From Aquipuribacter sp. SD81 (GTDB lineage Bacteria; Actinomycetota; Actinomycetes; Actinomycetales; JBBAYJ01), in NCBI RefSeq assembly GCF_037153975.1, contig NZ_JBBAYJ010000024.1, positions 1-62,477 of the forward strand: DNA of 62,477 bases, written 5' to 3'. Both the position numbers and the translations under genes were made by a program. Of this stretch, positions 1-62,477 are shown one piece after another. A model generated the notes under the pieces. It made no database searches, was not told the origin of the DNA, and saw nothing but the letters and a program-made list of their open reading frames with translations. Numbering within the stretch: the stretch's first letter is position 1; each line of letters begins with the position of its first letter.

Positions 1-72
1 AGCCGAAACACCGTCAACCATCACCCGACGACGAAACGTCAAGGATGAGGCGAAGGTGCACACACCGACCGG

Positions 73-145
73 TGGGCCCCGTGGGGCTCGAACCCACAAC
101 CCGCGGATTAAAAGTCCGCTGCTCTGCCAGTTGAGCTAGAGGCCC
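73..145 (-). tRNA. tRNA-Lys (UUU)
   Basis: Read on the minus strand this folds as a complete cloverleaf: a 7-bp acceptor stem (GGGCCTC with GGGGCCC, one G-T pair), D stem GCTC/GAGC, anticodon stem GCGGA/TCCGC around the loop CTTTTAA, and T stem GTGGG/CCCAC around TTCGAGC. The anticodon is TTT, so it reads lysine codons. CCA is only partly encoded. Length is 73 nt with a short variable loop. Positions 1-72 downstream are less GC-rich than the rest and hold no gene that I can see. Confidence 0.96.
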
Positions 146-427
146 CGGTGCGCGACCGCCCGCCCCAGGCTATGGCACGCCGACGCACCAGCGGGATGCG
201 CGGGCGTCTGGGACGAACGGATCCCTTGGGGCCACGCGCGCGCGCCGGACCGTCCCAGCCTCATCGAGGGAGGGCTCCGCCGCGTGCCCGGCGAGCCGTC
301 GCGCCCTCACGCGTCGTCGAGCTCCCGACGTGCGGCACGGGCGGTGGGACGGTGATGGTCGACCTCGGCGACCGCGAGTCGTTCTCGGAGGTGATGGACG
401 ACTGTCCTGGCCCGACCACGCGCGCCC

Positions 428-895
428 GTGCCGCCGCGGTCCCGACCGGAGGCGGGCCGCCGTGGGACGATCGACTTCGTGATCGCCGGCCGGGACGACA
501 CCGAGGAGCGTGCGGCGCGCGCACTCCTCGACGCGGGGGCGCGCTTCGTCTTCGTGCACGGCAGTCGGGCCGGCACGCCAGGGTCCCCGGCCCCGCAGCC
601 CCGCGAGGACAGCGACGTCGATCTCGCCGCCTGGTGGGGTGTCGATGCCCCGGACCCGTGGACACCCGCCCTGCCGCCCGGCGTCGACCTGCTGGTGCTC
701 GACTCGGCCCCGTTGTGGCTCGCCGGCCGGGTCGCCACGCACGGCCGCCTCCTCGCCACCGCCGACGCCGCCGCCGAAGCCGAACGGGTCAGGTGGCAGG
801 TCGACGTGCTCCTGCGGTGGTCCGACGAGCGACCCGGCCTGCTGCAGCGGTACGAGGTGCGGCGCCGCCAGCTCGCGGAGCGGGCGGGCGGCTGA
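428..895 (+). CDS. MNT-type nucleotidyltransferase antitoxin (MntA-like)
   Basis: 155 aa protein with a minimal nucleotidyltransferase fold. Seen: HGS at residues 44-46 and DSDVDL at 61-66, matching the GSx(n)DxD signature whose two Asp bind metal. Family knowledge: in HepT/MntA (type VII) systems this protein AMPylates the HEPN toxin and silences it. The gene ends 3 nt before a HEPN gene, which is the standard pairing. Odd: about 16 residues separate GS from DxD where about ten are usual, and the insert is Pro-rich. The start is uncertain; GTG at 479 (Val18) is an alternative and neither has a clear ribosome binding site. Confidence 0.82.
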   Translation: MPPRSRPEAGRRGTIDFVIAGRDDTEERAARALLDAGARFVFVHGSRAGTPGSPAPQPREDSDVDLAAWWGVDAPDPWTPALPPGVDLLVLDSAPLWLAGRVATHGRLLATADAAAEAERVRWQVDVLLRWSDERPGLLQRYEVRRRQLAERAGG

Positions 896-898
896 GGC

Positions 899-1312
899 GT
901 GGTCGACCAGGAGCGTGTGGAACGGCTGCTCGACCGGCTCGCGCGGGACGCGGCTGGGTTGCGGGCACTCACGCGACGCGACCTGCTGCACGACGAGACG
1001 GCGCTGCGAGCAGCCAAGTACGATCTCGTGGTCCTCGCCGAGGGCGCGGTGCGGGTGGCGCACCACCTCGTGCTGAGCCAGGGCTGGCCGGTGGCGGAGA
1101 CCGGCGGGGAGGCCCTTCGGCGGCTGGCCGCGGAGGGCGTCGTACCGCCGGCGCTGGCCGAGCGTCTCGCGCGTGCGGTGGGATTGCGCAACCTGCTCGT
1201 TCACCGGTACGACGACGTCGACGACACCCGCGTCGTGACGGAGCTCCGCGACGTGTCGGCGTTCGACGACTTCGCCGCCCACGTGGCGGCCTGGCTGCCC
1301 ACGGCTCGTTGA
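899..1312 (+). CDS. HEPN-domain RNase toxin (HepT-like, DUF86)
   Basis: 137 aa all-helical HEPN protein. Seen: RNLLVHRY at residues 97-104, which is the catalytic Rx4HxY motif (Arg97, His102, Tyr104) of HepT toxins. Family knowledge: these are metal-independent RNases, and the Tyr is the residue AMPylated by the partner nucleotidyltransferase. It starts with GTG 3 nt after the MNT stop, so the two are surely co-transcribed. The toxin is second in the operon. All catalytic residues are present, so the pair looks intact. Confidence 0.85.
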   Translation: MVDQERVERLLDRLARDAAGLRALTRRDLLHDETALRAAKYDLVVLAEGAVRVAHHLVLSQGWPVAETGGEALRRLAAEGVVPPALAERLARAVGLRNLLVHRYDDVDDTRVVTELRDVSAFDDFAAHVAAWLPTAR

Positions 1313-1348
1313 GCGGCGCACCCCGGCGCCGTCCGCCATGATCGGGGG

Positions 1349-2116
1349 ATGGGTCGACCCGACGGTGGGGACGCTGCCACGGCGCCGTGGCACGCGGCGG
1401 CGGACGAGGCTGCGCGGACGATCACGGCCGACCGCGGGGTGTCCGACCCCTGCTCGGTGACCGAGGAGGACGGTCGGCTCGTCGTGCGCTACGGCAGCGC
1501 CCGCGTCCCGCTCGGCCCCGACGGCGACGTCGCCGACCCCGCCGCGCTCCACGCCGCGCTCGACCGGTGGGTGGCGTGGGAGCGCGAGGACGGTCCGGGC
1601 CGCTGGCTGCCGCGCGACGACGCCGACCTGCACGAGCGCCGCCGGCTCGTCGAGGAGAGCGTCGCCGCCTACCGCGAGGCGGCGTCCCTGCTGGCGGCCG
1701 ACCTCGCCCGCACCCTCGGCGAGATGACCGTGTGGACCGTCGTCCCGGCCGAGCACGTCACCGAACGCCCGGACGCGCCGCAGCCCGGACGCCCGCCCGT
1801 GCCGACCATCCAGGTCGCCGTCGAGACCCTCGGCGGCAGCGGCGTGCTGGGTGTCGAGCCGCTCGCGGACCCGGCCCTCGGACCCGCCGCCGTCGCCCTG
1901 CTCGCCGCTTCGGCCGACCACCTCGGCGAGATCGTCCACGGCAGGTGGCCGACGTGCCCCGACCACGGGACACAGCTCGCGCCGGTCGCCGCCGCGGGAC
2001 GCGTGTCGTGGGTCTGCGCGGACGGCGGTCACGTCGTGGCGGAGCTGGGCCGGCTGCGAGAGGACGACGTCGTCCCGACGGGCGCCGCGTCCGACCCGGG
2101 CGGCCCGGCCGGCTGA
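1349..2116 (+). CDS. Hypothetical protein with C-terminal Cys/His motif
   Basis: 255 aa, not recognised. It is acidic and without signal peptide or membrane segment, so probably cytoplasmic. Residues 205-235 hold CPDH followed about 20 residues later by WVCADGGH, which could bind one zinc ion. The ATG is preceded by a CATGAT hexamer and a run of G, so translation may be leaderless or use the G run. It follows the toxin pair by 36 bp on the same strand and converges on the next gene. No function is proposed. Confidence 0.65.
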   Translation: MGRPDGGDAATAPWHAAADEAARTITADRGVSDPCSVTEEDGRLVVRYGSARVPLGPDGDVADPAALHAALDRWVAWEREDGPGRWLPRDDADLHERRRLVEESVAAYREAASLLAADLARTLGEMTVWTVVPAEHVTERPDAPQPGRPPVPTIQVAVETLGGSGVLGVEPLADPALGPAAVALLAASADHLGEIVHGRWPTCPDHGTQLAPVAAAGRVSWVCADGGHVVAELGRLREDDVVPTGAASDPGGPAG

Positions 2117-2137
2117 CGCCGGTGGCCACCGGGCGGC

Positions 2138-2719
2138 TCACCAGTTCGGGACCACCGTGCTCTCGACATGCGCGACCCGCAGACCGTCGGGCGTCCGCAG
2201 CACCCGGAACAGCGTGATCTGCTCCGACCCGCCGTAGGACGCGCGCTGGGCGGCGACGGAGGTCGACGGGTCGAGCACGGCCACGACCGGGTCGCCCTCG
2301 GCGTCCTCCGGCCCGGTGCCCCGCAACCAGCGCTCGAGGGCGACCTCCGTGGTCCGGCTGTGCAGCGGGCGCCCGTGCACCACGGCGTCCGCGGTGCCGA
2401 GCTCGCGCAGCGTCTCGACGTCGCCCCGGACGAAGGCCGCGTCCCACTGCCGCAGCAGCGAGACCACCTCCTCCCGCTGCGGGGCCTTCTCGTCGGCACC
2501 GGTGGGAGGTGCGACGGCGGCCAGCCCGACGACGAGGCCGGCGAGGGCGGACACGGCACCTACGGCGAGGGTCGTCGCGCCGGGGCGCGTTCGCCGGCCA
2601 CCGCCCCGCACGGTGCCGTCCGCGCCGTCGGCCGGCCCGCCCGAGATCCCCGCATCGACGACCCCTGTGCCCGCATCCGTGGCCGCCTTGCCCGTCCCCG
2701 TGCTGCCCCTGCCGCTCAT
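2138..2719 (-). CDS. Membrane-anchored NTF2/SnoaL-like hypothetical protein
   Basis: 193 aa. The ATG at 2719 is chosen because GGAGGT sits 7 nt upstream; a longer in-frame ORF lacks such a site. The first 50 residues are Gly/Thr/Asp-rich and disordered. One hydrophobic segment (about residues 48-70) follows, then a roughly 120-residue domain with WDAAFVRGDVETLREL and a following VVHGR strand. That pattern is typical of NTF2/SnoaL-like folds, for which the ligand cannot be predicted. The domain is probably extracytoplasmic behind a single-pass anchor. Alternative: a Mce-associated-type protein, though no mce genes are near. Confidence 0.6.
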   Translation of the reverse strand: MSGRGSTGTGKAATDAGTGVVDAGISGGPADGADGTVRGGGRRTRPGATTLAVGAVSALAGLVVGLAAVAPPTGADEKAPQREEVVSLLRQWDAAFVRGDVETLRELGTADAVVHGRPLHSRTTEVALERWLRGTGPEDAEGDPVVAVLDPSTSVAAQRASYGGSEQITLFRVLRTPDGLRVAHVESTVVPNW

Positions 2720-2912
2720 CGTCGACCTCCTCGCCGTCCCGACCCGCGTCAGTCTCGGCAGCGTTCGGGACGGACGGAATAGGTCATGCGGCGTATCTGC
2801 CGGGAAGGGAGGCGCGCGCACGCGAGCAGCAGGGCGCCTGTAGCCGGCGCGTGGCCGACCGGAGCGGCGGCGTGGGACGAGGGCCGTGGTGGCGGTACGG
2901 CCTGTGGGGAGC

Positions 2913-3830
2913 TCACGCCCCGACGAGCACCCGGTCCCAGTCCCGCGCGACGCTCACCGTGGTCCACCCGCACCGCCTCGCCGTCGTCCCGATCGGCTCG
3001 GCGGCGTGGAAGGAGCCCGCCTCGGAGGTGTACGCGGCCTCGCGCTCGGCGTCGTCGTGCTCCACGAGCAGCGCGAGCGACGGGCCGCCCGCCGAACCGG
3101 CCCACTGCAGCAGCTCGGTGTCCCCGGGGGAGTTCCCCGCCGCGAGCGCCGGGGCGCGCCCGAGCACCCGCTGGGTGTTCGTCACCTTCGCCTCGCCCTC
3201 GTTGACGCCGCCCGCGTCGACCTCCGCCGTCCGGCGCAGGCCCGGTCGCCCGGTGTCGTCCCGCGCGAAGCGGTAGCCGATCTGCGAGCCGACGACCGAC
3301 TGCGGCGGCACGCCGAACAGGTCGAGGCTGACCGCGCGCACGAACTCCGCGCCGCCACCGGTGACGAGGGCGACGTCGAAGCCGTGCGCCCGCAGCTCGT
3401 CGAGCAGCTCGAGCATCGGCGCGTAGCGGAGGTCCCGGTACGGCACGCCGCGCTCGGGCTGGGTGCGAACGGCGAAGAACTCCCGCACCCGCGCGGTGAA
3501 GTCCTGCGGGCTCAGTCCCTCGCACAGCTCGACGAGCGCCGCGGCGACCCGCGGCAGACCGAGGTCCGCCAGCGCGGCGTCGTCGTGCTCGAGGACCGCG
3601 CGCAGCTCGGGCCGCTCGCGCAGCCCCGGCCGGGACCGCAGGGCCCCGTCGAGCTGGTCGAGGAAGAAGTCGAGCTGCACGTAGCGGGGCCGCTCGCACC
3701 ACAGGGTGCCGTCGACGTCGAGCACCGCGAGCCGGTCCTCGACCGGCAGCGCCGCGCTGTCGGCGAGGAAACGCAGCACCGCGTCGCGGGCCGCACCCTC
3801 CCGCCACGACGGCAGCCGGTGCTCGCTCAC
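2913..3830 (-). CDS. HAD-superfamily hydrolase
   Basis: 305 aa phosphohydrolase-type protein. Seen: DVDGTLW with nucleophile Asp38 and acid/base Asp40, LVTGGG as motif II, and NSPGDTELL as motif IV with the metal-binding Asp. The cap between motifs I and II is about 120 residues, all helical. Its GTG start overlaps the stop of the formylglycine-generating enzyme gene by 4 bp, so it is the last gene of the sulfatase operon. Its substrate is unknown; a phosphorylated small molecule released after desulfation is one possibility, by inference only. Confidence 0.83.
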   Translation of the reverse strand: MSEHRLPSWREGAARDAVLRFLADSAALPVEDRLAVLDVDGTLWCERPRYVQLDFFLDQLDGALRSRPGLRERPELRAVLEHDDAALADLGLPRVAAALVELCEGLSPQDFTARVREFFAVRTQPERGVPYRDLRYAPMLELLDELRAHGFDVALVTGGGAEFVRAVSLDLFGVPPQSVVGSQIGYRFARDDTGRPGLRRTAEVDAGGVNEGEAKVTNTQRVLGRAPALAAGNSPGDTELLQWAGSAGGPSLALLVEHDDAEREAAYTSEAGSFHAAEPIGTTARRCGWTTVSVARDWDRVLVGA

Positions 3831-4792
3831 GCGCCCGCCGTCGCGACCTGCCCGCCGTCCGGCCGGCGGACGGTGCGGAAGCCGATGTGGCTCATGCCGG
3901 TGTCGACCATCTGCGGGCGGCGCGCGGCCGGGCGGTAGCGCAGGCAGTAGGAGTCCGCGCAGAGGAACGACCCGCCCTTGATGACCCGGCGGGGCACGGC
4001 GAACTGCGGCTGGGCGGGGTCGAGGCTCGCCTGCTCGGCCGGTCCGCGCGGGTCGCTCGGTACGCAGCACGCCGACCCGGCCGGCTCGGGGTGCCGGGCG
4101 GCGTAGAAGTCGCTCGTCCACTCCCACACGTTCCCGGCCATGTCGAACAGCCCGTAGCCGTTGGGAGGGAAGGAGCCGACGGGCGCGGTGCCCGCGAAGC
4201 CGTCGGACCGGTCGTTGCGCCACGGGAAGTCGCCCTGCCAGAAGTTCGCGAGGTACTCCCCGTCCGGCACCGCCTCGTCGCCCCACACGAAGTCCGCGCC
4301 GTCCAGGCCGCCGCGCGCCGCGTGCTCCCACTCCGCCTCGCTCGGCAGGTCGAGCCCGGCCCAGGCCACGTACGCGGCCGCGTCCTCGAACGCGACCTGC
4401 ACGACCGGATGCTCGTCGCGGTCGGCCAGGTCGCTGCCGGGGCCCTCCGGGTGCTGCCAGCAGGCGCCCGGCGTCCACGTCCACCACTGGCTGAGGTGCC
4501 GTAGGTCGACCGGTCCGGGCGTCATGGTGAACACGAGCGAACCGGGCACGAGGTTCTCCGGCGGCGCCCCGGGGAAGTCGGCGGGGTCCAGCGGGCGCTC
4601 CGCGACGGTGACGTAGCCGGTGTCGGCGACGAACTCGCGGTACTGCCGGTTGGTGACCGTCGTGGCGGACACCTCGAGGTCGCCGACCCGCACCGGGTGC
4701 GCCGGTCCCTCCTCCGGGTAGTGACGGTCCGAGCCCATCCGGAACTGCCCGCCGGGCACCTGGACCAGCGTCGCCGTGCCGACGGCGCTCAC
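3827..4792 (-). CDS. Formylglycine-generating enzyme (sulfatase maturase)
   Basis: 321 aa protein of the FGE-sulfatase family. It oxidises the active-site Cys of sulfatases to formylglycine, using O2 and copper. Seen: VPGGQFRMGSD at the N-terminus, LPSEAEWEHAARGG at 149-162, DMAGNVWEWTSDFY at 217-230, and GGSFLCADSYCLRYR at 273-287. Cys278 and Cys283 match the copper-binding catalytic pair, and NIGF-type SHIGFR follows. So it is a true FGE and not just a fold relative. It overlaps the sulfatase stop by 4 bp (GTGA) and has no signal peptide, so maturation occurs in the cytoplasm. Confidence 0.92.
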   Translation of the reverse strand: MSAVGTATLVQVPGGQFRMGSDRHYPEEGPAHPVRVGDLEVSATTVTNRQYREFVADTGYVTVAERPLDPADFPGAPPENLVPGSLVFTMTPGPVDLRHLSQWWTWTPGACWQHPEGPGSDLADRDEHPVVQVAFEDAAAYVAWAGLDLPSEAEWEHAARGGLDGADFVWGDEAVPDGEYLANFWQGDFPWRNDRSDGFAGTAPVGSFPPNGYGLFDMAGNVWEWTSDFYAARHPEPAGSACCVPSDPRGPAEQASLDPAQPQFAVPRRVIKGGSFLCADSYCLRYRPAARRPQMVDTGMSHIGFRTVRRPDGGQVATAGA

Positions 4793-6279
4793 GAGCTGGG
4801 CAGGCCCGCCTGGAGCTTCGCGAGCATCTTGCCGACGGTGAAGCTCGACGACTCCTGACGGGGCGGGAACTCCTGCAGCGTGCTCGCCAGCCGCATGACG
4901 AAGGCCTGCGCGGGGACGACGAGGAACGCGTGGCTCAGCACCCAGTCGTAGTACGTGTTCGACGTGACGTCGGCCCGCTCGAACGGGTCCGTGCGCAGGT
5001 TGAAGATCTTCGGCACGCGCAGCTCGGTGAACGGCTCCGCCCACACCCGCAGGGTTCCGGTGGCGCGCTGCTCGAGGAAGACGATCTTCCAGTTGTCGAA
5101 CCGCATGGCCATGAGGTCGCCGTCGTCGGAGACGTAGAAGAACGAGTCGCGGGCGCTCGTCGCCGACGCGCCCGACAGGTAGTCGGTCTGGTCGTTGCCG
5201 TCGAGGTGCACGCGGTACTCGCGGCCGGCGAGGGAGTGCCCCTGCTTGAGGTCGTCGACGATGCCCGGCGCCCCGGCGGCCCGCAGCAGCGTGGGGAACC
5301 AGTCGGCGTGGCTCACGATGTCGGTGAGGACGGTGCCGGGCTCGACGGTCCCCGGCCAGCGGACGAGCGACGGCACCCGGAACGCGCCCTCCCAGCACGA
5401 GTTCTTCTCGTTGCGGAACGGCGTCATGGCGGCGTCGGGCCACGTGTTCATGTGGGGGCCGTTGTCGGTGCTGTAGAGCACGATCGTGTCCTCGGCGATC
5501 CCCAGCTCGTCGAGCACGCCGAGCATGTCCCCGATCCGCTTGTCGTGCTCGACCATCGCGTCGTGGTACTCCGACTGCCACCGGCCCGCCTGCCCGCGGA
5601 TGGAGTCCTTGATGTGGGTGCGGAAGTGCATGCCGGTCGTGTTGAACCACAGGAAGAACGGCGTCTCGGACTCGTGCGCGTCGCGGATGAAGCGCTGCGC
5701 GTGCGGGACGACCTCCTCGTCGATGGTCTCCATGCGCTTCCTCGTGAGCGGGCCGGTGTCCTCCACGCGCCCGTCCGACCAGCTGTGGATGACGCCTCGT
5801 GGGCCGAACCGCTCGCGGAAGTCGGGGAAGTGCTCGGGGTCCGGGTAGTCCGGGTCCTCCGGCTCCTCCTCGGCGTTGAGGTGGTAGAGGTTGCCGAAGA
5901 ACTCGTCGAAGCCGTGCGCCGTCGGCAGGAACTCGTCGCGGTCCCCGAAGTGGTTCTTGCCGAACTGCCCGGTCGTGTACCCCTGCTCCTTGAGCGCCGT
6001 CGCGATGGTCGGGTCCTCCGGTCGCAGCCCGATGTCGGCCCCCGGCATGCCCACCTTGGTGAGCCCCGTCCGGTAGGGGTTCTGCCCGGTGATGAAGGCC
6101 GCGCGTCCGGCCGTGCACGACTGCTCGCCGTAGTAGTCGGTGAAGCGCGCTCCCTCCTCGGCGATGCGGTCGATGTTCGGGGTGCGGTAGCCCATGAGGC
6201 CGTCGGAGTAGCAGCTGAGGTTCGTGATGCCGATGTCGTCGCCCCACAGCACGAGGATGTTCGGTCGTCCACCGGGCAC
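4789..6279 (-). CDS. Type I (formylglycine-dependent) sulfatase
   Basis: 496 aa arylsulfatase-family hydrolase. Seen: RPNILVLWGDDIG at 5-17 (metal-binding Asp pair), SCTAGRAAFITG at 54-65 with Cys55 as the residue converted to formylglycine, and STDNGPH further on. The motif is C-T-A-G-R, with Ala in place of the Pro of CxPxR, a known variant. GTG start with AGAGGAG about 6 nt upstream. No signal peptide is visible, so it may act on an imported or cytoplasmic sulfate ester. It heads an operon with its own maturase and a HAD hydrolase. The natural substrate cannot be told. Confidence 0.92.
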   Translation of the reverse strand: MPGGRPNILVLWGDDIGITNLSCYSDGLMGYRTPNIDRIAEEGARFTDYYGEQSCTAGRAAFITGQNPYRTGLTKVGMPGADIGLRPEDPTIATALKEQGYTTGQFGKNHFGDRDEFLPTAHGFDEFFGNLYHLNAEEEPEDPDYPDPEHFPDFRERFGPRGVIHSWSDGRVEDTGPLTRKRMETIDEEVVPHAQRFIRDAHESETPFFLWFNTTGMHFRTHIKDSIRGQAGRWQSEYHDAMVEHDKRIGDMLGVLDELGIAEDTIVLYSTDNGPHMNTWPDAAMTPFRNEKNSCWEGAFRVPSLVRWPGTVEPGTVLTDIVSHADWFPTLLRAAGAPGIVDDLKQGHSLAGREYRVHLDGNDQTDYLSGASATSARDSFFYVSDDGDLMAMRFDNWKIVFLEQRATGTLRVWAEPFTELRVPKIFNLRTDPFERADVTSNTYYDWVLSHAFLVVPAQAFVMRLASTLQEFPPRQESSSFTVGKMLAKLQAGLPSS

Positions 6280-6500
6280 GGGCTGCTCCTCTCGCCTCCG
6301 GGCAGCCGGGTCGGCGCCCGGGACGGACGCTAGGAGCCGCCGTCGCGACAGCGCCTCACCCCCGCGGGGTGAGCGCGGCGAGCGAGGGATGCCAGCCGCA
6401 CCGTCCCCTCACGGGCGTCCGGTGCCCTGGCCCTGGTCCCGCGTCGCCAGGAGCTCGACCACACGCCGGCCGCCCACCTCGACCAGCAGTCGACAGCCCC

Positions 6501-7418
6501 TCAGCTGGCCGCCACCCCCGGCAGCGTCACGACCCGCGCCCGTACCCGGCCGTCGTGCTCCTCGACGTGGAACAGCGGCTGCGGCGCCGTCGCCGGCCCG
6601 GCGACGGGCTCGCCGTCGGTGGTGAAGGTGCTGCCGTGCCACGGGCACACAAGGCACACCTGCCCGTCGCGTTCCACAACCTCGCCGTCCGAGAGCGGCG
6701 CCGCGAGGTGGCTGCAGCGGTCGGCCATCGCGTGCAGGCGGCCCGCGACGCGCAGGACCACGGCGTCGACCCCGCCGGCGCGCGCCCGCGTCGGTCGCCG
6801 CTCGACGAAGTCCGCGGAGGCCCCGAGGTCGACCCAGTCCTCCGGCCCCGTGTGGGTGACGTCCTCGACGTGGTTCACCCCGGCCGCCCACCGGTAGGCG
6901 AGGTGGCCTCCCACGGCCGCCCCGAGGCCGCTGAGCACGAGCGTGGCGAACGACGCCGCGTCCGCGCCGTCGGACCCGCGCAGCGGGTGACGGAGGCGTC
7001 GGACCACCGCGACGAGGGCGGAGGCGGTCGCTGCCGTGGTGAGCGCGGCGTGCACCAGACCCGTGCGCTGCTGGTCCTCGTGCAGCTCCGCCCAGTCGGT
7101 GAGCCCCGACGCCGCGCTCGGGAGCGCCGCAGCCGTGCCGGTCGCCAGCAGCATCGTCGACGCGGCGCGTGCGCCGGGCCGGGCGGCGCGCGGCAGGGTG
7201 CGGGCGAAGGCGTCGACGAGGGCGGCGGAGGTGTAGCAGCCCACGGCGAGCTGCGCCGGGACCGGGTGCAGGGCGTGGCCCAGCCACGCGCCGTGCAGCA
7301 CCCGGCGGAGACCCTCCGGTGCGGCCTGCACGACGTCGCGGACGGGCGCGGCGACCCGGTCGAGCGCGGTCCACGTCGAGGGGGCGTCGAGCAGGCGTCG
7401 CAGCAGCACGCCCCTCAC
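6501..7418 (-). CDS. DUF2231 membrane protein fused to Rieske [2Fe-2S] domain
   Basis: 305 aa. Residues about 40-190 carry GHALHPVPAQL and four hydrophobic helices, matching the DUF2231 membrane domain. The C-terminal 100 residues form a Rieske domain with CSHLAAPLSDG and CPWHGSTF, that is Cys-x-His and Cys-x2-His ligands for a 2Fe-2S cluster. The protein therefore looks like a membrane-bound one-electron carrier. Its GTG overlaps the aldo/keto reductase stop by 4 bp, which suggests coupling with an NADPH enzyme. It is the last gene of a three-gene operon. The electron acceptor is unknown. Confidence 0.85.
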   Translation of the reverse strand: MRGVLLRRLLDAPSTWTALDRVAAPVRDVVQAAPEGLRRVLHGAWLGHALHPVPAQLAVGCYTSAALVDAFARTLPRAARPGARAASTMLLATGTAAALPSAASGLTDWAELHEDQQRTGLVHAALTTAATASALVAVVRRLRHPLRGSDGADAASFATLVLSGLGAAVGGHLAYRWAAGVNHVEDVTHTGPEDWVDLGASADFVERRPTRARAGGVDAVVLRVAGRLHAMADRCSHLAAPLSDGEVVERDGQVCLVCPWHGSTFTTDGEPVAGPATAPQPLFHVEEHDGRVRARVVTLPGVAAS

Positions 7419-8230
7419 CGGCCGGCCCGGTCGACGCCGTCCGTCGCGAGCCCGTCGAGGTCGCGGACCTCGTCGTCGGTGAGCTCGAAGCCGAAGACGT
7501 CGGCGTTCGCCCGGATCCGCTCCGGCGTCACCGACTTGGGGATGACGACGACGCCGTGCTGCAGGTGCCAGCGCAGCACGACCTGGGGGGCGCTCACATC
7601 GTGCGCCTCGGCGACCCGGGCCAGGACGGGGTCGGCGAGGTCGGTCGCCTTGAAGGGGCTGTAGCCCTCGACGACGACACCGCGGTCGCGGTGGTGGGCG
7701 AGCACGGCGGGGTCGTGGAGGGCCGGCGACCACTTGACCTGGTTGACCGCCGGCGCCTGCCCGGACGCCGTCACGAGCTCGTCGACCTGCTCGGGGCTGT
7801 AGTTGCTGACGCCGACGGCCCGCACCAGGCCGTCCTCGCGCGCCGCGAGCAGCCGCTCCCAGGTCTCCGGGCTCGCCTGCCCACCCGGCGGGGCGTGGAC
7901 GAGCCAGAGGTCGACCGCGTCGACGTCGAGGGCCCGGAGGCTGTCGTCGAGCACCTCGCGGGCGTCGGCCGCCCGGGACGGCGGCAGCTTGGTCGTGAGG
8001 AAGACCTCCTCGCGGGGGACGGCGGAGTCCGCGACGGCGCGGCCGACGTCGGCCTCGTTGCCGTACATCGTCGCGGTGTCGACGTGCCGGTAGCCGAGGT
8101 CGAGGGCCGTCCGGACGGCTCGGTACACCTCCTCGCCCGAGGCCTGCCACGTGCCGAGCCCGAGCAGGGGCATCTCGACCCCGCGGGGCAGCGTGACCGT
8201 GGACGAGGCGGGCGTGGGGCCGGTGGTCAT
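7415..8230 (-). CDS. Aldo/keto reductase
   Basis: 271 aa NADPH-dependent carbonyl reductase of the 2,5-diketo-gluconate reductase-like branch. Seen: DLGYRHVDTATMYGNE with the catalytic Asp and Tyr, TTKLPP with the Lys, LWLVHAP with the His, then GVSNYS and IPKSVTPERIRAN for NADPH binding. Size and motif order are normal. ATG start overlaps the stop of a 59-codon ORF (ATGA), and its own stop overlaps the next gene, so three genes are translationally chained. Substrate unknown. Confidence 0.9.
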   Translation of the reverse strand: MTTGPTPASSTVTLPRGVEMPLLGLGTWQASGEEVYRAVRTALDLGYRHVDTATMYGNEADVGRAVADSAVPREEVFLTTKLPPSRAADAREVLDDSLRALDVDAVDLWLVHAPPGGQASPETWERLLAAREDGLVRAVGVSNYSPEQVDELVTASGQAPAVNQVKWSPALHDPAVLAHHRDRGVVVEGYSPFKATDLADPVLARVAEAHDVSAPQVVLRWHLQHGVVVIPKSVTPERIRANADVFGFELTDDEVRDLDGLATDGVDRAGR

Positions 8231-8406
8231 GCCGCCACCCTCACCCCCGTCGGGCGTGGCCGCACGCGCTCGCGCGGCGGCGGCCGCCCGCCTCCACCGT
8301 GGATGAGCAGCGGCGGGCCGCGTACCACCACGTGCCGGCCCGCCTGCACCTTCTCGGACAGCACGGACAGCTCGGCCTCGCGGCCGACGAATGGGTGGGA
8401 CAGCAC
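8227..8406 (-). CDS. Small ORF, 59 aa, AAA-like N-terminal sequence
   Basis: Starts with GTG 4 nt after AAGGAGGAGG, one of the strongest ribosome binding sites in the window, and its TGA overlaps the ATG of the aldo/keto reductase. The protein begins MLSHPFVGREAELSVLSEKV and continues to RHVVVRGPP. That resembles the start of many ATPases (FVGRExEL then GPPGxGKS), but the P-loop is missing and a Gly/Pro/Arg tail follows. It may be a remnant, a small protein in its own right, or mainly a device for loading ribosomes onto the operon. Confidence 0.5.
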   Translation of the reverse strand: MLSHPFVGREAELSVLSEKVQAGRHVVVRGPPLLIHGGGGRPPPRERVRPRPTGVRVAA

Positions 8407-8566
8407 CCCTCCTCCTTGTCGGGTCGTGCCGACCGGAGGTCGCGGTCCACCTACTCAGTCCGGCACCTGCGAGGTCGACCCGCTGCCACCGCCGCCGTGA
8501 CGCCGTGACGTCGTGACGTCGCGCGCCGGAGCCGCTGACGTCGTCCGTCCGCCCGGGGGCGAGGGC

Positions 8567-9985
8567 TCAGCGCACGACGCGCAGCGTCGCGAGCGACGGG
8601 TCGGCGGCGTACGCGACGCGGACGCCGGCCGCGCGCGCCTGCCGGAGCGCGTCGACGACCTCGGCGGTGACGGTCTCACCCGGCGCGAGGACCGGGATCC
8701 CGGGCGGGTAGGGCGCGACGAGCTCCGCGCTGGTGCGCCCGACGGACGCGGCGACGTCGACCGGCTCGGACGCGGCGAAGAACGCCTCGCGCGGGGACAC
8801 GGCCTGCACGGGTTCGACGCGATACGCCGCCGGTCCGGCGACGGGTCGCGCGGGGCCCCGGCGCCGTTCGAGGGACCGAACGAGGACGTCGACGAGCGCA
8901 CCGACCGACGCCCCGGTGTCCGCGAGCGACACGACCGCGACGAGCACGTCTCGATCCGCGGACTCCACGGGCAGGCCCGCGGCGAGCAGGTCCTGCTCCA
9001 CGGCGTTGCCGTCCGCGCCGGTCCCGGCGAGCACGAGCGTGAGCTTGAGCGGGTCGACCGCCTCACCGTCGAGCACCGCGAGCCCCGGCACCTGCCGCAG
9101 CCGTTCCCGCGCCCGCCGCACCACCGCGACCGCCTCGCCGAGGAGGTGCTCGCCGTCGCGGGCGAGCAGCGCGCGGGCCGCGTCGGTGCTCGCGAGCACC
9201 GCCCCGGCCGGGCTGGTCGTCGCGGTCGCCTCCACGCCGGCGTCGAGGCGCGCGGCGTCGACCCGGTCGAGGCGGGCGAGGACGAGGGCGGCCTGGCTCC
9301 ACGCCGGCAGCGTCTTGTGCGCGCTCGTCACGACGACGTCGGCGCCGAGCTGCAGCGCGTGTCGCGGCAGCGCGGGGTGGAAGCCGAAGTGCGCGGCCCA
9401 CGCGGCGTCCACCACGAGCGGCACGTCGTGCTCGTGCGCCGCCTCCGCGAGCCCCGCGACGTCACCGACGGTGCCGACGTACGAGGGGTCGCCGACCACG
9501 ACCGCCCGCGCGTCCGGGTGCGTGTGTAGGGCCGCCCGGACCGTCGCCGGCGCCACCCCGAGCGGGAGCCCGGTCGTGGTGTCGACCTCCGGTCGCACCC
9601 ACACCGGGGTGAGACCGGCGAGCACGAGGCCGAGCAGCATCGAGCGGTGCAGGGTGCGGCTCACCACGACGCGGTCGCCGTCGCCGGCCAGCGCGAGCGC
9701 GACGGCCTGGTTGGCGTGCGTCGCGCCGCCGGTGGAGAACCGGCACACGTCCGCGCCCCACAGCCGCGCCGCGCGCGCCTCGGCGCCGGCGAGCACCCCG
9801 GCCGTCAGCTTCATCGTGTCGAGCCCCGCGTACAGCGGGACGTCGCCCGCGACCACGTCGCCGACGAGGTCGTGGCGCTGCTTGTGCCCCGGGATGGTGA
9901 AGGGCGTCGGGGCGTCCTCGTGGAAGCGCAGCCACGCGTCGAGCAGCGGGGCGTCGCCGCGCAGGGCCCGCGGGTCAGTCGGCAC
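8567..9985 (-). CDS. Orn/Lys/Arg decarboxylase family (PLP, fold type I)
   Basis: 472 aa. Seen: FTIPGHKQ at 29-36, STGGATHANQ at 84-93, VDAAWAAHFGFHP at 192-204 (Asp193 contacts the PLP nitrogen), TSAHKTLPAWSQ with Lys224 as the Schiff-base lysine, and YPPGIPVLAPGE near the C-terminus. This is the short Gram-positive type of basic amino acid decarboxylase, without the N-terminal receiver-like wing domain. It would make putrescine, cadaverine or agmatine. GTG start lies inside the upstream M20 gene (11-bp overlap), so the two are coupled. Substrate choice among Orn, Lys and Arg cannot be read from the sequence. Confidence 0.88.
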   Translation of the reverse strand: MPTDPRALRGDAPLLDAWLRFHEDAPTPFTIPGHKQRHDLVGDVVAGDVPLYAGLDTMKLTAGVLAGAEARAARLWGADVCRFSTGGATHANQAVALALAGDGDRVVVSRTLHRSMLLGLVLAGLTPVWVRPEVDTTTGLPLGVAPATVRAALHTHPDARAVVVGDPSYVGTVGDVAGLAEAAHEHDVPLVVDAAWAAHFGFHPALPRHALQLGADVVVTSAHKTLPAWSQAALVLARLDRVDAARLDAGVEATATTSPAGAVLASTDAARALLARDGEHLLGEAVAVVRRARERLRQVPGLAVLDGEAVDPLKLTLVLAGTGADGNAVEQDLLAAGLPVESADRDVLVAVVSLADTGASVGALVDVLVRSLERRRGPARPVAGPAAYRVEPVQAVSPREAFFAASEPVDVAASVGRTSAELVAPYPPGIPVLAPGETVTAEVVDALRQARAAGVRVAYAADPSLATLRVVR

Positions 9986-11123
9986 GTGCCGGGCCTCCCG
10001 ACAGCACCTCGACGAGCGCGCGGGCGAACCGTCGGACCTGCCGCAGGTCGACCCACTCGTCGACGGCGTGCAGCCCGCCGCCGGACGGCCCGCACACGAG
10101 CGTCGGGCAGACGGCCTGCCACAGCGGCGCCTCGAGCCAGTACGGCGCGTCGAACGTCGCGCCGGTGCCGAGGGACGCGCCGAGCCGCGCCGCGAGGTCG
10201 GCGGCCGGGCCGTCGGTGTCGAGCGACCAGCCGTCCCGGTGCATGACGGTCTCCGCGCTCGCCCGCCACGCGGGGTCGAGCAGGCCGCGGACGACGTCGA
10301 GCGCCGTGGCGGCGTCCTGCTCGGCGGTCGTGCGCAGCTCGACGAGGCACTCCGCCGCGTCCGGCACGACGAACGGTGACGTGCCGCCCCGGGCGACGGT
10401 CACCATGAGGTCGCCGCCGGCCGCGCGGACCGCCGCGGCGCGCTCCTCGACCGCGACGAGCAGCCGCCCGAGGTGCGCGACGGCGTTGACCCCCTGCTCG
10501 GCCTGGGAGCTGTGCGCGGCCCGGCCGGGCAGCGCGACCCGCACGACCGCGAAGCCGCGCACCGACCGGCAGAGGGCGAGGTCCGTCGGCTCCGCGACGA
10601 GGCAGACGGCGGGGTGGACGCCGAGGTCCGGCAGCGCCCGGACGACGGCCTCGCTGCCGAGGCTCGCGTCCTCCTCGTCGGCGACGAGTGCGAGGACCGG
10701 CCGCACCGGCGCGCCGGCGGCGACCAGCGCCTCGGCCGCGACGACGAGCCCGGCGACGCCGCCCTTCATGTCCGCCGCCCCGCGCGCGTGCAGACGGTCG
10801 CCGTCGACCCGGGCGGCGAACGGCTCGGCCATCCCCTCGACCCCGACGGTGTCGAGGTGGCCGTTGAGCACGAGCGTCGGGCCGGCCGGCGGGCCCGACG
10901 GCACGGCGACGAGGCTCGGCCGGTCGGCGTCGCCCGGGGCCGGCACGACGGTCGTGGCGAACCCGGACCGCTGCAGGCGCGCCGCGAGGAGGTCGACGAC
11001 CTCCCGCTCCCCGGCCGCCCCCGGGACCAGGCCGGGGTTGACCGAGTCGACGCCCACGAGCTCGGTGAGCAGGCGGACCGCCTCGTCGCCGGGGTCGGGG
11101 ACCGCGCCGCTGCCCTCAGCCAC
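9975..11123 (-). CDS. M20 family deacylase (ArgE/DapE-like)
   Basis: About 382 aa zinc-dependent amidohydrolase. Seen: VLNGHLDTVG (zinc His and catalytic Asp), ARGAADMKGG (bridging Asp), ALVADEEDASLGS (catalytic Glu pair) and VAEPTD, the ArgE/DapE set. Family members deacylate N-acetyl-ornithine or N-succinyl-diaminopimelate. It is sandwiched between an unknown gene (8-bp overlap at GTG 11123) and a basic amino acid decarboxylase (11-bp overlap). It may therefore release a free diamino acid for decarboxylation. A longer start at 11168 is possible but would overlap more. The single-gene arginine or lysine pathway role is less likely in this context. Confidence 0.85.
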   Translation of the reverse strand: MAEGSGAVPDPGDEAVRLLTELVGVDSVNPGLVPGAAGEREVVDLLAARLQRSGFATTVVPAPGDADRPSLVAVPSGPPAGPTLVLNGHLDTVGVEGMAEPFAARVDGDRLHARGAADMKGGVAGLVVAAEALVAAGAPVRPVLALVADEEDASLGSEAVVRALPDLGVHPAVCLVAEPTDLALCRSVRGFAVVRVALPGRAAHSSQAEQGVNAVAHLGRLLVAVEERAAAVRAAGGDLMVTVARGGTSPFVVPDAAECLVELRTTAEQDAATALDVVRGLLDPAWRASAETVMHRDGWSLDTDGPAADLAARLGASLGTGATFDAPYWLEAPLWQAVCPTLVCGPSGGGLHAVDEWVDLRQVRRFARALVEVLSGGPARAD

Positions 11124-11793
11124 GGACGGAGTCCGCTGCACCGTGGTCGAGCCCGCCGAGCGACCCACGGCTCGACACGACCGCGCACCGCAGCGACGCG
11201 CTGACCCCGACGAGGCGCGCGTCGGCCTGCCGGGCCACGGCGGCGGTGTGCGGGCGCGAGCCCGTGTACGCCCAGTGCAGCCCGGCGGCGAGGTCGCGCC
11301 ACACCGACAGGACGACCACCGGTCCGATGCTCGTCGTCCCCGTGGGGGAGTGGACGAGGGTCAGCAGGTGGCCGGGCGCCCGGGCGAGGTCCCGTCCGAC
11401 GTGCTGGAAGCGCCGGGCGAACTCCCGCTCGCGGCCCTCGTCAGCGCTGCTGCCCGCGACCGTGACGAGGGCGACGGCACCGGCCGGCGCGGGACCGGCG
11501 ACGAGCCCGTCGAAGGGGCGCGCGCCCCCCGCCATGACGACGTCGCCGTGGGACGACCTCACGTCGAGCACCGCGTGCCAGCGCTCGACGCCCGCGGTGA
11601 CCGGCGGGCCGGTCAGCGCGTCGTCCTCGTGCCGCCAGATCGCGAGGACCGACCGGACGCGCCCGTCAGGGTCCGGCACCCGGGACCGGCCGTCGCTGCT
11701 GCGACCCGCCTGCCACCAGGTCGCCCCGACCGGCTCCCACGGCACCACCGCGGCCGGCGGGTCCGGGCGCAGGACGGTGCACGTCAGGAGCAC
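11116..11793 (-). CDS. Hypothetical protein, possible dimeric alpha/beta-barrel
   Basis: 225 aa, not firmly recognised. Two halves each contain a strand-helix pattern; the second has VVVLSVWRDLAAGLHWAYTG, which resembles the WRD..L..F.Y stretch of antibiotic-biosynthesis-monooxygenase-like or spheroidene-monooxygenase-like proteins. No signal peptide. Its last 8 nt overlap the start of the M20 deacylase, so it is the first gene of a three-gene unit with the deacylase and the decarboxylase. Function not assigned. The 83 nt upstream (11794-11876) show no clear promoter. Confidence 0.55.
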   Translation of the reverse strand: MLLTCTVLRPDPPAAVVPWEPVGATWWQAGRSSDGRSRVPDPDGRVRSVLAIWRHEDDALTGPPVTAGVERWHAVLDVRSSHGDVVMAGGARPFDGLVAGPAPAGAVALVTVAGSSADEGREREFARRFQHVGRDLARAPGHLLTLVHSPTGTTSIGPVVVLSVWRDLAAGLHWAYTGSRPHTAAVARQADARLVGVSASLRCAVVSSRGSLGGLDHGAADSVRG

Positions 11794-11876
11794 GCCGCAC
11801 CACCCACGCGGTCATCGTGTCGCTCGCCCTCGCCGACGCGCCAGCCGGCGTGCGGGCGCGTCCCGCCCCCCCCGGG

Positions 11877-12503
11877 TCAGCCGGCGAAGGCCGTCGGCTC
11901 CCCGCGCGGCGTGGCGTCGGGGCTCGGCTTCGTGCCGGGCTCGAACTCCACGTCCGCGAACGTCACCTCGACCGGGTCGGCGTATCGCCTGCCGTTGACC
12001 GGGTCGTGGCGCATCCACGCCGGCGGCTCGATCCGCACCCGCACGGTGAACGGGCCCGCGGAGGGGATGCGCGCGTTGAAGCCGTAGTGGTGGAGGAACG
12101 GGTGCCACAGGAACGGTGCGGGGTGCGTGAACAGCTCGCGGTCCCCGTCGAGCACGGTGACGGTCACGTCGAGACCGGGCACGAAGCGTCCGTCGGCACC
12201 GTCCGCGACGGCGACCTCGAGGTGGGCGTTCGCCTCCTCCGGCGCCTCCCGCCACTCCAGCCCACCGCCGTCGGCGGGCGCGTACATCCCCTCGGCCTGC
12301 TCGTTGACGAACGCGACGACGTAGTTCCCGGCCCGTGCGGTGACGGCGCCGTCCTCCGCGGCCATGGCCTCCAGGGCCTCGCCGTAGGCGTCGCCCTGCG
12401 TGCGGGCGACGTCGAGCTGGTCCGGCTCCGCCTCGTTGCTCTCCCGCATGGGCGGGCGCTCGGCGGGGGTGGTCGCGTCCTGCACGACGTGGGCGTCGGC
12501 CAT
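11877..12503 (-). CDS. P19/Tp34-like iron-binding family protein, no signal peptide
   Basis: 208 aa. ATG at 12503 has GAGGAGG about 6 nt upstream, so the longer ORF is rejected. The region ANAHLEVAVADG, RFVPGLDVTVTV, HHYGFNARIP and EPPAWMRHDPVNG follows the layout of the Tp34/P19 iron-transport family (PF10634-like), whose periplasmic members bind Fe or Cu with EfeU/FtrC permeases. Odd: the N-terminus is charged, with no signal or lipobox, so this copy should be cytoplasmic. There is no permease nearby; the neighbour is an unrelated MFS gene. Assignment by pattern only. Confidence 0.6.
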   Translation of the reverse strand: MADAHVVQDATTPAERPPMRESNEAEPDQLDVARTQGDAYGEALEAMAAEDGAVTARAGNYVVAFVNEQAEGMYAPADGGGLEWREAPEEANAHLEVAVADGADGRFVPGLDVTVTVLDGDRELFTHPAPFLWHPFLHHYGFNARIPSAGPFTVRVRIEPPAWMRHDPVNGRRYADPVEVTFADVEFEPGTKPSPDATPRGEPTAFAG

Positions 12504-12618
12504 GGCTGCCTCCTCGTTCGTCTGTCGGTGCCACGCCACTCCTGCCCGGTGGCCCCCGCGGCAAACGGGTGCGGCGTGGGCCTGCCTCACCGGCTCGTGA
12601 CGGCCCGGCGCCGACGGG

Positions 12619-14349
12619 TCAGGCCGCCAGCCGCCGTGCGACGACGGACTCGGCCGCGGTCCGCGCCGCCGAGTGACCGCTGACCGCCTGCAGGAAGTCC
12701 TCACGCGACAGGGTGCGGACGACGGTGTCCTCGAGCGCGGTCACGGTGGCCGTCCGGGGGACGTCCCGCAGCAGGCCGATCTCGCCGAAGTACTCCCCGG
12801 GGCCCTCGGTGCGCAGCACCCGCTCGCCCTGACGGACCTCGACCAGACCGGACTCGACGACGTAGAAGAGCTCGGAGGTCTCCCCCTCGCGCAGCAGGAC
12901 CTCGCCGACCCCGAAGCGCATGTGACCCAGGGCCCGGGCCAGCTGGTCGGTCGTCGCCGGGTCGAGGGGCGCGAAGAGGTCGACGGAGCGGAGCAGGTCC
13001 AGGCCCGGCGGCGCGGTCATGGTCCGGTCCAGCCGGACCATGGTCGGCAGGGAGAGCAGCGCGACCAGCGCCACGGGCGCGGCGAGGACCGCCAGGCCGA
13101 CCCGCAGCCCCAGCTCGAGCGCGAACGGCATGAGGAAGGCGCCGAGCGCCATCGTGCCGATCACGCACGACTCCAGGGCACCGAAGACGCGGCCGAGCAT
13201 CCGGTCGGGGGTGAGGCGCTGGAAGATGGTGTCCACGTTGACGTCGACGAGCGGGTTGGCGAGACCGAGCAGGGCCACGGCGAGGAAGCAGACCGCCGCC
13301 ACCGGCCACACGCTGATGAGCAGGAGCGGGGCGGACCACAGCACGACCCCCACGACCATGTCCCGGCCCAGGGTCTCCTTGCCGGCCCGCGAGATGGCGA
13401 CGAACCCACCGAGGACGGACCCGATCCCGATCACCGCGTTGAGGGCGCCGAGCCCTCCCTCCTCGGAGCCGAGCACCTCGGCCGCGAGCACGACGAGGAA
13501 GACCGGGGACGCCCCCGCGACCAGGGTCTGCAGCGCCACCTGCACCGTGGACAGCAGGAGCGCTCGGTCCCGCCGGATCGCGGCGAAGCCCGCCATGGTC
13601 TCGGCCAGGAAGGTCTCCTTCGCCGCAGCTGCCTCTTCGGTGGTCGCGGAGGCGCCGGCCGGACCGGGGTCGGCCGCCGCGTCGCTCCCGGTCGTCGCCT
13701 CCGGCCGCGAGGGCACCGTCACGCGGCTGACGAGGGCCAGGGACCACAGGAACGTGAGGACGTTGAACCACAGCACGACGGGGACGTCGAGGACGACGAG
13801 CAGCCCGGCGGCGAGCGCCGGACCGGCGAAGGCCGCCGTGCTGTCGATGGTGCTGTGCACGCCGTTGGCGGCCGTGAGCTGGGCCGGGGTCGCCGCGAGG
13901 GACGGCAGGAGAGCCCGCTGGGCGATGAGGAACGGCGAGCTGAGCAGCGAGGCGAGCGTCGACAGCACGAGCACCGAGAGCAGCGGCGCACCGGAGGCCA
14001 CGAGCACCGCGACGGCCGCGACGAGCAGCGCCCTGACGGCGTCCGTCGCCATCATGAGCCGACGCCGCGGCCAGCGGTCCGCGAGCAGCGCCCCCAGTGG
14101 TGCCGTCAGCGCGCCCAGGAGGAAGCGCACCCCCACCCAGACGCCGACGACGTGCGCGCCCGACTGCTGGAAGACCCACACCAGGATGGCCGTCGCGTAC
14201 GCCCAGTCGCCGATGGCGGAGCCGAGGAAGGCCAGCTGCACGCGCCGCAGGTCGCGGTTGCCCGCCACCGCCTTCAGGACGGCCCAGCGACCACCCGGAC
14301 GTCCGTCCGCGCCGGGGTCCTCGACGGCTGTCGTCGCGACCATGCGCAC
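12619..14349 (-). CDS. MFS transporter fused to cyclic nucleotide-binding domain
   Basis: 576 aa. Residues about 25-430 form 12 hydrophobic helices with GALLADRWPRRRLM between TM2 and TM3, the MFS loop motif, and a long Asp/Ala/Glu linker between TM6 and TM7. Residues about 450-576 are a cNMP-binding beta-roll with GEVLLREGETSELFYVV and GEYFGEIGLLRDVPRTATV, the phosphate-binding cassette with its Arg. So transport or localisation may be gated by cAMP or a related nucleotide. GTG start has GGAG 8 nt upstream. Cargo unknown; the transport half resembles drug-efflux and MFS-3 type proteins. Confidence 0.88.
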   Translation of the reverse strand: MRMVATTAVEDPGADGRPGGRWAVLKAVAGNRDLRRVQLAFLGSAIGDWAYATAILVWVFQQSGAHVVGVWVGVRFLLGALTAPLGALLADRWPRRRLMMATDAVRALLVAAVAVLVASGAPLLSVLVLSTLASLLSSPFLIAQRALLPSLAATPAQLTAANGVHSTIDSTAAFAGPALAAGLLVVLDVPVVLWFNVLTFLWSLALVSRVTVPSRPEATTGSDAAADPGPAGASATTEEAAAAKETFLAETMAGFAAIRRDRALLLSTVQVALQTLVAGASPVFLVVLAAEVLGSEEGGLGALNAVIGIGSVLGGFVAISRAGKETLGRDMVVGVVLWSAPLLLISVWPVAAVCFLAVALLGLANPLVDVNVDTIFQRLTPDRMLGRVFGALESCVIGTMALGAFLMPFALELGLRVGLAVLAAPVALVALLSLPTMVRLDRTMTAPPGLDLLRSVDLFAPLDPATTDQLARALGHMRFGVGEVLLREGETSELFYVVESGLVEVRQGERVLRTEGPGEYFGEIGLLRDVPRTATVTALEDTVVRTLSREDFLQAVSGHSAARTAAESVVARRLAA

Positions 14350-14484
14350 CCCCGGTTCTCCCCGAGCGACGCCGTGCGGGATGGGCGCGGCGCCCGCAGC
14401 GTAGTGACCTGGGGTTCCGCCTGTCTGTCGCTCAGCGGACAGTTCCTGACGGCGCTCCCGTCCCGCCGGCGCCCAGCCGCTGGC

Positions 14485-15981
14485 TCAGCAGCCGTCGACG
14501 TCGGCCGTGACCGGCACGAGGCTCCGCCCGGGCCGCGCGAGCAGCGTCGCCGGGGCGTCGAGCAGGTAGTTGTGCCGCACGCGCCACGGCGTCCGGTCGC
14601 CCTGGTGCGGGAACGCGTCGATCGAGCGCCGCACGTAGCCGGACGTGAGCCCGAGCAGCGGCTGCCGTCGCAGGCCCGTCGGGTCCCGCGGCACGACCGC
14701 GTCGTACCCGCGCCGGTCGGCCCACGCGAGCACGCGGCACACGACCCGGTGGCTGAGGTCCGCCCGCAGCGTCCACGACGCGTTCACGTAGCCGATGCAG
14801 AAGGCGAGGTTCGGCAGCCCGGTCACCATGGTGCCGTTCCACACCAGCTGCTCCGACAGGTCGACCTCGACGCCGTCGACCCGCGGGGCGAGACCGCCGA
14901 GGGCGAGCAGCCGCAGCCCCGTCGCGGTGACGAGGACGTCGGCGGGCAGCACGCGGCCGGACACCAGCTCGACTCCGTCCGGCAGGACCCGCCGGATGCG
15001 GTCGGTCACCACGTCCGCCCGCGCCGAGCGCACCGCGGCGAACAGGTCGCCGTCGGGCACCCAGCACAGCCGCTGGTCCCAGGGGTCGTAGCGCGGGGTG
15101 AAGTGGTCCGCCACCAGTCCTGTGTCGCCCCCGAGCGCCCGCGCCGCCAGCCCCCGCAGGAGCCGTCCCGCCGCGCGCGGGAACCGGCGCGCGAACCCGT
15201 ACGACACGACCTGCCGCACCACGTTGCGGGCGCGCGCCACCCGCTGCGCCGCGCGTACCGGCACGACCCGCCGCAGCCGGTCGACGGTGCGGTCCGTCCC
15301 CGGCACCGCCGCCACCCAGCTGGGCGAGCGCTGCAGCATGGTGACGTGGGCCGCCCCGTGCTCGTCGCGCAGCAGCGCCGGCACGAGGCTCACGGCCGTC
15401 GCGCCGGACCCGACGACCACGACCCGCCGGCCGCGGACGTCGAGGCCGTCGGGCCACGCCTGCGGGTGCACGACCGGCCCCGCGAAGTCGGCGAGGCCGT
15501 CGATGTCGGGGTCGTGGGGGTGCTCGTAGTCGTAGTAGCCGGTGCACGCGTAGAGGAAGCCGCACGTCATCCGGTGCTCCACGCCGGTCCGCGGGTCGGT
15601 GACGGTGAGCCTCCAGCGCGCCATCGCGGTGTCGAAGTCGGCGGCCACGACCCGGCGCGAGAAGCGGACGAGCGGGGTGACGCCGAGCGCGTCGGCGGAC
15701 TCCGCCACGTACTCGCGGATCGACGCGCCGTCGGCGAGCGCCCGGTCGGACCGCCACGGCCGGAACGGGTACCCGAGCGTGAGCATGTCGGAGTCCGAGC
15801 GCACGCCGGGGTAGCGGAACAGGTCCCACGTGCCGCCGAGCGCCTCCCGCGCCTCGAGCACGACGACGGACCGGCCCGGGTGCGCCGTCCGCAGCCGGTG
15901 CGCGGCACCGACCCCGGAGAGCCCCGCCCCGACGACCACGACGTCGGCGTGCTCGGTGCCGCCCCCGCTCGTCCGGCGCAT
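14485..15981 (-). CDS. Flavin-containing (Baeyer-Villiger type) monooxygenase
   Basis: 498 aa class B flavoprotein. Seen: VVVVGAGLSGVGAAHRL (FAD Rossmann), GGTWDLFRYPGVRSDSDM, the BVMO-type fingerprint FAGPVVHPQAWP, and VVVVGSGATAV (NADPH Rossmann). ATDxxx-like TATGL lies in the last third. It would insert oxygen into a ketone or oxidise a soft heteroatom. The ATG at 15981 is divergent from an SDR gene with 118 bp between, a pairing well known from mycobacterial mymA-like loci. Substrate unknown. Confidence 0.88.
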   Translation of the reverse strand: MRRTSGGGTEHADVVVVGAGLSGVGAAHRLRTAHPGRSVVVLEAREALGGTWDLFRYPGVRSDSDMLTLGYPFRPWRSDRALADGASIREYVAESADALGVTPLVRFSRRVVAADFDTAMARWRLTVTDPRTGVEHRMTCGFLYACTGYYDYEHPHDPDIDGLADFAGPVVHPQAWPDGLDVRGRRVVVVGSGATAVSLVPALLRDEHGAAHVTMLQRSPSWVAAVPGTDRTVDRLRRVVPVRAAQRVARARNVVRQVVSYGFARRFPRAAGRLLRGLAARALGGDTGLVADHFTPRYDPWDQRLCWVPDGDLFAAVRSARADVVTDRIRRVLPDGVELVSGRVLPADVLVTATGLRLLALGGLAPRVDGVEVDLSEQLVWNGTMVTGLPNLAFCIGYVNASWTLRADLSHRVVCRVLAWADRRGYDAVVPRDPTGLRRQPLLGLTSGYVRRSIDAFPHQGDRTPWRVRHNYLLDAPATLLARPGRSLVPVTADVDGC

Positions 15982-15988
15982 GCCCCCA

Positions 15989-16012
15989 GTGTGACCCCAC
16001 AGCCCGTCACAC
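15989..16012. promoter_or_regulatory. Palindrome between divergent monooxygenase and SDR genes
   Basis: GTGTGAC at 15989-15995 is repeated inverted as GTCACAC at 16006-16012, with a 10-nt spacer. Arms are perfect over 7 bp. It lies 8 nt upstream of the monooxygenase ATG, where a repressor would block it, and about 90 nt upstream of the SDR start. The spacing is too wide for a CRP/GlxR site. No regulator gene adjoins. Operator by inference. Confidence 0.45.
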
Positions 16013-16099
16013 CTCCTGCCTGCGAGCGGGCGCCACCCGGGGTGCACGATGGCCGCACGCCGTCCGACGGCGCCCCGCCCACCGCCCCGGAGGTCGCCC

Positions 16100-16975
16100 G
16101 TGCCCCTGCCGCCGTTCCGCTTCGACGGTGCCCACGCCGTGGTCACCGGGGCCGCGAGCGGCATCGGCGAGCAGCTGGCCCACCGCCTCGCGGACCGCGG
16201 GGCGCACCTGCTGCTCGTCGACGTCGACGCCGAGCGGCTCGCCGCCGTCGCCGACCACGTGGCGCGGGGGCGCGACGTGACCGTGCGCACGGAGGTCGCC
16301 GACCTCGCCGACCGGGACGCCGTCGACGCGCTCGCGGCCCGTGTGCTCGGCCTGTGGCCGCGCGTCGACCTGCTCGTCAACAACGCGGGCGTCGCCGTGG
16401 GTGGACGGTTCACCGACCTGACCGCGGCCGAGTTCGACCGGGTCATCGCCGTCAACTTCGCGGCGCCGGTCGCGCTGTGCCGCGGGCTCCTCTGCGGCGG
16501 CGCGCTCGGCCGTGGTGCACACGTCGTCAACGTGTCGAGCGTGTTCGGGCTCCTCGCCCCGCCCGGGCAGTCGGCGTACGCGGCGAGCAAGTTCGCGCTG
16601 CGCGGCTTCACCGAGGCGCTGCGCCACGAGCTCGAGCCCCTCGGCGTCGGGGTGACCAGCGTCCACCCGGGCGGGGTCCGCACCCGGATCGCCGCGAGCG
16701 CGCGCCCGGCGACCGCCCTCGACCCGCGTCAGGCCGCCGAGGACCTCGCCGCCTTCGAGCGGCTGCTCACCTACCCGCCGGAGCGTGCGGCGACGCGCAT
16801 CCTCGACGGCGTGCGCCGTCGCCGGGGTCGCGTGCTCGTCGCGCCGTCGGCGGTGGCGGGCGACCTGCTCGTGCGGCTGCTGCCGGGCCGGTACTGGGAC
16901 GTGGTGCGTCGGCTCGTGCCCGCGGCCGGTCGCGCGACCGGCCGCGCTCCGGAGGCCGCCGGCCCGGAGGGCTGA
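16100..16975 (+). CDS. Short-chain dehydrogenase/reductase
   Basis: 291 aa classical SDR. Seen: VVTGAASGIGEQLA (NADP-binding TGxxxGIG), NNAGVAVGG, VVNVSSVFG with catalytic Ser, and SAYAASKFALRGF with the Tyr-x3-Lys pair, then VHPGGVRT. GTG at 16100 is chosen because CGGAGG lies 7 nt upstream; a longer ORF from 16049 lacks a site. Divergent from the Baeyer-Villiger type monooxygenase, so an alcohol-to-ketone-to-ester sequence is plausible: this enzyme would make or remove the ketone. Confidence 0.9.
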   Translation: MPLPPFRFDGAHAVVTGAASGIGEQLAHRLADRGAHLLLVDVDAERLAAVADHVARGRDVTVRTEVADLADRDAVDALAARVLGLWPRVDLLVNNAGVAVGGRFTDLTAAEFDRVIAVNFAAPVALCRGLLCGGALGRGAHVVNVSSVFGLLAPPGQSAYAASKFALRGFTEALRHELEPLGVGVTSVHPGGVRTRIAASARPATALDPRQAAEDLAAFERLLTYPPERAATRILDGVRRRRGRVLVAPSAVAGDLLVRLLPGRYWDVVRRLVPAAGRATGRAPEAAGPEG

Positions 16976-17074
16976 GCCGCGCACAGGGCCGGCCGGAGCG
17001 GACGCGGATGCGCCGGGGGAGTGCAGTGCGGCGCCCACGGTCCCGCGCGGACCCCCGGGTGCCGATGCGCAGGC

Positions 17075-20000
17075 ATGACCCCCTCGCCGTCGGTGCGCCG
17101 TCACCGTGCTCCGCTCGGCCGCTCGCACGTCGTCGCCGCACTCGGCGTCCTCCTCGCGGTCGGCCTCGGTGCTCCGCCGGCCGCCGGACCCGCCGAGGAC
17201 GCGGTGGCCGTCGCCGGCCACGACCTCGCCGGCCACGACCACGCCGCCCACGAGCACGCCGCCCACGAGCACGCCGCCATCGACCACGCGGCCGCGGACG
17301 GCGGGTGCCACGGCGAGTGGGTCGACCTCGGCCCGGGCATCCCGCCGGCGTGCGCCCACGCCGACCCGCCGCCGCCCGGCGTCGACGTCACCGCTCCCGT
17401 CAGCACCGCCGAGGCGCTGTCCCGCGACGGCGCCGGCGAGGCGGCCGTCGAGGCGGCCGACGGTCTCGGTGCCCCCTCCCCGGTGGAGGTGGCGACGACG
17501 AGCACGGTGACGTGCGACGGGGACGGCACGTCCGGGTACCGCACGCAGGCGATGTACGTCGTCGAGGTGGGCACGGCCAACCGGTACGCCGCCCTGCTGC
17601 CGTCGCTGCGTACGTGGGCCGCCGGGGTCGGCACGGTCCTCAACCGGTCGGCGGCGCTCACCGGCGGCGTCCGCGACGTGCGCTTCGTGCACGAACCCGG
17701 CACGGCCGACTGCCAGCCCGTCGTCCTCAACGTCACCGTGCCGGCGGGCGCCCTCGCGAGCTTCGACTCGAGCATCCGGGCGCTGCAGGCGCAGGGCTAC
17801 ACCGACCCCACCCGCAAGTACCTCATGTGGACCGACGCGACCGTCCTGTGCGGTGTCGCGACCATGTACCCCGACGACCGGGCAGGTCAGGACAACGCCA
17901 ACAACGGCCGCTACGCGCAGTACGCCCGCACCGACGCCGGGTGCTGGGGCCGCTCCGACCACTCGACCGAGGCGCACGAGCTCGTCCACACCCTCGGGGC
18001 CGTGCAGTCCACGGCACCGCACCGCTCCGCCGCCGGTCACTGCACCGACGAGTACGACCTCATGTGCTACCGCGACGGGTCGGTCGTGCTCACCTACCCC
18101 TGCCCGCCGGAGAACGAGCCGCTCCTCGACTGCGGCTCCGACGACTACTTCTCCACCTTCCCGGTGGCCGGGTCCTACCTCGACACGCGGTGGAACGCCG
18201 CCGACAGCCGCTTCCTCGTCGGCGGCGGCGACGGCACGGACGGCGGCCAGGCGGGCCTGCCGACGAGGCTCGGCGTCTCGGTGCAGGCCAACGGCCCCGC
18301 CGTCCCGGGCCTGCCGACGCAGGCCTCCACCACGCTGCAGCTGCCCGAGGGCCGGACCGCGGGCGTGCAGTGGAAGAGCTCGCGCGCCGACTGCGTACTC
18401 GGCACCCCGACCGAGGTGCAGACGACGGTGACGTGCCCGGCCGCCACCACGACCGCCGTCACCCTCACCGTCCTCGCCACCGACAGCACCGGGCAGACGG
18501 CCACCGCCGCGACCCCCCTCACCTTCGCGACGGGCGCGCGCCGGGCGGTGACCGTGGAGGTCGACGTCGCCGGGGGCACCGGCACGCACACCGGCTGCGC
18601 GGGGGCGCCCACGCCCGTGACGGCGACGGTCCGCGACGCCGGGTCCGGGCTGCCCGTGCTCGGCGTGGGTACCGACGTGCTCCGGCGCACGGCGACGACG
18701 ACGGCCGTGGCCGCCGGCACGGGCACCACGAAGGCGGCGGGGTCCGTCACCGTCCGGCCCGCGCTCGCCGACGGTCAGCTCTTCGGGGCCCGCACGCGCG
18801 CGGCCGGGCCGTTCGACCCCGCCCCCGCGCCCGCGGAGGTGCTCGTGCGCGCCGCGGCGTGCACGGCGGCCGTCACCCTGCAGGCCCCCGCCACGGCGGC
18901 GTGGGCGGGCGACACCCTCTCGCTGTCCGGCACCGCGGTGCGGACCACGTCGACCGGGGTGTCCAGCCCCGTCGCCAACGGCAGCGTGAGCCTGCTGCAG
19001 ACGCAGGCCGGCTCCACCACGCCGCGGACGATCGGCACCGTCCGCACCGACGCCGACGGCGCCTGGACGGCGAGCCCCGTCCTGCTCGCCTCCGGCCCGG
19101 TGCGCGCCCGGCTGGCCGCGGGCCCGGGCAACCCGGTCGCGGAGTCCGCGCCGGTCGCGCTCACCGTCACCCCGAGCGTCACGCGCCTCGCCGCCACCGC
19201 GAGCAGCGCCCGCACCCTCTACGGCCGCACCGTCACGGTGTCCGGAACCCTGCAGCGCGACGAGGGCGGCGAGCTCAGCCCTCTCGCGTCCTCCCGCGTG
19301 CAGGTGGGGGTCGTGAGGGCCGGTACGACCACGCTCACCTCCCTCGGCACCGCCACGACCAGCGCGACGGGCACGTGGTCGCTCGCGGTGAAGCCGCTGG
19401 TCAGCGGGACGCTCGTCGCGACCTCCGCGGCCACGCCCGCGCAGCCGGCCGCCCGCACCGAGGTCGGCCCCGTCGAGGTGACGAGCTGGGCGACGGCCAC
19501 CACCCTGACGACGTCGACGGCCGCCGTCGCCCAGGGCGGCACCGTCACGGCGACGGGCCGCGTGACCCGCACGGGCGACGGTGCCACGCAGGCCGCCCCG
19601 TCGCTGCCCGTCAAGGTGTTCCTGCGCCCCGCGACCGGGAGCGCCGAGGTGCTCGTCGGCTCGGGCACCACCCGGGCGGACGGCACCTTCACCGTCGCGG
19701 CGCGCCCGAAGGAGAACGGCGCGCTCGTGGCCCGCGTGGTCGCCGTCCCGGGCCACCAGGACTCCGTGAGCGCCGCGAGCGCGGTGGCGGTCGCGGCCGG
19801 GGTGACGGCCGTGCCGAGCACCCGCTCGCCCCGGGTCGGGGTCGCCTTCACCGTCAGGACGGCCGTCACGGTCCCGCAGGCCGCGACGGTCCGTCTCGAG
19901 CGCTCCGTCGCGGGGGGAGCGTGGACGCAGGTCCAGCAGACCACCACCGGTCCGACCGGGACCGCCACCTTCACGGTGACGGCGGGGTCCACCGGTGCGG

Positions 20001-20080
20001 TGTCGTACCGGGTGCGCGTGGACGCCACCGCGCGCAACACCGCGGCGACGAGCACCGCGGCGGCGCTGACGGTGGGCTGA
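17075..20080 (+). CDS. Secreted zinc metalloprotease with Ig-like repeats
   Basis: 1001 aa. A signal peptide spans about residues 1-40 (basic start, then VVAALGVLLAVGLGAPPAAG). A His-rich stretch at 49-71 follows, built partly from a 15-bp tandem duplication. The catalytic domain carries HELVH at 301-305 followed by TLGAVQ and, about 20 residues on, GHCTDEYDLMCY. This arrangement is seen in actinobacterial secreted HExxH proteases. Residues about 390-1000 are Thr/Ala/Val-rich repeats of about 100 residues, resembling Ig-like or carbohydrate-binding stalk domains. No LPxTG or C-terminal anchor is seen, so it is probably released. Confidence 0.82.
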   Translation: MTPSPSVRRHRAPLGRSHVVAALGVLLAVGLGAPPAAGPAEDAVAVAGHDLAGHDHAAHEHAAHEHAAIDHAAADGGCHGEWVDLGPGIPPACAHADPPPPGVDVTAPVSTAEALSRDGAGEAAVEAADGLGAPSPVEVATTSTVTCDGDGTSGYRTQAMYVVEVGTANRYAALLPSLRTWAAGVGTVLNRSAALTGGVRDVRFVHEPGTADCQPVVLNVTVPAGALASFDSSIRALQAQGYTDPTRKYLMWTDATVLCGVATMYPDDRAGQDNANNGRYAQYARTDAGCWGRSDHSTEAHELVHTLGAVQSTAPHRSAAGHCTDEYDLMCYRDGSVVLTYPCPPENEPLLDCGSDDYFSTFPVAGSYLDTRWNAADSRFLVGGGDGTDGGQAGLPTRLGVSVQANGPAVPGLPTQASTTLQLPEGRTAGVQWKSSRADCVLGTPTEVQTTVTCPAATTTAVTLTVLATDSTGQTATAATPLTFATGARRAVTVEVDVAGGTGTHTGCAGAPTPVTATVRDAGSGLPVLGVGTDVLRRTATTTAVAAGTGTTKAAGSVTVRPALADGQLFGARTRAAGPFDPAPAPAEVLVRAAACTAAVTLQAPATAAWAGDTLSLSGTAVRTTSTGVSSPVANGSVSLLQTQAGSTTPRTIGTVRTDADGAWTASPVLLASGPVRARLAAGPGNPVAESAPVALTVTPSVTRLAATASSARTLYGRTVTVSGTLQRDEGGELSPLASSRVQVGVVRAGTTTLTSLGTATTSATGTWSLAVKPLVSGTLVATSAATPAQPAARTEVGPVEVTSWATATTLTTSTAAVAQGGTVTATGRVTRTGDGATQAAPSLPVKVFLRPATGSAEVLVGSGTTRADGTFTVAARPKENGALVARVVAVPGHQDSVSAASAVAVAAGVTAVPSTRSPRVGVAFTVRTAVTVPQAATVRLERSVAGGAWTQVQQTTTGPTGTATFTVTAGSTGAVSYRVRVDATARNTAATSTAAALTVG

Positions 20081-20147
20081 GCGCACGCCGGTGGACACCG
20101 GCGGGTGGGAGGCGGGGGCCCCACGCGCCCGGTCCTACCATCGCCGG

Positions 20148-20180
20148 GTGGCGGATCGGGGCAGCGTGTCGCAGCCGTGA
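20148..20180 (+). CDS. Putative 10-codon leader ORF coupled to CDF exporter
   Basis: A TACCAT hexamer at 20136-20141 is followed after 6 nt by GTG at 20148, the same arrangement as other likely leaderless genes here. The ORF reads VADRGSVSQP and stops at TGA 20178-20180, which overlaps the GTG of the transporter (GTGA). It contains no His or Cys run. It may serve to bring ribosomes to the transporter start, which has no good site of its own. Prediction rests on position only. Confidence 0.35.
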   Translation: MADRGSVSQP

Positions 20181-21094
20181 GCGCCGGTCACTCCCACGGC
20201 GACGCCGGGACCGGCCGCGGCCGGCTCGCGGTCGTCCTCGGCCTCACGACGGCCGTGCTCGTCGTGCAGGTCGTCGGCGGTGCCGTGTCCGGGTCCCTCG
20301 CGCTGCTGGCCGACGCCGCCCACGCCGCCACCGACGCCGCCGGGCTCGGCATCGCCCTCGTCGCGGCGACGCTCGCGCAGCGCCCGGCCACGGACCGGCG
20401 CACGTGGGGCTTCCGGCGCGCGGAGGTGCTCGGCGCGACCCTCCAGGCCGCGGTGCTCCTGGCCGTGGGAACGTGGATCGCGGTCGAGGCGGTCGGCCGT
20501 CTCGCCGAGCCGCAGGAGGTCGCCTCCTCCGCCGTCCTCGTCTTCGGCGCGGTCGGGCTCGCGGCCAACCTCGTCGGCGTCCTCGTGCTCACGCGCGGCG
20601 GCGGGGCGCGCAGCGTCAACCTGCGCGCCGCGCTGCTCGAGGTCGTCAACGACGCGCTCGGGTCCGTCGCCGTGCTCGTCGCCGCCGCCGTCATCGCGCT
20701 GACCGGCTGGCAGCAGGCCGACGCCGTCGCGAGCCTCGTCATCGTCGCCCTCATCGTGCCGCGCACCCTCCGGCTGCTCCGCGAGACCGTCGCGGTGCTG
20801 CTCGAGAGCACGCCGCCGGGCCTCGACCTCGGCGACGTGCGCGCCCGGATGCTCGCGGTGCCGCACGTGCTCGACGTCCACGACCTGCACGCCACGCAGA
20901 TCACGACGGGCGTGCCCGTCCTCACCGCCCACGTCGTCGTGGAGGACTCCTGCTTCCGCGACGGCCACGCCCCGCAGGTGCTCGACGCGCTGCAGACGTG
21001 CCTCGCCGAGCAGCTGCCGGTGAGCGTCGAGCACTCGACGTTCCAGCTCGAGCCCGGGTCCCACGCCGGGCACGAGCCCGCCGCGCACCACTGA
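20177..21094 (+). CDS. Cation diffusion facilitator metal exporter
   Basis: 305 aa CDF family Zn2+/metal:H+ antiporter with six hydrophobic helices. Seen: N-terminal GHSHGD, TM2 with ADAAHAATDAAG (HxxxD), TM5 with LLEVVNDALGS, and a C-terminal regulatory domain with HDLHATQITTG and a His-rich end (HAGHEPAAHH). Odd: the TM5 site is ExxxD instead of the HxxxD usual in zinc CDFs, a variant I associate with actinobacterial members; it could shift metal choice. The GTG overlaps the stop of a 10-codon ORF. It is separate from the deformylase that follows. Confidence 0.88.
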   Translation: MSAGHSHGDAGTGRGRLAVVLGLTTAVLVVQVVGGAVSGSLALLADAAHAATDAAGLGIALVAATLAQRPATDRRTWGFRRAEVLGATLQAAVLLAVGTWIAVEAVGRLAEPQEVASSAVLVFGAVGLAANLVGVLVLTRGGGARSVNLRAALLEVVNDALGSVAVLVAAAVIALTGWQQADAVASLVIVALIVPRTLRLLRETVAVLLESTPPGLDLGDVRARMLAVPHVLDVHDLHATQITTGVPVLTAHVVVEDSCFRDGHAPQVLDALQTCLAEQLPVSVEHSTFQLEPGSHAGHEPAAHH

Positions 21095-21187
21095 GCCGTG
21101 CTCACCGCCCAGCGGTGGCACCCCACGGCGGCCCGGGTGCGAGGGTGTGCCGTCCGCCCGTCCCGAGAACCTCGTGGAGGTGCCCGC

Positions 21188-21745
21188 GTGGCCGTCCGTC
21201 CCATCCGCCTGTTCGGCGACCCGGTGCTCCGTGAGCGCGCCGTCGAGGTCGTCGACTTCGACCGCGAGCTGCGACGGCTCGTCACCGACCTCCGCGACAC
21301 GATGCTCGACGCCGGCGGCGCGGGCATCGCCGCGCCGCAGGTCGGGGTCGGTCTCCGCGTCTTCACGTGGGTCGTCGACGGCGAGCACGGTCACGTCGTC
21401 AACCCGACCGTGCAGCTCGTCGGCGACGAGGAGGTGCTCGAGCGGGAGGGCTGCCTGTCGATCCCCGGGCTGCCGTTCGACTGCCGCCGGCACCTGCGGG
21501 TGGTGACGACCGGCTGGACGGTCGACGGTGAGCCGCTGCGTGTCGAGGGCACCGGCAAGCTGTCGGCCGTCGTGCAGCACGAGACCGACCACCTCGACGG
21601 GATCCTCTTCGTCGACCGGCTCGACCCCGCGACGAGGGCGCTGGCCGAGGAGGCCATCCGGGAGGCGGAGTGGAGCGGTGGCGTGGTGCCGGAGATCCGG
21701 GTGAGCCCCCACGCCCCGCTGCGGTCCGCGGCGCGGGGGGTGTGA
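21188..21745 (+). CDS. def: Peptide deformylase
   Basis: 185 aa. Removes the formyl group from nascent proteins. All three motifs are intact: GAGIAAPQVG at 44-53, EGCLSIPG at 87-94 with metal ligand Cys89, and QHETDHLDG at 130-138 with His131, Glu132 and His135. GTG at 21188 has GGAGG 7 nt upstream. Actinobacteria often carry two copies; this one has a slightly longer C-terminus. No fmt gene is adjacent. Confidence 0.95.
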   Translation: MAVRPIRLFGDPVLRERAVEVVDFDRELRRLVTDLRDTMLDAGGAGIAAPQVGVGLRVFTWVVDGEHGHVVNPTVQLVGDEEVLEREGCLSIPGLPFDCRRHLRVVTTGWTVDGEPLRVEGTGKLSAVVQHETDHLDGILFVDRLDPATRALAEEAIREAEWSGGVVPEIRVSPHAPLRSAARGV

Positions 21746-21811
21746 CGCCGGCCGTCCCGCGCGCATGTACCTGCGTACGACACGACGGCCGACCGCGACA
21801 AGGAGCACGAC

Positions 21812-24526
21812 GTGCGCAGACTGATGTACGCCCTCGGGGCACCGGTGCTGGTGGGAGGGCTGGTGGTGGTGGCCCCCCTGGCCTCCAGCGCCGCGACCCT
21901 GCCCGTACCCGTCCTCGGTGACGACCCCGCCGACCCCGACTCGCTGCGCGGTGCGCTGCTGGCCGCCGAGGCCGACGACGAGCCCGACACCCTCGTGCTG
22001 GAGGCCGGCGCCACGTACGTCCTGGACGTGGCGGGCGCCGGCGAGGACGCGGGCGCGACCGGCGACCTCGACGTCTCCACCGACGTGACGATCGAGGGCA
22101 ACGGCGCGACGGTCGACGCCTCCGCCCTCGGCGACCGGGCGTTCCACGTGCTCGCGGGCGGCTCGCTCACCCTCCTCGACGTCACCGTGACCGGCGGCAC
22201 CGCCGCGGACGCGCCGTCGGCCGCCGGTGGCGGCAGCGGCGGCGCGGTGCTCAACGCGGGCGTGCTCGAGGTGCGCGGCTCCGCGCTCACCGACAGCACC
22301 GCGCTGCGCGCGGGCGGCGCGGTCGAGGCCTCGCCCGGCAGCACGACGACGCTCGTCGACACCGACGTCACCGGGAACGCCGCGGGCGCCCAGCCGGGCA
22401 ACGGCGGTGGCCTGCACCTCACCGGAGCCGGCACGGTCGCCATCACCGGCGGCACCGTGTCCGGCAACACCGCGGCCGCCGAGGGCGGCGGCGTGTGGAA
22501 CTCCGCCGCGGGCACCATGACGCTCGACGGCGTCGACGTCACGGGCAACACCGCCTCCGGCGCCGAGGCCACCCAGGGCGGCGGCGGCGTGTTCGCGGAG
22601 GCCGGCGGGGACGGCACGACGACGCTGACGGGCGGGTCCGTCACCGACAACGTGGCGGACGGTGCGGCCGGATCGGGCGGCGGCATCCTCAACGACCAGG
22701 CGACCGTCACGGTCGTCGGCACGACGGTCTCCGGCAACTCCGCCGTCCGCGCGGGCGGCGGGATCGAGGCGAACGTCGGCAGCACGACGCTCACCGACAT
22801 CGACCTCAGCGACAACACCGCGGGCGCCGCGCCCGGCAACGGCGGCGGCCTGCACATCACGGGCGCCGGCGAGGCGACCGTGACCGGCTCGACCGTCACC
22901 GGCAACACCGCCGCGCTCGAGGGCGGCGGGCTGTGGAACGGCAGCGGCACGATGACCGTCACGGGCACGCTCGTCAGCGGCAACACCGCCTCCGGCGACG
23001 CCGCGGACGACGGCGGCGGCGGGCTGTTCAACAACGGCGGCGCGCTCGTCGTGCTCGACAGCGAGGTCACCGGCAACGCCGCCGACGGCGACGCCGGCTC
23101 CGGCGGCGGGATCCTCACCCTCGCCGGCACGCTCGAGGTCGACAGCAGCGCCGTGGACGAGAACACCGCGGTCCGCGCGGGCGGCGGCGTCGAGGCCACG
23201 GCGGGCAGCACGACGACGCTGACCGGCGGGTCGCTGTCGGGCAACACCACCGGCGCCGCGCCCGGCAACGGCGGCGGCCTGCACCTCACGGGCGCAGGCG
23301 TAGTGGAGGTGACCGGCACCGCGGTCGTCGGCAACACGGCGGCCGCCGAGGGTGGCGGGCTGTGGAACAGCGCGGCGGGCACCATGACCGTCACCGACGC
23401 CGACGTCAGCGAGAACACCGCCTCGGGGGCCGACGCCGACCAGGGCGGGGGCGGCCTGTTCAACGACGGCGGCGCGCTCGTGGTCGTGGACTCGCTCGTC
23501 GAGGCCAACAGCGCCGACGGCGCGTCCGGTTCCGGCGGCGGCATCCTCACCAACGGCGGCTCGCTCGAGGTCGACGGGACGTCGGTGTCGGGCAACGACG
23601 CCGTGCGCGCCGGTGGCGGCATCGAGGCCACGGTCGACGGCAGCACCACGACGGTCACCGCGTCGGTGCTCGCCGACAACAGCACGGGCGCGAACCCGGG
23701 CAACGGCGGCGCGCTGCACCTCACGGGGGCCGGCACCGTCGACGTGTCGTGGTCGACCGTGTCGGGCAACTCCGCCGCGAACGAGGGCGGTGGCCTGTGG
23801 AACTCCGCCACCGGCACGATGACGGTGAGCGACACCACGCTCGACGGCAACACCACCGACGGCGACGGCGGCGCGCTCTACAGCGACGGCGGTGCCCTGT
23901 CCGTCACCGACTCCACCGTCTCCGGCAACAGCGCCGCCGGGGCGGGCGCCGGGCTCGCGGCGGCGGCCGAGGCCGTGGCCGAGGAGGTCCGGCTCGTGCA
24001 CGTGACCGTCACGGAGAACGCGAGCGGCGTGTCCGGACCGCTCACGCTCGGGAACAGCGTCGTCGCGGGCAACGACGGCGCGGACGGCGACGGCGCGGAC
24101 GCCACGAGCCTCGGCGGCAACGTCCTCGGTGACGGGTTCGACCTCGCCGGGACCGACGACGTCATGGGCGTCGGCGACCCGCGGCTCGGTCCGCTCGCCG
24201 ACAACGGCGGCGCGACGCTCACGCACCTGCCCGAGCCCGGCAGCCCCGTCGTGGACGCCGGAGTCAAGGACCTCGGCGACGACGAGGACCAGCGGGGCGC
24301 CACCCGTCCCGCCGGTCCGGCGCCCGACGCCGGTTCGGTCGAGCGCGAGCGCGGCAACGGCGGGAACGGCGGGAACGGCAACGGGAACGGGAACGGCAAC
24401 GGCAACGGCAACGGCGGCAACGGCAACGGCGGGAACGGCAACGGCGGGAACGGCAACGGCGGGAACGGCAACCGCCCCGCCACGCCGGCGACGCCGATGA
24501 CGGGCCGCGCCCAGTTCACGGGCTGA
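21812..24526 (+). CDS. Secreted right-handed beta-helix repeat protein
   Basis: 904 aa, GTG start with AAGGAG 6 nt upstream. Signal peptide at residues 1-30 (ends ASSAAT). Residues about 55-820 are repeats of 20-25 residues with the consensus SGNTAxxEGGGLWN and TGAGTVxVTGxTVSGN, as in polymorphic-membrane-protein and other parallel beta-helices; three larger units of about 165 residues are recognisable. The end has a 40-residue Gly-Asn tract and then a short RPATPATPMTGRAQFTG tail. No sortase signal. Likely an extracellular or wall-associated adhesin, or a polysaccharide-binding or polysaccharide-cleaving protein; no catalytic residues identified. Confidence 0.82.
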   Translation: MRRLMYALGAPVLVGGLVVVAPLASSAATLPVPVLGDDPADPDSLRGALLAAEADDEPDTLVLEAGATYVLDVAGAGEDAGATGDLDVSTDVTIEGNGATVDASALGDRAFHVLAGGSLTLLDVTVTGGTAADAPSAAGGGSGGAVLNAGVLEVRGSALTDSTALRAGGAVEASPGSTTTLVDTDVTGNAAGAQPGNGGGLHLTGAGTVAITGGTVSGNTAAAEGGGVWNSAAGTMTLDGVDVTGNTASGAEATQGGGGVFAEAGGDGTTTLTGGSVTDNVADGAAGSGGGILNDQATVTVVGTTVSGNSAVRAGGGIEANVGSTTLTDIDLSDNTAGAAPGNGGGLHITGAGEATVTGSTVTGNTAALEGGGLWNGSGTMTVTGTLVSGNTASGDAADDGGGGLFNNGGALVVLDSEVTGNAADGDAGSGGGILTLAGTLEVDSSAVDENTAVRAGGGVEATAGSTTTLTGGSLSGNTTGAAPGNGGGLHLTGAGVVEVTGTAVVGNTAAAEGGGLWNSAAGTMTVTDADVSENTASGADADQGGGGLFNDGGALVVVDSLVEANSADGASGSGGGILTNGGSLEVDGTSVSGNDAVRAGGGIEATVDGSTTTVTASVLADNSTGANPGNGGALHLTGAGTVDVSWSTVSGNSAANEGGGLWNSATGTMTVSDTTLDGNTTDGDGGALYSDGGALSVTDSTVSGNSAAGAGAGLAAAAEAVAEEVRLVHVTVTENASGVSGPLTLGNSVVAGNDGADGDGADATSLGGNVLGDGFDLAGTDDVMGVGDPRLGPLADNGGATLTHLPEPGSPVVDAGVKDLGDDEDQRGATRPAGPAPDAGSVERERGNGGNGGNGNGNGNGNGNGNGGNGNGGNGNGGNGNGGNGNRPATPATPMTGRAQFTG
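24353..24472 (+). repeat. Coding tandem repeat (Gly-Asn tract)
   Basis: About 120 bp of GGNAAC hexamers, mixed with GGCGGGAACGGCAAC-type units that recur four times near the right end. It encodes the Gly/Asn tail of the beta-helix protein. Units are multiples of 3, so slippage would change tail length without a frameshift. Confidence 0.85.
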
Positions 24527-24613
24527 CCCGACCGGCCGGGGGTGCGGGCCCGTCGAGGTCCCGCACCCCCGACCCGGCTCGGCGGAGGGGAGGACGTGCG
24601 TAGTCTCACCGGC

Positions 24614-25159
24614 GTGGGCCCGGACGAGCAGGCAGGCCTGCTCGAGTCCGTGCGCTCGCTCGACCCCGACGCGTGGGAGCACGTCTACCGCCGCTCGTAC
24701 GCCTCCCTCCTCGCCTACGCGCGCCGGCGGCTGCCGGTCGCCGACGACGCCGACGACGCGGTGTCGGAGGCGCTCGCCCGGGCCGTCGCGACCATCGAGC
24801 GCTTCGAGGACCGGGGGCTGCGCCTGGAGGCGTGGCTGTTCGGCATCCTGCGCAACGTCGTGCTCGAGCACGTCCGTCGTGGCCGCCGCACGGCACCGCT
24901 GCCGGACTCCCACGACGTCGAGGCGCCGGAGCCGGGCCCGCTGGAGGGGGTGCTCGCGGCCGAGCTGACGGGATCGGTCAGGCTGGCCTTCGCGCGGCTG
25001 CGGGAGGACGACCAGGAGCTGCTGTGGCTGCGGCTGGTCGCCGGGCTCAGCGCCGCCGAGGTCTCGCAGGTCGTGGGCCGCCGGGAGGGCGCCGTCCGCC
25101 AGGGCCAGTCGCGGGCGCTGGGCCGGCTGCGTCAGCTGTTGGAGGAGGTGCACCCGTGA
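24614..25159 (+). CDS. ECF-family RNA polymerase sigma factor
   Basis: About 181 aa. Region 2: DPDAWEHVYRRSYASLLAYARRRL, then DADDAVSEALARAVATIERF and WLFGILRNVVLEHVRR. Region 4: AFARLREDDQELLWLRLVAGLSAAEVSQVVGR, an HTH. TAGTCT at 24601 stands 7 nt before GTG 24614, suggesting a leaderless mRNA; GTG at 24596 with GGAGGGG upstream is the alternative. Its stop overlaps the start of an RskA-type anti-sigma gene. Together they fit the SigK/RskA-like (ECF19) type, where the anti-sigma factor is cleaved in the membrane. Confidence 0.88.
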   Translation: MGPDEQAGLLESVRSLDPDAWEHVYRRSYASLLAYARRRLPVADDADDAVSEALARAVATIERFEDRGLRLEAWLFGILRNVVLEHVRRGRRTAPLPDSHDVEAPEPGPLEGVLAAELTGSVRLAFARLREDDQELLWLRLVAGLSAAEVSQVVGRREGAVRQGQSRALGRLRQLLEEVHP

Positions 25160-25779
25160 ACGACGACGAGCTCGAGCGGACCCTCGCCGACGCCCTCGCC
25201 CCGGCGCCTGCTGCGCCGTCGCCCGAACGGGTGGCGGCCCTGCGGGCTGCGGTCGAGGCGCGCCGGCCGGGGCGCCGTCCGGCGGCGTGGTCGTCGGTCC
25301 CGCGGCGGACGCGTGGCGTGCTGGCCCTGGCCGCCGCGGCCGCGGTCCTCGTGGCGGCGGGCGCGGTCGGCGCCGCGCTCAGCGACGACGACGACGTCCT
25401 CGCGCGGGGCGAGCCGGAGTTCACCGCCCTGCTCGAGGCGGACGGTGGCGCGGTCGTGGACCTGTCCGGAGCGCTCGCGCCGGAGGGGCGCATCGTCGAG
25501 GTGGACTCCGAGGACCTGCCGGAGCTGCCGCGCGGGGAGTACTACGAGCTGTGGTTCGTGGGCCCGGACGACGACCTGCCCGGCGGGCCCGCCGACCGCG
25601 TGTCGGCCGGCACCTTCCACCCGCCGTACGGGGGCGGGCCGACGTACGTCGTGCTGCACGCGGCCGTCGACCCGGCGCTGTTCCCCGAGGCCGAGATCAC
25701 GCGGGAGGTCGCCGACGGCGACCCGGCCCCGTCGCGCGACGTCGTCGCGCGCAGCGGGCTGCGGCTGGTCGACGGCTGA
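25156..25779 (+). CDS. Anti-sigma factor, RskA C-terminal type
   Basis: 207 aa. A short cytoplasmic part (about residues 1-52) is followed by one membrane helix (GVLALAAAAAVLVAAGAVGA), then an outside domain with YYELWFVGPDDD, SAGTFHP and a final PSRDVVARSG strand, as in the RskA C-terminal domain. The cytoplasmic part is short and lacks the Cys/His of a zinc anti-sigma domain. GGAGGAGG precedes the GTG, which overlaps the sigma stop by 4 bp. It would hold the sigma factor at the membrane until proteolysis. Confidence 0.85.
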   Translation: MNDDELERTLADALAPAPAAPSPERVAALRAAVEARRPGRRPAAWSSVPRRTRGVLALAAAAAVLVAAGAVGAALSDDDDVLARGEPEFTALLEADGGAVVDLSGALAPEGRIVEVDSEDLPELPRGEYYELWFVGPDDDLPGGPADRVSAGTFHPPYGGGPTYVVLHAAVDPALFPEAEITREVADGDPAPSRDVVARSGLRLVDG

Positions 25780-25931
25780 GGCGTCCCGCACCCCTACGAC
25801 TCCTCACCCCCGGACCGCGGGAGATGACGGTCGGGACACGGTCGGGACGGCACGCCCGGGTGCCTGGGACACCGGTCGCCGAAGAGTCGGTCACGACACG
25901 GCACCACCCCCGACCGACTCAGGAGCACGAC

Positions 25932-26774
25932 GTGACCACCACCACCTCGGCCACCGCCCGCCCGGGCGTGACCCCCGCCTCCCACACCCGCCCGACGACC
26001 GCACCTGCCCCCGCGGGTCCGGGCCGCCGCCCGACCGTCCTCCGCCGCGCCGCCCTCGTGGTGACGACGGCCCTCGCGAGCCTCTTCGCCGTCGTGTGGG
26101 GCGCGACGACCGTCGCCCAGCTCGTCACGGGGAGGGAGTCGGACCACCTCTTCCACCAGGTGACCGGGCAGGGTCTGCTGCTGTCCGCGCTGTGGCTCGG
26201 CGCCGTCCTGCCGCTCACCGTCGCCGGGTGGCGGGGCCGCGCGCCCTCCGCCGCCGCGGTGCTGCACACGGTCGGCTTCCTGCTCGCGGCCGTCACGGCG
26301 TCCGCCATGGCCCCCGTCGCCGGCGGGCCCATGGTCACCGGCGTCGCCGTCGTCACGGTCGCGCTGCTGTGGTGGGCGCTGCCGGTGCGGCCCCACGTGC
26401 GCAGCCTGCGCGCCCTCCGGCCCGCGCTCGATCCCGTCGCCGCACCGGTCGTCGCGGTCCTCGGCTGGCTGCACGTCACCTTCGCCGTGAGCGAGTCCGC
26501 GGTGCAGCGTGCGATGGCCGACGAGCACGCGACCATGGCGCACAACTTCGACATGGCGTGGGTGAGCCTGACGGTGGTCCTCGCCGGTCTCGCCGCCGTG
26601 CTCGTCCCCGGCGCCCGCCGCCTGCTCGCGGTGGCGGGGGCCGGCTCGGTCGTCATCGGCGCCAGCCGCTTCCTCATCACCGACGACGTGTGGTGGTCGC
26701 TGGCCGCCACGGCCTGCGGTGCGGTGGCCCTGCTCCTCGCGTGCGTCGCTCGCCGCGAGCGCACCCCGCGCTGA
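25932..26774 (+). CDS. Polytopic membrane protein, unknown function
   Basis: 280 aa. After a 35-residue Thr/Pro/Ala-rich N-terminus come about eight hydrophobic helices. A loop with VSESAVQRAMADEHATMAHNFDMAW is the only polar stretch with several His. GTG with AGGAG 7 nt upstream. The leader before the start (ACGACACG..., CGACC..., AGGAGCACGAC) resembles the one of the beta-helix gene. It sits between the anti-sigma gene and a sensor kinase and could belong to either response. Not recognised. Confidence 0.65.
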   Translation: MTTTTSATARPGVTPASHTRPTTAPAPAGPGRRPTVLRRAALVVTTALASLFAVVWGATTVAQLVTGRESDHLFHQVTGQGLLLSALWLGAVLPLTVAGWRGRAPSAAAVLHTVGFLLAAVTASAMAPVAGGPMVTGVAVVTVALLWWALPVRPHVRSLRALRPALDPVAAPVVAVLGWLHVTFAVSESAVQRAMADEHATMAHNFDMAWVSLTVVLAGLAAVLVPGARRLLAVAGAGSVVIGASRFLITDDVWWSLAATACGAVALLLACVARRERTPR

Positions 26775-26799
26775 GGTCGCGAGACCTACAGTGACGCGC

Positions 26800-28839
26800 G
26801 TGAGCACCAGCGCCGCCCGCGCCGGGTCCCCGGCGCGGGCGGTCGCGCGCCGCGGCACCTGGGCCGCAGCCCTCGCCCTGGCGTGCGTGGTGACGTCCCT
26901 CGCCTCGCTCGTCGTCGTCGGGCGTGACGGCGCCTGGGGCCTGCCGGCCGCCGCCCACCTGCCGGTGGACGCCGCCATCGGCGTCGTCTACGCCGTCGTC
27001 GGCGCGGCCGTCGTGCTCGCCCGGGGCGGCAGCCCCCGCCTCGGCGGGGTGCTCCTCGCCGCCGGCGCCTTCGGCTCCCTCACCGTCTGCGCCACCGCCG
27101 TGGCGGCCACCGCCCGCGAGGTCGACACCACGGCGCTCGTGGCCGTGTGGGTGCAGAGCTGGTCGTGGGTGCTCGCGACCGCCCCGCTGCTCACCCTCGT
27201 ACCGCTGCTCTTCCCCGACGGCCGGCTCCCGGGCCGGGGGTGGTGGGCCGCCGCCGTGGCGGCCGTCGTGGGCACGCTGCTCGTCTCGGCCGGGGTGGCG
27301 GCGTTCCCCGAGCCGTTCGAGGGCCGGCTCACCATCGAGCGGCCGCTGACCGACGAGTCGCTCGCCCGCGTGCTCGTGCCCGCCGGGGCGGTGCTCCTGC
27401 TCGGCGCCCTCCTCGCTGCGGCCGCCTCCCTCGTCGTCCGGGTGCGGCGGGCCACGGGCCTCGCCCGCCGGCAGGTGCTCGTCGTCGCGGTCGCGGCCGC
27501 CGTCCTGCTCGCGCACACGCTCGTGGTCGGCAGCATCCCGGCGCCCTGGGACGCGTGGACACAGGCGGTGGCGGCGTGCCTGGTGCCGGTGGCGATCGGG
27601 GTGGCCGCCACGCGGCACCGGCTCTACGACCTCGACGTCGCCGTGTGCCGGGGGATCGTGGCGCTCAGCCTGGCCGTCTGCCTCGCCGCGGTCTACGCCG
27701 CGCTCGTGGCGCTCGCCCAGCCCCTGCTCGACGGTCGGCCCGGTCTCGTCGTCGCGCTCGCCGCCGGGGTCACCGGCCTGCTCGTGCGGCCTCTCGCACT
27801 CCGGCTGCACCGGGGCGTCGACCGCATGTACTACGGCGACCGCGGGGACCCGCAGGCCGTGCTCGGCGCGCTGTCCGCGCGCCTGGGCGGCGGGCTCGAC
27901 GTGGCCGAGGTCCCGGCGGCGGTGTGCGACACGGTCGTCGGGACCCTCCGCCTCGGCGGGGCGCGCCTGGAGCTCGCGCTGGGACAGGAGGGGATGACGG
28001 CGGCGACGGCGGGAGGGCCCGAGCCGGTCGGTGAGCCGTGGCGGCTCACGCTGCGCCACCGCGGTGAGGAGGTCGGCGCGCTCGTCGTCGCACCCCGGCC
28101 GGGGGAGCGGGAGGTCGCCGCGCGCGACCGGGAGCTGCTGGAGTCGGTGGGCGGCCTCGTCGCGCCGTCGCTCGCGGCGCTGCGGCTGCACCACGACCTG
28201 CAGCGCTCGCGCGAGGCCGTCGTCGTCGCGCGGGAGGAGGAGCGCCGGCGCGTGCGTCGCGAGCTGCACGACGGCGTCGGTGCGGCCCTCGCCGGGGTTC
28301 GCCTGCAGCTGGACACCGCGCTCGCCGCGGTCGCCGGGCAGCCCGTCGAGCCGCTGCTGCGCGCGGCCGGCGCCGGGGTGGAGGCCGCCACGACCGACGT
28401 GCGCGCCGTCAGCGACGACCTGCGTCCGCCCGCGCTCGACGAGCTCGGCCTCTCCGGCAGCCTGCACGCGCTGGCGCGTCGGGTCGCCACGCCCGACGTC
28501 CGCGTCGAGGTGGACGTGCCGCGGTTGCCGCCGCTGCCCGCGGCGGTCGAGGTCGCCGCCTACCGGACCGCGTCGGAGGCGCTCGTCAACGCCGTCCGGC
28601 ACTCCGGCGGCACGAGGGTCCTCCTCCGCGTCGAGACGACGCCCGGCGCCCTCGTGCTCGACGTACTCGACGACGGGCGCGGCGCGGGCGCCGCCGCACG
28701 CGACGGCGGACAGGGCGTGCCCTCGATGCGGCTGCGGGCCGCGGAGCTCGGAGGCACGTGCGAGGTCGGCCCGGGCGCGGACCACGGCACCCTCGTGCGG
28801 GTCCGCCTCCCCGTCGCGGTGCCGGTGGTGGCCCCGTGA
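26800..28839 (+). CDS. NarL-type sensor histidine kinase
   Basis: 679 aa. The first about 330 residues hold roughly nine to ten hydrophobic helices, a membrane sensor of unknown ligand. A GAF-like middle follows, then the HisKA_3 dimerisation domain EEERRRVRRELHDGVG with phospho-accepting His490, and an HATPase domain with ASEALVNAVRHSGG (N box) and VLDDGRGAG. TACAGT at 26787 lies 7 nt before GTG 26800, so it is probably leaderless. GTG at 26791 is an alternative. The response regulator gene overlaps its stop. Confidence 0.9.
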   Translation: MSTSAARAGSPARAVARRGTWAAALALACVVTSLASLVVVGRDGAWGLPAAAHLPVDAAIGVVYAVVGAAVVLARGGSPRLGGVLLAAGAFGSLTVCATAVAATAREVDTTALVAVWVQSWSWVLATAPLLTLVPLLFPDGRLPGRGWWAAAVAAVVGTLLVSAGVAAFPEPFEGRLTIERPLTDESLARVLVPAGAVLLLGALLAAAASLVVRVRRATGLARRQVLVVAVAAAVLLAHTLVVGSIPAPWDAWTQAVAACLVPVAIGVAATRHRLYDLDVAVCRGIVALSLAVCLAAVYAALVALAQPLLDGRPGLVVALAAGVTGLLVRPLALRLHRGVDRMYYGDRGDPQAVLGALSARLGGGLDVAEVPAAVCDTVVGTLRLGGARLELALGQEGMTAATAGGPEPVGEPWRLTLRHRGEEVGALVVAPRPGEREVAARDRELLESVGGLVAPSLAALRLHHDLQRSREAVVVAREEERRRVRRELHDGVGAALAGVRLQLDTALAAVAGQPVEPLLRAAGAGVEAATTDVRAVSDDLRPPALDELGLSGSLHALARRVATPDVRVEVDVPRLPPLPAAVEVAAYRTASEALVNAVRHSGGTRVLLRVETTPGALVLDVLDDGRGAGAAARDGGQGVPSMRLRAAELGGTCEVGPGADHGTLVRVRLPVAVPVVAP

Positions 28840-29486
28840 CGTACCGGGTGCTCCTCGTCGACGACCACCCCCTGTTCCTCGACGGCGTGCGCGCCGCACT
28901 GGCCGGCGAGCCGGACCTCACCGTCGTGGGGGAGGCGCACGACGCCGCCGGCGGGGTCGCGCTCGCGGGTGAGCTGCGCCCGGACGTCGTGCTGATGGAC
29001 CTCGGCCTGCCCGACGGCTCCGGCACCGACGCCACGCGGGCGGTGCTCGCCGCGGTGCCGGGCGCCCGCGTGCTCGTCATGACCATGTCGACCGACGACG
29101 ACGCCGTCGTCGCGGCCATGCAGGCCGGTGCCCGCGGCTACGTGGTGAAGGGAGCCGGCCGCGACGACCTGCTCGCCGCGGTCCGCACGGTGGCCGCGGG
29201 CGGGGCCGTGTTCAGCCCGGCCGTAGCCGACCGGCTGGCGGCGTACTTCCGCGGGCTCGCGGCGGCACCGGGTCGGCAGGTGTTCCCGCAGCTGACGGAG
29301 CGGGAGCGTGAGGTCCTCGAGCTGCTGGCCCGCGGGCACGACAACCGGCGCCTCGCCCGCGAGCTGTTCCTGTCGGACAAGACGGTGCGCAACCACGTCT
29401 CCAGCGTGCTCGCCAAGCTCGGGGTCGCGGACCGGGCCGAGGCCGCGGAGCGCGCCCGCAACGCGGGGCTCGGCCGCTCGGGCTGA
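28836..29486 (+). CDS. NarL/FixJ-family response regulator
   Basis: 216 aa. Receiver domain with VDDHP, phospho-accepting Asp55 in VLMDLGLPDGSG, Thr near MTMSTDD and Lys in VVKGA. LuxR-type HTH at the C-terminus: LTEREREVLELLARGHDNRRLARELFLSDKTVRNHVSSVLAKLGV. GTG overlaps the kinase stop by 4 bp, so kinase and regulator are made together. Targets unknown; the membrane protein gene upstream of the kinase is a candidate. Confidence 0.95.
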   Translation: MTYRVLLVDDHPLFLDGVRAALAGEPDLTVVGEAHDAAGGVALAGELRPDVVLMDLGLPDGSGTDATRAVLAAVPGARVLVMTMSTDDDAVVAAMQAGARGYVVKGAGRDDLLAAVRTVAAGGAVFSPAVADRLAAYFRGLAAAPGRQVFPQLTEREREVLELLARGHDNRRLARELFLSDKTVRNHVSSVLAKLGVADRAEAAERARNAGLGRSG

Positions 29487-29510
29487 CGCGTCCGGCTCGC
29501 GCTCGCGTGC

Positions 29511-29957
29511 TCAGGCCAGGCGCGAGCGCACGGCTGCGGCGACGGCGCCGCCGTCGGCCCGGCCGGCCACCTTCGCGTTGACGGCCTTCATCGCCGCGCC
29601 CATCTGCTGCATGCCGGTCAGCCCCTCGGTGGCGAGCACCTCGTCGACCAGCGCCTGCAGCTCGGCGGGCGACAGCTGCTGCGGCAGGTACTCCTCCAGC
29701 ACCGCCGCCTCGGCGGTCTCACGCTCGGCCAGCTCGGGACGACCGGCGTCGGTGTACACCTGCGCGGACTCGCGGCGCTTCTTCGCCTCCTTGGCGACGA
29801 CCTTCTGCGCCTCCGCGTCGGACAGGGTGCGCTGCTGCTTGCCGGCGACCTCGGCCTCGCGGACGGCGGTCAGGACCATGCGGAGCGTGCCGACGCGCAG
29901 CTGGTCGCCGGCCCGCATCGCGGTGGTGAGGTCCTCGCGCAGCTTCTCGACGAACAC
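29511..29957 (-). CDS. GatB/YqeY domain protein
   Basis: 148 aa, the normal size of stand-alone YqeY. It is helical, with LREDLTTAMRAGDQLRVGTLRMVLTAV at the start and the tail domain LPQQLSPAELQALVDEVLA. Family knowledge: related to the tRNA-binding tail of GatB amidotransferase, exact role unclear. ATG start. It converges on the response regulator gene and diverges from the vapB-like gene. Confidence 0.92.
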   Translation of the reverse strand: MFVEKLREDLTTAMRAGDQLRVGTLRMVLTAVREAEVAGKQQRTLSDAEAQKVVAKEAKKRRESAQVYTDAGRPELAERETAEAAVLEEYLPQQLSPAELQALVDEVLATEGLTGMQQMGAAMKAVNAKVAGRADGGAVAAAVRSRLA

Positions 29958-30006
29958 GCTGCGGAGGGTACGCCGCCCAGCACCCGCACGTTGCTCGCAC
30001 GGTGGT

Positions 30007-30031
30007 GAGGTGCACCTCGCACCAGTGGTGC
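30007..30031. promoter_or_regulatory. Two adjacent palindromes upstream of vapB
   Basis: GAGGTGCACCTC (30007-30018) is a perfect 12-bp palindrome and GCACCAGTGGTGC (30019-30031) is a perfect 13-mer around a central G. They abut and end 12 nt before the vapB start. Ribbon-helix-helix antitoxins with their toxin bind paired sites like these to repress their own operon. No direct evidence of binding. Confidence 0.5.
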
Positions 30032-30043
30032 GACCCTGAGCGC

Positions 30044-30265
30044 ATGCGGACGACGGTCACGCTCACCCCCGACGTGGAGGCCGAGGTCGCGCGTCTTCGG
30101 CGGGAGGAGGGCCTCGGCACGAGCGAGGCGGTCGTGCTGCCTGCTCGGCGGGGCATGGCGCGCCGGCGGGACACCCGCCCGTTCCGGCAGCGCACCGCGG
30201 CGACAGGAGCCCGGGTCGACCTCAGCGACATCGGCGAGGTCCTCGACGTGCTGGACGACGCGTGA
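30044..30265 (+). CDS. VapB-type antitoxin (ribbon-helix-helix)
   Basis: 73 aa. The N-terminus MRTTVTLTPDVEAEVARLRREEGLG is a typical RHH strand and helix. Helix 2, usually EAxNxxLRRGL, reads SEAVVLPARRGMA, with a Pro in the middle, which may harm the fold. The Arg-rich middle and acidic C-terminal tail (VDLSDIGEVLDVLDD) would wrap a VapC toxin. Its stop overlaps the start of the vapC reading frame by 4 bp, the usual vapBC layout. The partner toxin is broken, so the gene may be a relic. Confidence 0.72.
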   Translation: MRTTVTLTPDVEAEVARLRREEGLGTSEAVVLPARRGMARRRDTRPFRQRTAATGARVDLSDIGEVLDVLDDA

Positions 30266-30687
30266 TCCTCGACGCGAACGTCCTGCTGTAGGCGGTCGTC
30301 TCCACGACGCGGCACCACGACCGTGCGCGCGCGTTCCTCGAGGAGCACCTCAACGGTGACGTCCGCGTCGGGCTGCCGTGGCAGAGCCTGGCCGCCTTCC
30401 TCCGCATCAGCACCCACCCGGGAGTCATGGCGAACCCGCTGTCGGCGCAGGCCGCCGCGGGTCATGTGAAGGACTGGCTCGCGGCACCCGCCGCCCGGCT
30501 CCCGGACGTCACCGCCGCGACGTGCTCGGTCCTCCGGTGGCTCCTCGTCGACCACGAGGTGACCGGCATCCTCGTGCCGGGTGCGCTGCTCGCGGCTCTC
30601 GCGGTCCAGCACGGCCTGCCGGTCGTGAGCGCCGACTCCGACTTCGCGCGCTTCACGGCGGCGACGTGGGTCAACCCCTTCGCCTGA
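30262..30687 (+). pseudogene. Broken VapC toxin (PIN domain), in-frame amber
   Basis: Translation from GTG 30262 gives MILDANVLL, then TAG at 30289-30291, then AVVSTTRHH and a full PIN-domain sequence to the stop at 30687 (141 codons without the break). In relatives the tenth residue is usually Tyr (MILDANVLLYAV), so one TAC-to-TAG change explains it. Also, the usual late acidic motif VPDAHLAALA reads VPGALLAALA, losing a metal-binding Asp. The last acidic cluster SADSDFARF is kept. A restart at ATG 30427 would lack the first Asp. The toxin is almost certainly inactive. Confidence 0.85.
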
Positions 30688-30809
30688 GGTCCGGGCACCA
30701 TCGGCGACGCCTGCCCTCGCCGCGTGGGCCCGCCGGGACGGCGGAGCCCGGCAGCGGCCGGCGTGCGGCGTCGAGGGCGCGCTCCCGCGCCTCACCCGCC
30801 GCCGGACGG

Positions 30810-31517
30810 CTACGCCTCCGGCAGCTCCGCGTACATCCGCGCCATCCGGTCGATCTCGATGCGCTGGTCGGAGTCGACGTGCTGCGCGAACTCCCACAGG
30901 CGGGGGTCCTCCGCGGCGCCGTCGGTCGCGATGAGCTCCTCGACCATCGCGAGGGCGCCCTCGTGGTGCGCGCTCATGCCGACGAGGAACTGCCGGACGA
31001 ACTCGTCGCCGGAGGCGGCCTCCATCGCCGCCATCTGCTCCTCGCTCAGCATGCCGGGCATGCCCGAGTGGTCGCCGCCGTGGTCCCCCGAGTGCCCACC
31101 GTGGTCCGCGCCGCCGCGCTCCACCGCCGCGTCGTGCTCGGCGAGCATCCGCTCGAGCTGCTCGAGCTCCGCCGTCTGGGAGATGTCCATCCGCTGCACG
31201 AAGAGCCGCAGCTGCTCGTCGTCGGTGCGGTCCGCGACGAGCGCGGTCATGGCGAGGGCCTGCTCGTGGTGCACCTGCATGTCGCGCATGAAGGCGACGT
31301 CAGCCTCGCTGAAGGGGGAGTCGGCGAAGACCTCCTCCGCCTCGACCGGTGCCTCGGAGAGCACCTCGTTGGGCTCGCCCGGTGCGCCCGGCTGGATGTG
31401 GACGACGTCGGAGGGGAGCGCCTGCGGCTCCGCGGCGGCCGAGCACCCGGCGAGCGCGCCCGCCCCGAGGAGCGCCACGACGGCCGCGTACAGGGCGGTA
31501 CGGGAAGATCCGGGCAT
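30810..31517 (-). CDS. DUF305 lipoprotein
   Basis: 235 aa. Lipobox-type signal: hydrophobic stretch then GAGALAGCSAAAE with Cys25 as the lipidated residue. Two DUF305 halves carry MRDMQVHHEQALAM and MSAHHEGALAM, ferritin-like helical hairpins rich in His and Met, which in some relatives bind copper. A His/Gly-rich linker (DHGGHSGDHGGDHSG) lies between them. It is exported and lipid-anchored. Divergent from an LVIVD-repeat protein with 147 bp between starts, a neighbourhood I associate with actinobacteria. Confidence 0.88.
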   Translation of the reverse strand: MPGSSRTALYAAVVALLGAGALAGCSAAAEPQALPSDVVHIQPGAPGEPNEVLSEAPVEAEEVFADSPFSEADVAFMRDMQVHHEQALAMTALVADRTDDEQLRLFVQRMDISQTAELEQLERMLAEHDAAVERGGADHGGHSGDHGGDHSGMPGMLSEEQMAAMEAASGDEFVRQFLVGMSAHHEGALAMVEELIATDGAAEDPRLWEFAQHVDSDQRIEIDRMARMYAELPEA

Positions 31518-31555
31518 TCGCTCCCTCTCGACCGGTCGTCCGGTTCAGGGTCTTG

Positions 31556-31584
31556 ATTCTGCCGGACGGCGCGGCAAAGGTTAA
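31556..31584 (-). promoter_or_regulatory. Probable promoter for the DUF305 gene
   Basis: On the minus strand TTAACC (31584-31579) and CAGAAT (31561-31556) are 17 nt apart, a fair sigma-70-like pair. It would start about 30 nt before the DUF305 ATG, which has GGGAG upstream. On the plus strand TTGATT (31553-31558) may be a -35 element for the LVIVD gene, so the two promoters would overlap. Confidence 0.4.
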
Positions 31585-31664
31585 CCCGGTCAGCGGACCG
31601 CAACGGCGCGGGCGGCGGAGTTCGGGTCCCACCCCTCGGGGCCCGTCGCGAGATGAGGGCACAC

Positions 31665-33503
31665 ATGACGAGACATCCGTCCACCCGGTCCGCGCGCCTG
31701 CGCGCGGCCACCGTCGCCGGGGCGCTCGCCCTCGCACTGGTCCCCGCCGGCGTCGCCGCCGCGCAGGCCGAGCCGGACCCGCGCGCGGGCCTCGCGCCCG
31801 GCACGCAGTCCGGCACGGACGGCGCGGCGTTCACCGACCCGCTGCGCGACGCGGAGACGGTCGGCGTCGGCATGGAGCTGCTCGCCGAGCGCTCCAAGCC
31901 CGCCTACACCGGGGCGGCGGGTGCCTTCAACTACAGCAACATCAACTCCGACCTCGCGTTCCAGGGCGACTACGCCTTCTCCGGGAACTACCGCGGCTTC
32001 GGGGTCTACGACGTGTCCGACCCGGGGGCGCCGGTGCTGCGCACGACCGTCAACTGCCCGGGTGGCCAGGGCGACGTGTCGGTGTACGGCGACCTGCTCT
32101 TCATGTCGGTGGAGTCCGGTGCGGGGCGGGTCGACTGCTCGACGGACCCGACGGCGACGGTGTTCCGCGGCGTCCGCATCTTCGACATCAGCGACCCGCT
32201 CGCCCCGGTCCAGGTCGGCGGCGTGCAGACGTGCCGCGGCTCGCACACGCACACCCTCGTCACCCAGCCGGGGGTCACCGACCGGGTGTGGGTCTACAAC
32301 TCCGGCACGAGCGGCGTCCGCCCCGCCGAGCAGCTGGCCGGCTGCGTGAACACGCAGTCGACGACCGACCCGCTGAGCTCCCGCTACAGCATCGACGTCA
32401 TCGAGGTGCCGCTCGCGGACCCGGCGGCCGCGCGCATCACGAGCAGCCCGCGCGTGATGGCGAGCGAGACGAGCATCGCCGGCCTCAACCCCGGCGGCAC
32501 GCAGGCCACCCTGCCGGCCGACGACCCCCGCGCCTCCGGCGAGGGCTACGCCGCCGGCGGCCAGCGGGTCTCCGCCACGGCGGCCTGCCACGACATCACG
32601 GCGTACCCGGCCATCGGCCTCGCCGCCGGCGCGTGCCAGGGCGACGGGATCCTCCTCGACATCACCGACGCGGCCAACCCGGTGCGGGTCGCGGACGCCA
32701 CCGACGAGAACTTCGCGTACTGGCACTCCGCGACCTTCAACGACGCCGGGACGAAGGTCGTCTTCACCGACGAGTGGGGCGGGGGTGTCGGGGCGCGGTG
32801 CCGTCCGACCGACCCGGCCAACTGGGGCGCCAACGCGATCTACGACATCGAGCGGGACGCGTCGGGCGCGCCGTCGCTGGTGTGGAAGAGCTACTACAAG
32901 ATCCCGAACGTGCAGGCGACGAACGAGACGTGCGTGGCGCACAACGGCAACCTCGTGCCCGTCCCGGGCCGCGACGTCATGGTCCAGGCCTGGTACGAGG
33001 GCGGCACGTCGGTGTTCGACTTCACCGACTCGGCCAACCCGGAGGAGATCGCGTTCTTCGACCGCGGGCCGTACGACGACGAGACGTTCCACCAGGGCGG
33101 GTACTGGTCGAGCTACTGGTACAACGGCAACGTCTTCGGCAACGAGATCTTCCTCGGCTTCGACAGCTGGGCGCTCACCGGCACGGACGTGCTGAGCGCG
33201 AACGAGATCGCCGCCGCCGCCGCGGCGGACGTCGACGAGCTCAACGCGCAGGCGCAGGAGCCGATCGAGCACGCGCCGAGCTTCACCCTGGTGCGGGCCC
33301 GCTACGACCAGGCCGTGCGCGCCGGTGCGCTGACGGGCAGCCGGGCCCGGGACGTCGCGAAGTTCGTCGACCGTGCCGAGGGCTTCGCCGAGCGGCAGCG
33401 CCCGGCGGCGCGCGCCACACTTCTCGCCCAGGCCCGACAGCTGACGGCCGACGACCAGGAGGCGCTCGCGACCGAGCTGCGCCGCCTGGCCGACAGCCTG
33501 TAG
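31665..33503 (+). CDS. Secreted LVIVD-repeat beta-propeller protein
   Basis: About 612 aa. ATG 31665 is preferred over 31653 because AGGG lies 6 nt upstream. Signal peptide to about residue 35 (ALVPAGVAAAQA). Repeats with the LVIVD pattern follow: GNYRGFGVYDVSDPGAPVL, FRGVRIFDISDPLAPVQV, GILLDITDAANPVRV and SVFDFTDSANPEEI, each one propeller blade. The last 100 residues are helical and Ala-rich. The gene pairs divergently with a DUF305 lipoprotein, so the two may share a metal or envelope-stress role. No enzyme motif seen. Confidence 0.85.
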   Translation: MTRHPSTRSARLRAATVAGALALALVPAGVAAAQAEPDPRAGLAPGTQSGTDGAAFTDPLRDAETVGVGMELLAERSKPAYTGAAGAFNYSNINSDLAFQGDYAFSGNYRGFGVYDVSDPGAPVLRTTVNCPGGQGDVSVYGDLLFMSVESGAGRVDCSTDPTATVFRGVRIFDISDPLAPVQVGGVQTCRGSHTHTLVTQPGVTDRVWVYNSGTSGVRPAEQLAGCVNTQSTTDPLSSRYSIDVIEVPLADPAAARITSSPRVMASETSIAGLNPGGTQATLPADDPRASGEGYAAGGQRVSATAACHDITAYPAIGLAAGACQGDGILLDITDAANPVRVADATDENFAYWHSATFNDAGTKVVFTDEWGGGVGARCRPTDPANWGANAIYDIERDASGAPSLVWKSYYKIPNVQATNETCVAHNGNLVPVPGRDVMVQAWYEGGTSVFDFTDSANPEEIAFFDRGPYDDETFHQGGYWSSYWYNGNVFGNEIFLGFDSWALTGTDVLSANEIAAAAAADVDELNAQAQEPIEHAPSFTLVRARYDQAVRAGALTGSRARDVAKFVDRAEGFAERQRPAARATLLAQARQLTADDQEALATELRRLADSL

Positions 33504-33554
33504 CCGACCCCGGCAGGACCGCGGCACGACCGCGGCACGACGGCGGAACGACGA

Positions 33555-33590
33555 CAGCGGCCGCCGCACCCTCGGGTGCGGCGGCCGCTG
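33555..33590. terminator. Bidirectional hairpin terminator
   Basis: A perfect 16-bp stem (33555-33570 with 33575-33590) closes on the 4-nt loop CTCG, about 50 nt after the LVIVD stop and 39 nt before the end of the convergent membrane gene. No U tract, as is common in high-GC actinobacteria. It can serve both strands. Confidence 0.8.
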
Positions 33591-33628
33591 CCGTGCGAGG
33601 GCTGTCGGGCCGGGCCTGCGGCCGGTGC

Positions 33629-34354
33629 CTACAGCTGGTTGCGGACCCCCGCCTCGTGCCGGACCTGTCGCACCTGGTCCCCGACGCCGCCGTCGAGCGC
33701 CCGGCCGGCGGGCCCCCGCCGCAGCAGCGGCAGCACGGTGCGGTGCCGGGCGTCCTCCAGCTCCAGTGCGAGCGCGGCGTACAGCGCGAGCGCCCCGAGT
33801 GCGAGGCCGACGACCGCCGCCACGGCGTACCAGGTCGACGACCCCGTGAGCTCCGCGACGCCGGTGAGGGCGAAGCGGAGCGCGGACGTCGTGATGACCG
33901 TCGCGGGGACGACCTTGGGGCTCGCGGCGGCCGCCGGCACGAGCAGGGCGCCCGCGGACAGCAGCAGCAGCACACCGAGCCCGGCGCTCGACGTGCCGGG
34001 CGGGCTCGTGAGGCTCGCCTAGCCCACGAGCGCCCACGTGCCCGACAGCACCGCCATGCCGGTGCCGGCGACCGGGTCGCGGGCGAGGAACCCGAAGACC
34101 GACGCGAGCGCCTGCAGCGGCACCGTGAAGAGCAGTGCGCCGAGTGCCACGAGCCGTCCCTGGTCCTCCGGCAGCCAGTCGAGCTGGAGGACCGCGAACG
34201 CAGTCGTCGCGACGAACAGGCCGAGGAACCCCAGCGGCAGCGGGGTGCCGATGGGCCGCAGCACGATCCGCGTGCTGCCGAGCTCCTCGGGAGGGACGCC
34301 GGCCCGCGAGCGAAGTCCGTCCCCCATCAGCGGACGAGTGCCCGCGTGCCCCAC
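33629..34354 (-). pseudogene. GPR1/FUN34/YaaH-type membrane protein, in-frame amber
   Basis: Two ORFs in the same frame are separated by a single TAG at 34019-34021. Upstream part: RPIGTPLPLGFLGL and RDPVAGTGMAVLSGTWALVG. Downstream part: ASLTSPPGTSSAGLG, four hydrophobic helices and LEDARHRTVLPL. Together they make about 241 codons of a six-helix acetate-uptake-like protein with the (N)P-L-P-L-G-F signature. The lost residue is best explained as Trp (TGG to TAG). Alternatives are a sequencing error, or restart at GTG 33973 giving only the C-terminal helices. Start GTG 34354 is tentative. Confidence 0.78.
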
Positions 34355-34510
34355 GGCTCCGCGATCCGGTCGGTCCTCATGGCTCGTCCGCCTTCCCTCG
34401 GGAGGGCCGGCGGCGACGCGGTGCGCAGCCTCGGGCGCCGGCCCCTGCTGCCGGGTCCCGACCGGGACCCGTCGTGGGCCCTACCCGCAGACCTGCGGTC
34501 TAATCGCCGC

Positions 34511-35689
34511 ATGCGCGACGACCCGGGCGACCTGCTCACGGTCCCGGTGACCGTCGACCTGCTGCGCGGCTGCCTCGACGCCGAGCCGACCGCCGACGGG
34601 CTCCTCCCGCACCGGCTGCCGCGGTGGGCGCGGGCGCAGAACAGCGACCCGCAGCTCGCGGCCGTCGAGGTGCAGCCGGCGGGCGTGCGGCTCGCCGTCC
34701 GCACCGCGGCGACCCGGATCGAGCTCGACACGTCCCCGACGACGTTCGGCTACGTCGGCGCCCCGCGTCGCCCGCGCGGGGTGTACGACCTCGTCGTCGA
34801 CGGGCGGCTCGTCTCCCAGGCGACGGCGAGCGGCGGACGCACCCTCACCGTCGACCTCGCGACCGGCACGAGCCGCACCGAGGAGGGGCCGGTGTGCACG
34901 CTCGTCTTCGGCGGCCTGCCCGCGGGGGACAAGCACGTCGAGGTGTGGCTGCCGCACAACGAGCAGACGGCGCTGCTCGCGCTGCGGGCCGACGCACCCC
35001 TCGCGCCGGCGCCCGCGGACCGTCGCCCCCGGTGGGTGCACCACGGCAGCAGCATCAGCCAGGGGTCGAACGCCGCCTCCCCGACCGGCACGTGGCCGGC
35101 GACGGCGGCGCGGCTCGTGGGGCTCGACCTCGTCAACCTCGGGTTCGGCGGCGGGGCGATGCTCGACCCGTTCGTGGCCCGCACGATGGGCGGGACGGCC
35201 GCGGACCTGCTGAGCGTGGAGATCGGCATCAACCTCGTGACGGGGGACGTCATGCGCATGCGTGCCTTCGGCCCGGCGGTGCACGGCTTCCTCGACACGC
35301 TGCGCGAGGCGCACCCCGACACCCCGGTCGTCGTGCTGTCGCCGCTGCTGTGCCCGATCCACGAGCACACCCCCGGGCCGGGCTCCTTCGACGTGGCCGC
35401 CCTCGGCGAGGGCCGGCTCGCCTTCACCGCGACCGGCGACCCCGCCGACGTCGCGCGCGGCCGGCTCACGCTGTCGACGGTGCGCACCGAGCTCGCGCGC
35501 ATCGTCGAGCAGCGCGCGGCGGAGGACCCGCACCTGCACCTGGTCGACGGGCGCTCGCTGTACGGCGAGGACGACGCCGTCGAGCGGCCGCTGCCGGACC
35601 GGCTGCACCCGGACGCGGCGACGCACCGGGTCGTGGGCGAGCGCTTCGCGGCGATGGCGGCGGCGGAGCTGCCGTCGCCCGGGACCTGA
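34511..35689 (+). CDS. SGNH/GDSL-type esterase or lipase
   Basis: 392 aa, cytoplasmic. The N-terminal about 165 residues form a beta-sandwich; the SGNH domain follows. Seen: HHGSSISQG (block I Ser), NLGFGGGAML (block II Gly), VEIGINLV (block III, Asn) and PDRLHPDAATH (block V Asp and His). This matches GDSL-3-type hydrolases, which deacetylate carbohydrates or esters. ATG at 34511 follows TCTAAT by 6 nt, so likely leaderless. Palindromes CGGGTCCC-N4-GGGACCCG (34452-34471) and CCGCAG-AC-CTGCGG (34485-34498) lie upstream and may be operators. Confidence 0.85.
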   Translation: MRDDPGDLLTVPVTVDLLRGCLDAEPTADGLLPHRLPRWARAQNSDPQLAAVEVQPAGVRLAVRTAATRIELDTSPTTFGYVGAPRRPRGVYDLVVDGRLVSQATASGGRTLTVDLATGTSRTEEGPVCTLVFGGLPAGDKHVEVWLPHNEQTALLALRADAPLAPAPADRRPRWVHHGSSISQGSNAASPTGTWPATAARLVGLDLVNLGFGGGAMLDPFVARTMGGTAADLLSVEIGINLVTGDVMRMRAFGPAVHGFLDTLREAHPDTPVVVLSPLLCPIHEHTPGPGSFDVAALGEGRLAFTATGDPADVARGRLTLSTVRTELARIVEQRAAEDPHLHLVDGRSLYGEDDAVERPLPDRLHPDAATHRVVGERFAAMAAAELPSPGT

Positions 35690-35699
35690 CGGGTCCCCT

Positions 35700-36209
35700 T
35701 CAGTCGCTGGGTGCGTCGCCGTCCTGCGTGTCGTCGCGCGCCGTCATGCGCCCCTCGGGGTCGACGCGCGTGAGCATCGCCTCGGCGATGCGCCGCAGCT
35801 GGTCGACCTGCTGCCGGGTGAGCGGGTCGACGACGTGGCGGCGGACCGTCTCGACGTGACCGGGGGCGGCCCCGACGAGGACGTCCCACCCGGCGTCGGT
35901 GAGGTGCGCGTTCGTCGCCCGGCCGTCGCCCGGGCAGGGCCGGCGCTCGACGAGGCCGCGGTCCTCGAGACGGCGGACCACGTGCGAGAGCCGGGGGAGC
36001 GTGGCGTTGACGCGCTGCCCCAGCACGGCCATCCGCAGGGTGCGCGAGGGCGCCTCGGACAGCATCGCCAGGACCATGTACTCGAAGTGCGTGAGCCCGG
36101 CGTCGCGCCGCAGCTGCTGGTCGAGCACGCCGGGCAGCAGCTCGACGACCGCGACGAAGCGGAGCCAGGCCGCCTGCTCCTCCTCGTCCAGCCACGGCGT
36201 CCCGGTCAT
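35700..36209 (-). CDS. MarR-family transcriptional regulator
   Basis: 169 aa winged helix protein. Seen: dimerisation helix WLRFVAVVELLPGVLDQQLRRDAGLTHFEYMVLAMLSEAP, recognition helix QRVNATLPRLSHVVRRLEDRGLV, and wing RRPCPGDGRATNAHLTDAG. No Cys sensor pair is obvious. It is divergent from an NADP oxidoreductase and glyoxalase unit. Two palindromes lie in the 91-bp gap, the nearer one 18 nt from its own start, so it likely represses both itself and those genes. Confidence 0.92.
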   Translation of the reverse strand: MTGTPWLDEEEQAAWLRFVAVVELLPGVLDQQLRRDAGLTHFEYMVLAMLSEAPSRTLRMAVLGQRVNATLPRLSHVVRRLEDRGLVERRPCPGDGRATNAHLTDAGWDVLVGAAPGHVETVRRHVVDPLTRQQVDQLRRIAEAMLTRVDPEGRMTARDDTQDGDAPSD

Positions 36210-36226
36210 GCCCCGAGCGTACGCGT

Positions 36227-36244
36227 CACTTGACGGAACAAGTG
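36227..36244. promoter_or_regulatory. Candidate MarR operator
   Basis: CACTTG-ACGGAA-CAAGTG is a perfect 6-bp inverted repeat with 6-nt spacer. It lies just upstream of marR. A second smaller palindrome, GTTG-TAA-CAAC, is at 36262-36272, nearer the divergent gene. MarR dimers bind 16-20 bp palindromes of this sort between divergent genes. The TTGACG inside the first one could also serve as a -35 element. Confidence 0.55.
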
Positions 36245-36300
36245 AATCTGGTGCACGGTTGGTTGTAACAACAAGCGACTACAGCACCTGGAGCACCGAC

Positions 36301-36876
36301 ATGGCACACCTCACGATCATCGGCACCGGCAGCATGGGCAGCGCCATCGCGGCGGTCGCCGCGAAGGGCGGCCACACCGTCCAGCTGATCGGCTCCGGCG
36401 ACCCGGCCACCGCGGTCGCCGGCGACGTCGTCGTCCTCGCGGTCCCCTACCCGGCCGTCGCCGATGTCCTCCGGGAGCGGAGCGAGCAGCTCGACGGCAG
36501 GGTCGTCGTCGACATCACGAACCCGCTCGACTTCTCGACCTTCGACTCCCTCGTCGTGCCCGCCGACAGCTCGGCCGCCGCGGAGATCGCCGCCGCCCTG
36601 CCCGGCGCCCGCGTGGTCAAGGCGTTCAACACGAACTTCGCCGGCACCCTCGCGTCCGGGACGGTCGGCGCGGTGCCCACGACCGTCCTCGTGGCCGGGG
36701 ACGACGCGGACGCGAAGGAGGCGGTGGCCGCGATCGTCACCTCCGGCGGCCTGCGCGCCGTCGACGCGGGCTCCCTCGCCCGCGCCCGCGAGCTGGAGTC
36801 GCTCGGCTTCCTGCAGATCACCCTCGCCGCGAACGAGAAGGTCAGCTGGACCGGCGGCTTCGGCGTCGCGGCCTGA
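36301..36876 (+). CDS. NADP/F420 oxidoreductase-type dinucleotide-binding protein
   Basis: 191 aa. N-terminal GTGSMGSAIAAVAAKGGH is the Rossmann loop; VAGDVVVLAVPYPAVADVL and VVDITNPLDF follow, then AFNTNFAGTL. This is the pattern of NADPH:F420 oxidoreductase-like (NADP_oxidored_F420) proteins. Length is at the short end for the family. ATG; 35 bp before a glyoxalase gene on the same strand. Divergent from MarR. Probably a stress-linked reductase; cofactor partner not certain. Confidence 0.85.
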   Translation: MAHLTIIGTGSMGSAIAAVAAKGGHTVQLIGSGDPATAVAGDVVVLAVPYPAVADVLRERSEQLDGRVVVDITNPLDFSTFDSLVVPADSSAAAEIAAALPGARVVKAFNTNFAGTLASGTVGAVPTTVLVAGDDADAKEAVAAIVTSGGLRAVDAGSLARARELESLGFLQITLAANEKVSWTGGFGVAA

Positions 36877-36911
36877 CCGCCACCACCGTCGAGACCCCCA
36901 GGAGAAGTGCC

Positions 36912-37430
36912 ATGACCGTCGCCGCCGTCCGTCTCAACCACGCCGTCCTCTTCGTCGCCGACCTCGAGCGGAGCCTCGCCTTCTACCGCGAGGCCTTCGG
37001 CATGGAGGTGGTCGCGCGCGAGCCGCGCGCGGACGCCGCCTTCCTGCGGCTGCCGCGGTCGGGCAACCACCACGACCTCGGCCTGTTCGGCGTCGGCGCC
37101 CAGCCGCCGCGACCGCGCGGGTCCGTCGGCCTGTACCACCTCGCGTGGCAGGTCGACACGGTCGAGGAGCTCGCCGGGGCCCGCACCACCCTCGCCCGGC
37201 TCGGGGCGCTCACGGGCGAGTCCAGCCACGGCGCCACCAAGAGCCTGTACGCCGCCGACCCCGACGGCAACGAGTTCGAGGTCATGTGGATGCTGCCGCG
37301 GGCGGAGTGGGGTGCGTACGAGAACGCCGCGCCGATCGAGCGGCTCGACCTCGCCGGCGAGGTCGAGCGGTGGCGGGGCGTCCGGACCGCCGCGGAGCTC
37401 GTGCCGCTGGAGCCGCCCGTCGCGCCGTAG
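36912..37430 (+). CDS. Glyoxalase/dioxygenase (VOC) family protein
   Basis: 172 aa, two beta-alpha-beta-beta-beta modules. Likely metal ligands: His10 (LNHAVLF), His76 (LYHLAWQV) and Glu123 (DPDGNEFEVMW), the catechol-2,3-dioxygenase-like set. Size fits a one-domain pair plus a tail. ATG with CAGGAGA 7 nt upstream. Follows the NADP oxidoreductase in the putative MarR-controlled unit. Substrate may be a thiol adduct or catechol; not resolved. Confidence 0.9.
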   Translation: MTVAAVRLNHAVLFVADLERSLAFYREAFGMEVVAREPRADAAFLRLPRSGNHHDLGLFGVGAQPPRPRGSVGLYHLAWQVDTVEELAGARTTLARLGALTGESSHGATKSLYAADPDGNEFEVMWMLPRAEWGAYENAAPIERLDLAGEVERWRGVRTAAELVPLEPPVAP

Positions 37431-37432
37431 GT

Positions 37433-37477
37433 CTGCGTTCCTGCCGACGACCGCGCCGTAGGTCGACAGGAACGCAG
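37433..37477. terminator. Hairpin after glyoxalase gene
   Basis: CTGCGTTCCTG (37433-37443) pairs perfectly with CAGGAACGCAG (37467-37477); 4 more pairs follow beyond one mismatch, around a loop from about 37449. It begins 2 nt after the stop codon, so it can end the marR-controlled transcript. The CTGCGTTCCTG core with a GTCGAC-like interior may be a dispersed palindromic repeat, which cannot be tested in one window. Confidence 0.65.
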
Positions 37478-37579
37478 GCGCGGGTGGTGCCCCGTGCGGT
37501 GGCAGGGCTCCACGCCGCGGGTGACGATCGGGAGGACCCCGCCGGCCGAGCCGGCACCCCGGAACGCCCAGGAGGCACC

Positions 37580-38518
37580 GTGCGCCGTCCCCCGTCCGTC
37601 CCGTCCACCCGGCTCGCGGCCGCGGCCGCGGCCGCGCTCGTCGGCGCGTCGTTGCTCGCCGCGCCGGCCCAGGCCGCCGAGCCCTTCCCCGACACCGTCC
37701 CGCTGCCCGACGGCTTCCAGCCCGAGGGCATCGAGTCCGGCCGCGGCACGACGCTGTTCGTCGGGTCGCTCGCCGACGGCGCCATCTGGCGCGGTGACGC
37801 CCGGACCGGTGAGGGCGAGGTCCTGGCCGAGGGCGCCGAGGGCCGCGTGAGCGTCGGCATCGCCTACGACGCCTCCACCGACCGGCTGTGGGTGGCGGGC
37901 GGGGAGACCGGCGAGGTCCGCGTGTACGACGGCACGTCCGGCGAGCTCCTGCGGACGTACTCGCTCGCGGGGACCGGCTTCCTCAACGACGTCGCGATCA
38001 CGCGTGACGCCGTCTACGTCACCGACTCGAACGTGCAGCAGCTCGTCGTCGTGCCGACGCCGGGCGGCGAGCCGGGCGACGCGGCGAGCACCGTCCCGCT
38101 CACCGGCGACCTGCAGTACGTGGCGGACGGCTTCAACGCCAACGGCATCGTCGCCGACCCGTCCGGGCGCACGCTGCTCGTCGTGCAGAGCGCGACCGGG
38201 CTGCTGTTCCAGGTCGACCCGGCCACCGGCGGCACCGAGCAGGTCGACCTCGGCGGGGAGACCCTCGTCAACGGCGACGGCCTCGAGCTGCGCGGCCGCA
38301 CGCTCTGGGCGGTGCAGAACCAGGACAACGTCGTGACGGAGGTGGCGCTCGCCGGCGACCTCGCGAGCGGCGAGGTCGTCGCCCGGCTCACCGACGACGA
38401 CTTCGACGTGCCGACCACCGTCGCCGTCGCCGCCGGGCGGCTGTACGCCGTCAACGCCCGCTTCGGCACGACCCCGACCCCCACGACGGAGTACGACGTC
38501 GTGCAGGTGGGTCGCTGA
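37580..38518 (+). CDS. Secreted SMP-30/NHL-type beta-propeller protein
   Basis: 312 aa, GTG with AGGAGG 5 nt upstream. Signal peptide to about residue 33 (SLLAAPAQAAE). Then six blade-like repeats with a YDxxxDRLWVAGG pattern: LFVGSLADGAIWRG, DRLWVAGGETGEVRVYDG, FLNDVAITRDAVYVTDS, GIVADPSGRTLLVVQS, NGDGLELRGRTLWAVQN. The metal-binding Glu/Asn/Asp triad of gluconolactonases (SMP-30) may be present but I cannot align it surely. Exported; partner unknown. Confidence 0.82.
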   Translation: MRRPPSVPSTRLAAAAAAALVGASLLAAPAQAAEPFPDTVPLPDGFQPEGIESGRGTTLFVGSLADGAIWRGDARTGEGEVLAEGAEGRVSVGIAYDASTDRLWVAGGETGEVRVYDGTSGELLRTYSLAGTGFLNDVAITRDAVYVTDSNVQQLVVVPTPGGEPGDAASTVPLTGDLQYVADGFNANGIVADPSGRTLLVVQSATGLLFQVDPATGGTEQVDLGGETLVNGDGLELRGRTLWAVQNQDNVVTEVALAGDLASGEVVARLTDDDFDVPTTVAVAAGRLYAVNARFGTTPTPTTEYDVVQVGR

Positions 38519-38531
38519 CCGGGCGCCGCCG

Positions 38532-38590
38532 CTGAGCCTGCAGCGGTGACCGCGAGGCGCCGCGCGCGCCGGTCACCGCTGCACGCTCAG
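38532..38590. terminator. Bidirectional terminator between convergent genes
   Basis: GCAGCGGTGACC (38540-38551) pairs with GGTCACCGCTGC (38571-38582), and the stem goes on outside a 2-nt bulge with CTGAGC (38532-38537) and GCTCAG (38585-38590). The loop is 19 nt of C/G. It starts 14 nt after the propeller gene and includes the stop codon of the reductase on the other strand. Confidence 0.85.
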
Positions 38591-39084
38591 CCGTTCACCG
38601 GCACCGGCGGCACCCGGCGCAGCTCGAGGCACTGCTCGACCCCGAAGGCGCGCATGACGCGCAGCTCGGCGGGGCCGTACTGCCCGGCGACCTCGGCGAG
38701 CGACACCACGCGTGGCGAGCCGACCTCGACCTCCTCGCCGTCGTGCTCGACGACGGCCGAGCCTGCGGCCAGCACGTTCTGCACCCAGTCGGCGCGCGGG
38801 CCGTACACGAGGCCCACGAGGAACCCGCCCTCCACAGGCACGAGCCCGAGCGGGGTGCGGTGGGTGCGGCCCGAGCGCCGCCCCGTGTGCCGCAGCACCG
38901 AGGCGTCGGCGCCCGGGCGCCCGGCCGTCCGCAGGGCGCGCGGGTTCATGACGTCGCGGTTGATCCGCCGCTGCCAGTCGACGACGCGGGAGTCCTTGTC
39001 GCGCATGCCCCGCAGCCAGGCCATGAGGAGCAGCACCGGGAGCGCGCAGGCGAGGAGGATGACGGCGGTGCGGCGACGCGACAT
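38587..39084 (-). CDS. Deazaflavin (F420)-dependent nitroreductase-like protein
   Basis: 165 aa, ATG with GAGGAGG 7 nt upstream. An N-terminal hydrophobic helix (AVILLACALPVLLLMAWL) anchors it. The rest matches the Ddn/Rv1155-like split barrel: VLRHTGRRSGRTHRTPLGLVPVEGGFLVGLVYGPRADWVQNVLAAGSAVVEHDG. Family knowledge: such proteins reduce quinones or nitro compounds with F420H2. Short C-terminus as in Ddn. Divergent from the dehydrogenase that follows. Confidence 0.88.
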   Translation of the reverse strand: MSRRRTAVILLACALPVLLLMAWLRGMRDKDSRVVDWQRRINRDVMNPRALRTAGRPGADASVLRHTGRRSGRTHRTPLGLVPVEGGFLVGLVYGPRADWVQNVLAAGSAVVEHDGEEVEVGSPRVVSLAEVAGQYGPAELRVMRAFGVEQCLELRRVPPVPVNG

Positions 39085-39219
39085 GCAGACCCTCCTCGAC
39101 GGCGTCACCACCCTCCCAGGCGCGGCGCGGGACGCGCCAGAGCCGGACCGCGGGCACGCGGACCGGCCGGCGGCGGCCGCGGGGGCATAGCCTTCGGACC
39201 TCAGGGAGGGAGCGAGGCC

Positions 39220-40371
39220 ATGGAGCGACTCACCATCGGCGTGGTCGGGGCCACCCGTAAGCCCGACGAACGGCGGCGTCCGCTGCACCCGGCGCACCTC
39301 GACCGCATCGACGCGGACGTCCGCGCCCACCTGCTCGTGGAGCGCGGCTACGGCGTCCACTTCGGCGTCGACGACGCGGAGGTCGCCCGGTGGGTCGGCG
39401 GGGTCGTCGACCGCGAGGAGCTGCTCGCGCGGGCCGACGTCGTGCTGCTGCCGAAGCCCGTGGCCGCCGACCTCGCCGAGATGCGCGAGGGCCAGGTGCT
39501 GTGGGGCTGGCCGCACCTCGTGCAGGACCGCGAGCTCACGCAGCTCGCCGTCGACCGGCGCCTGTCGGTCATCGCGTGGGAGTCGATGAACCACTGGAAC
39601 GCCGACGGGTCGTACTCGCTGCACGTGTTCCACCTCAACAACGAGATCGCCGGCTACGCGGCCGTCGTGCACGCGCTGCAGCTGCGCGGCACGACCGGTG
39701 CGTACGGCCGGCAGCTGCGGGCGGCCGTCGTGTCGTTCGGGGCGACCGCGCGCGGCGCGGTGCGCGCGCTCAACGCCCTCGACATCCACGACGTCACCGT
39801 CATCACCCAGCGCGACAGCCCGGCTGTCGCGGCGCCCTTCGCGGGGGTGACGATGCAGCGCTTCGAACGCCTGGAGGACGACCCACGACGCACCCGGGTC
39901 CTGACCCCCGACGGTCCGGAGGACACCGAGCACTTCCTCGCGCGCCACGACGTCGTCGTCAACTGCATCCTGCAGGACACCGACGCCCCGCTCCTCTTCG
40001 CCGAGGACCCGCACGTGTTCGCGCGGGGCAGCGTCCTCGTCGACGTGTCCGTCGACGCCGGCATGGGCTTCGCGTGGGCGCGGCCGACGACGTTCGCCGA
40101 CCCGGTGCTCGAGGTCGGCGACGGCGTCACGTACTACGCCGTCGACCACACCCCCTCGCTGTACTGGGACTCCGCGACGTGGACGATCAGCGAGGCGCTG
40201 CTGCCGTGGCTGGACGTCGTGCAGCGGGGGCCGGAGGCGTGGCGGGAGCAGGACACCATCGCGCGGGCGGTGGAGGTCGAGGACGGCGTCATCCGCAACG
40301 AGCGGATCCTCGCCTTCCAGGGGCGGGCGGCGGCGTACCCGCACGCCGAGTCAGGAGGTCGACACCCCTAG
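39220..40371 (+). CDS. N5-(carboxyethyl)ornithine synthase / alanine dehydrogenase-like
   Basis: 383 aa. N-terminal IGVVGATRKPDERRRPLHPAHLDRI is the AlaDH/PNT substrate half. EVLLLPKP-type VVLLPKPVAADL and GWPHLVQDRELTQLAVD follow, then the NAD-binding part VVSFGATARGAVRAL and VDVSVDAGMGF. The closest pattern is carboxyethylornithine synthase, which joins pyruvate to ornithine by NADPH reduction; saccharopine dehydrogenase-like enzymes are an alternative. ATG with GGAG about 8 nt upstream. No amino acid genes adjoin. Confidence 0.72.
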   Translation: MERLTIGVVGATRKPDERRRPLHPAHLDRIDADVRAHLLVERGYGVHFGVDDAEVARWVGGVVDREELLARADVVLLPKPVAADLAEMREGQVLWGWPHLVQDRELTQLAVDRRLSVIAWESMNHWNADGSYSLHVFHLNNEIAGYAAVVHALQLRGTTGAYGRQLRAAVVSFGATARGAVRALNALDIHDVTVITQRDSPAVAAPFAGVTMQRFERLEDDPRRTRVLTPDGPEDTEHFLARHDVVVNCILQDTDAPLLFAEDPHVFARGSVLVDVSVDAGMGFAWARPTTFADPVLEVGDGVTYYAVDHTPSLYWDSATWTISEALLPWLDVVQRGPEAWREQDTIARAVEVEDGVIRNERILAFQGRAAAYPHAESGGRHP

Positions 40372-40424
40372 CGGATGCGTGCGGGGCCCACGGGAATGAC
40401 AGGCGGGCTTCCAGCTCGTCGAAC

Positions 40425-41039
40425 TCAGGTCCCGGCGTGCAGGTTGCCCAGCACTGCCCTGTAACCGCGATGCATGTCGCGCCAACCGAAGGCAGTCAGC
40501 GCCGACAGCAGGACGAAGACGACGACCGACGCCACGACCCAGTGGTCATGCCCACGTGTGGTCCACACCTCCGCGTGTGTCAGTGCGGCGATGACGAACA
40601 CGGCGACGGTGAACAAGCCTGCCAGCATCCAGTTCGTCATGGAACGGCTCCGGACAGCGCCTCCGCCGCGGTACCAGGCCAGTGGCAACGTCTCGTCGCT
40701 CGTGAGCGACGACCCGGAGAGCAGGTCGAGCGCACGTTCGTGGCAGGCGTGCTTCTGAGCGGACGTGGCGAGGAACTCCCCAAGCACGTGCAGTGCGATC
40801 CAGTACACGCCCAGTGCCGCATACGGGAGCGCGAGGAGGTAGAGGCTCCCTGTGGCGCTCATCCAGATCGGCCCGCTGGCCGCCAGGAGCGCGAAGCCGC
40901 CGAAGCACACCGTGTAGACCTGGAAGAGGAGCCGCCTGCCCACGTCGTCGTAGTGACGTGCCTCCGCGAGGAACAGCTCCGCGAGGGCCTGTCCCTCGCC
41001 ATGACCCCCTCGCGTCCGCGTCGCCCACAGTGGCAGCAC
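40425..41039 (-). CDS. Four-helix membrane protein, unknown, lower GC
   Basis: 204 aa. Two pairs of hydrophobic helices (about residues 35-85 and 140-185) are separated by a cytoplasmic stretch of about 55 residues with HACHERALDLLSGSSL and LPLAWYRGGG. The layout recalls SLATT-type two-hairpin proteins, but I cannot confirm it. The sampled GC is about 63 %, clearly below the neighbours, which suggests recent transfer. GTG start at 41039 is not supported by a good ribosome site; an internal start is possible. Neighbours are unrelated. Confidence 0.6.
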   Translation of the reverse strand: MLPLWATRTRGGHGEGQALAELFLAEARHYDDVGRRLLFQVYTVCFGGFALLAASGPIWMSATGSLYLLALPYAALGVYWIALHVLGEFLATSAQKHACHERALDLLSGSSLTSDETLPLAWYRGGGAVRSRSMTNWMLAGLFTVAVFVIAALTHAEVWTTRGHDHWVVASVVVFVLLSALTAFGWRDMHRGYRAVLGNLHAGT

Positions 41040-41133
41040 TCGACTCGACTAGCACGCTCACCAGGTCGGTGCGGGGCTTCCGGTTGACGTCCGCAGCACT
41101 CCGCCGGTCTGAGGCGTGCGGCATGCTCGGCGC

Positions 41134-41676
41134 GTGCCGATCGAACCGGACACCAAGGACTGGACGTGGGTGCTGCGGCGCCCCTGCCCGGAGTGCGGCT
41201 TCGACGCCGCCCGCGTCGCGCCCGAGGAGGTGGCGGACCGGCTGCGTGCGGACCTTCCGGTCTGGCACGCGGTCGTGCTCAAGGACGGCGCCGCCGACCG
41301 GCCGGACGACGCCACGTGGTCGCCGCTGGAGTACGGCTGCCACGTGCGCGACCTGCACCGGGTGTACCGCGGCCGGGTCGAGCGCATGCTCGCGGAGGAC
41401 GACCCGCTGTACGACAACTGGGACCAGGACGCCACGGCGGTGCAGGAGCGCTACGCCGAGCAGGATCCCGCGGCCGTGGCCGAGGCGCTCGTCGCCGAGG
41501 GCGAGGCGACGGCCGCCGTGCTCGACGGCGTGCGCGGGCAGCAGTGGCAGCGACCGGGCCGCAGGGGAGACGGCGCCTCGTTCACGATCGACGGGCTCGC
41601 GCGCTACTACCTGCACGACGCGGTGCACCACCTCGTCGACGTGGGCGCCCGCAGCGCCTCACACGACCAGCCGTAG
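41134..41676 (+). CDS. DinB-family protein with Cys-x2-Cys N-terminus
   Basis: 180 aa. The N-terminal RPCPECGFD looks like a zinc knuckle half. Then a four-helix bundle with WSPLEYGCHVRDLHRVYRGRV and YLHDAVHHLVDVG; His in HVRD and the HDAVHH pair could form the metal triad of DinB/mycothiol transferases. GTG at 41134 follows CATGCT by 6 nt (leaderless type). Its end overlaps the convergent NAD kinase-like gene by 18 bp. Likely a thiol S-transferase or hydrolase, not a DNA damage gene as such. Confidence 0.82.
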   Translation: MPIEPDTKDWTWVLRRPCPECGFDAARVAPEEVADRLRADLPVWHAVVLKDGAADRPDDATWSPLEYGCHVRDLHRVYRGRVERMLAEDDPLYDNWDQDATAVQERYAEQDPAAVAEALVAEGEATAAVLDGVRGQQWQRPGRRGDGASFTIDGLARYYLHDAVHHLVDVGARSASHDQP

Positions 41677-42558
41677 CCGCCGCCTCGAGACCGTCAGGTC
41701 GACCGCCTGCCCCCAGGTGGCGGTCAGCCGGTCCGCCTCCAGGCCGTCGCCGAAGGCGACGAGCGCGTCGGAGCGGACGACGACGCGCAGCGCCGCGTCG
41801 GGCGGCAGCACGCCGGCCGTCAGGTCGGTGCCGGTGGTGGGGGAGGGCCACGCCTCGCGCACGAACCACGCGAGGTCGCTGCTGCCGGTGCCCGGGAGCA
41901 CCAGGCCGCCGCGCTCGCGCGCCACGGAGGCCGCCCACCCCGTGCTGCCGGTGCCGGTCGTGACGAGCAGGCCCGACGACGACTGCGCCTCGACCCGGCC
42001 GTCCGGCACGTGCAGCTCCCAGCGCGCCGACTGGTGGCTCGCGTGACCGACGTAGACGTCGTTGAGCGCCTCGACCGCGCTGCCGTCGTCGAGCTCGGCC
42101 CGCACGAGCGCGCGCGGCTCCACCCGGGCGCCCCCGCGCACGACCGCCTCGAGCAGGGCCGGCACGGCCCGCACCCGGTGGCGGACGAGCGCGCCCACGT
42201 TGCGGCCGGGCTCCGGGTCGACGCCGATGACCGCCTGGTCCCGCAGGTACTTCGCGACGTTCGCGACCAGCCCGTCCTGACCGACCACGACGCACACGTC
42301 CTCGGCCTCGAAGGCGAAGCGGTGCAGGTCCTGCCGCTCCACGGACCCGCGGCGCCAGTCCGCCGGGACGGACGCGCTCACCGCCGCGAGCGCCTCCCCG
42401 AGCGCGTCGTGGCGGGCCTGCGCCTCGGCGATCGACCGGCCCCGGCTGCGGAGGAAGAACTCGGCCTGCCCCCGGGTGCCGTGCCGGTCGACGAGCTCCT
42501 CGAGCTCGGTCGCCCGGTGCACGACGACGACGCGCGGCGCGAGGGCCACCTCACTCAC
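41659..42558 (-). CDS. NAD kinase-like protein
   Basis: 299 aa. Seen: NDVYVGHASHQSARWELHV and SSGLLVTTGTGSTGWAASVARE, matching the NDxxxxxxxxxR and TxTGSTAY signatures of ATP-NAD kinases. The usual GGDG loop reads VGQDG near residue 94, so this is a divergent branch; it keeps the catalytic Asp. It would make NADP from NAD. Its start overlaps the stop of the SPFH gene (GTGAGTGA), so they are coupled. Being under an NrtR-type regulator fits NAD metabolism. GTG 42561 is an equal alternative start. Confidence 0.82.
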   Translation of the reverse strand: MSEVALAPRVVVVHRATELEELVDRHGTRGQAEFFLRSRGRSIAEAQARHDALGEALAAVSASVPADWRRGSVERQDLHRFAFEAEDVCVVVGQDGLVANVAKYLRDQAVIGVDPEPGRNVGALVRHRVRAVPALLEAVVRGGARVEPRALVRAELDDGSAVEALNDVYVGHASHQSARWELHVPDGRVEAQSSSGLLVTTGTGSTGWAASVARERGGLVLPGTGSSDLAWFVREAWPSPTTGTDLTAGVLPPDAALRVVVRSDALVAFGDGLEADRLTATWGQAVDLTVSRRRLRLVV

Positions 42559-43555
42559 CACCCCGGGCGGTGAGGCCCGCGAGGGCGCCGGTGAGGAGGT
42601 CCGGGGTCACGGTCAGCTGCCCGACGCTCGGCAGGTGCGCGGCGAGGTCGCGCAGGGCGAGCGCCCGCAGCACCTCGACGGGCACGGTGACGTTGGCCGC
42701 GAGGCGGGCCGCCTCGGCGGCGCCGTCCGCCTCGCCCCGGAGCCGGGTGGCCTCGGCGGCGGCCTGCGCGAGGACGGTGTCGCGCTCGGCGGCCGCTCTC
42801 GCCTCGACGAGCCGTGCGGCCGCCGCCTCCTCCGCCCGGGCCCGCGCGTTGGCCCCCTCCTGCGCGACGAGGCGCTCCTCGCGCACGGCGAGCTCGATGC
42901 GGGTCGCGAGCTCGTTCTCCGCGATGGCGCGCTCGCGCTCGACGGCCAGCGCCCGGCGCTCGAAGGTCGAGCGGTCGGCGTCGGCCTGCGCCGCCTCCCT
43001 CGCGGGTGTCTGCAGCGCGCACTCGAGGTCGGCGTCGGCGCGGACGGACCGGACGCGCACCGCGAGGACGTCGAGCCCCGTCGCGGCCACCCGGGCGTCG
43101 GTGCGCAGAGCGGCCGTCACCTGGGCCGAGAGCGCCCCGGTGCCGGCGGACACCGCCGCCCTCAGCGTGAGGCCAGCGAGGGCGTCGGTGACGTGCCCGG
43201 TCGCGAGCTCCCCGAGCAGCTGGGCGACGTGCTCGAGCGGGGCGGCGGTCCAGCGCCCCGTCGCGGGGTCGATGCCGAAGTCGAGGCGCTGGGCCGCGGT
43301 CTCCGGGTCGGCCACCCGGAAGCTGACGGTCACCTGCACCGTCACCTCCTGCAGGTCCGAGGTTCGCGCCCGTGCGACGAGCGGCAGCTCGCGGTCGTCG
43401 ACGGGCACCTCGGACAGCACGGCGTCCAGGGGTCGGAACCAGAAGGCCAGGCCGGGGCCCGTGCGGCGCACGCGGCCGCCGCTCATCTGGACGACGTGCG
43501 CCGTCGGGGCGGCGCGCAGGTGCCGCAGGAACGGGTAGCGGGTGATCGTGGCCAT
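42551..43555 (-). CDS. SPFH/Band 7 domain protein
   Basis: 334 aa. The SPFH core runs over about residues 10-180 (LAFWFRPLDAVLSEVPVDDRELPLV, VTVQVTVSFRVADPETAAQRL). It is followed by a long Ala/Glu/Arg coiled coil at about 180-285 and a short C-terminal domain. There is no clear N-terminal membrane helix, so it may be a soluble or peripheral scaffold. ATG with AAAAGGAGG 6 nt upstream, the best site in this unit. It precedes a NAD kinase-like gene and diverges from an NrtR-type regulator; a link of SPFH scaffolds to NAD metabolism is inference from this context. Confidence 0.88.
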   Translation of the reverse strand: MATITRYPFLRHLRAAPTAHVVQMSGGRVRRTGPGLAFWFRPLDAVLSEVPVDDRELPLVARARTSDLQEVTVQVTVSFRVADPETAAQRLDFGIDPATGRWTAAPLEHVAQLLGELATGHVTDALAGLTLRAAVSAGTGALSAQVTAALRTDARVAATGLDVLAVRVRSVRADADLECALQTPAREAAQADADRSTFERRALAVERERAIAENELATRIELAVREERLVAQEGANARARAEEAAAARLVEARAAAERDTVLAQAAAEATRLRGEADGAAEAARLAANVTVPVEVLRALALRDLAAHLPSVGQLTVTPDLLTGALAGLTARGGE

Positions 43556-43570
43556 GGTGGCCTCCTTTTC

Positions 43571-43585
43571 TCGTCTGTTCGACGA
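43571..43585. promoter_or_regulatory. NrtR operator site 1 (over SPFH -10)
   Basis: TCGTC-TGTTC-GACGA, a perfect 5-bp inverted repeat with 5-nt spacer. It overlaps the probable -10 element of the SPFH promoter on the minus strand (TATCGT, 43587-43582). It has exactly the same architecture as site 2, 34 bp away centre to centre. Confidence 0.65.
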
Positions 43586-43611
43586 TAAACCCGCTGACTA
43601 GTTGTCGTCAA
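43582..43611 (-). promoter_or_regulatory. Promoter of SPFH - NAD kinase operon
   Basis: On the minus strand TTGACG (43611-43606) and TATCGT (43587-43582) are 18 nt apart. Transcription would start about 20 nt before the SPFH ATG, leaving room for the AAAAGGAGG site. Both elements are touched by the two TCGTC-N5-GACGA palindromes. Confidence 0.6.
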
Positions 43612-43619
43612 GGTGACGA
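43605..43619. promoter_or_regulatory. NrtR operator site 2 (over SPFH -35, next to nrtR -10)
   Basis: TCGTC-AAGGT-GACGA, the same arms and spacing as site 1. It covers the TTGACG -35 of the SPFH promoter and ends 2 nt before TATGGT (43622-43627), the probable -10 of the divergent regulator gene. A dimer bound here could shut both directions. Confidence 0.68.
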
Positions 43620-43633
43620 GATATGGTGGTGGT

Positions 43634-44329
43634 GTGCCGGCCGCCGAGCTCGACCACCCGCCCTTCGCCGTGACGGTCGACCTGGTGGTCCTCACCCTGC
43701 GCGCGGGCCGGCTCGTGGTGCTGCTGGTCGAGCGCGGCGAGGAGCCCTTCCTCGGCGAGCACGCCCTCCCCGGCGGTTTCGTCCGGCCCGACGAGGACCT
43801 CGACGCCGCGGCGGCCCGTGAGCTCGCGGAGGAGACGGGCCTCACCGGCGTGCCCGGCCACCTCGAGCAGCTGCGCACCTACGGCGACGTGCACCGCGAC
43901 CCGCGCATGCGCACGGTCTCGGTCGCCCATCTCGCCCTTGCCCCCGGGCTCCCCGACCCCCGGGCCGGCACGGACGCCGCGGCCGCGGCGTGGGTGCCGG
44001 TCGAGGCCGCGAGGTCCCGGCCGCTGGCCTTCGACCACGCGCGCATCCTCGACGACGGGCTGGAGCGCGCCCGCGGCAAGCTGGAGTACACGAACCTCGC
44101 CACCGCGTTCTGCCCGCCGGAGTTCACCGTCAGCGAGCTGCGGTCCGTGTACGAGGCGGTGTGGGGTCGGGAGATCGACCCCCGCAACTTCCACCGGAAG
44201 GTGAGCGGCACCCCGGGCCTGCTGGCCGACACCGGCCGGACGCGGGCGGTCGGCCGGGGCAGGCCCGCGGCGCTGTTCCGCGCGGGCCCCGCCACGACCC
44301 TGCACCCCCCGCTCGTGCGCGACGCCTGA
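43634..44329 (+). CDS. NrtR-type Nudix transcriptional regulator
   Basis: 231 aa. N-terminal Nudix domain with a complete box, GFVRPDEDLDAAAARELAEETGL (GX5EX7REUXEEXGU), so ADP-ribose hydrolysis may be retained. The C-terminal winged helix has the NrtR pattern EFTVSELRSVYEAVWGREIDPRNFHRKV. Family knowledge: NrtR represses NAD synthesis genes and is released by ADP-ribose or NAD. TATGGT at 43622 is 6 nt before GTG 43634, so a leaderless start is chosen over GTG 43613. Divergent from the SPFH - NAD kinase operon with two operators between. Confidence 0.9.
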   Translation: MPAAELDHPPFAVTVDLVVLTLRAGRLVVLLVERGEEPFLGEHALPGGFVRPDEDLDAAAARELAEETGLTGVPGHLEQLRTYGDVHRDPRMRTVSVAHLALAPGLPDPRAGTDAAAAAWVPVEAARSRPLAFDHARILDDGLERARGKLEYTNLATAFCPPEFTVSELRSVYEAVWGREIDPRNFHRKVSGTPGLLADTGRTRAVGRGRPAALFRAGPATTLHPPLVRDA

Positions 44330-44361
44330 GACGCGAGGCGCGGGCGCGCCACACTGCCGCC

Positions 44362-44976
44362 ATGGCGAAGGTCTACGACGACGGCATCGACGAGCGCATG
44401 GCGAGCTGGCTCGTCGCCCAGCCGGTGTTCACGGTGGCGACGGCACCGCTCGCGGCCGACGGCCACGTCAACGTCTCGCCCAAGGGCATGGCGGGCACGT
44501 TCGTCGTCCGCTCGCCGTGGCAGGTCGCCTACCTCGACTACAGCGGCTCGGGCGCGGAGACGATCGCGCACCTGCGGGACAACGGCCGCATCACGCTCAT
44601 GTTCGCCTCGTACGACGCTCGCCCCACGATCGTGCGGCTGTACGGGCGCGGTGAGGCCGTCCTCGCCGGTGACGCGCGCTTCCCCGCCCTGCGGGCGGAG
44701 TTCACCAAGACGGAGACGGCCGGCCAGCGCTGTGTGGTCCTCGTCGACCTCGACCGGGTGTCCGACGCGTGCGGCTACGCCGTGCCGCGCATGGAGCTCC
44801 TCGGCGAGCGCGACACGCTCGACGTCAGCCACGCCCGCCGCGAGGACGGCTTCTTCGAGGACTACTGGCGGCGCCGCAACGCCGAGAGCATCGACGGGCT
44901 GCCCGCCGTCCCGGTGCCACCGACGACTGGCTCGCCCCCTTCCGACGCACGTGGGAGCACCGCATGGACGCACTGA
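44362..44976 (+). CDS. Pyridoxamine 5'-phosphate oxidase-family protein, altered C-terminus
   Basis: 204 aa split-barrel flavoprotein. Seen: VFTVATAPLAADGHVNVSPKGMAGTF, VAYLDYSGSGAETIAHLRDNGRITLMF and FEDYWRRRNAESIDGLPAVP. This is the PNPOx-like family often seen as single genes in actinobacteria. After PAVPV (about residue 184) the sequence becomes Pro/Ser/Gly-rich and reads out of frame through a segment that looks like the end of another gene (44919-45035). So its natural end seems lost by deletion. The barrel itself is complete and may work. Confidence 0.82.
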   Translation: MAKVYDDGIDERMASWLVAQPVFTVATAPLAADGHVNVSPKGMAGTFVVRSPWQVAYLDYSGSGAETIAHLRDNGRITLMFASYDARPTIVRLYGRGEAVLAGDARFPALRAEFTKTETAGQRCVVLVDLDRVSDACGYAVPRMELLGERDTLDVSHARREDGFFEDYWRRRNAESIDGLPAVPVPPTTGSPPSDARGSTAWTH

Positions 44977-45035
44977 CCACCGAGATCGCGCGCGGCCGCC
45001 GCGCCCGGCGGACCGCGGGCCCGGAGCAGTCGTGA
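44919..45035 (+). pseudogene. C-terminal remnant of an ArsR-type regulator
   Basis: In the frame ending at TGA 45033-45035 the DNA reads TDDWLAPFRRTWEHRMDAL and then TTEIARGRRARR. This resembles the last helix of ArsR-family repressors. The TGA overlaps the GTG of the SRPBCC gene (GTGA), the usual arrangement of ArsR-SRPBCC pairs. No HTH is present upstream in this frame; instead the frame runs through the PNPOx-like gene. I infer a deletion that removed the 3' end of one gene and the HTH of the next. Confidence 0.5.
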
Positions 45036-45553
45036 CCGCCCACGTCACCGGGCGTCTCGACGGCTCTGGCGAGGACCGGGACCTCGTGCTCGAGCGCCGC
45101 TTCGACACGGGGGTCGAGGACGTGTGGTCGGCGATCACCGACCCCGAGCGGCTCGGACGCTGGTTCGGCACGTGGACGGGCGACCCGGCGAGCGGGTCCG
45201 TCCGCTTCCGCTTCACCGCCGAGGGCGAGGACGTCCCGGAGTCCGTGTACGACGTCCGCGTGTGCGAGCCGCCGCGGTCGCTGCGGGTGCGGACGGTCGA
45301 CGAGCACGGCACGTGGGACCTGTCCGCCCACGTCGAGCCCGACGGCGACGGCGCACGCCTCACCTTCCGCCACCGCCTGGTCGACCCCGACGCCCTCGGC
45401 GACACCGGGCCGGGCTGGGAGTACTACCTCGACCGGCTCGTCGCCGCCGTCGAGGGCGGCGACGTCTCCGCCGTCGACTGGGACCGCGACTACTACCCGG
45501 TGCTCAGGGAGCCGTACGAGGGCGTGGCCCGGGACGTCCCCAGCCCTCCGTAG
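45032..45553 (+). CDS. SRPBCC (AHSA1-type) protein
   Basis: 173 aa. N-terminal DLVLERRFDTGVEDVWSAITDPERLGRWFGTWTGDP is the hallmark of AHSA1-like START/Bet v 1 folds; VRFRFTAEGEDVPESVYDVRVCEPP and LTFRHRL follow. These bind hydrophobic ligands and are often coded after an ArsR repressor, whose tail seems to remain upstream. GGAG lies 5 nt before the GTG. Its stop codon TAG is also part of the -10 hexamer of the next gene. Confidence 0.88.
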   Translation: MTAHVTGRLDGSGEDRDLVLERRFDTGVEDVWSAITDPERLGRWFGTWTGDPASGSVRFRFTAEGEDVPESVYDVRVCEPPRSLRVRTVDEHGTWDLSAHVEPDGDGARLTFRHRLVDPDALGDTGPGWEYYLDRLVAAVEGGDVSAVDWDRDYYPVLREPYEGVARDVPSPP

Positions 45554-45562
45554 CCTGCTCCG

Positions 45563-48500
45563 GTGGCGGCGCACTGGACGGACGGTCTCGACGACGCCGC
45601 CATCCGCGCCGTGGTGGGCCCCGCGACGTTCGACCGTGGTGCGGACTACGCCCGCCGCGGGCAGGTGCTCCGCGTGAGCGGGCGCGGCGGCGGAGCGCTG
45701 CTGGGCGAGGTCCGCGGCAGCGGCCGCGAGCCGTACGCCACCCTCGTCACCCCCGCCCCGCCGGGCTCGCGCAGCCGCCGGGAGTGGACCGCACGCTGCT
45801 CGTGCCCCGTGGGGGAGGACTGCAAGCACGCGGTCGCGGTCCTGCTGAGCGCGCGAGGGTCGAGCGCGCCCGAGGGCGACGACGGCGCCGACGACCGCGC
45901 CGACGACCGGCCCGCCTGGGAGGCGCGCCTGGGCGCGCTGGTCCGCCGCGACCCCGAGCCGGAGCGCTCCGCCGGGCCACCGCTCGCGCTTCAGCTCGAG
46001 GTCGTCCGCACCCCGCCGGGCCTCGTCCGCCGGCCGTCGGCGGCCGCGGAGCTCCCGGAGCGGCGGGTGCTGCTGCGCCCGCTCGTGCGCGGCGCCCGCG
46101 GCACCTGGATCCGCGGCGGGGCGTCCTGGCGCGAGCTCGACCACGGCTGGGCCGCCTACGGCCGCGCCGCGCCCGACGCGGCTCACCGCGAGGCCCTGCT
46201 CGCGCTGCACGCCGCGTGGGAGGCGCGCGGGCGCGGGCGCTACCTCGCCGAACGGCCCGTCCACCTCGACGAGGTCGGCCCCGCCGTGTGGGCGCTGCTG
46301 CGCCGCGCGCGCGGGGCCGGCGTCACGCTCCTGGCGGGGGAGGACGGCGAGGTGCGCCTCGCCGAGCGACCCGCCCGGGGGCTGGTCGACGTCGTCCAGG
46401 GCGGCGACGCCGCGCGCGCAGGCCGCGGCGGGCGGGGCAGCGCCAGCATGACGGCCGTGGTCGACGTCGACGGCCGGCAGGTGCCCGCCTCCGACGTCCT
46501 CGTGGTCGGCTCGCCCGCGCACGGCGTCGTCGTCGAGGAGCCGGACGGCGCCCTCCTGCTCGCCGGTCTCGCCGAACCCGCCGGACCGCAGCTGTCGACG
46601 CTGCTGCTCGACGGGCGCCGGGTCGAGATCCCGGCCGCCGACCTGCCCCGCTTCCTGCGCGAGTACTACCCGCGGCTGCGGCAGGTGCTCGAGCTCGTGT
46701 CCTCAGACGGCTCCGTCACCTTCCCGGAGGTGTCCCCGCCCGGCCTGGCCCTGCGGCTGGAGTACGGCGGCGGCCGGGGCCGCGCCCACGACCTCGCGCT
46801 CGCGTGGCAGCTCGCGTACCCGGTGGGCGACGAGGTCGTGCGCGTGCCCCTCACCCACCCCGACGACGAGGACGGCGCCGCCGAGGACGCCGTCCGCGAC
46901 CCGGCCGCGGAGCGCGCCCTGCTGGACGGGCTGGCCGCGGCCGCGGGAGGGCACGAGGTGCTGTGGGAGGACGGCGAGGACGGGGGCCGGCGTCTCGCGC
47001 CGCGCCGGCGCCTCGGTGGGCTCGACACCGTCCGGTTCACCGAGGACGTCCTGCCCGTGCTGCGCGAGGCGGGCGTGGCCGTCGAGGTGCACGGGGAGCC
47101 CGGGGAGTACCGGTACACCGACGAGGCGCCCGTCGTTCGGCTGTCGACGACGGAGTCCGCCGACCGCGACTGGTTCGACCTCGGCGTCACCGTGACCGTC
47201 GGCGACGAGCAGGTGCCCTTCGAGCCGCTGTTCGTCGCGCTCGCGCACGGCGAGAGCCACCTCGTCCTCGACTCCGGCACGTGGTTCGCCATCGACCGGC
47301 CCGAGCTGGAGCAGCTGCGCACGCTCATCGAGGAGGCCCGCGAGCTGCAGGACCGGCCCGGTGACGGGCTGCGCATCAGCGCCTACCAGGCGGACCTGTG
47401 GGAGGAGCTCGCCCGCCTCGGTGTCGTGGAGCAGCAGAGCCGCCGGTGGGCCGAGGCCGTCGGGGCGCTGTCGGGGCTGGAGGAGCTGCCCGAGTGGCCG
47501 GTCCCGGCCGGGGTGCGGGCCGAGCTGCGGCCCTACCAGCTCGACGGCTACCGCTGGCTCGCGTTCCTGGCCGAGCACGGTCTCGGCGGCGTCCTGGCCG
47601 ACGACATGGGCCTCGGCAAGACCCTGCAGGTCCTCGCCATGGTCGCCGGCGCCGTGGAGCGCGGGACGAGCGCACCCTTCCTCGTGGTGGCGCCCACGAG
47701 CGTCGTGCCGACGTGGCTGCACGAGGCCGAGCGCTTCACGCCGGACCTGCGCGTCGTCGCGGTGACGCAGACCTCGCGCGCCTCCGGAAGGAGCGTCGCG
47801 GAGCAGGCCGACGGCGCCCACGTCGTCGTCACCTCGTACGCGCTGTTCCGCCTCGACGGCGAGCAGCACGGCTCGCTGCCGTGGGCGGGGCTGCTGCTCG
47901 ACGAGGCGCAGGCGGTCAAGAACCACCGCGGCCGCACGCACCAGGTCGCCCGCCGCGTCGACGCACCGTTCAAGCTCGCCGTCACCGGCACGCCGCTGGA
48001 GAACAACCTCATGGAGCTGTGGGCGCTGCTGTCCGTCGTGGCGCCCGGGCTGTACCCCGACCCGAAGCGCTTCGCGGCGCGCTGGGCGACGCCGATCGAG
48101 AAGGGCGACCGCGAGCAGCTCGCCCGGCTGCGGCGCCGGGTGCGCCCGCTGCTGCGCCGCCGGACCAAGGAGCAGGTCGCGACGGAGCTGCCGCCCAAGG
48201 TCGAGCAGGTCATCGAGGTGGAGCTCAACCCGAGGCACCGTCGCGTCTACGCCACCCACCTGCAGCGCGAGCGGCAGAAGGTGCTGCGGCTCATCGACGA
48301 CCCGCAGCGCAACCGGTTCGCCATCCTCCGGTCGATCACGCTGCTGCGCCGCCTCAGCCTCGACCCGGCGCTCGTCGACGAGGCGTACGCCGGGGTCCCC
48401 GCGAGCAAGGTCGACGTGCTCGCCGAGCTGCTGCAGGAGGTCGTGGGAGAGGGCCACCGCGCGCTCGTCTTCAGCCAGTTCACCGGCTTCCTCGCGACGG

Positions 48501-48907
48501 TCCGCGCCCGGCTCGAGGCGGACGGCGTCGCCTACTCCTACCTCGACGGGCGCACGCGCGACCGCGCGCGGCGCCTGCAGGAGTTCCGTGACGGCGACCA
48601 GCCCGTCTTCCTCATCAGCCTCAAGGCCGGCGGCGTCGGCCTCACGCTCACCGAGGCGGACTACGTCTTCGTGCTCGACCCGTGGTGGAACCCGGCGGTG
48701 GAGGCGCAGGCCGTCGACCGCACCCACCGCATCGGCCAGGACAAGACGGTCATGGTGTACCGGCTCGTCGCGAGCGACACGATCGAGGACAAGGTCATGC
48801 AGCTGAAGGCCCGCAAGCTCGAGCTCTTCGCCTCCGTCATCGACGACGGCGACGCCCTCGGCGGCGCGCTCACCGCCGAGGAGATCGCGGGACTGCTCGA
48901 GGACTGA
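45563..48907 (+). CDS. SWIM zinc finger - SNF2 family helicase
   Basis: 1114 aa. SWIM finger at residues 79-89 (CSCPVGEDCKH). Bacterial SNF2-specific region in the middle. ATPase: DDMGLGKT at 680-687 (Walker A Lys686), LLLDEAQ (Asp780, Glu781), VTGTPLENN, then the second RecA lobe with FSQFTGFL, SLKAGGVGLTLTEADYV and DRTHRIGQ. It is a DNA translocase of unknown job, perhaps in repair or transcription. TAGCCT at 45551 is 6 nt before GTG 45563, so it is probably leaderless with its own promoter despite the 9-bp gap to SRPBCC. Confidence 0.94.
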   Translation: MAAHWTDGLDDAAIRAVVGPATFDRGADYARRGQVLRVSGRGGGALLGEVRGSGREPYATLVTPAPPGSRSRREWTARCSCPVGEDCKHAVAVLLSARGSSAPEGDDGADDRADDRPAWEARLGALVRRDPEPERSAGPPLALQLEVVRTPPGLVRRPSAAAELPERRVLLRPLVRGARGTWIRGGASWRELDHGWAAYGRAAPDAAHREALLALHAAWEARGRGRYLAERPVHLDEVGPAVWALLRRARGAGVTLLAGEDGEVRLAERPARGLVDVVQGGDAARAGRGGRGSASMTAVVDVDGRQVPASDVLVVGSPAHGVVVEEPDGALLLAGLAEPAGPQLSTLLLDGRRVEIPAADLPRFLREYYPRLRQVLELVSSDGSVTFPEVSPPGLALRLEYGGGRGRAHDLALAWQLAYPVGDEVVRVPLTHPDDEDGAAEDAVRDPAAERALLDGLAAAAGGHEVLWEDGEDGGRRLAPRRRLGGLDTVRFTEDVLPVLREAGVAVEVHGEPGEYRYTDEAPVVRLSTTESADRDWFDLGVTVTVGDEQVPFEPLFVALAHGESHLVLDSGTWFAIDRPELEQLRTLIEEARELQDRPGDGLRISAYQADLWEELARLGVVEQQSRRWAEAVGALSGLEELPEWPVPAGVRAELRPYQLDGYRWLAFLAEHGLGGVLADDMGLGKTLQVLAMVAGAVERGTSAPFLVVAPTSVVPTWLHEAERFTPDLRVVAVTQTSRASGRSVAEQADGAHVVVTSYALFRLDGEQHGSLPWAGLLLDEAQAVKNHRGRTHQVARRVDAPFKLAVTGTPLENNLMELWALLSVVAPGLYPDPKRFAARWATPIEKGDREQLARLRRRVRPLLRRRTKEQVATELPPKVEQVIEVELNPRHRRVYATHLQRERQKVLRLIDDPQRNRFAILRSITLLRRLSLDPALVDEAYAGVPASKVDVLAELLQEVVGEGHRALVFSQFTGFLATVRARLEADGVAYSYLDGRTRDRARRLQEFRDGDQPVFLISLKAGGVGLTLTEADYVFVLDPWWNPAVEAQAVDRTHRIGQDKTVMVYRLVASDTIEDKVMQLKARKLELFASVIDDGDALGGALTAEEIAGLLED

Positions 48908-48946
48908 GCCACGACCAGCGGGCGGGCCGCACCGTAGGCTCCGAGC

Positions 48947-49507
48947 GTGTCGGAGCGGGACGGGCTCGCCGGGCTGGACGTCCGCCGCTTCGCGCCCGCC
49001 GACGCCCCCGAGCTGCTCGTGCTGCAGCGCTGCTGCTGGGTGCAGGAGGCGCTCGCCAACGACACCCTCGACATCCCCGCCCTGCACGAGTCGCTGGAGG
49101 ACGTGCGCCGCTGGGGCGAGGAGTGGCTCACGCTCGTCGCGCGACGCGGGCCCCGGCTGGTCGGGGCCGTGCGGGCGCGCGAGACGGGTGAGGACTGGGA
49201 GGTCGGCCGGCTCATGGTCGCGCCGGACGAGTCCGGGCGGGGGCTCGGGCGGCAGCTGCTCGCGGCGGTCGAGGCCCTCGCGCCACCGGGCGCCACCCGC
49301 GCGACCCTCTTCACCGGGGCGCGCAGCACCCGCAACCTGCGCCTGTACGCGCGCGCCGGGTACGAGGTCGACGAGGTGGCGCAGCGCTCGCCGGCGCACG
49401 TGCCCGGCACGGTCGCGCTCGCCAAGCCGCTCCCGCCCGGCCGCGCACCGGCGCGCTCCGGCGCCGACCCGGCGCCGGCCGGCGCGGCCGCGGTCCCGAC
49501 CGACTGA
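48947..49507 (+). CDS. GNAT-family N-acetyltransferase
   Basis: 186 aa. Seen: VRRFAPADAPELLVLQRCCWVQEA, VGRLMVAPDESGRGLGRQLLAAVEA (acetyl-CoA loop R-G-x-G-R) and ARSTRNLRLYARAGYEVDE. The last 30 residues are Pro/Ala-rich and disordered. TAGGCT at 48935 is 6 nt before GTG 48947, a leaderless type start. Substrate unknown. A strong terminator follows. Confidence 0.9.
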   Translation: MSERDGLAGLDVRRFAPADAPELLVLQRCCWVQEALANDTLDIPALHESLEDVRRWGEEWLTLVARRGPRLVGAVRARETGEDWEVGRLMVAPDESGRGLGRQLLAAVEALAPPGATRATLFTGARSTRNLRLYARAGYEVDEVAQRSPAHVPGTVALAKPLPPGRAPARSGADPAPAGAAAVPTD

Positions 49508-49531
49508 GCCGCTCGCGCCCGTCCCCGGCAA

Positions 49532-49566
49532 CCGTGCTGGCCCCAGCACCCCTGGGGCCAGCACGG
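49532..49566. terminator. Terminator after GNAT gene
   Basis: A perfect 15-bp stem: CCGTGCTGGCCCCAG (49532-49546) with CTGGGGCCAGCACGG (49552-49566), loop CACCC. It starts 24 nt after the stop codon. No U tract. Confidence 0.85.
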
Positions 49567-49645
49567 ATGTCCGCGCCCGTCACCGCCCCGACAGTTGTCC
49601 GGGCTCCTGCCGGGGCCCGCTGGGGGGCTACGACGAGGAGGGACA

Positions 49646-50758
49646 ATGCACCACCGAACCGCCGCCTGGACGGCCGCGCTCCTGAGCGTGCCGCTGCTGG
49701 CCGTCGCCGCGCCCGCGGGCGCGGCGCCGCCGTCCGGGCCGGGCACGCAGGAGCTGGCGACCGGGCTCGTGTCGCCGCTCGCGATGTCGGTCGCGAGGGA
49801 CGGCACCGTGTACGTGTCCGAGCAGTTCGCGGGACGGCTCACGGCCGTCTCGCCGCGCGGGGCGACGAGGACGGTCGCGGAGGGTCCGGTCTCCGGGGTC
49901 GACGCGACGGGCCGCGGGACTCTCACCGTCACGCTGTCCGCCCCGCCGGAGGACGAGACGCAGGAGGCGGTGGGTGCCGTCGCCCGGGTGGACGCGCGCG
50001 GCCGGCTCGTCACGATCGGCTCGACGCTCGACCACGAGGTCGCGACCAACCCCGACGCGGGGCAGGTGTACGGCTTCGTCGACGCGGGGGCGGACTGCCT
50101 GGCCGACACCGAGCTGGTCGGGGTCGGCGCGCCCTACCCCGGCATCGTGGAGTCGAACCCGTACGCCGTGCTCGTGCACGGCGGTGACCGGGTCGTGGCC
50201 GACGCGGCCGGCAACAGCATCGTGCGGGTCCGGCCGAACGGGACGGTGCGCACGGTCGCCGTCCTGCCACCGGTCGAGGTCGAGTTCACCGAGGAGGTCC
50301 GACAGGGCCTGCTCGCGCAGGTGCCGCCCGGCGAGCTCCCGCCCGACCTCTTCGAGCCGTGCGTCGGGCTCACCATCCGCGCCGAGCCCGTGCCCACCGA
50401 CGTCGAGCTCGGACCGGACGGCATGTACTACGTCTCGTCGCTGCCCGGGTTCCCGGAGGCGCCCGGCACGGGCGGGGTCTACCGCGTCGACCCGCGCACC
50501 GGCTCGGCGACGCGGCTGCACGACGGCCTGACCGGTGCGGTCGACCTCGCGGTCGACTCCTCCGGTGCGGTGTACGTCGCCGAGCTCTTCGCCGGCCAGG
50601 TCACCCGCATCGCCCCCGACGGCTCGCGCACCTCGGTGCCGGTGGACTCCCCGGGTGCGGTGGAGGTCGACCGTCACGGCGCCGTCTACGTGACGACGGG
50701 CGTCTTCGCCGAGACCGGCGGCAGCCTGCTGCGCTGGGGTGCCTGGCCCGGCGCCTGA
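49646..50758 (+). CDS. ScyD/ScyE-family secreted beta-propeller
   Basis: 370 aa. ATG with GAGGAGG 5 nt upstream. Signal peptide ending near AAPAGAAPP. Then SPLAMSVARDGTVYVSEQFAGRLTAVSP, GIVESNPYAVLVHGGDRVVADAAGNSIVRV and DLAVDSSGAVYVAELFAGQVTRIAPDG, blades of the ScyD/ScyE family. In cyanobacteria such genes lie in the scytonemin cluster, but here no such cluster exists. Exported protein of unknown role, alone between two terminators. Confidence 0.88.
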   Translation: MHHRTAAWTAALLSVPLLAVAAPAGAAPPSGPGTQELATGLVSPLAMSVARDGTVYVSEQFAGRLTAVSPRGATRTVAEGPVSGVDATGRGTLTVTLSAPPEDETQEAVGAVARVDARGRLVTIGSTLDHEVATNPDAGQVYGFVDAGADCLADTELVGVGAPYPGIVESNPYAVLVHGGDRVVADAAGNSIVRVRPNGTVRTVAVLPPVEVEFTEEVRQGLLAQVPPGELPPDLFEPCVGLTIRAEPVPTDVELGPDGMYYVSSLPGFPEAPGTGGVYRVDPRTGSATRLHDGLTGAVDLAVDSSGAVYVAELFAGQVTRIAPDGSRTSVPVDSPGAVEVDRHGAVYVTTGVFAETGGSLLRWGAWPGA

Positions 50759-50764
50759 GCCGGC

Positions 50765-50804
50765 ACCACGGCCCCGGGGCGGTCCGCCGCCCCGGGGCCG
50801 TGGT
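50765..50804. terminator. Terminator after ScyD-like gene
   Basis: An 18-bp perfect stem (50765-50782 with 50787-50804) with loop TCCG, starting 6 nt after the stop. All but a few pairs are G-C. Confidence 0.88.
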
Positions 50805-50828
50805 CGCGCCCTCGTGTGTGACGAAGGC

Positions 50829-50849
50829 AACTGGACGAGTGGTCCAGTT
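50829..50849. promoter_or_regulatory. TetR operator upstream of its own gene
   Basis: AACTGGAC-GAGTG-GTCCAGTT is a 21-bp palindrome with perfect 8-bp arms. A further half site, TGGACCAGT, follows at about 50860. The probable -10 of tetR, TAGGCT, is at 50874-50879, so the repeat covers the -35 side of the promoter. Autorepression is the likely result. Confidence 0.72.
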
Positions 50850-50885
50850 CCGTACCGATGGACCAGTGAGCGCTAGGCTGTGCCC

Positions 50886-51461
50886 GTGGCCGCCGGTGCC
50901 GAGGTCGTCGACGCGCGCGTCGTGCGCACGCGCCGGGACGTGCTGAGGGCGGCCCTCGACGAGCTGGTCGAGGGCGGCTGGGACGCCGTCACCCACGCAC
51001 GCGTGGCCGCCCGCGCCGGGTACTCGAAGGCGACGCTCTACACGCACTGGCCGGACCGGCTCGCGCTCGTGAGGGACGCCTTCGCCGACTTCGGTGACAT
51101 GCCGCACCACACCCCGACCGGCGACGTGCGCGGGGACCTCGTCGGCGAGCTGACGAGCTTCCGCACGGCCATGCGCGAGCGGCGCCTCGACCGCGCGCTC
51201 GCGGTCCTCGCCGAGCGCGCCGGCCCTGTCCCCGAGCTGGTGGACGTGCGGGCGCGCTTCGTGGAGGAGGGGGAGCGGCCGCTGCGGGAGGTCCTGGCCG
51301 GAGCGCTGCCCGACGGGCTCGTCGCACCCGTCAGCGCCATGCTGTGCGGGCTCGTCGTGCACTCGGTGCTGCTGCGGGGCGAGGGGCCGTCCGACGCCGA
51401 CGTCGAGAGCGCGGTGGACCTCGTGCTCGCCGGGGCCGGCGTCCGGTGGACGGCCGGGTGA
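50886..51461 (+). CDS. TetR-family transcriptional regulator
   Basis: 191 aa. HTH: RRDVLRAALDELVEGGWDAVTHARVAARAGYSKATLYTHWPDRLAL. The ligand domain is Ala/Leu/Val-rich and not recognised. TAGGCT is 6 nt before GTG 50886 (leaderless type). A 21-bp operator lies upstream. An AlkA-like glycosylase gene begins 8 nt after its stop, so the regulator may control that gene together with itself. Confidence 0.92.
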   Translation: MAAGAEVVDARVVRTRRDVLRAALDELVEGGWDAVTHARVAARAGYSKATLYTHWPDRLALVRDAFADFGDMPHHTPTGDVRGDLVGELTSFRTAMRERRLDRALAVLAERAGPVPELVDVRARFVEEGERPLREVLAGALPDGLVAPVSAMLCGLVVHSVLLRGEGPSDADVESAVDLVLAGAGVRWTAG

Positions 51462-51468
51462 GCGGCCC

Positions 51469-52368
51469 GTGAGCACGTTCGTGCTGCCGACGGGCGAGGT
51501 CGACCTCGGTCTCGTGCTCGCCCCGTTGGCGATGCTCACGCGCGACCCGACCCTGCGGCTGGTGCCCGGTCGCATGGAGCGGGCGACCGTCACCCCCGAC
51601 GGCACCGGCACGCTCGTCGTGCAGTGGGACCGCGACCGTCCCGAGGCGCGCGTGACGACGCACGGCGACGCCGCGGCGTGGCTCGCGGAACGGGCGCCGG
51701 CCGCGCTCGGCCTGCTCGACGACCCCACCGGGTTCGCCCCCGCCGCGCGGCCGCTCGCGGAGCTGTGGCGGCGGCACCGCGGCGACCGGGTCGGTGCGAC
51801 CGGGACGCTCTGGCACGACCTCGCGTGGACGGTCGTGCAGCAGCGGGTGACCCGGCAGGAGGCCGCCGCGACCTGGTACCGGCTCGTGCACGCCCTCGGC
51901 TCGCCCGCGCCCGGGGTCGAGGGCCTCCTCGCGCCGCCGGACCCGGTCGCCGTCGCCCGGCTCACCTACGAGTCGCTGCACCGGCTCGGTCTCGAGCGCC
52001 GGCGTGCCGAGCACCTGCTCGCCGCCGCCCGCTGCGCGCACCGGCTGCACCGCCTCCCCGACCTCGACCGGACGACGGCGACCAGTGCCCTGTCGGCGGT
52101 GCGTGGCGTCGGGCAGTGGACGGTCTCGTGCCTGTCGTGCTTCACGTGGGGCGACGCCGACACGGTCATCACCGGCGACGCCGGCATCCCCTCGATGGTG
52201 GCGTGGCTGCTCGCCGGTGAGCGACGCGCCGACGACGCCCGCATGCTGCAGCTGCTCGAGCCGTACCGCCCGCACCGATACCGCGTCGTGCGCCTCGCCT
52301 TCGCCGGCGGCGCACGGCCGCCGCGGCGCGGTCCGCGCGCGCCCGGGCACGACATCCGGCACCGCTGA
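51469..52368 (+). CDS. DNA-3-methyladenine glycosylase (AlkA-like, HhH-GPD)
   Basis: 299 aa. N-terminal about 95 residues form the AlkA-type beta domain. The HhH-GPD part has TLWHDLAWTVVQQRVTRQEAAATWYRLV, then LSAVRGVGQWTVSCLSCFTWGDADTVITGD, with the hairpin GVGQWT and the catalytic Asp in WGDAD. It would excise alkylated bases. A Cys-rich short run (CLSCF) replaces the usual AxYVxMRALG. GTG start 8 nt after tetR. Confidence 0.85.
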   Translation: MSTFVLPTGEVDLGLVLAPLAMLTRDPTLRLVPGRMERATVTPDGTGTLVVQWDRDRPEARVTTHGDAAAWLAERAPAALGLLDDPTGFAPAARPLAELWRRHRGDRVGATGTLWHDLAWTVVQQRVTRQEAAATWYRLVHALGSPAPGVEGLLAPPDPVAVARLTYESLHRLGLERRRAEHLLAAARCAHRLHRLPDLDRTTATSALSAVRGVGQWTVSCLSCFTWGDADTVITGDAGIPSMVAWLLAGERRADDARMLQLLEPYRPHRYRVVRLAFAGGARPPRRGPRAPGHDIRHR

Positions 52369-52461
52369 GGTGGCCGGCGACCGGGCCGGTCGCCGGGGTC
52401 GTGGCCGCACGTCGGGCCCGCTCGTGTTGTCGGGTCGCCGCGGGCTCGGGATGCTCGGTCG

Positions 52462-54357
52462 ATGGCAGCGGTACCCGAGACGGCGACGAGCCCCACGAAC
52501 CCCACCGGCTACGGCGACGTGCCGATCGGGTCCTACGGCTTCCTCAGCGACGGTGAGGTGTCGGCCCTCGTCGCGCCCGGCGGCTCGATCGACTGGATGT
52601 GCCTGCCGCGCTTCGACTCCCCGAGCATCTTCGGGCGCCTGCTCGGCCGCCTCGCCGGGTCCTTCCGCGTCGCCCCGGCCGACACCCAGGTGCCCGCGGC
52701 GCGGCGGTACCTGCCCGGCACCATGATCCTCGAGACGAGCTGGGGGACCGACAGCGGCTGGGTCATCGTGCGGGACGCCCTGCTTATGGGCCCCTGGCAC
52801 CACGACGACGACCGCTCGCGCACGTACCGGCGCACCCCCACGGACTACGCCGCCGAGCACATCCTGCTGCGGACCGTGCGGTGCGTGTCCGGCGAGGCGC
52901 AGATGATCATGGAATGCGAGCCGGTCTTCGACTACGGCCGCCAGGAGGCGGTGTGGTCCTTCACCGGTGAGTCCTACAACGAGGCCGTCGCGGAGGGCGA
53001 GGGGGTGCCCGACGGGCGCATCACGCTCACCTCCGACGTCCGGATGGGCTTCGAGGGCGGGCGGGCGAGCAGCCGGACGCTGCTCAAGGCCGGCGAGGAG
53101 CGCTTCGTCGCGCTGTCGTGGAACGGCGCCCCGCCGCCGCACGACTACGCCGAGGCGTACGCCAAGCAGGTGTGGACCGCGCACCACTGGCAGCGCTGGC
53201 TCGCGCGCGGGGAGTTCCCCGACCACCCGTGGCGCAGCTACCTCCAGCGCAGCGCGCTCACGCTCAAGGGGCTCACGTACGCGCCGACCGGCGCGATCTC
53301 CGCGGCGGGCACCACGTCGCTGCCGGAGACGATCGGCGGCGCCCGCAACTACGACTACCGGTACACGTGGATCCGCGACGCGACCTTCGCCCTGTGGGGG
53401 CTGTACTCGCTGGGCTTCGACTGGGAGGCGCTCGACTTCTTCGCCTTCATCGCCGACATCGCGAGCGGGGACGAGGACCTGCAGATCATGTACGGGATCG
53501 GCGGCGAGCGGGAGCTGCCCGAGCAGACCCTCGACCACCTCCCCGGCTACGCGCTGTCGCAGCCGGTCCGCATCGGCAACGCCGCCTACCGCCAGCAGCA
53601 GCACGACGTGTGGGGCGCGCTGCTGGACTCCGTGTACCTGCACGCCAAGAAGGTCGACCACCTCGACAACCGGGTGTGGCCGATCCTCGAGCTGCAGGTC
53701 GGGCAGGCTCTCGCGCACTGGCGGGAGAAGGACGCCGGCATCTGGGAGGTGCGCGGAGAGCTGCGGCACTTCACGTCCAGCAAGATCATGTGCTGGGTGG
53801 CGGCGGACCGCGGCGCACGGCTCGCGGAGATCTACGGCGAGCACGCCAAGGCGCACGAGTGGTCCGACGCGGCCGACGAGATCAAGGCCGACATCCTGGA
53901 GAACGGCGTCGACGAGCGCGGTGTCCTCACCCAGTACTACGGCACGACCGCGCTGGACGCCTCGCTGCTGCTGGCGCCGCTGCTTCGCTTCCTGCCGCCG
54001 GACGACCCCCGTATCCGCGCGACGGTGCTCGCGATCGCCGACGAGCTGACGGTCGACGGCCTCGTGCTCCGCTACAAGGTCGAGGAGACCGACGACGGCT
54101 TCGAGGGCGAGGAGGGCACCTTCACCATCTGCTCGTTCTGGCTCGTGTCGGCGCTGTGCGAGATCGGCGAGGGTGACCGCGCCCGCGACCTGTGCGCGAA
54201 GCTGCTGTCCTTCGCGGGGCCGCTCGAGCTGTACGCGGAGGAGCTCGACCACCGCACGGGCCAGCACCTCGGCAACTTCCCGCAGGCCTTCACGCACCTC
54301 GCCCTCATCAACGCCGTCCAGCACGTCATCCGCGGTGAGGACCCCGCCGCGCGCTAG
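52462..54357 (+). CDS. GH15 glycoside hydrolase (glucoamylase/trehalase type)
   Basis: 631 aa, cytoplasmic. N-terminal beta-sandwich (YGFLSDGEVSALVAPGGSIDWMCLPRFDSPSIFG), then the (alpha/alpha)6 barrel with YRYTWIRDATFALWGL, GDEDLQIMYGIGGERELPEQTL, WEVRGELRHFTSSKIMCWVAADRG and FTICSFWLVSAL. Catalytic Glu are likely in IWEVRGE and near the C-terminus. In mycobacteria such proteins act as trehalases, in others as glucoamylases. ATG; the upstream 93 bp hold no clear ribosome site. Confidence 0.92.
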   Translation: MAAVPETATSPTNPTGYGDVPIGSYGFLSDGEVSALVAPGGSIDWMCLPRFDSPSIFGRLLGRLAGSFRVAPADTQVPAARRYLPGTMILETSWGTDSGWVIVRDALLMGPWHHDDDRSRTYRRTPTDYAAEHILLRTVRCVSGEAQMIMECEPVFDYGRQEAVWSFTGESYNEAVAEGEGVPDGRITLTSDVRMGFEGGRASSRTLLKAGEERFVALSWNGAPPPHDYAEAYAKQVWTAHHWQRWLARGEFPDHPWRSYLQRSALTLKGLTYAPTGAISAAGTTSLPETIGGARNYDYRYTWIRDATFALWGLYSLGFDWEALDFFAFIADIASGDEDLQIMYGIGGERELPEQTLDHLPGYALSQPVRIGNAAYRQQQHDVWGALLDSVYLHAKKVDHLDNRVWPILELQVGQALAHWREKDAGIWEVRGELRHFTSSKIMCWVAADRGARLAEIYGEHAKAHEWSDAADEIKADILENGVDERGVLTQYYGTTALDASLLLAPLLRFLPPDDPRIRATVLAIADELTVDGLVLRYKVEETDDGFEGEEGTFTICSFWLVSALCEIGEGDRARDLCAKLLSFAGPLELYAEELDHRTGQHLGNFPQAFTHLALINAVQHVIRGEDPAAR

Positions 54358-54391
54358 CCGTACCGGCAGCGCCGCAGGCCGTGGGCGCGGC

Positions 54392-54724
54392 TCAGCCGCC
54401 GAGCGGGCGGCGCGGGCCGTGCGACAGCGCGACCTGCGCGAAGAGGTCGGCGCGCTGCTCGCGCAGCGACGCCCGCGCGAAGCCGGCGAGCGGGTCCGAC
54501 GGGTCGGCGTCCGGGCGCGGCGCGAGCGCGAGGCTGCGCTCGAGGAGGTCGCCGAACCGGTCACCGTCGACGAGGTCCGCGCACGACCCGCACGCCGGCC
54601 AGGGCCGGGTCCCGTGGTCGACGGTCCGCCCGCTCACCGGCGAGGTCGTGCTGATGGCGGTGCTGACGGGGTACTCGGCGACCGCGTCGGCGGCCAGGCA
54701 GAAGGCGCAGCGGGTCGGCGTCAC
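54392..54724 (-). CDS. Small zinc-ribbon-like hypothetical protein
   Basis: 110 aa with CAFC near the N-terminus and CGSC about 40 residues later, able to bind one zinc. The rest is polar and helical. TAGCGT is 5 nt before GTG 54724 on the minus strand, so this start is preferred over the longer ORF. It ends 34 bp from the convergent GH15 gene and follows the FNT gene. Not recognised beyond the Cys pairs. Confidence 0.62.
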   Translation of the reverse strand: MTPTRCAFCLAADAVAEYPVSTAISTTSPVSGRTVDHGTRPWPACGSCADLVDGDRFGDLLERSLALAPRPDADPSDPLAGFARASLREQRADLFAQVALSHGPRRPLGG

Positions 54725-54734
54725 ACCCGTCACG

Positions 54735-55613
54735 CTACGACCGGCCGGCCTCGGCGCTGCGGTGGTGGGAGTCACGCCACTGCATGAGGCGCTCCTGGCT
54801 GCGGACCACGCGCAGCAGCGTGGTGAGAAGGAGCCCGCCGACGAGGTTGCCGAGCACCACGAAGCCGAACCACGGCAGCCAGTCGCCGTAGCCGACGCCC
54901 TCCTGCCCGGCGTGGTGGGCGACGAAGACGAGCAGCGAGTCGAGGATCGAGTGGTGCAGTCCAGTGCCGACGATGACGAGTGCGATGCCGACGGCGGCGA
55001 CGAGCTTCGCGACGTCGTCCACCGTGCCGTTCTGCATCCGGGTCAGCAGCGTGATCGCGGCCCCGGCGAGGACCGCGAGGCAGAAGGTCTCGAGGTCGAG
55101 CGGGGCCTGCGCGAACTCCCGGCCGAGCTCGCCGGAGAGCTCGTGGAGGTCGGGTCGGGCCGTCGCGATGAGCCACGCGACCACCCAGCCGCCCGCGAGG
55201 TTCGCCACGAGGGTCCCGCCCCACAGCCGCAGCAGCTGGCCCCACGTCGCCTCGTCGGCCAGCACGACCATGACGGGGGTGTGGAAGCCCTCCGTGAACA
55301 GCTCGCTGTGCCCCAGCCGCAGCGCGATGAAGCCGACGGAGAACGCGAGGGCGCCGAGCAGGCGGCTGCCGGTCGCCTCCTCGACCGCGAGCAGCGCGAG
55401 GACCCCGACGCCGATCTCGATGCCCGCGACGAGCCCCGTCCCGATGAGGTCCGGCCACGAGCGGTGCAGGCGCGGCCGGCCCTCGAGGATGACGCGGTCG
55501 AGGGCCTGGTCCTTCTCCTCGGTCGTGCTCTCGTCGTCCTCCCGGGTCTCCGGGGGCGCGGTGGCCTCCTGCTCCTCGTGCCGGTCGTGCTCGTCTGTGC
55601 GCGGGTCGGCCAT
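54735..55613 (-). CDS. Formate/nitrite transporter (FNT) family channel
   Basis: 292 aa. About 45 polar, acidic residues precede six hydrophobic helices with GFIALRLGHSELFTEGFHTPVM and ANLAGGWVVAWL, GTGLHHSILDS and VVLGNLVGGLLLTTLLR, matching FNT proteins of the YfdC branch. FNT channels pass small monovalent anions as weak acids. The first in-frame start (55628) is less likely than ATG 55613. No formate or nitrite enzymes are nearby. Confidence 0.85.
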   Translation of the reverse strand: MADPRTDEHDRHEEQEATAPPETREDDESTTEEKDQALDRVILEGRPRLHRSWPDLIGTGLVAGIEIGVGVLALLAVEEATGSRLLGALAFSVGFIALRLGHSELFTEGFHTPVMVVLADEATWGQLLRLWGGTLVANLAGGWVVAWLIATARPDLHELSGELGREFAQAPLDLETFCLAVLAGAAITLLTRMQNGTVDDVAKLVAAVGIALVIVGTGLHHSILDSLLVFVAHHAGQEGVGYGDWLPWFGFVVLGNLVGGLLLTTLLRVVRSQERLMQWRDSHHRSAEAGRS

Positions 55614-55751
55614 GCCTGACGACACCACGGCCGGGGCGGCTGCGCAGGTCGGGGGCGGAGGACGACGGACCCGGGAGGTCAGCCGTGGGTCGGTCCGGGG
55701 CGGACACGTCCACCCCGGTCCGACCGGGCCCGTATGCCTAGGCTCGCCCCC

Positions 55752-56111
55752 GTGGACGGGACCGGCGTCGCCGCCCGGCTGGCCAGGCTCCCCGTCGGGA
55801 CCTCGTACGTGCGCTACCGGGGCCGCCGCTGGGTCGCGGTGCGGAGCGTCGCGGCCGGGGGCCGGGTGGAGAGGCTGTGGGCCGAGGAGCTCGGCGGCCG
55901 CGCGTTCGTCAGCGCGAACCTCTACCTCACCGGCGACGGCGAGCGGCTGCGGCCGTGCGAGATGCCGGAAGCCGTCGTCCTGGACTTCCTCGACTCGTGG
56001 GAGCCGTGGCCGGATCCCGTGCCGCCGGCACCGCGCCGGGAAGAGGTCACATCTCGAACACCAGCCGCGCGGGCACGCGGCCGGAGAGGATCTCCTCGAA
56101 GCACTCGTTGA
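55752..56111 (+). CDS. Conserved hypothetical protein
   Basis: 119 aa. PVGTSYVRYRGRRWVAVRSVAAGGRVERLWAEELGG and FVSANLYLTGDGERLRPCEMP look like a small beta protein that I recall from actinobacteria under unhelpful names. TAGGCT is 7 nt before GTG 55752 (leaderless type). The conserved part ends near WEPWPDPVPP; the last 30 residues are Arg-rich and overlap the 3' end of the convergent alcohol dehydrogenase gene by 65 bp, so the original stop may have been lost. Confidence 0.65.
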   Translation: MDGTGVAARLARLPVGTSYVRYRGRRWVAVRSVAAGGRVERLWAEELGGRAFVSANLYLTGDGERLRPCEMPEAVVLDFLDSWEPWPDPVPPAPRREEVTSRTPAARARGRRGSPRSTR

Positions 56112-57168
56112 CCTGCTCCAGCCGCCGGGTCTCGCGCACCACGCGCGTCCGTCCCTGCGCGTGCAGGCGGAACACCTCCGCGAGGTCCTCGCGCGTGCCG
56201 ACGATCGACCCGATGACCGTGATCCCCAGCAGCACCGTGCGGAAGACGTCGAGGGACATGTGGTTGTCCTCGGGCAGTCCCACGAGCACCAGCCGGCCGC
56301 CGCGGCGGAGCGACCGGTGCGCCTGCTCCATCACGGTCGGGGAGGCGGCCGTGACGACGGCCACGTGCGCGCCGCCCAGCGCCTGCACCGCCTCGCCCGC
56401 GTCGCCCGCGCGCGCGTCCACCACCTCGTCGGCGCCGAGCTCCCGCGACAGGTCGAGCTTGGCGTCCTCGACGTCGACGGCGACGGTCCGGCTGCCGAAC
56501 ACGCGCGCGTACTGCAGGGCCAGGTGGCCGAGCCCGCCGATGCCGAACACCGCGACGGTCTCCGTCGGCTGCGGCGCCGCGACCTTCACCGCCTTGTACG
56601 TCGTGACCCCCGCGCACGTCAGGGGCGCCGCGTCGAGGGGGTCGACCCCGTCCGGCACCGGGACCGCGTAGGCGGCCGCGGCCACCACGTGGGTCGCGTA
56701 GCCGCCGTCACGGCCGAAGCCGGTGTTGACCTGCTGCTCGCAGAGCGTCTCCCAGCCGCTCACGCAGTACGAGCAGCGCCCGCACGCCGAGCCCAGCCAC
56801 GGCAGCGCGACACGGGTGCCGACCTCGTGGACCACCGGCCCGGGGCCGACCGCCTCGACGACGCCGACGCCCTCGTGGCCGGGGACGAAGGGCGGGGTGG
56901 GCTTGGCCGGCCACTCGCCGCGGGCGGCGTGGATGTCGGTGTGGCACAGCCCGCTGGCCTCGATGCGCACGAGCACCTCCCCGGGGCCGGGCTCGGGAAC
57001 CGGCCGCTGCTGCACGACGAGCGGTTCGCCGAGTGCCGGGACCACAGCCGCGGTGGCGGTGCCGCGCGCGGCCGGGACGCCGGCGACGGTCGGGGTGCTG
57101 CTGACGCTCGCGGCGCTGCTGACGGTCGGGGTGCTCGTCGTGCTCGTCGTGCCGGTCGGTGTGGTCAT
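56047..57168 (-). CDS. Zinc-dependent alcohol dehydrogenase
   Basis: 373 aa. Catalytic zinc: Cys75-His76 (GLCHTDIH), His98-Glu99 (PGHEG) and a Cys in LTCAGVTTYKA. Structural zinc: Cys129, 132, 135, 143 (SACGRCSYCVSGWETLC). NAD fold: VFGIGGLGHLALQ. This is the AdhP/AdhA type. ATG with GAGGAGG 5 nt upstream. Odd: the first 35 residues are a Thr/Ser/Val low-complexity run not present in relatives, coded by imperfect GTCGTGCTC repeats. Converges on the small hypothetical gene. Confidence 0.93.
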   Translation of the reverse strand: MTTPTGTTSTTSTPTVSSAASVSSTPTVAGVPAARGTATAAVVPALGEPLVVQQRPVPEPGPGEVLVRIEASGLCHTDIHAARGEWPAKPTPPFVPGHEGVGVVEAVGPGPVVHEVGTRVALPWLGSACGRCSYCVSGWETLCEQQVNTGFGRDGGYATHVVAAAAYAVPVPDGVDPLDAAPLTCAGVTTYKAVKVAAPQPTETVAVFGIGGLGHLALQYARVFGSRTVAVDVEDAKLDLSRELGADEVVDARAGDAGEAVQALGGAHVAVVTAASPTVMEQAHRSLRRGGRLVLVGLPEDNHMSLDVFRTVLLGITVIGSIVGTREDLAEVFRLHAQGRTRVVRETRRLEQVNECFEEILSGRVPARLVFEM

Positions 57169-57278
57169 GGCTCCTCCTCGGTCGGGGCGCCCCGCGCGGG
57201 CGCACGCCCAGCCTCGCCGCGCGTCGACCCGTCCCCGCGGGACCAAGGTCCCTTCGTGCCCCGCCTTCGTGCCCAGCC

Positions 57279-58931
57279 TCAGTGGCCGGCCTCCGCCCAC
57301 GAGCGGACGACCCGCACGTCGAGCGGGACGTCGACGGTGCCGTCCCCGAACAGCAGCCGGGTCGCCTCGTCGGCCGCGGCGCCGGCTGCCTCGGCGGTCG
57401 CGTCGGCGAGGTCGTCGGGGGTGTGCACGAGGACCTCGTCGTGCAGGAACATGACGAGCTCCGGTCGCCCCGTCCCACCCGTCAGGCCGTCGAGGCGCCC
57501 GCGCAGCAGAGCGAGCCAGGCCAGCGCCCACTCGGCTGCCGTGCCCTGCACGACGAAGTTGCGGGTGAACCGGCCCCACGCGCGACGCTCGCGCTCGTCG
57601 GTCCGTTCCCGCGGCACCCCCTCCACCGCGGGCGCCGTCCACGACCCGTTCGGCGCAGGGGAGCCCCGCCCGAGCAGCGTGGCCACCACCTCGCCCCGCT
57701 CGCCGGCCCGGGCGGCCGCCTCCACGAGGCCGAAGGCCGCCGGGTAGCGCCGCGCGAGCCGCTCGACCATCCGGCCGCTCTCCCCGCGCGTGCCGCCGTA
57801 CATCGCGCCGAGGATGCCGAGCTTGGCCTCGGCGCGGGTCGCGACGGCACCGCTCGCCACCATGCCCTCGTACAGGTCGCCGGCGCGGCCGGCCGCGGCC
57901 ATCGCCCCGTCGCGGCTCATGCCCGCGAGGACCCTCGGCTCCAGCTGCGCGGCGTCGGCGACCACGAGGCGCCAGCCGTCGTCGGCGACCACCGCCTCGC
58001 GGACGGGCGCGGGCACCGTCAAGGCGCCCCCGCCACGCGAGGACCACCGCCCGGTCACCACCCCGGCGACGAGGTACTCGGGGCGGAACCGGCCGTCGTG
58101 CACCCACGTGTCGAGCCAGTGCCAGCCGTTCGTCGACAGCAGGCGCGCGAGGGCCTTGTACTCCAGCAGGATGGGCGCGACGGGGTGCTCGAGCCGTTCC
58201 AGCGTGCTCGAGCGGGTGTCGGCGACGTCGAGGCCCGCGGCGCGCAGCGCGCCGAGCAGCGCCGGCTGGGAGTCCGGGTTGAGCGACGGGGCGTCGAGCG
58301 ACTCGCGCACCCGGGCCGCGAGCCCCTCCAGCACGCGCGGTCGCTGACCGACGGGAGGCCGCGGGCCGAGCAGCCGGGTGAGGGCGGCGTCGTGCACGTC
58401 GGCGCGCCACGGCAGGCCAGCAGCCGTCATCTCGGTCGCGACGAGCGCACCGGAGGACTCCGCGACGCACAGCAGCCGGAGCCGGCCGTCCGGTGCGGTC
58501 GCGAGCGCCGCCTGCTGCCGGTGCCACTCGGCCGCGGCGTCCAGACCGGTGCCGTCGTCGGCGTCGTCGAACAGCGTCGCACCGACCGGGGCGCTCGGGC
58601 GCAGCGAGGCCCACGCCGACGCGGTCCCGTCGTCGGTCGCAGCCGCCCGGGGCACGAGCGGTGAGCCGGCGAGCAGCGCGTGCACGAGCCGCAGGTCCCA
58701 GCAGCGCCCGACCCGCACCCCGTCACGCAGCAGGCTCGGGTACCAGCGCGTCGTGCAGTCCCACACCCAGCGCGGCGGGTCCGTCGCCTCCCGCCCTCGC
58801 ACGAGGTCCGCGAGCCGGTCGGCGGGGACGGTCGTGGGTCCTGCGCTGCCGCCGGCGCCGGCGGCGTCCGTCAGGTCGGTCACGGTGACGTCCCCACCGG
58901 CCAGGCGCTGCAGCAGGACGGTCCCGGTCAC
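57279..58931 (-). CDS. Bifunctional 3'-5' exonuclease / DNA polymerase (family A)
   Basis: 550 aa, the short actinobacterial polymerase I-like type. A degenerate exonuclease-like half comes first, then the palm: VTGRWSSRGGGALTVPAPVREAV, motif A VADAAQLEPRVLAGMSRD, O-helix region AKLGILGAMYGGTRGESG, and motif C MFLHDEVLVHTP with the catalytic Asp-Glu. GTG start at 58931 without a clear site. Role in cells not settled; perhaps repair. Separated from adh by 110 bp. Confidence 0.9.
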   Translation of the reverse strand: MTGTVLLQRLAGGDVTVTDLTDAAGAGGSAGPTTVPADRLADLVRGREATDPPRWVWDCTTRWYPSLLRDGVRVGRCWDLRLVHALLAGSPLVPRAAATDDGTASAWASLRPSAPVGATLFDDADDGTGLDAAAEWHRQQAALATAPDGRLRLLCVAESSGALVATEMTAAGLPWRADVHDAALTRLLGPRPPVGQRPRVLEGLAARVRESLDAPSLNPDSQPALLGALRAAGLDVADTRSSTLERLEHPVAPILLEYKALARLLSTNGWHWLDTWVHDGRFRPEYLVAGVVTGRWSSRGGGALTVPAPVREAVVADDGWRLVVADAAQLEPRVLAGMSRDGAMAAAGRAGDLYEGMVASGAVATRAEAKLGILGAMYGGTRGESGRMVERLARRYPAAFGLVEAAARAGERGEVVATLLGRGSPAPNGSWTAPAVEGVPRERTDERERRAWGRFTRNFVVQGTAAEWALAWLALLRGRLDGLTGGTGRPELVMFLHDEVLVHTPDDLADATAEAAGAAADEATRLLFGDGTVDVPLDVRVVRSWAEAGH

Positions 58932-59154
58932 GGGACGGGCACGCGGCGGGACGGGGGCGGGGTCAGGGCGGGCCTCCAGCGGGTGCGCCGGGCGGTCACG
59001 GCGGCGGGTGCAGGACACGCTAGGGGCGACCTCGGACGCGGCGACGCCGCGACGCCCCGGAGCCGACCTCCCTGGCGCCACGGCGCAGGACCGATGACTT
59101 CCGGCCGCGGTCCCGGGTCCACCCTCCATGAGGAGCCGTCACGAGGAGGTACGG

Positions 59155-59814
59155 GTGGCCGGAGCGGACCGGGGGCACCGGCGAAGCACGTTGTGGGCGG
59201 CCGTCCACGCGGAGCGCGCCGCGCTGCTGGCGGACCTCGAACCGCTGCACGACCGGCAGTGGACGACCCGGTCGCTGTGCTCGCGGTGGACCGTCGAGCA
59301 GGTGGTGGCGCACCTGACGGCGGCCGCCAGCGTCGGGTGGTCCCGGTGGCTCCGCAGCATGGTCGGCGCCGGCTTCGACGCCGGCCGCCACAACGACCGA
59401 CGGCTCGCCGAGCACCTCGGTCCGACCCCGGCCGCGACCCTGGCGGGCTTCCGGGGCGTCGTCGAGAGCACCGTCGCCCCCACCGGTGACGTGCCCGCGT
59501 GGCTCGGCGAGGTCGTCGTCCACGGGCAGGACGTCCGGCACCCGCTCGGTCTGCCACGCCGGCCCGCGCCCGCCGTCGTCGCGGTCGTCGCGGAGTTCTA
59601 CGCGCGACGCGACTTCACGGTGCGCAGCGGCTCGGCGGCCGCGGGCCTGCACCTGGTCGCGACGGACAGCGGCTTCCGCCACGGGCCGTCCGACGCGTCA
59701 CTCGTGCGCGGCTCGACGCTCGCCCTCACGATGGCGCTGGCCGGCCGGTCGGTCTTCTGCGACGAGCTCGACGGCGCGGGTGTGCCTGTCCTCCGCGAGC
59801 GCGCCGGCGGGTGA
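59155..59814 (+). CDS. Mycothiol-dependent maleylpyruvate isomerase-family protein
   Basis: 219 aa. N-terminal DinB-like bundle with LCSRWTVEQVVAHLTAAASVGWSRW (metal His in VAHL) and GEVVVHGQDVRHPLGL (second His pair), the TIGR03083-type pattern. The C-terminal half is a SCP2-like domain with VRGSTLALTMALAGR. GTG 59155 is preferred to ATG 59128 because GAGGAGG stands 6 nt upstream. Probably a mycothiol S-conjugating or isomerising enzyme; substrate unknown. Confidence 0.88.
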   Translation: MAGADRGHRRSTLWAAVHAERAALLADLEPLHDRQWTTRSLCSRWTVEQVVAHLTAAASVGWSRWLRSMVGAGFDAGRHNDRRLAEHLGPTPAATLAGFRGVVESTVAPTGDVPAWLGEVVVHGQDVRHPLGLPRRPAPAVVAVVAEFYARRDFTVRSGSAAAGLHLVATDSGFRHGPSDASLVRGSTLALTMALAGRSVFCDELDGAGVPVLRERAGG

Positions 59815-59838
59815 GGCACCCGGTGCGCCCGGAATGTG

Positions 59839-59867
59839 TTGACCGCCGGTTGTGCCCTGCCTAGGTT
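59839..59867 (+). promoter_or_regulatory. Sigma-70-type promoter of gamma-glutamyltransferase gene
   Basis: TTGACC (59839-59844) and TAGGTT (59862-59867) are exactly 17 nt apart. Transcription would begin near 59874, giving a leader of about 69 nt with a small ACCGGCTGACGGCCGG-type hairpin and a GGAG site before GTG 59943. Confidence 0.72.
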
Positions 59868-59942
59868 CGTGCGCACCCATCCACCCCGGACGGAGACCGG
59901 CTGACGGCCGGACCCGCGCCCGGCCGAGCGCTGGAGCCCGCC

Positions 59943-61742
59943 GTGCACACACCCCGCCGCCCCGTGTCCGTCGTCGTGACGACCGCCGTCCCGCTCGCCC
60001 TCGCCGGTCTCGTCGGCACCGCCGTCGCGCCAGCGGCGACCGGCGCCCCGCGACAGATCGAGAAGGTGCCCGTCGCGGAGGGGACGGGCGGAGCCGTCGC
60101 GACGGTCGACGCCGACGCGACCCGCATCGGCCTCGACGTCCTGCGAAAGGGTGGCAACGCCGTCGACGCGGCCGTGGCGTCGGCCGCAGCGCTCGGCGTC
60201 ACCGAGCCGTACTCCGCGGGCATCGGCGGCGGCGGCTTCTTCGTCTACTACGAGGCGGCCACCGGCGAGGTGCACACCATCGACGGGCGGGAGACCGCAC
60301 CGCAGGCGATGCAGTCCGACGCCTTCGTCGAGGACGGCGCGCCGATCCCGTTCGGCGAGGCCGTGTCCTCCGGCCTGTCGGTCGGCGTGCCCGGGACGCC
60401 GGAGACGTGGGACGTCGCCCTCGAGGAGTGGGGCACGCTCAGCCTCGCGCGGGCGCTCAAGCCGGCGACTCAGCTCGCCCGGCGCGGCTTCGTGGTCGAC
60501 GAGACGTTCGAGTCGCAGACCGCGTCGAACGCGGCGCGCTTCGACGACTTCACCTCCACCGCCGAGCTCTTCCTGCCCGGCGGCGCGCCGCCCGAGCCCG
60601 GCACGATCTTCCGCAACCGCGACCTCGCCGCCACCTACGACCTCATGGCACGCCGCGGCGTCGACGTCCTCTACACCGGCGAGGTGGCCGACGACATCGT
60701 CTCGACCGTGCAGGACCCGCCGGTCGCGGCGACGGCGGGACGCGAGGTCCGAAGCGGCCTCATGACGGCGGCCGACCTCGCCGCCTACGAGGCGCCCTTC
60801 CGTGAGCCGACGCAGGTCACCTACCGCGGGCTCGACGTCTACGGCATGGCCCCACCGTCCTCGGGCGGGTCGACCGTCGGCGAGGCGCTCAACATCATCG
60901 AGGCGGCGCTGCCGGACGGCGGCACGGAGACCGAGGTGCTCCACACCTACCTCGAGGCGTCGGCGCTCGCCTTCGCCGACCGCAACCGCTACGTCGGCGA
61001 CCCGGACGTCGTGGACGTGCCGCTCGCGGAGCTGCTGTCGCAGGACTTCGCCGACGAGCGCGCCTGCCTGGTCGACCCGACGCAGGCGCTCGCCAAGCCC
61101 GTCGCGCCGGGTGAGCCCGACGGCAGCTACGACGCGTGCGAGGGGACGGGTGAGGTCGGTCTCGCGCAGCAGCCCGGGCAGTCCACGACCCACCTCACGA
61201 CGGCCGACCGCTGGGGCAACGTGGTCGCGTACACGCTCACGATCGAGGCGACGGGCGGGTCCGGCATCGTCGTGCCCGACCGCGGCTTCCTGCTCAACAA
61301 CGAGCTGACCGACTTCAACTTCACCGACACCCAGGGCGGCGTCGACCCGAACCTGCCCGGTCCGGGCAAGCGGCCGCGCAGCTCCATGGCCCCGACCATC
61401 GTGCTGCAGGACGGCGAGCCCCTCATGGCGCTCGGGTCGCCCGGCGGCTCGACCATCATCACGACGGTCCTGCAGACGCTCGTCAACCGGGTCGAGCTCG
61501 GCATGACGCTGCCGGAGGCGGTCGCCGCGCCCCGCGCGTCGCAGCGCAACACCGTCAACGTCTCCGCGGAGCCGGACTTCGACCGGACGGCGCTGTCGGC
61601 GCTGGGGCACACCTTCTCCTCGACGGCCGAGATCGGCGCCGCGACGGGGATCGAGGTGCTGCCCGACGGCCGGCTGCAGGCCGTCGCGGAGCCCGTGCGG
61701 CGCGGTGGCGGCAGCGCTGGGGTGGTGGAGGCGACGCCGTGA
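59943..61742 (+). CDS. ggt: Gamma-glutamyltransferase
   Basis: 599 aa precursor. Signal peptide to about residue 35 (LVGTAVAPAATGAP). Seen: GGNAVDAAVASAAALGVTEPYSAGIGGGGF, DGRETAP (Arg for gamma-glutamyl carboxylate), and the autoprocessing site QSTTHLTTADRWGN with Thr415 as N-terminal nucleophile of the small subunit; then LNNELTDF and SSMAPTIVLQDG, GSPGGSTI. It cleaves gamma-glutamyl bonds outside the cell. In mycothiol bacteria its substrate may be imported glutathione or peptides. Its stop overlaps a DinB gene by 4 bp. Confidence 0.94.
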   Translation: MHTPRRPVSVVVTTAVPLALAGLVGTAVAPAATGAPRQIEKVPVAEGTGGAVATVDADATRIGLDVLRKGGNAVDAAVASAAALGVTEPYSAGIGGGGFFVYYEAATGEVHTIDGRETAPQAMQSDAFVEDGAPIPFGEAVSSGLSVGVPGTPETWDVALEEWGTLSLARALKPATQLARRGFVVDETFESQTASNAARFDDFTSTAELFLPGGAPPEPGTIFRNRDLAATYDLMARRGVDVLYTGEVADDIVSTVQDPPVAATAGREVRSGLMTAADLAAYEAPFREPTQVTYRGLDVYGMAPPSSGGSTVGEALNIIEAALPDGGTETEVLHTYLEASALAFADRNRYVGDPDVVDVPLAELLSQDFADERACLVDPTQALAKPVAPGEPDGSYDACEGTGEVGLAQQPGQSTTHLTTADRWGNVVAYTLTIEATGGSGIVVPDRGFLLNNELTDFNFTDTQGGVDPNLPGPGKRPRSSMAPTIVLQDGEPLMALGSPGGSTIITTVLQTLVNRVELGMTLPEAVAAPRASQRNTVNVSAEPDFDRTALSALGHTFSSTAEIGAATGIEVLPDGRLQAVAEPVRRGGGSAGVVEATP

Positions 61743-62296
61743 CGGACCCGGGCGGCGCGCCGCCGTGGGAACCGCCGATGGCCGGTGACGAGGTGTCGCA
61801 CCTGCTCGGCGCCTTGGACCGGCAGCGCGCGACCTTCCGCTGGAAGGCGGACGGGCTCGACGAGGACGGGCTCGCGGTGCGGGTCGGGCGGTCCGAGCTG
61901 ACGCTCGGCGGGCTCCTGCTGCACCTCGCCTCGGTCGAGGAGGAGATCTCGACGTGGCGGCTCGCGGGTCAGCGGCCCGGCGAGCCGTTCGACGTGGAAG
62001 CCGGTCACGACACGAGCTTCGCCACGGCTGCCGCCCGGTCGCCCGAGGACCTGTACGGCGCCTACGACGCCGCGGTGGCGCGTTCCCGTGGGCGGTTCGA
62101 GGCCGCGGTCGCCGACGGCGGCCTGGACCAGCGGGTGCACCTGGGCCGCCCCGACGTCCATGTGAACCTCCGGCGCCTGCTGTTCGACCTGCTCGAGGAG
62201 TACGGCCGGCACACGGGGCACGCCGACCTGTTGCGCGAGGCGGTCGACGGGCGGGTCGGTGAGGACCCACCGGAGGACTGGCGGCCGCCCGCCTGA
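61739..62296 (+). CDS. DinB/DUF664-family protein
   Basis: 185 aa. Four-helix bundle: MAGDEVSHLLGALDRQRATFRWKADGLDEDGL, LTLGGLLLHLASVEEEISTWRL with His in LLHL, and LLFDLLEEYGRHTGHADLLREAVDG with His-x3-His, completing a metal triad. This is the DUF664 branch. GTG overlaps the gamma-glutamyltransferase stop (GTGA), so it is in the same operon. A thiol-related role beside ggt is reasonable but unproved. Confidence 0.9.
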   Translation: MTDPGGAPPWEPPMAGDEVSHLLGALDRQRATFRWKADGLDEDGLAVRVGRSELTLGGLLLHLASVEEEISTWRLAGQRPGEPFDVEAGHDTSFATAAARSPEDLYGAYDAAVARSRGRFEAAVADGGLDQRVHLGRPDVHVNLRRLLFDLLEEYGRHTGHADLLREAVDGRVGEDPPEDWRPPA

Positions 62297-62355
62297 CGGT
62301 GCGGATCGCATCTCGTCGGGCCGGCTCATCCCCCGGCACAGGCCGGCGCGCCCCT

Positions 62356-62390
62356 GGCACCGGCCGGCGCGCGTGTCTTCGACCGGTGCC
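62356..62390. terminator. Possible terminator at the right edge
   Basis: GGCACCGG (62356-62363) and CCGGTGCC (62383-62390) form an 8-bp stem around a 19-nt loop. It lies between the DinB gene and a partial gene on the other strand, so it could serve both. A direct repeat CCGGCGCGC occurs twice just before and inside it. Confidence 0.45.
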
Positions 62391-62392
62391 GA

Positions 62393-62477
62393 CTATGCGG
62401 CGTCGGGTGGTGGTGGTCGTCGTGCCCAGGGTGGGTCGTCGTCGGGGGTTGTGTCCGGTGTGGGCGGTGGTGCGGTG
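62393..62477 (-). CDS. Partial CDS, possible DUF222/HNH endonuclease C-terminus
   Basis: Reading in from the right edge on the minus strand, one frame gives TAPPPTPDTTPDDDPPWARR, then PPPPDAA and TAG at 62393-62395. The Pro/Asp-rich DDPPW tail and A-ending codons (CCA, ACA, GCA) are typical of the 3' ends of actinobacterial DUF222-HNH genes and unlike the other genes here. Only 27 codons are visible, so this is a guess. Confidence 0.35.
   Translation of the reverse strand, partial: TAPPPTPDTTPDDDPPWARRPPPPDAA

What the first reader, a model, noticed from the sequence alone, without database searches (positions are those of the whole stretch)
43571..43634. NrtR-like regulator with twin TCGTC-N5-GACGA operators controlling an SPFH - NAD kinase operon
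Two palindromes with identical arms and spacing lie 34 bp apart in the divergent gap. Site 1 covers the -10, site 2 the -35, of the SPFH promoter; site 2 also abuts the regulator's own -10. The regulator has a full Nudix box, so it may both hydrolyse and sense ADP-ribose. The target is not an NAD synthesis gene but a NADP-making kinase coupled to a membrane-scaffold-type protein, which is unusual and may be a distinct NAD(P)-sensing module.
Basis: partly seen in the sequence, partly recalled or inferred. Interest (0 to 1): 0.7.

Follow-up and report, generated by a model that had tools for sequence, protein, structure and literature searches.

The report
Nudix-regulated SPFH and NAD-kinase-like module
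A small bacterial repressor related to sensors of the NAD breakdown product ADP-ribose sits beside two conserved DNA sites that double as the promoter of a paired scaffold-type (SPFH) gene and NAD-kinase-like gene, a three-gene unit found in several bacterial groups whose job remains untested here.

Summary
TCGTC-N5-GACGA occurs exactly at 43571-43585 and 43605-43619. Single sites are common in this GC-rich genome (45), but the pair occurs there once. In 70 of 70 loci with the divergent Nudix regulator an operator pair is present: site 2 always carries the -35 (TTGACG/TTGACA), and a TAnnnT -10 follows 17-18 bp on in 68 of 70, inside site 1 when the sites are 33-34 bp apart. Across 394 genomes the exact pair is found in 56; 54 lie 1.0-1.3 kb upstream of the kinase-like gene. 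Where the regulator is unlinked (genus g37, probably Streptomyces), the operon keeps its operators and the regulator has its own. The kinase-like protein misses Pfam NAD_kinase but folds like human mitochondrial NADK2 (Z 25.3). The same divergent trio occurs on proteobacterial plasmids with different palindromes. Best reading: a dedicated NrtR-family autorepressor blocking both promoters, probably released by ADP-ribose. Binding, effector and enzyme activity are inferred, not shown. New variant of a known kind.

The parts
43571..43585 (.). operator site 1, TCGTC-N5-GACGA; overlaps the -10 of the SPFH promoter
   Evidence: pair conserved in 70 of 70 loci
43605..43619 (.). operator site 2, TCGTC-N5-GACGA; carries the -35 of the SPFH promoter and lies just upstream of the regulator's -10
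   Evidence: TTGACG/TTGACA within it in 70 of 70 loci
43606..43611 (-). -35 TTGACG of the SPFH operon
   Evidence: sequence; conserved
43582..43587 (-). -10 TATCGT of the SPFH operon, 18-bp spacer
   Evidence: sequence; TAnnnT at 17-18 bp in 68 of 70 loci
43622..43627 (+). putative -10 TATGGT of the regulator, 6 nt before the GTG start, so the transcript may be leaderless (inference)
   Evidence: sequence
43634..44329 (+). NrtR-like regulator: Nudix domain (full Nudix box) plus NrtR winged-helix domain, 231 aa
   Evidence: Pfam PF00293 3e-22, PF21906 9e-16; only NrtR_WHD match in the genome
42551..43555 (-). SPFH / Band 7 protein, 334 aa, long coiled coil, no N-terminal membrane helix in the model
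   Evidence: PF01145 1.4e-15; AlphaFold2 model, Foldseek best HflK/C and erlin
41659..42561 (-). NADK2-like kinase, 300 aa, overlapping the SPFH gene by 11 nt
   Evidence: fold Z 25.3 to human mitochondrial NADK2; catalytic Asp of GGDG kept as GQDG

Best explanation
A dedicated, self-regulating NrtR-family repressor. Dimers of the Nudix-winged-helix protein bind the two operators. On site 2 a dimer covers the SPFH -35 and crowds the regulator's own -10; on site 1 it covers the SPFH -10 (or, where the spacing is 44-45, lies a few bases downstream of it). RNA polymerase is thus kept from the SPFH-kinase operon and the regulator limits its own level. A ligand, most likely ADP-ribose (a sign of NAD breakdown), releases it. 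The SPFH protein and the overlapping NADK2-like gene are then expressed together, probably giving a scaffold-associated enzyme that converts NAD or a close relative to its 2'-phosphate. Shown by sequence: domains, operators, promoter overlap, conservation, and in the own genome a single locus with the extended operator. Inferred: binding, repression, effector, enzyme activity, physical association of SPFH and kinase.
For: Operator pair in 70 of 70 loci with the divergent regulator; 63 of 70 have 0-1 mismatches in 20 positions, at most 4; a pair in 69 of 35,000 first-order shuffles. -35 in site 2 in 70 of 70, TAnnnT -10 at 17-18 bp in 68 of 70; spacing 33/34 in 38, 44/45 in 31 (about one helical turn more), 39 in 1. 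Exact pair in 56 of 394 genomes, one each, reversed control 0; 54 of 56 lie 1.0-1.3 kb upstream of the kinase-like gene (coordinates; sets). In genus g37 the best unlinked regulator carries one exact operator just upstream of its start in 23 of 24 fetched, while the operon keeps a pair. Named loci: pair in 70/70 with a linked regulator versus 3/9 without (Fisher p 3e-7, relatedness ignored). Extended site TTATCGTC-N5-GACGA in 21 genomes: 30 of 38 places are the operon or the regulator (my count; reversed control 1 match in 21 genomes). Residues equivalent to SoNrtR Arg41 and Arg98, ADP-ribose contacts per PMC4666351 (passages), are Arg in 70 of 70. The Providencia trio regulator matches SoNrtR over full length (E 1.7e-108). 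Kinase fold.
Against: No binding, expression or enzyme data. Of the six SoNrtR contacts named in the PMC4666351 passages, four fall in my alignment and two of these differ here (Asn43 is Glu36, Lys76 is Glu67); one actinobacterial relative, NdnR, is reported to respond to NAD (passage in PMC4666351). The kinase-like protein has no Pfam hit, Q for the second G of GGDG, and in the window D for E in the NE motif (D in 8 of 40). Close regulators (E<=1e-55) occur in 139 of 394 genomes, the kinase-like gene in 65, so the regulator family is not confined to this target. G152 has unlinked regulators and an SPFH-kinase operon but no pair. Two g37 genomes have the regulator and its operator without a kinase match (G143, G285), 1 of 24 g37 regulators lacks the site (L186), and 8 of 38 extended sites lie elsewhere. 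The 70 loci include many close relatives.
Confidence: 0.7

Rival explanations
1. Same repressor and operators, but the effector is not ADP-ribose: an NAD(P)-type or other nucleotide (for instance NAD, as for NdnR, or the product of the kinase) controls binding.
For: NdnR of Corynebacterium glutamicum responds to NAD (passage in PMC4666351); another NrtR-family member senses L-arabinose (same paper); Asn43 and Lys76 of SoNrtR are not kept.
Against: Arg41 and Arg98 equivalents are invariant; the Providencia trio regulator is close to the ADP-ribose-responsive SoNrtR over full length and keeps Arg41, Asn43, Lys76 and Arg98 by my reading of the alignment.
Confidence: 0.3
2. The regulator is chiefly an ADP-ribose pyrophosphatase and only weakly a repressor; hydrolysis of the signal is its main job.
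For: Full Nudix box in 68 of 70 orthologues, unlike MsNrtR (passage in PMC6800001).
Against: Operators are present in every linked locus examined and follow the regulator when it is unlinked; five trio regulators translated from Proteobacteria have degenerate boxes (RKLKEKTG, RVLKEKTG).
Confidence: 0.1
3. The twin palindromes are chance products of TCGTC/GACGA-rich GC-rich DNA.
For: 45 exact single sites in the genome and 23 matches with up to one mismatch in the window.
Against: One pair in the genome, no control pair in 394 genomes, 70 of 70 conservation.
Confidence: 0.01

Closest known systems
NrtR family of Nudix-related regulators (SoNrtR, MsNrtR, NdnR)
   Same: Nudix domain plus NrtR winged helix, palindromic operator beside a divergent target, autoregulation as reported for MsNrtR (abstract and passages of PMC6800001)
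   Different: Operator TCGTC-N5-GACGA instead of GTTTTCGA-N7-TCGAAAAC of mycobacterial NrtR (PMC6800001); two operators placed on the -35 and -10; target is SPFH plus NADK2-like kinase, not NAD synthesis or salvage; Nudix box intact, whereas MsNrtR's is degenerate
Human mitochondrial NAD kinase 2 (NADK2) and canonical bacterial NAD kinase
   Same: Fold (Z 25.3, and 20-23), catalytic Asp, Asn of the NE motif, TGTG loop as in NADK2
   Different: 25% and about 21% identity (M. tuberculosis NAD kinase), GQDG instead of GGDG, own conserved motifs (HQsarY, LAWFVREAWPSP, FGDGxE); the genome has a separate PF01513 NAD kinase (L081)
SPFH proteins (HflK/C, erlin, stomatin, flotillin)
   Same: Band_7 domain plus long coiled coil
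   Different: No N-terminal membrane helix in the model; an SPFH gene precedes the NADK2-like gene in 79 of 80 loci (in the 80th the contig begins inside the kinase)
BtAraR of Bacteroides (NrtR family, tandem operators)
   Same: Branch of the family with tandem sites on one promoter (figure legend in PMC4666351)
   Different: Senses L-arabinose and controls sugar genes

Membership tests
NrtR regulators | N-terminal Nudix domain | tested here: met
   PF00293, 79.5 bits, cut-off 21.1
NrtR regulators | C-terminal NrtR winged-helix domain | tested here: met
   PF21906, 58.2 bits, cut-off 27
NrtR regulators | Conserved palindromic operator beside the regulator | tested here: met
   70 of 70 loci
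NrtR regulators | NCBIfam equivalog NF050029 (ADPR-responsive repressor) cut-off | tested here: not met
   134.3 bits, cut-off 400: a family relative, not an equivalog of that model
NrtR regulators | ADP-ribose-binding residues | tested here: inconclusive
   Arg41 and Arg98 equivalents Arg in 70/70; Asn43 and Lys76 not kept; Tyr10 and Phe15 outside the alignment
NrtR regulators | DNA binding released by ADP-ribose | not testable with these tools
   needs protein
NAD kinase (PF01513) | Pfam family match | tested here: not met
   no family at E<=0.01 for P0002, and the PF01513 search of the own genome did not list this gene; NCBIfam NAD kinase models match far under their cut-offs
NAD kinase (PF01513) | NAD kinase fold | tested here: met
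   model pLDDT 92.5; 7r4l Z 25.3, 277 residues, 3.1 A
NAD kinase (PF01513) | GGDG catalytic and NE substrate motifs | tested here: inconclusive
   G94, D96, G97 and N167 40/40; second G is Q in 35/40; E 32/40, D 8/40 including the window
NAD kinase (PF01513) | Phosphorylates NAD | not testable with these tools
   needs enzyme assay
SPFH / Band 7 | Band_7 domain | tested here: met
   PF01145, 58.2 bits, cut-off 23.6
Known anti-phage defence systems (PADLOC) | match to a defence model | tested here: inconclusive
   no match at E<=0.01 for SPFH or kinase; one weak match of the regulator, PDC-S07, E 0.0032

The most novel reading that the evidence does not exclude
The trio is an undescribed, horizontally spread NAD-stress response found from Actinobacteria to Proteobacteria (and, without a linked regulator, a spirochaete): ADP-ribose from NAD breakdown lifts an NrtR repressor, and an SPFH scaffold carrying a NADK2-like enzyme converts remaining NAD to NADP at or near the membrane. 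The regulator recruits new operator sequences in each lineage while keeping more than one site over the same promoter.
Probability: 0.3. Interest if true: 0.75.

Novelty: new variant of a known kind. Interest (0 to 1): 0.55.

Why it matters
It defines a compact module with a clear switch, a predicted metabolite signal and two effector genes of unknown joint function. The kinase-like gene is poorly annotated: of the plasmid records listed with a named feature, most relatives are called 'sugar kinase' or 'hypothetical protein' and two 'ATP-NAD kinase PpnK-type protein'. A Streptomyces study states that a single gene annotated as NAD kinase was found in S. coelicolor and S. lividans (passage in PMC8981147); I did not check whether those two carry the NADK2-like gene. 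If the enzyme makes NADP, many actinobacteria have a second, possibly ADP-ribose-controlled NADP source tied to an SPFH scaffold. The operator-as-promoter layout, kept in sequence in Actinobacteria and replaced by other palindromes elsewhere, is also a good case of regulator-operator co-evolution.

Tried and rejected
Chance palindromes: rejected by conservation and by the pair control. A larger gene cluster: stop-to-stop ORFs of 120 aa or more in the flanks (up to about 4 kb) of the loci and the window were clustered (E<=1e-20, over 120 bits, pairs of 90% identity or more left out). Of the clusters only the 14 largest were printed: 11 loci down to 4, each within one group of close relatives (Arthrobacter/Paenarthrobacter, Cellulomonas or Klenkia), so the unit looks like three genes. 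Known defence system: no PADLOC match for SPFH or kinase. Phage carriage: no tblastn match to the kinase at E<=1e-10 in 50,697 phage records. Wide regulon in the own genome: the extended site occurs only at this locus. Other kinases of the genome: PF01513 finds two genes elsewhere; L081 reads as the canonical NAD kinase and its neighbour as TlyA-like, L082 as diacylglycerol-kinase-like (my reading of the ORFs; names recalled, not searched). G115 gives a 4-mismatch pair under a loose criterion, but at -181 and -137 from the SPFH start, so not at the promoter. Literature: searches listed no paper whose title or abstract start describes an NrtR-SPFH-NAD kinase unit; several lists were capped (for example 20 of 74, 15 of 143), while SPFH + NAD kinase + operon gave 0 papers. 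The founding NrtR paper (Rodionov 2008) is not held and RegPrecise could not be searched, so an earlier listing there is not excluded. SoNrtR's own operator was not compared.

Full report
What is there. The divergent gap between a Nudix-type regulator (43634-44329, +) and an SPFH gene (42551-43555, -) holds two exact TCGTC-N5-GACGA palindromes, 43571-43585 and 43605-43619. The SPFH gene overlaps by 11 nt a kinase-like gene (41659-42561, -). Pfam gives Nudix and NrtR_WHD for the regulator, Band_7 for the SPFH protein and nothing for the kinase; NCBIfam NAD kinase models match the kinase far below cut-off. The regulator is the only NrtR_WHD match in the genome.

Is it more than chance? A single site is weak evidence: 45 exact copies in the 3.86-Mb genome against 2 for the reversed pattern. 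The pair (15-34 bases between the sites) occurs once in the genome. In 394 genomes of the class it occurs in 56, once each, with none for the reversed control. Of these 56, 54 lie 1.0-1.3 kb upstream of a gene for the kinase-like protein (coordinates; sets); G308 lies beside SPFH and regulator at a contig end (L108); G213 has none of the three genes nearby (L100).

Orthologous loci. A scan of genome contigs found 361 relatives of the kinase; the best 80 were kept. In 79 of 80 an SPFH gene precedes it (in the other, L008, the contig begins inside the kinase); 69 have the regulator divergent to SPFH, two of them cut by the contig end. With the window, 70 of 70 such loci have an operator pair with at most 2 mismatches per site: total mismatches 0 in 23, 1 in 40, 2 in 2, 3 in 4, 4 in 1; spacing 33/34 in 38, 44/45 in 31, 39 in 1. 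First-order shuffles of the same sequences gave a pair in 69 of 35,000. Many loci are close relatives, so these counts are not independent; they do span Cellulomonas, Micropruina, Arthrobacter and relatives, Nocardioides, Klenkia, Kineosporia, Glycomyces, mycobacteria and others.

Promoter anatomy. On the SPFH strand site 2 always contains TTGACG or TTGACA (70 of 70), and TAnnnT follows 17-18 bp on in 68 of 70. With 33/34-bp spacing the -10 overlaps site 1, so the two operators are the promoter. With 44/45 bp the -35/-10 spacer stays at 17-18, the -10 lies between the sites, and site 1 is shifted by about one helical turn. The regulator's likely -10 (43622-43627) is followed after 6 nt by its GTG, which suggests a leaderless transcript (inference).

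When the regulator moves. In unnamed genus g37 (probably Streptomyces; named Streptomyces and Kitasatospora loci L191, L201 and L080 look the same) the operon keeps a pair but has no linked regulator in the loci fetched. Close regulators lie elsewhere, and 23 of 24 best regulators fetched from g37 carry one exact operator just upstream of their start; L186 does not. Conversely, four genomes of family f35 (G026, G115, G246, G350) have the operon, no pair at the promoter and no close regulator (best 47-52% identity). Of 65 genomes with the kinase-like gene, 54 have the exact pair; 5 have a degraded pair 34 bp apart (G027, G095, G355, G039, G340; 1-4 mismatches in all); 5 have none at the promoter (the four f35 and G152); G224 could not be judged because the SPFH start was not found. 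G152 is an exception: it has unlinked regulators but no pair. Among named loci the pair is present in 3 of 9 without a linked regulator (L011 and L070 with 3 and 4 mismatches, L080 exact); L046 was left out because its contig ends close by, although it too shows a pair.

Regulon size. The extended site TTATCGTC-N5-GACGA was sought in 21 chosen genomes: 38 places by my count, 30 of them the operon or the regulator; the own genome has only this locus; the reversed control gave 1 match in the 21 genomes. Of the 30 loci handed out, 27 hold at least one of the three genes and L230, L234 and L248 none. Regulator and operator persist in two g37 genomes without a kinase match (G143, G285), so other targets may exist there. 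Close regulators (E<=1e-55) occur in 139 of 394 genomes, and several related ones show other palindromes upstream (by eye).

Regulator. Best solved relatives are BtAraR and SoNrtR. The Nudix box is complete in 68 of 70 orthologues; Arg equivalents of SoNrtR Arg41 and Arg98 are invariant, Asn43 and Lys76 are replaced (contacts from passages of PMC4666351; residue mapping mine). The mycobacterial NrtR operator GTTTTCGA-N7-TCGAAAAC and its degenerate Nudix box (passages of PMC6800001) differ from what is seen here.

Kinase-like protein. The AlphaFold2 model (40 sequences, mean pLDDT 92.5) is closest to human mitochondrial NADK2 (7r4l, Z 25.3, 277 residues, 3.1 A, 25% identity), then canonical NAD kinases (Z 20-23); the profile search agrees (3.8e-17 for NADK2, 8e-9 for the next family member). 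The catalytic Asp, Asn of NE and the TGTG loop are kept, the second G of GGDG is Q in 35 of 40. The genome has a PF01513 NAD kinase elsewhere, so this would be a second, divergent member. SPFH protein: model mean pLDDT 85.7, pTM 0.50, no N-terminal membrane helix, long coiled coil, best matches HflK/C, erlin, stomatin, flotillin, with the vault protein lower down.

Beyond Actinobacteria. Among 57 plasmid records with a kinase relative, I opened 13 regions. The same divergent trio is annotated in Rhizobium (L189, L199), Providencia (L192), Methylomonas (L193) and Moraxella (L195); by sequence match it is also in Cupriavidus (L197) and Proteus (L198), and in Acinetobacter (L196), where the SPFH frame is interrupted. 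Roseomonas (L190), Treponema (L194), Streptomyces (L191) and Kitasatospora (L201) have SPFH and kinase without a regulator match in the stretch; in L200 only the C-terminal half of the SPFH gene remains beside a transposase gene. Five of the regulators were scanned and have NrtR_WHD. Their upstream palindromes differ: TGTC-N5-GACA-like sites in L192, L195 and L198, two GTTGTAC-type palindromes 23 bp apart in Cupriavidus, two AGTAGT/CTACT-type palindromes about 34 bp apart in Treponema (read by eye and by a simple palindrome scan). The Providencia regulator matches SoNrtR over full length and is 40% identical to the window's; its Nudix box is degenerate.

Mechanism and novelty. The simplest account is local autorepression by promoter occlusion, with ADP-ribose as likeliest inducer, controlling an overlapping SPFH-NADK2-like gene pair. 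The NrtR mechanism is known; the target, the operator-as-promoter pair and the cross-phylum trio were not found described in the held library (searches, partly capped lists). The founding NrtR paper could not be read.

Noticed in passing
L195, L196, L198, L200: The kinase-like gene lies beside tet(H) or tet(J) tetracycline-efflux genes on plasmid records of Moraxella, Acinetobacter, Proteus and an uncultured host; the regulator lies next to it in the first three, and the SPFH frame is interrupted in L196 and cut short in L200.
   Followed up: partly
L206, L207, L213-L215; L211, L216, L218: Related NrtR-like regulators (about 60% identity) have other palindromes just upstream: CTGTC-N5-GACA-like in one group, TCTCA/TGAGA-like in another (by eye); possible further regulons.
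   Followed up: no
G018:C1:439069 and 445508, G057:C1:6714362, G301:C1:6610221, G143:C14:849451 and C19:220324, G385:C1:7034414, G059:C1:6011298: Eight extended operator places away from the operon and the regulator; L230, L234 and L248, which cover two of them, hold none of the three genes.
   Followed up: partly
L069 upstream of SPFH: Nocardioides speluncae has the operon without a linked regulator; two diverged GTC/GAC-type palindromes seem present by eye (sequence).
   Followed up: no
window 42554-43555: The SPFH model also matches the major vault protein, lower in the list than HflK/C, erlin and flotillin.
   Followed up: no
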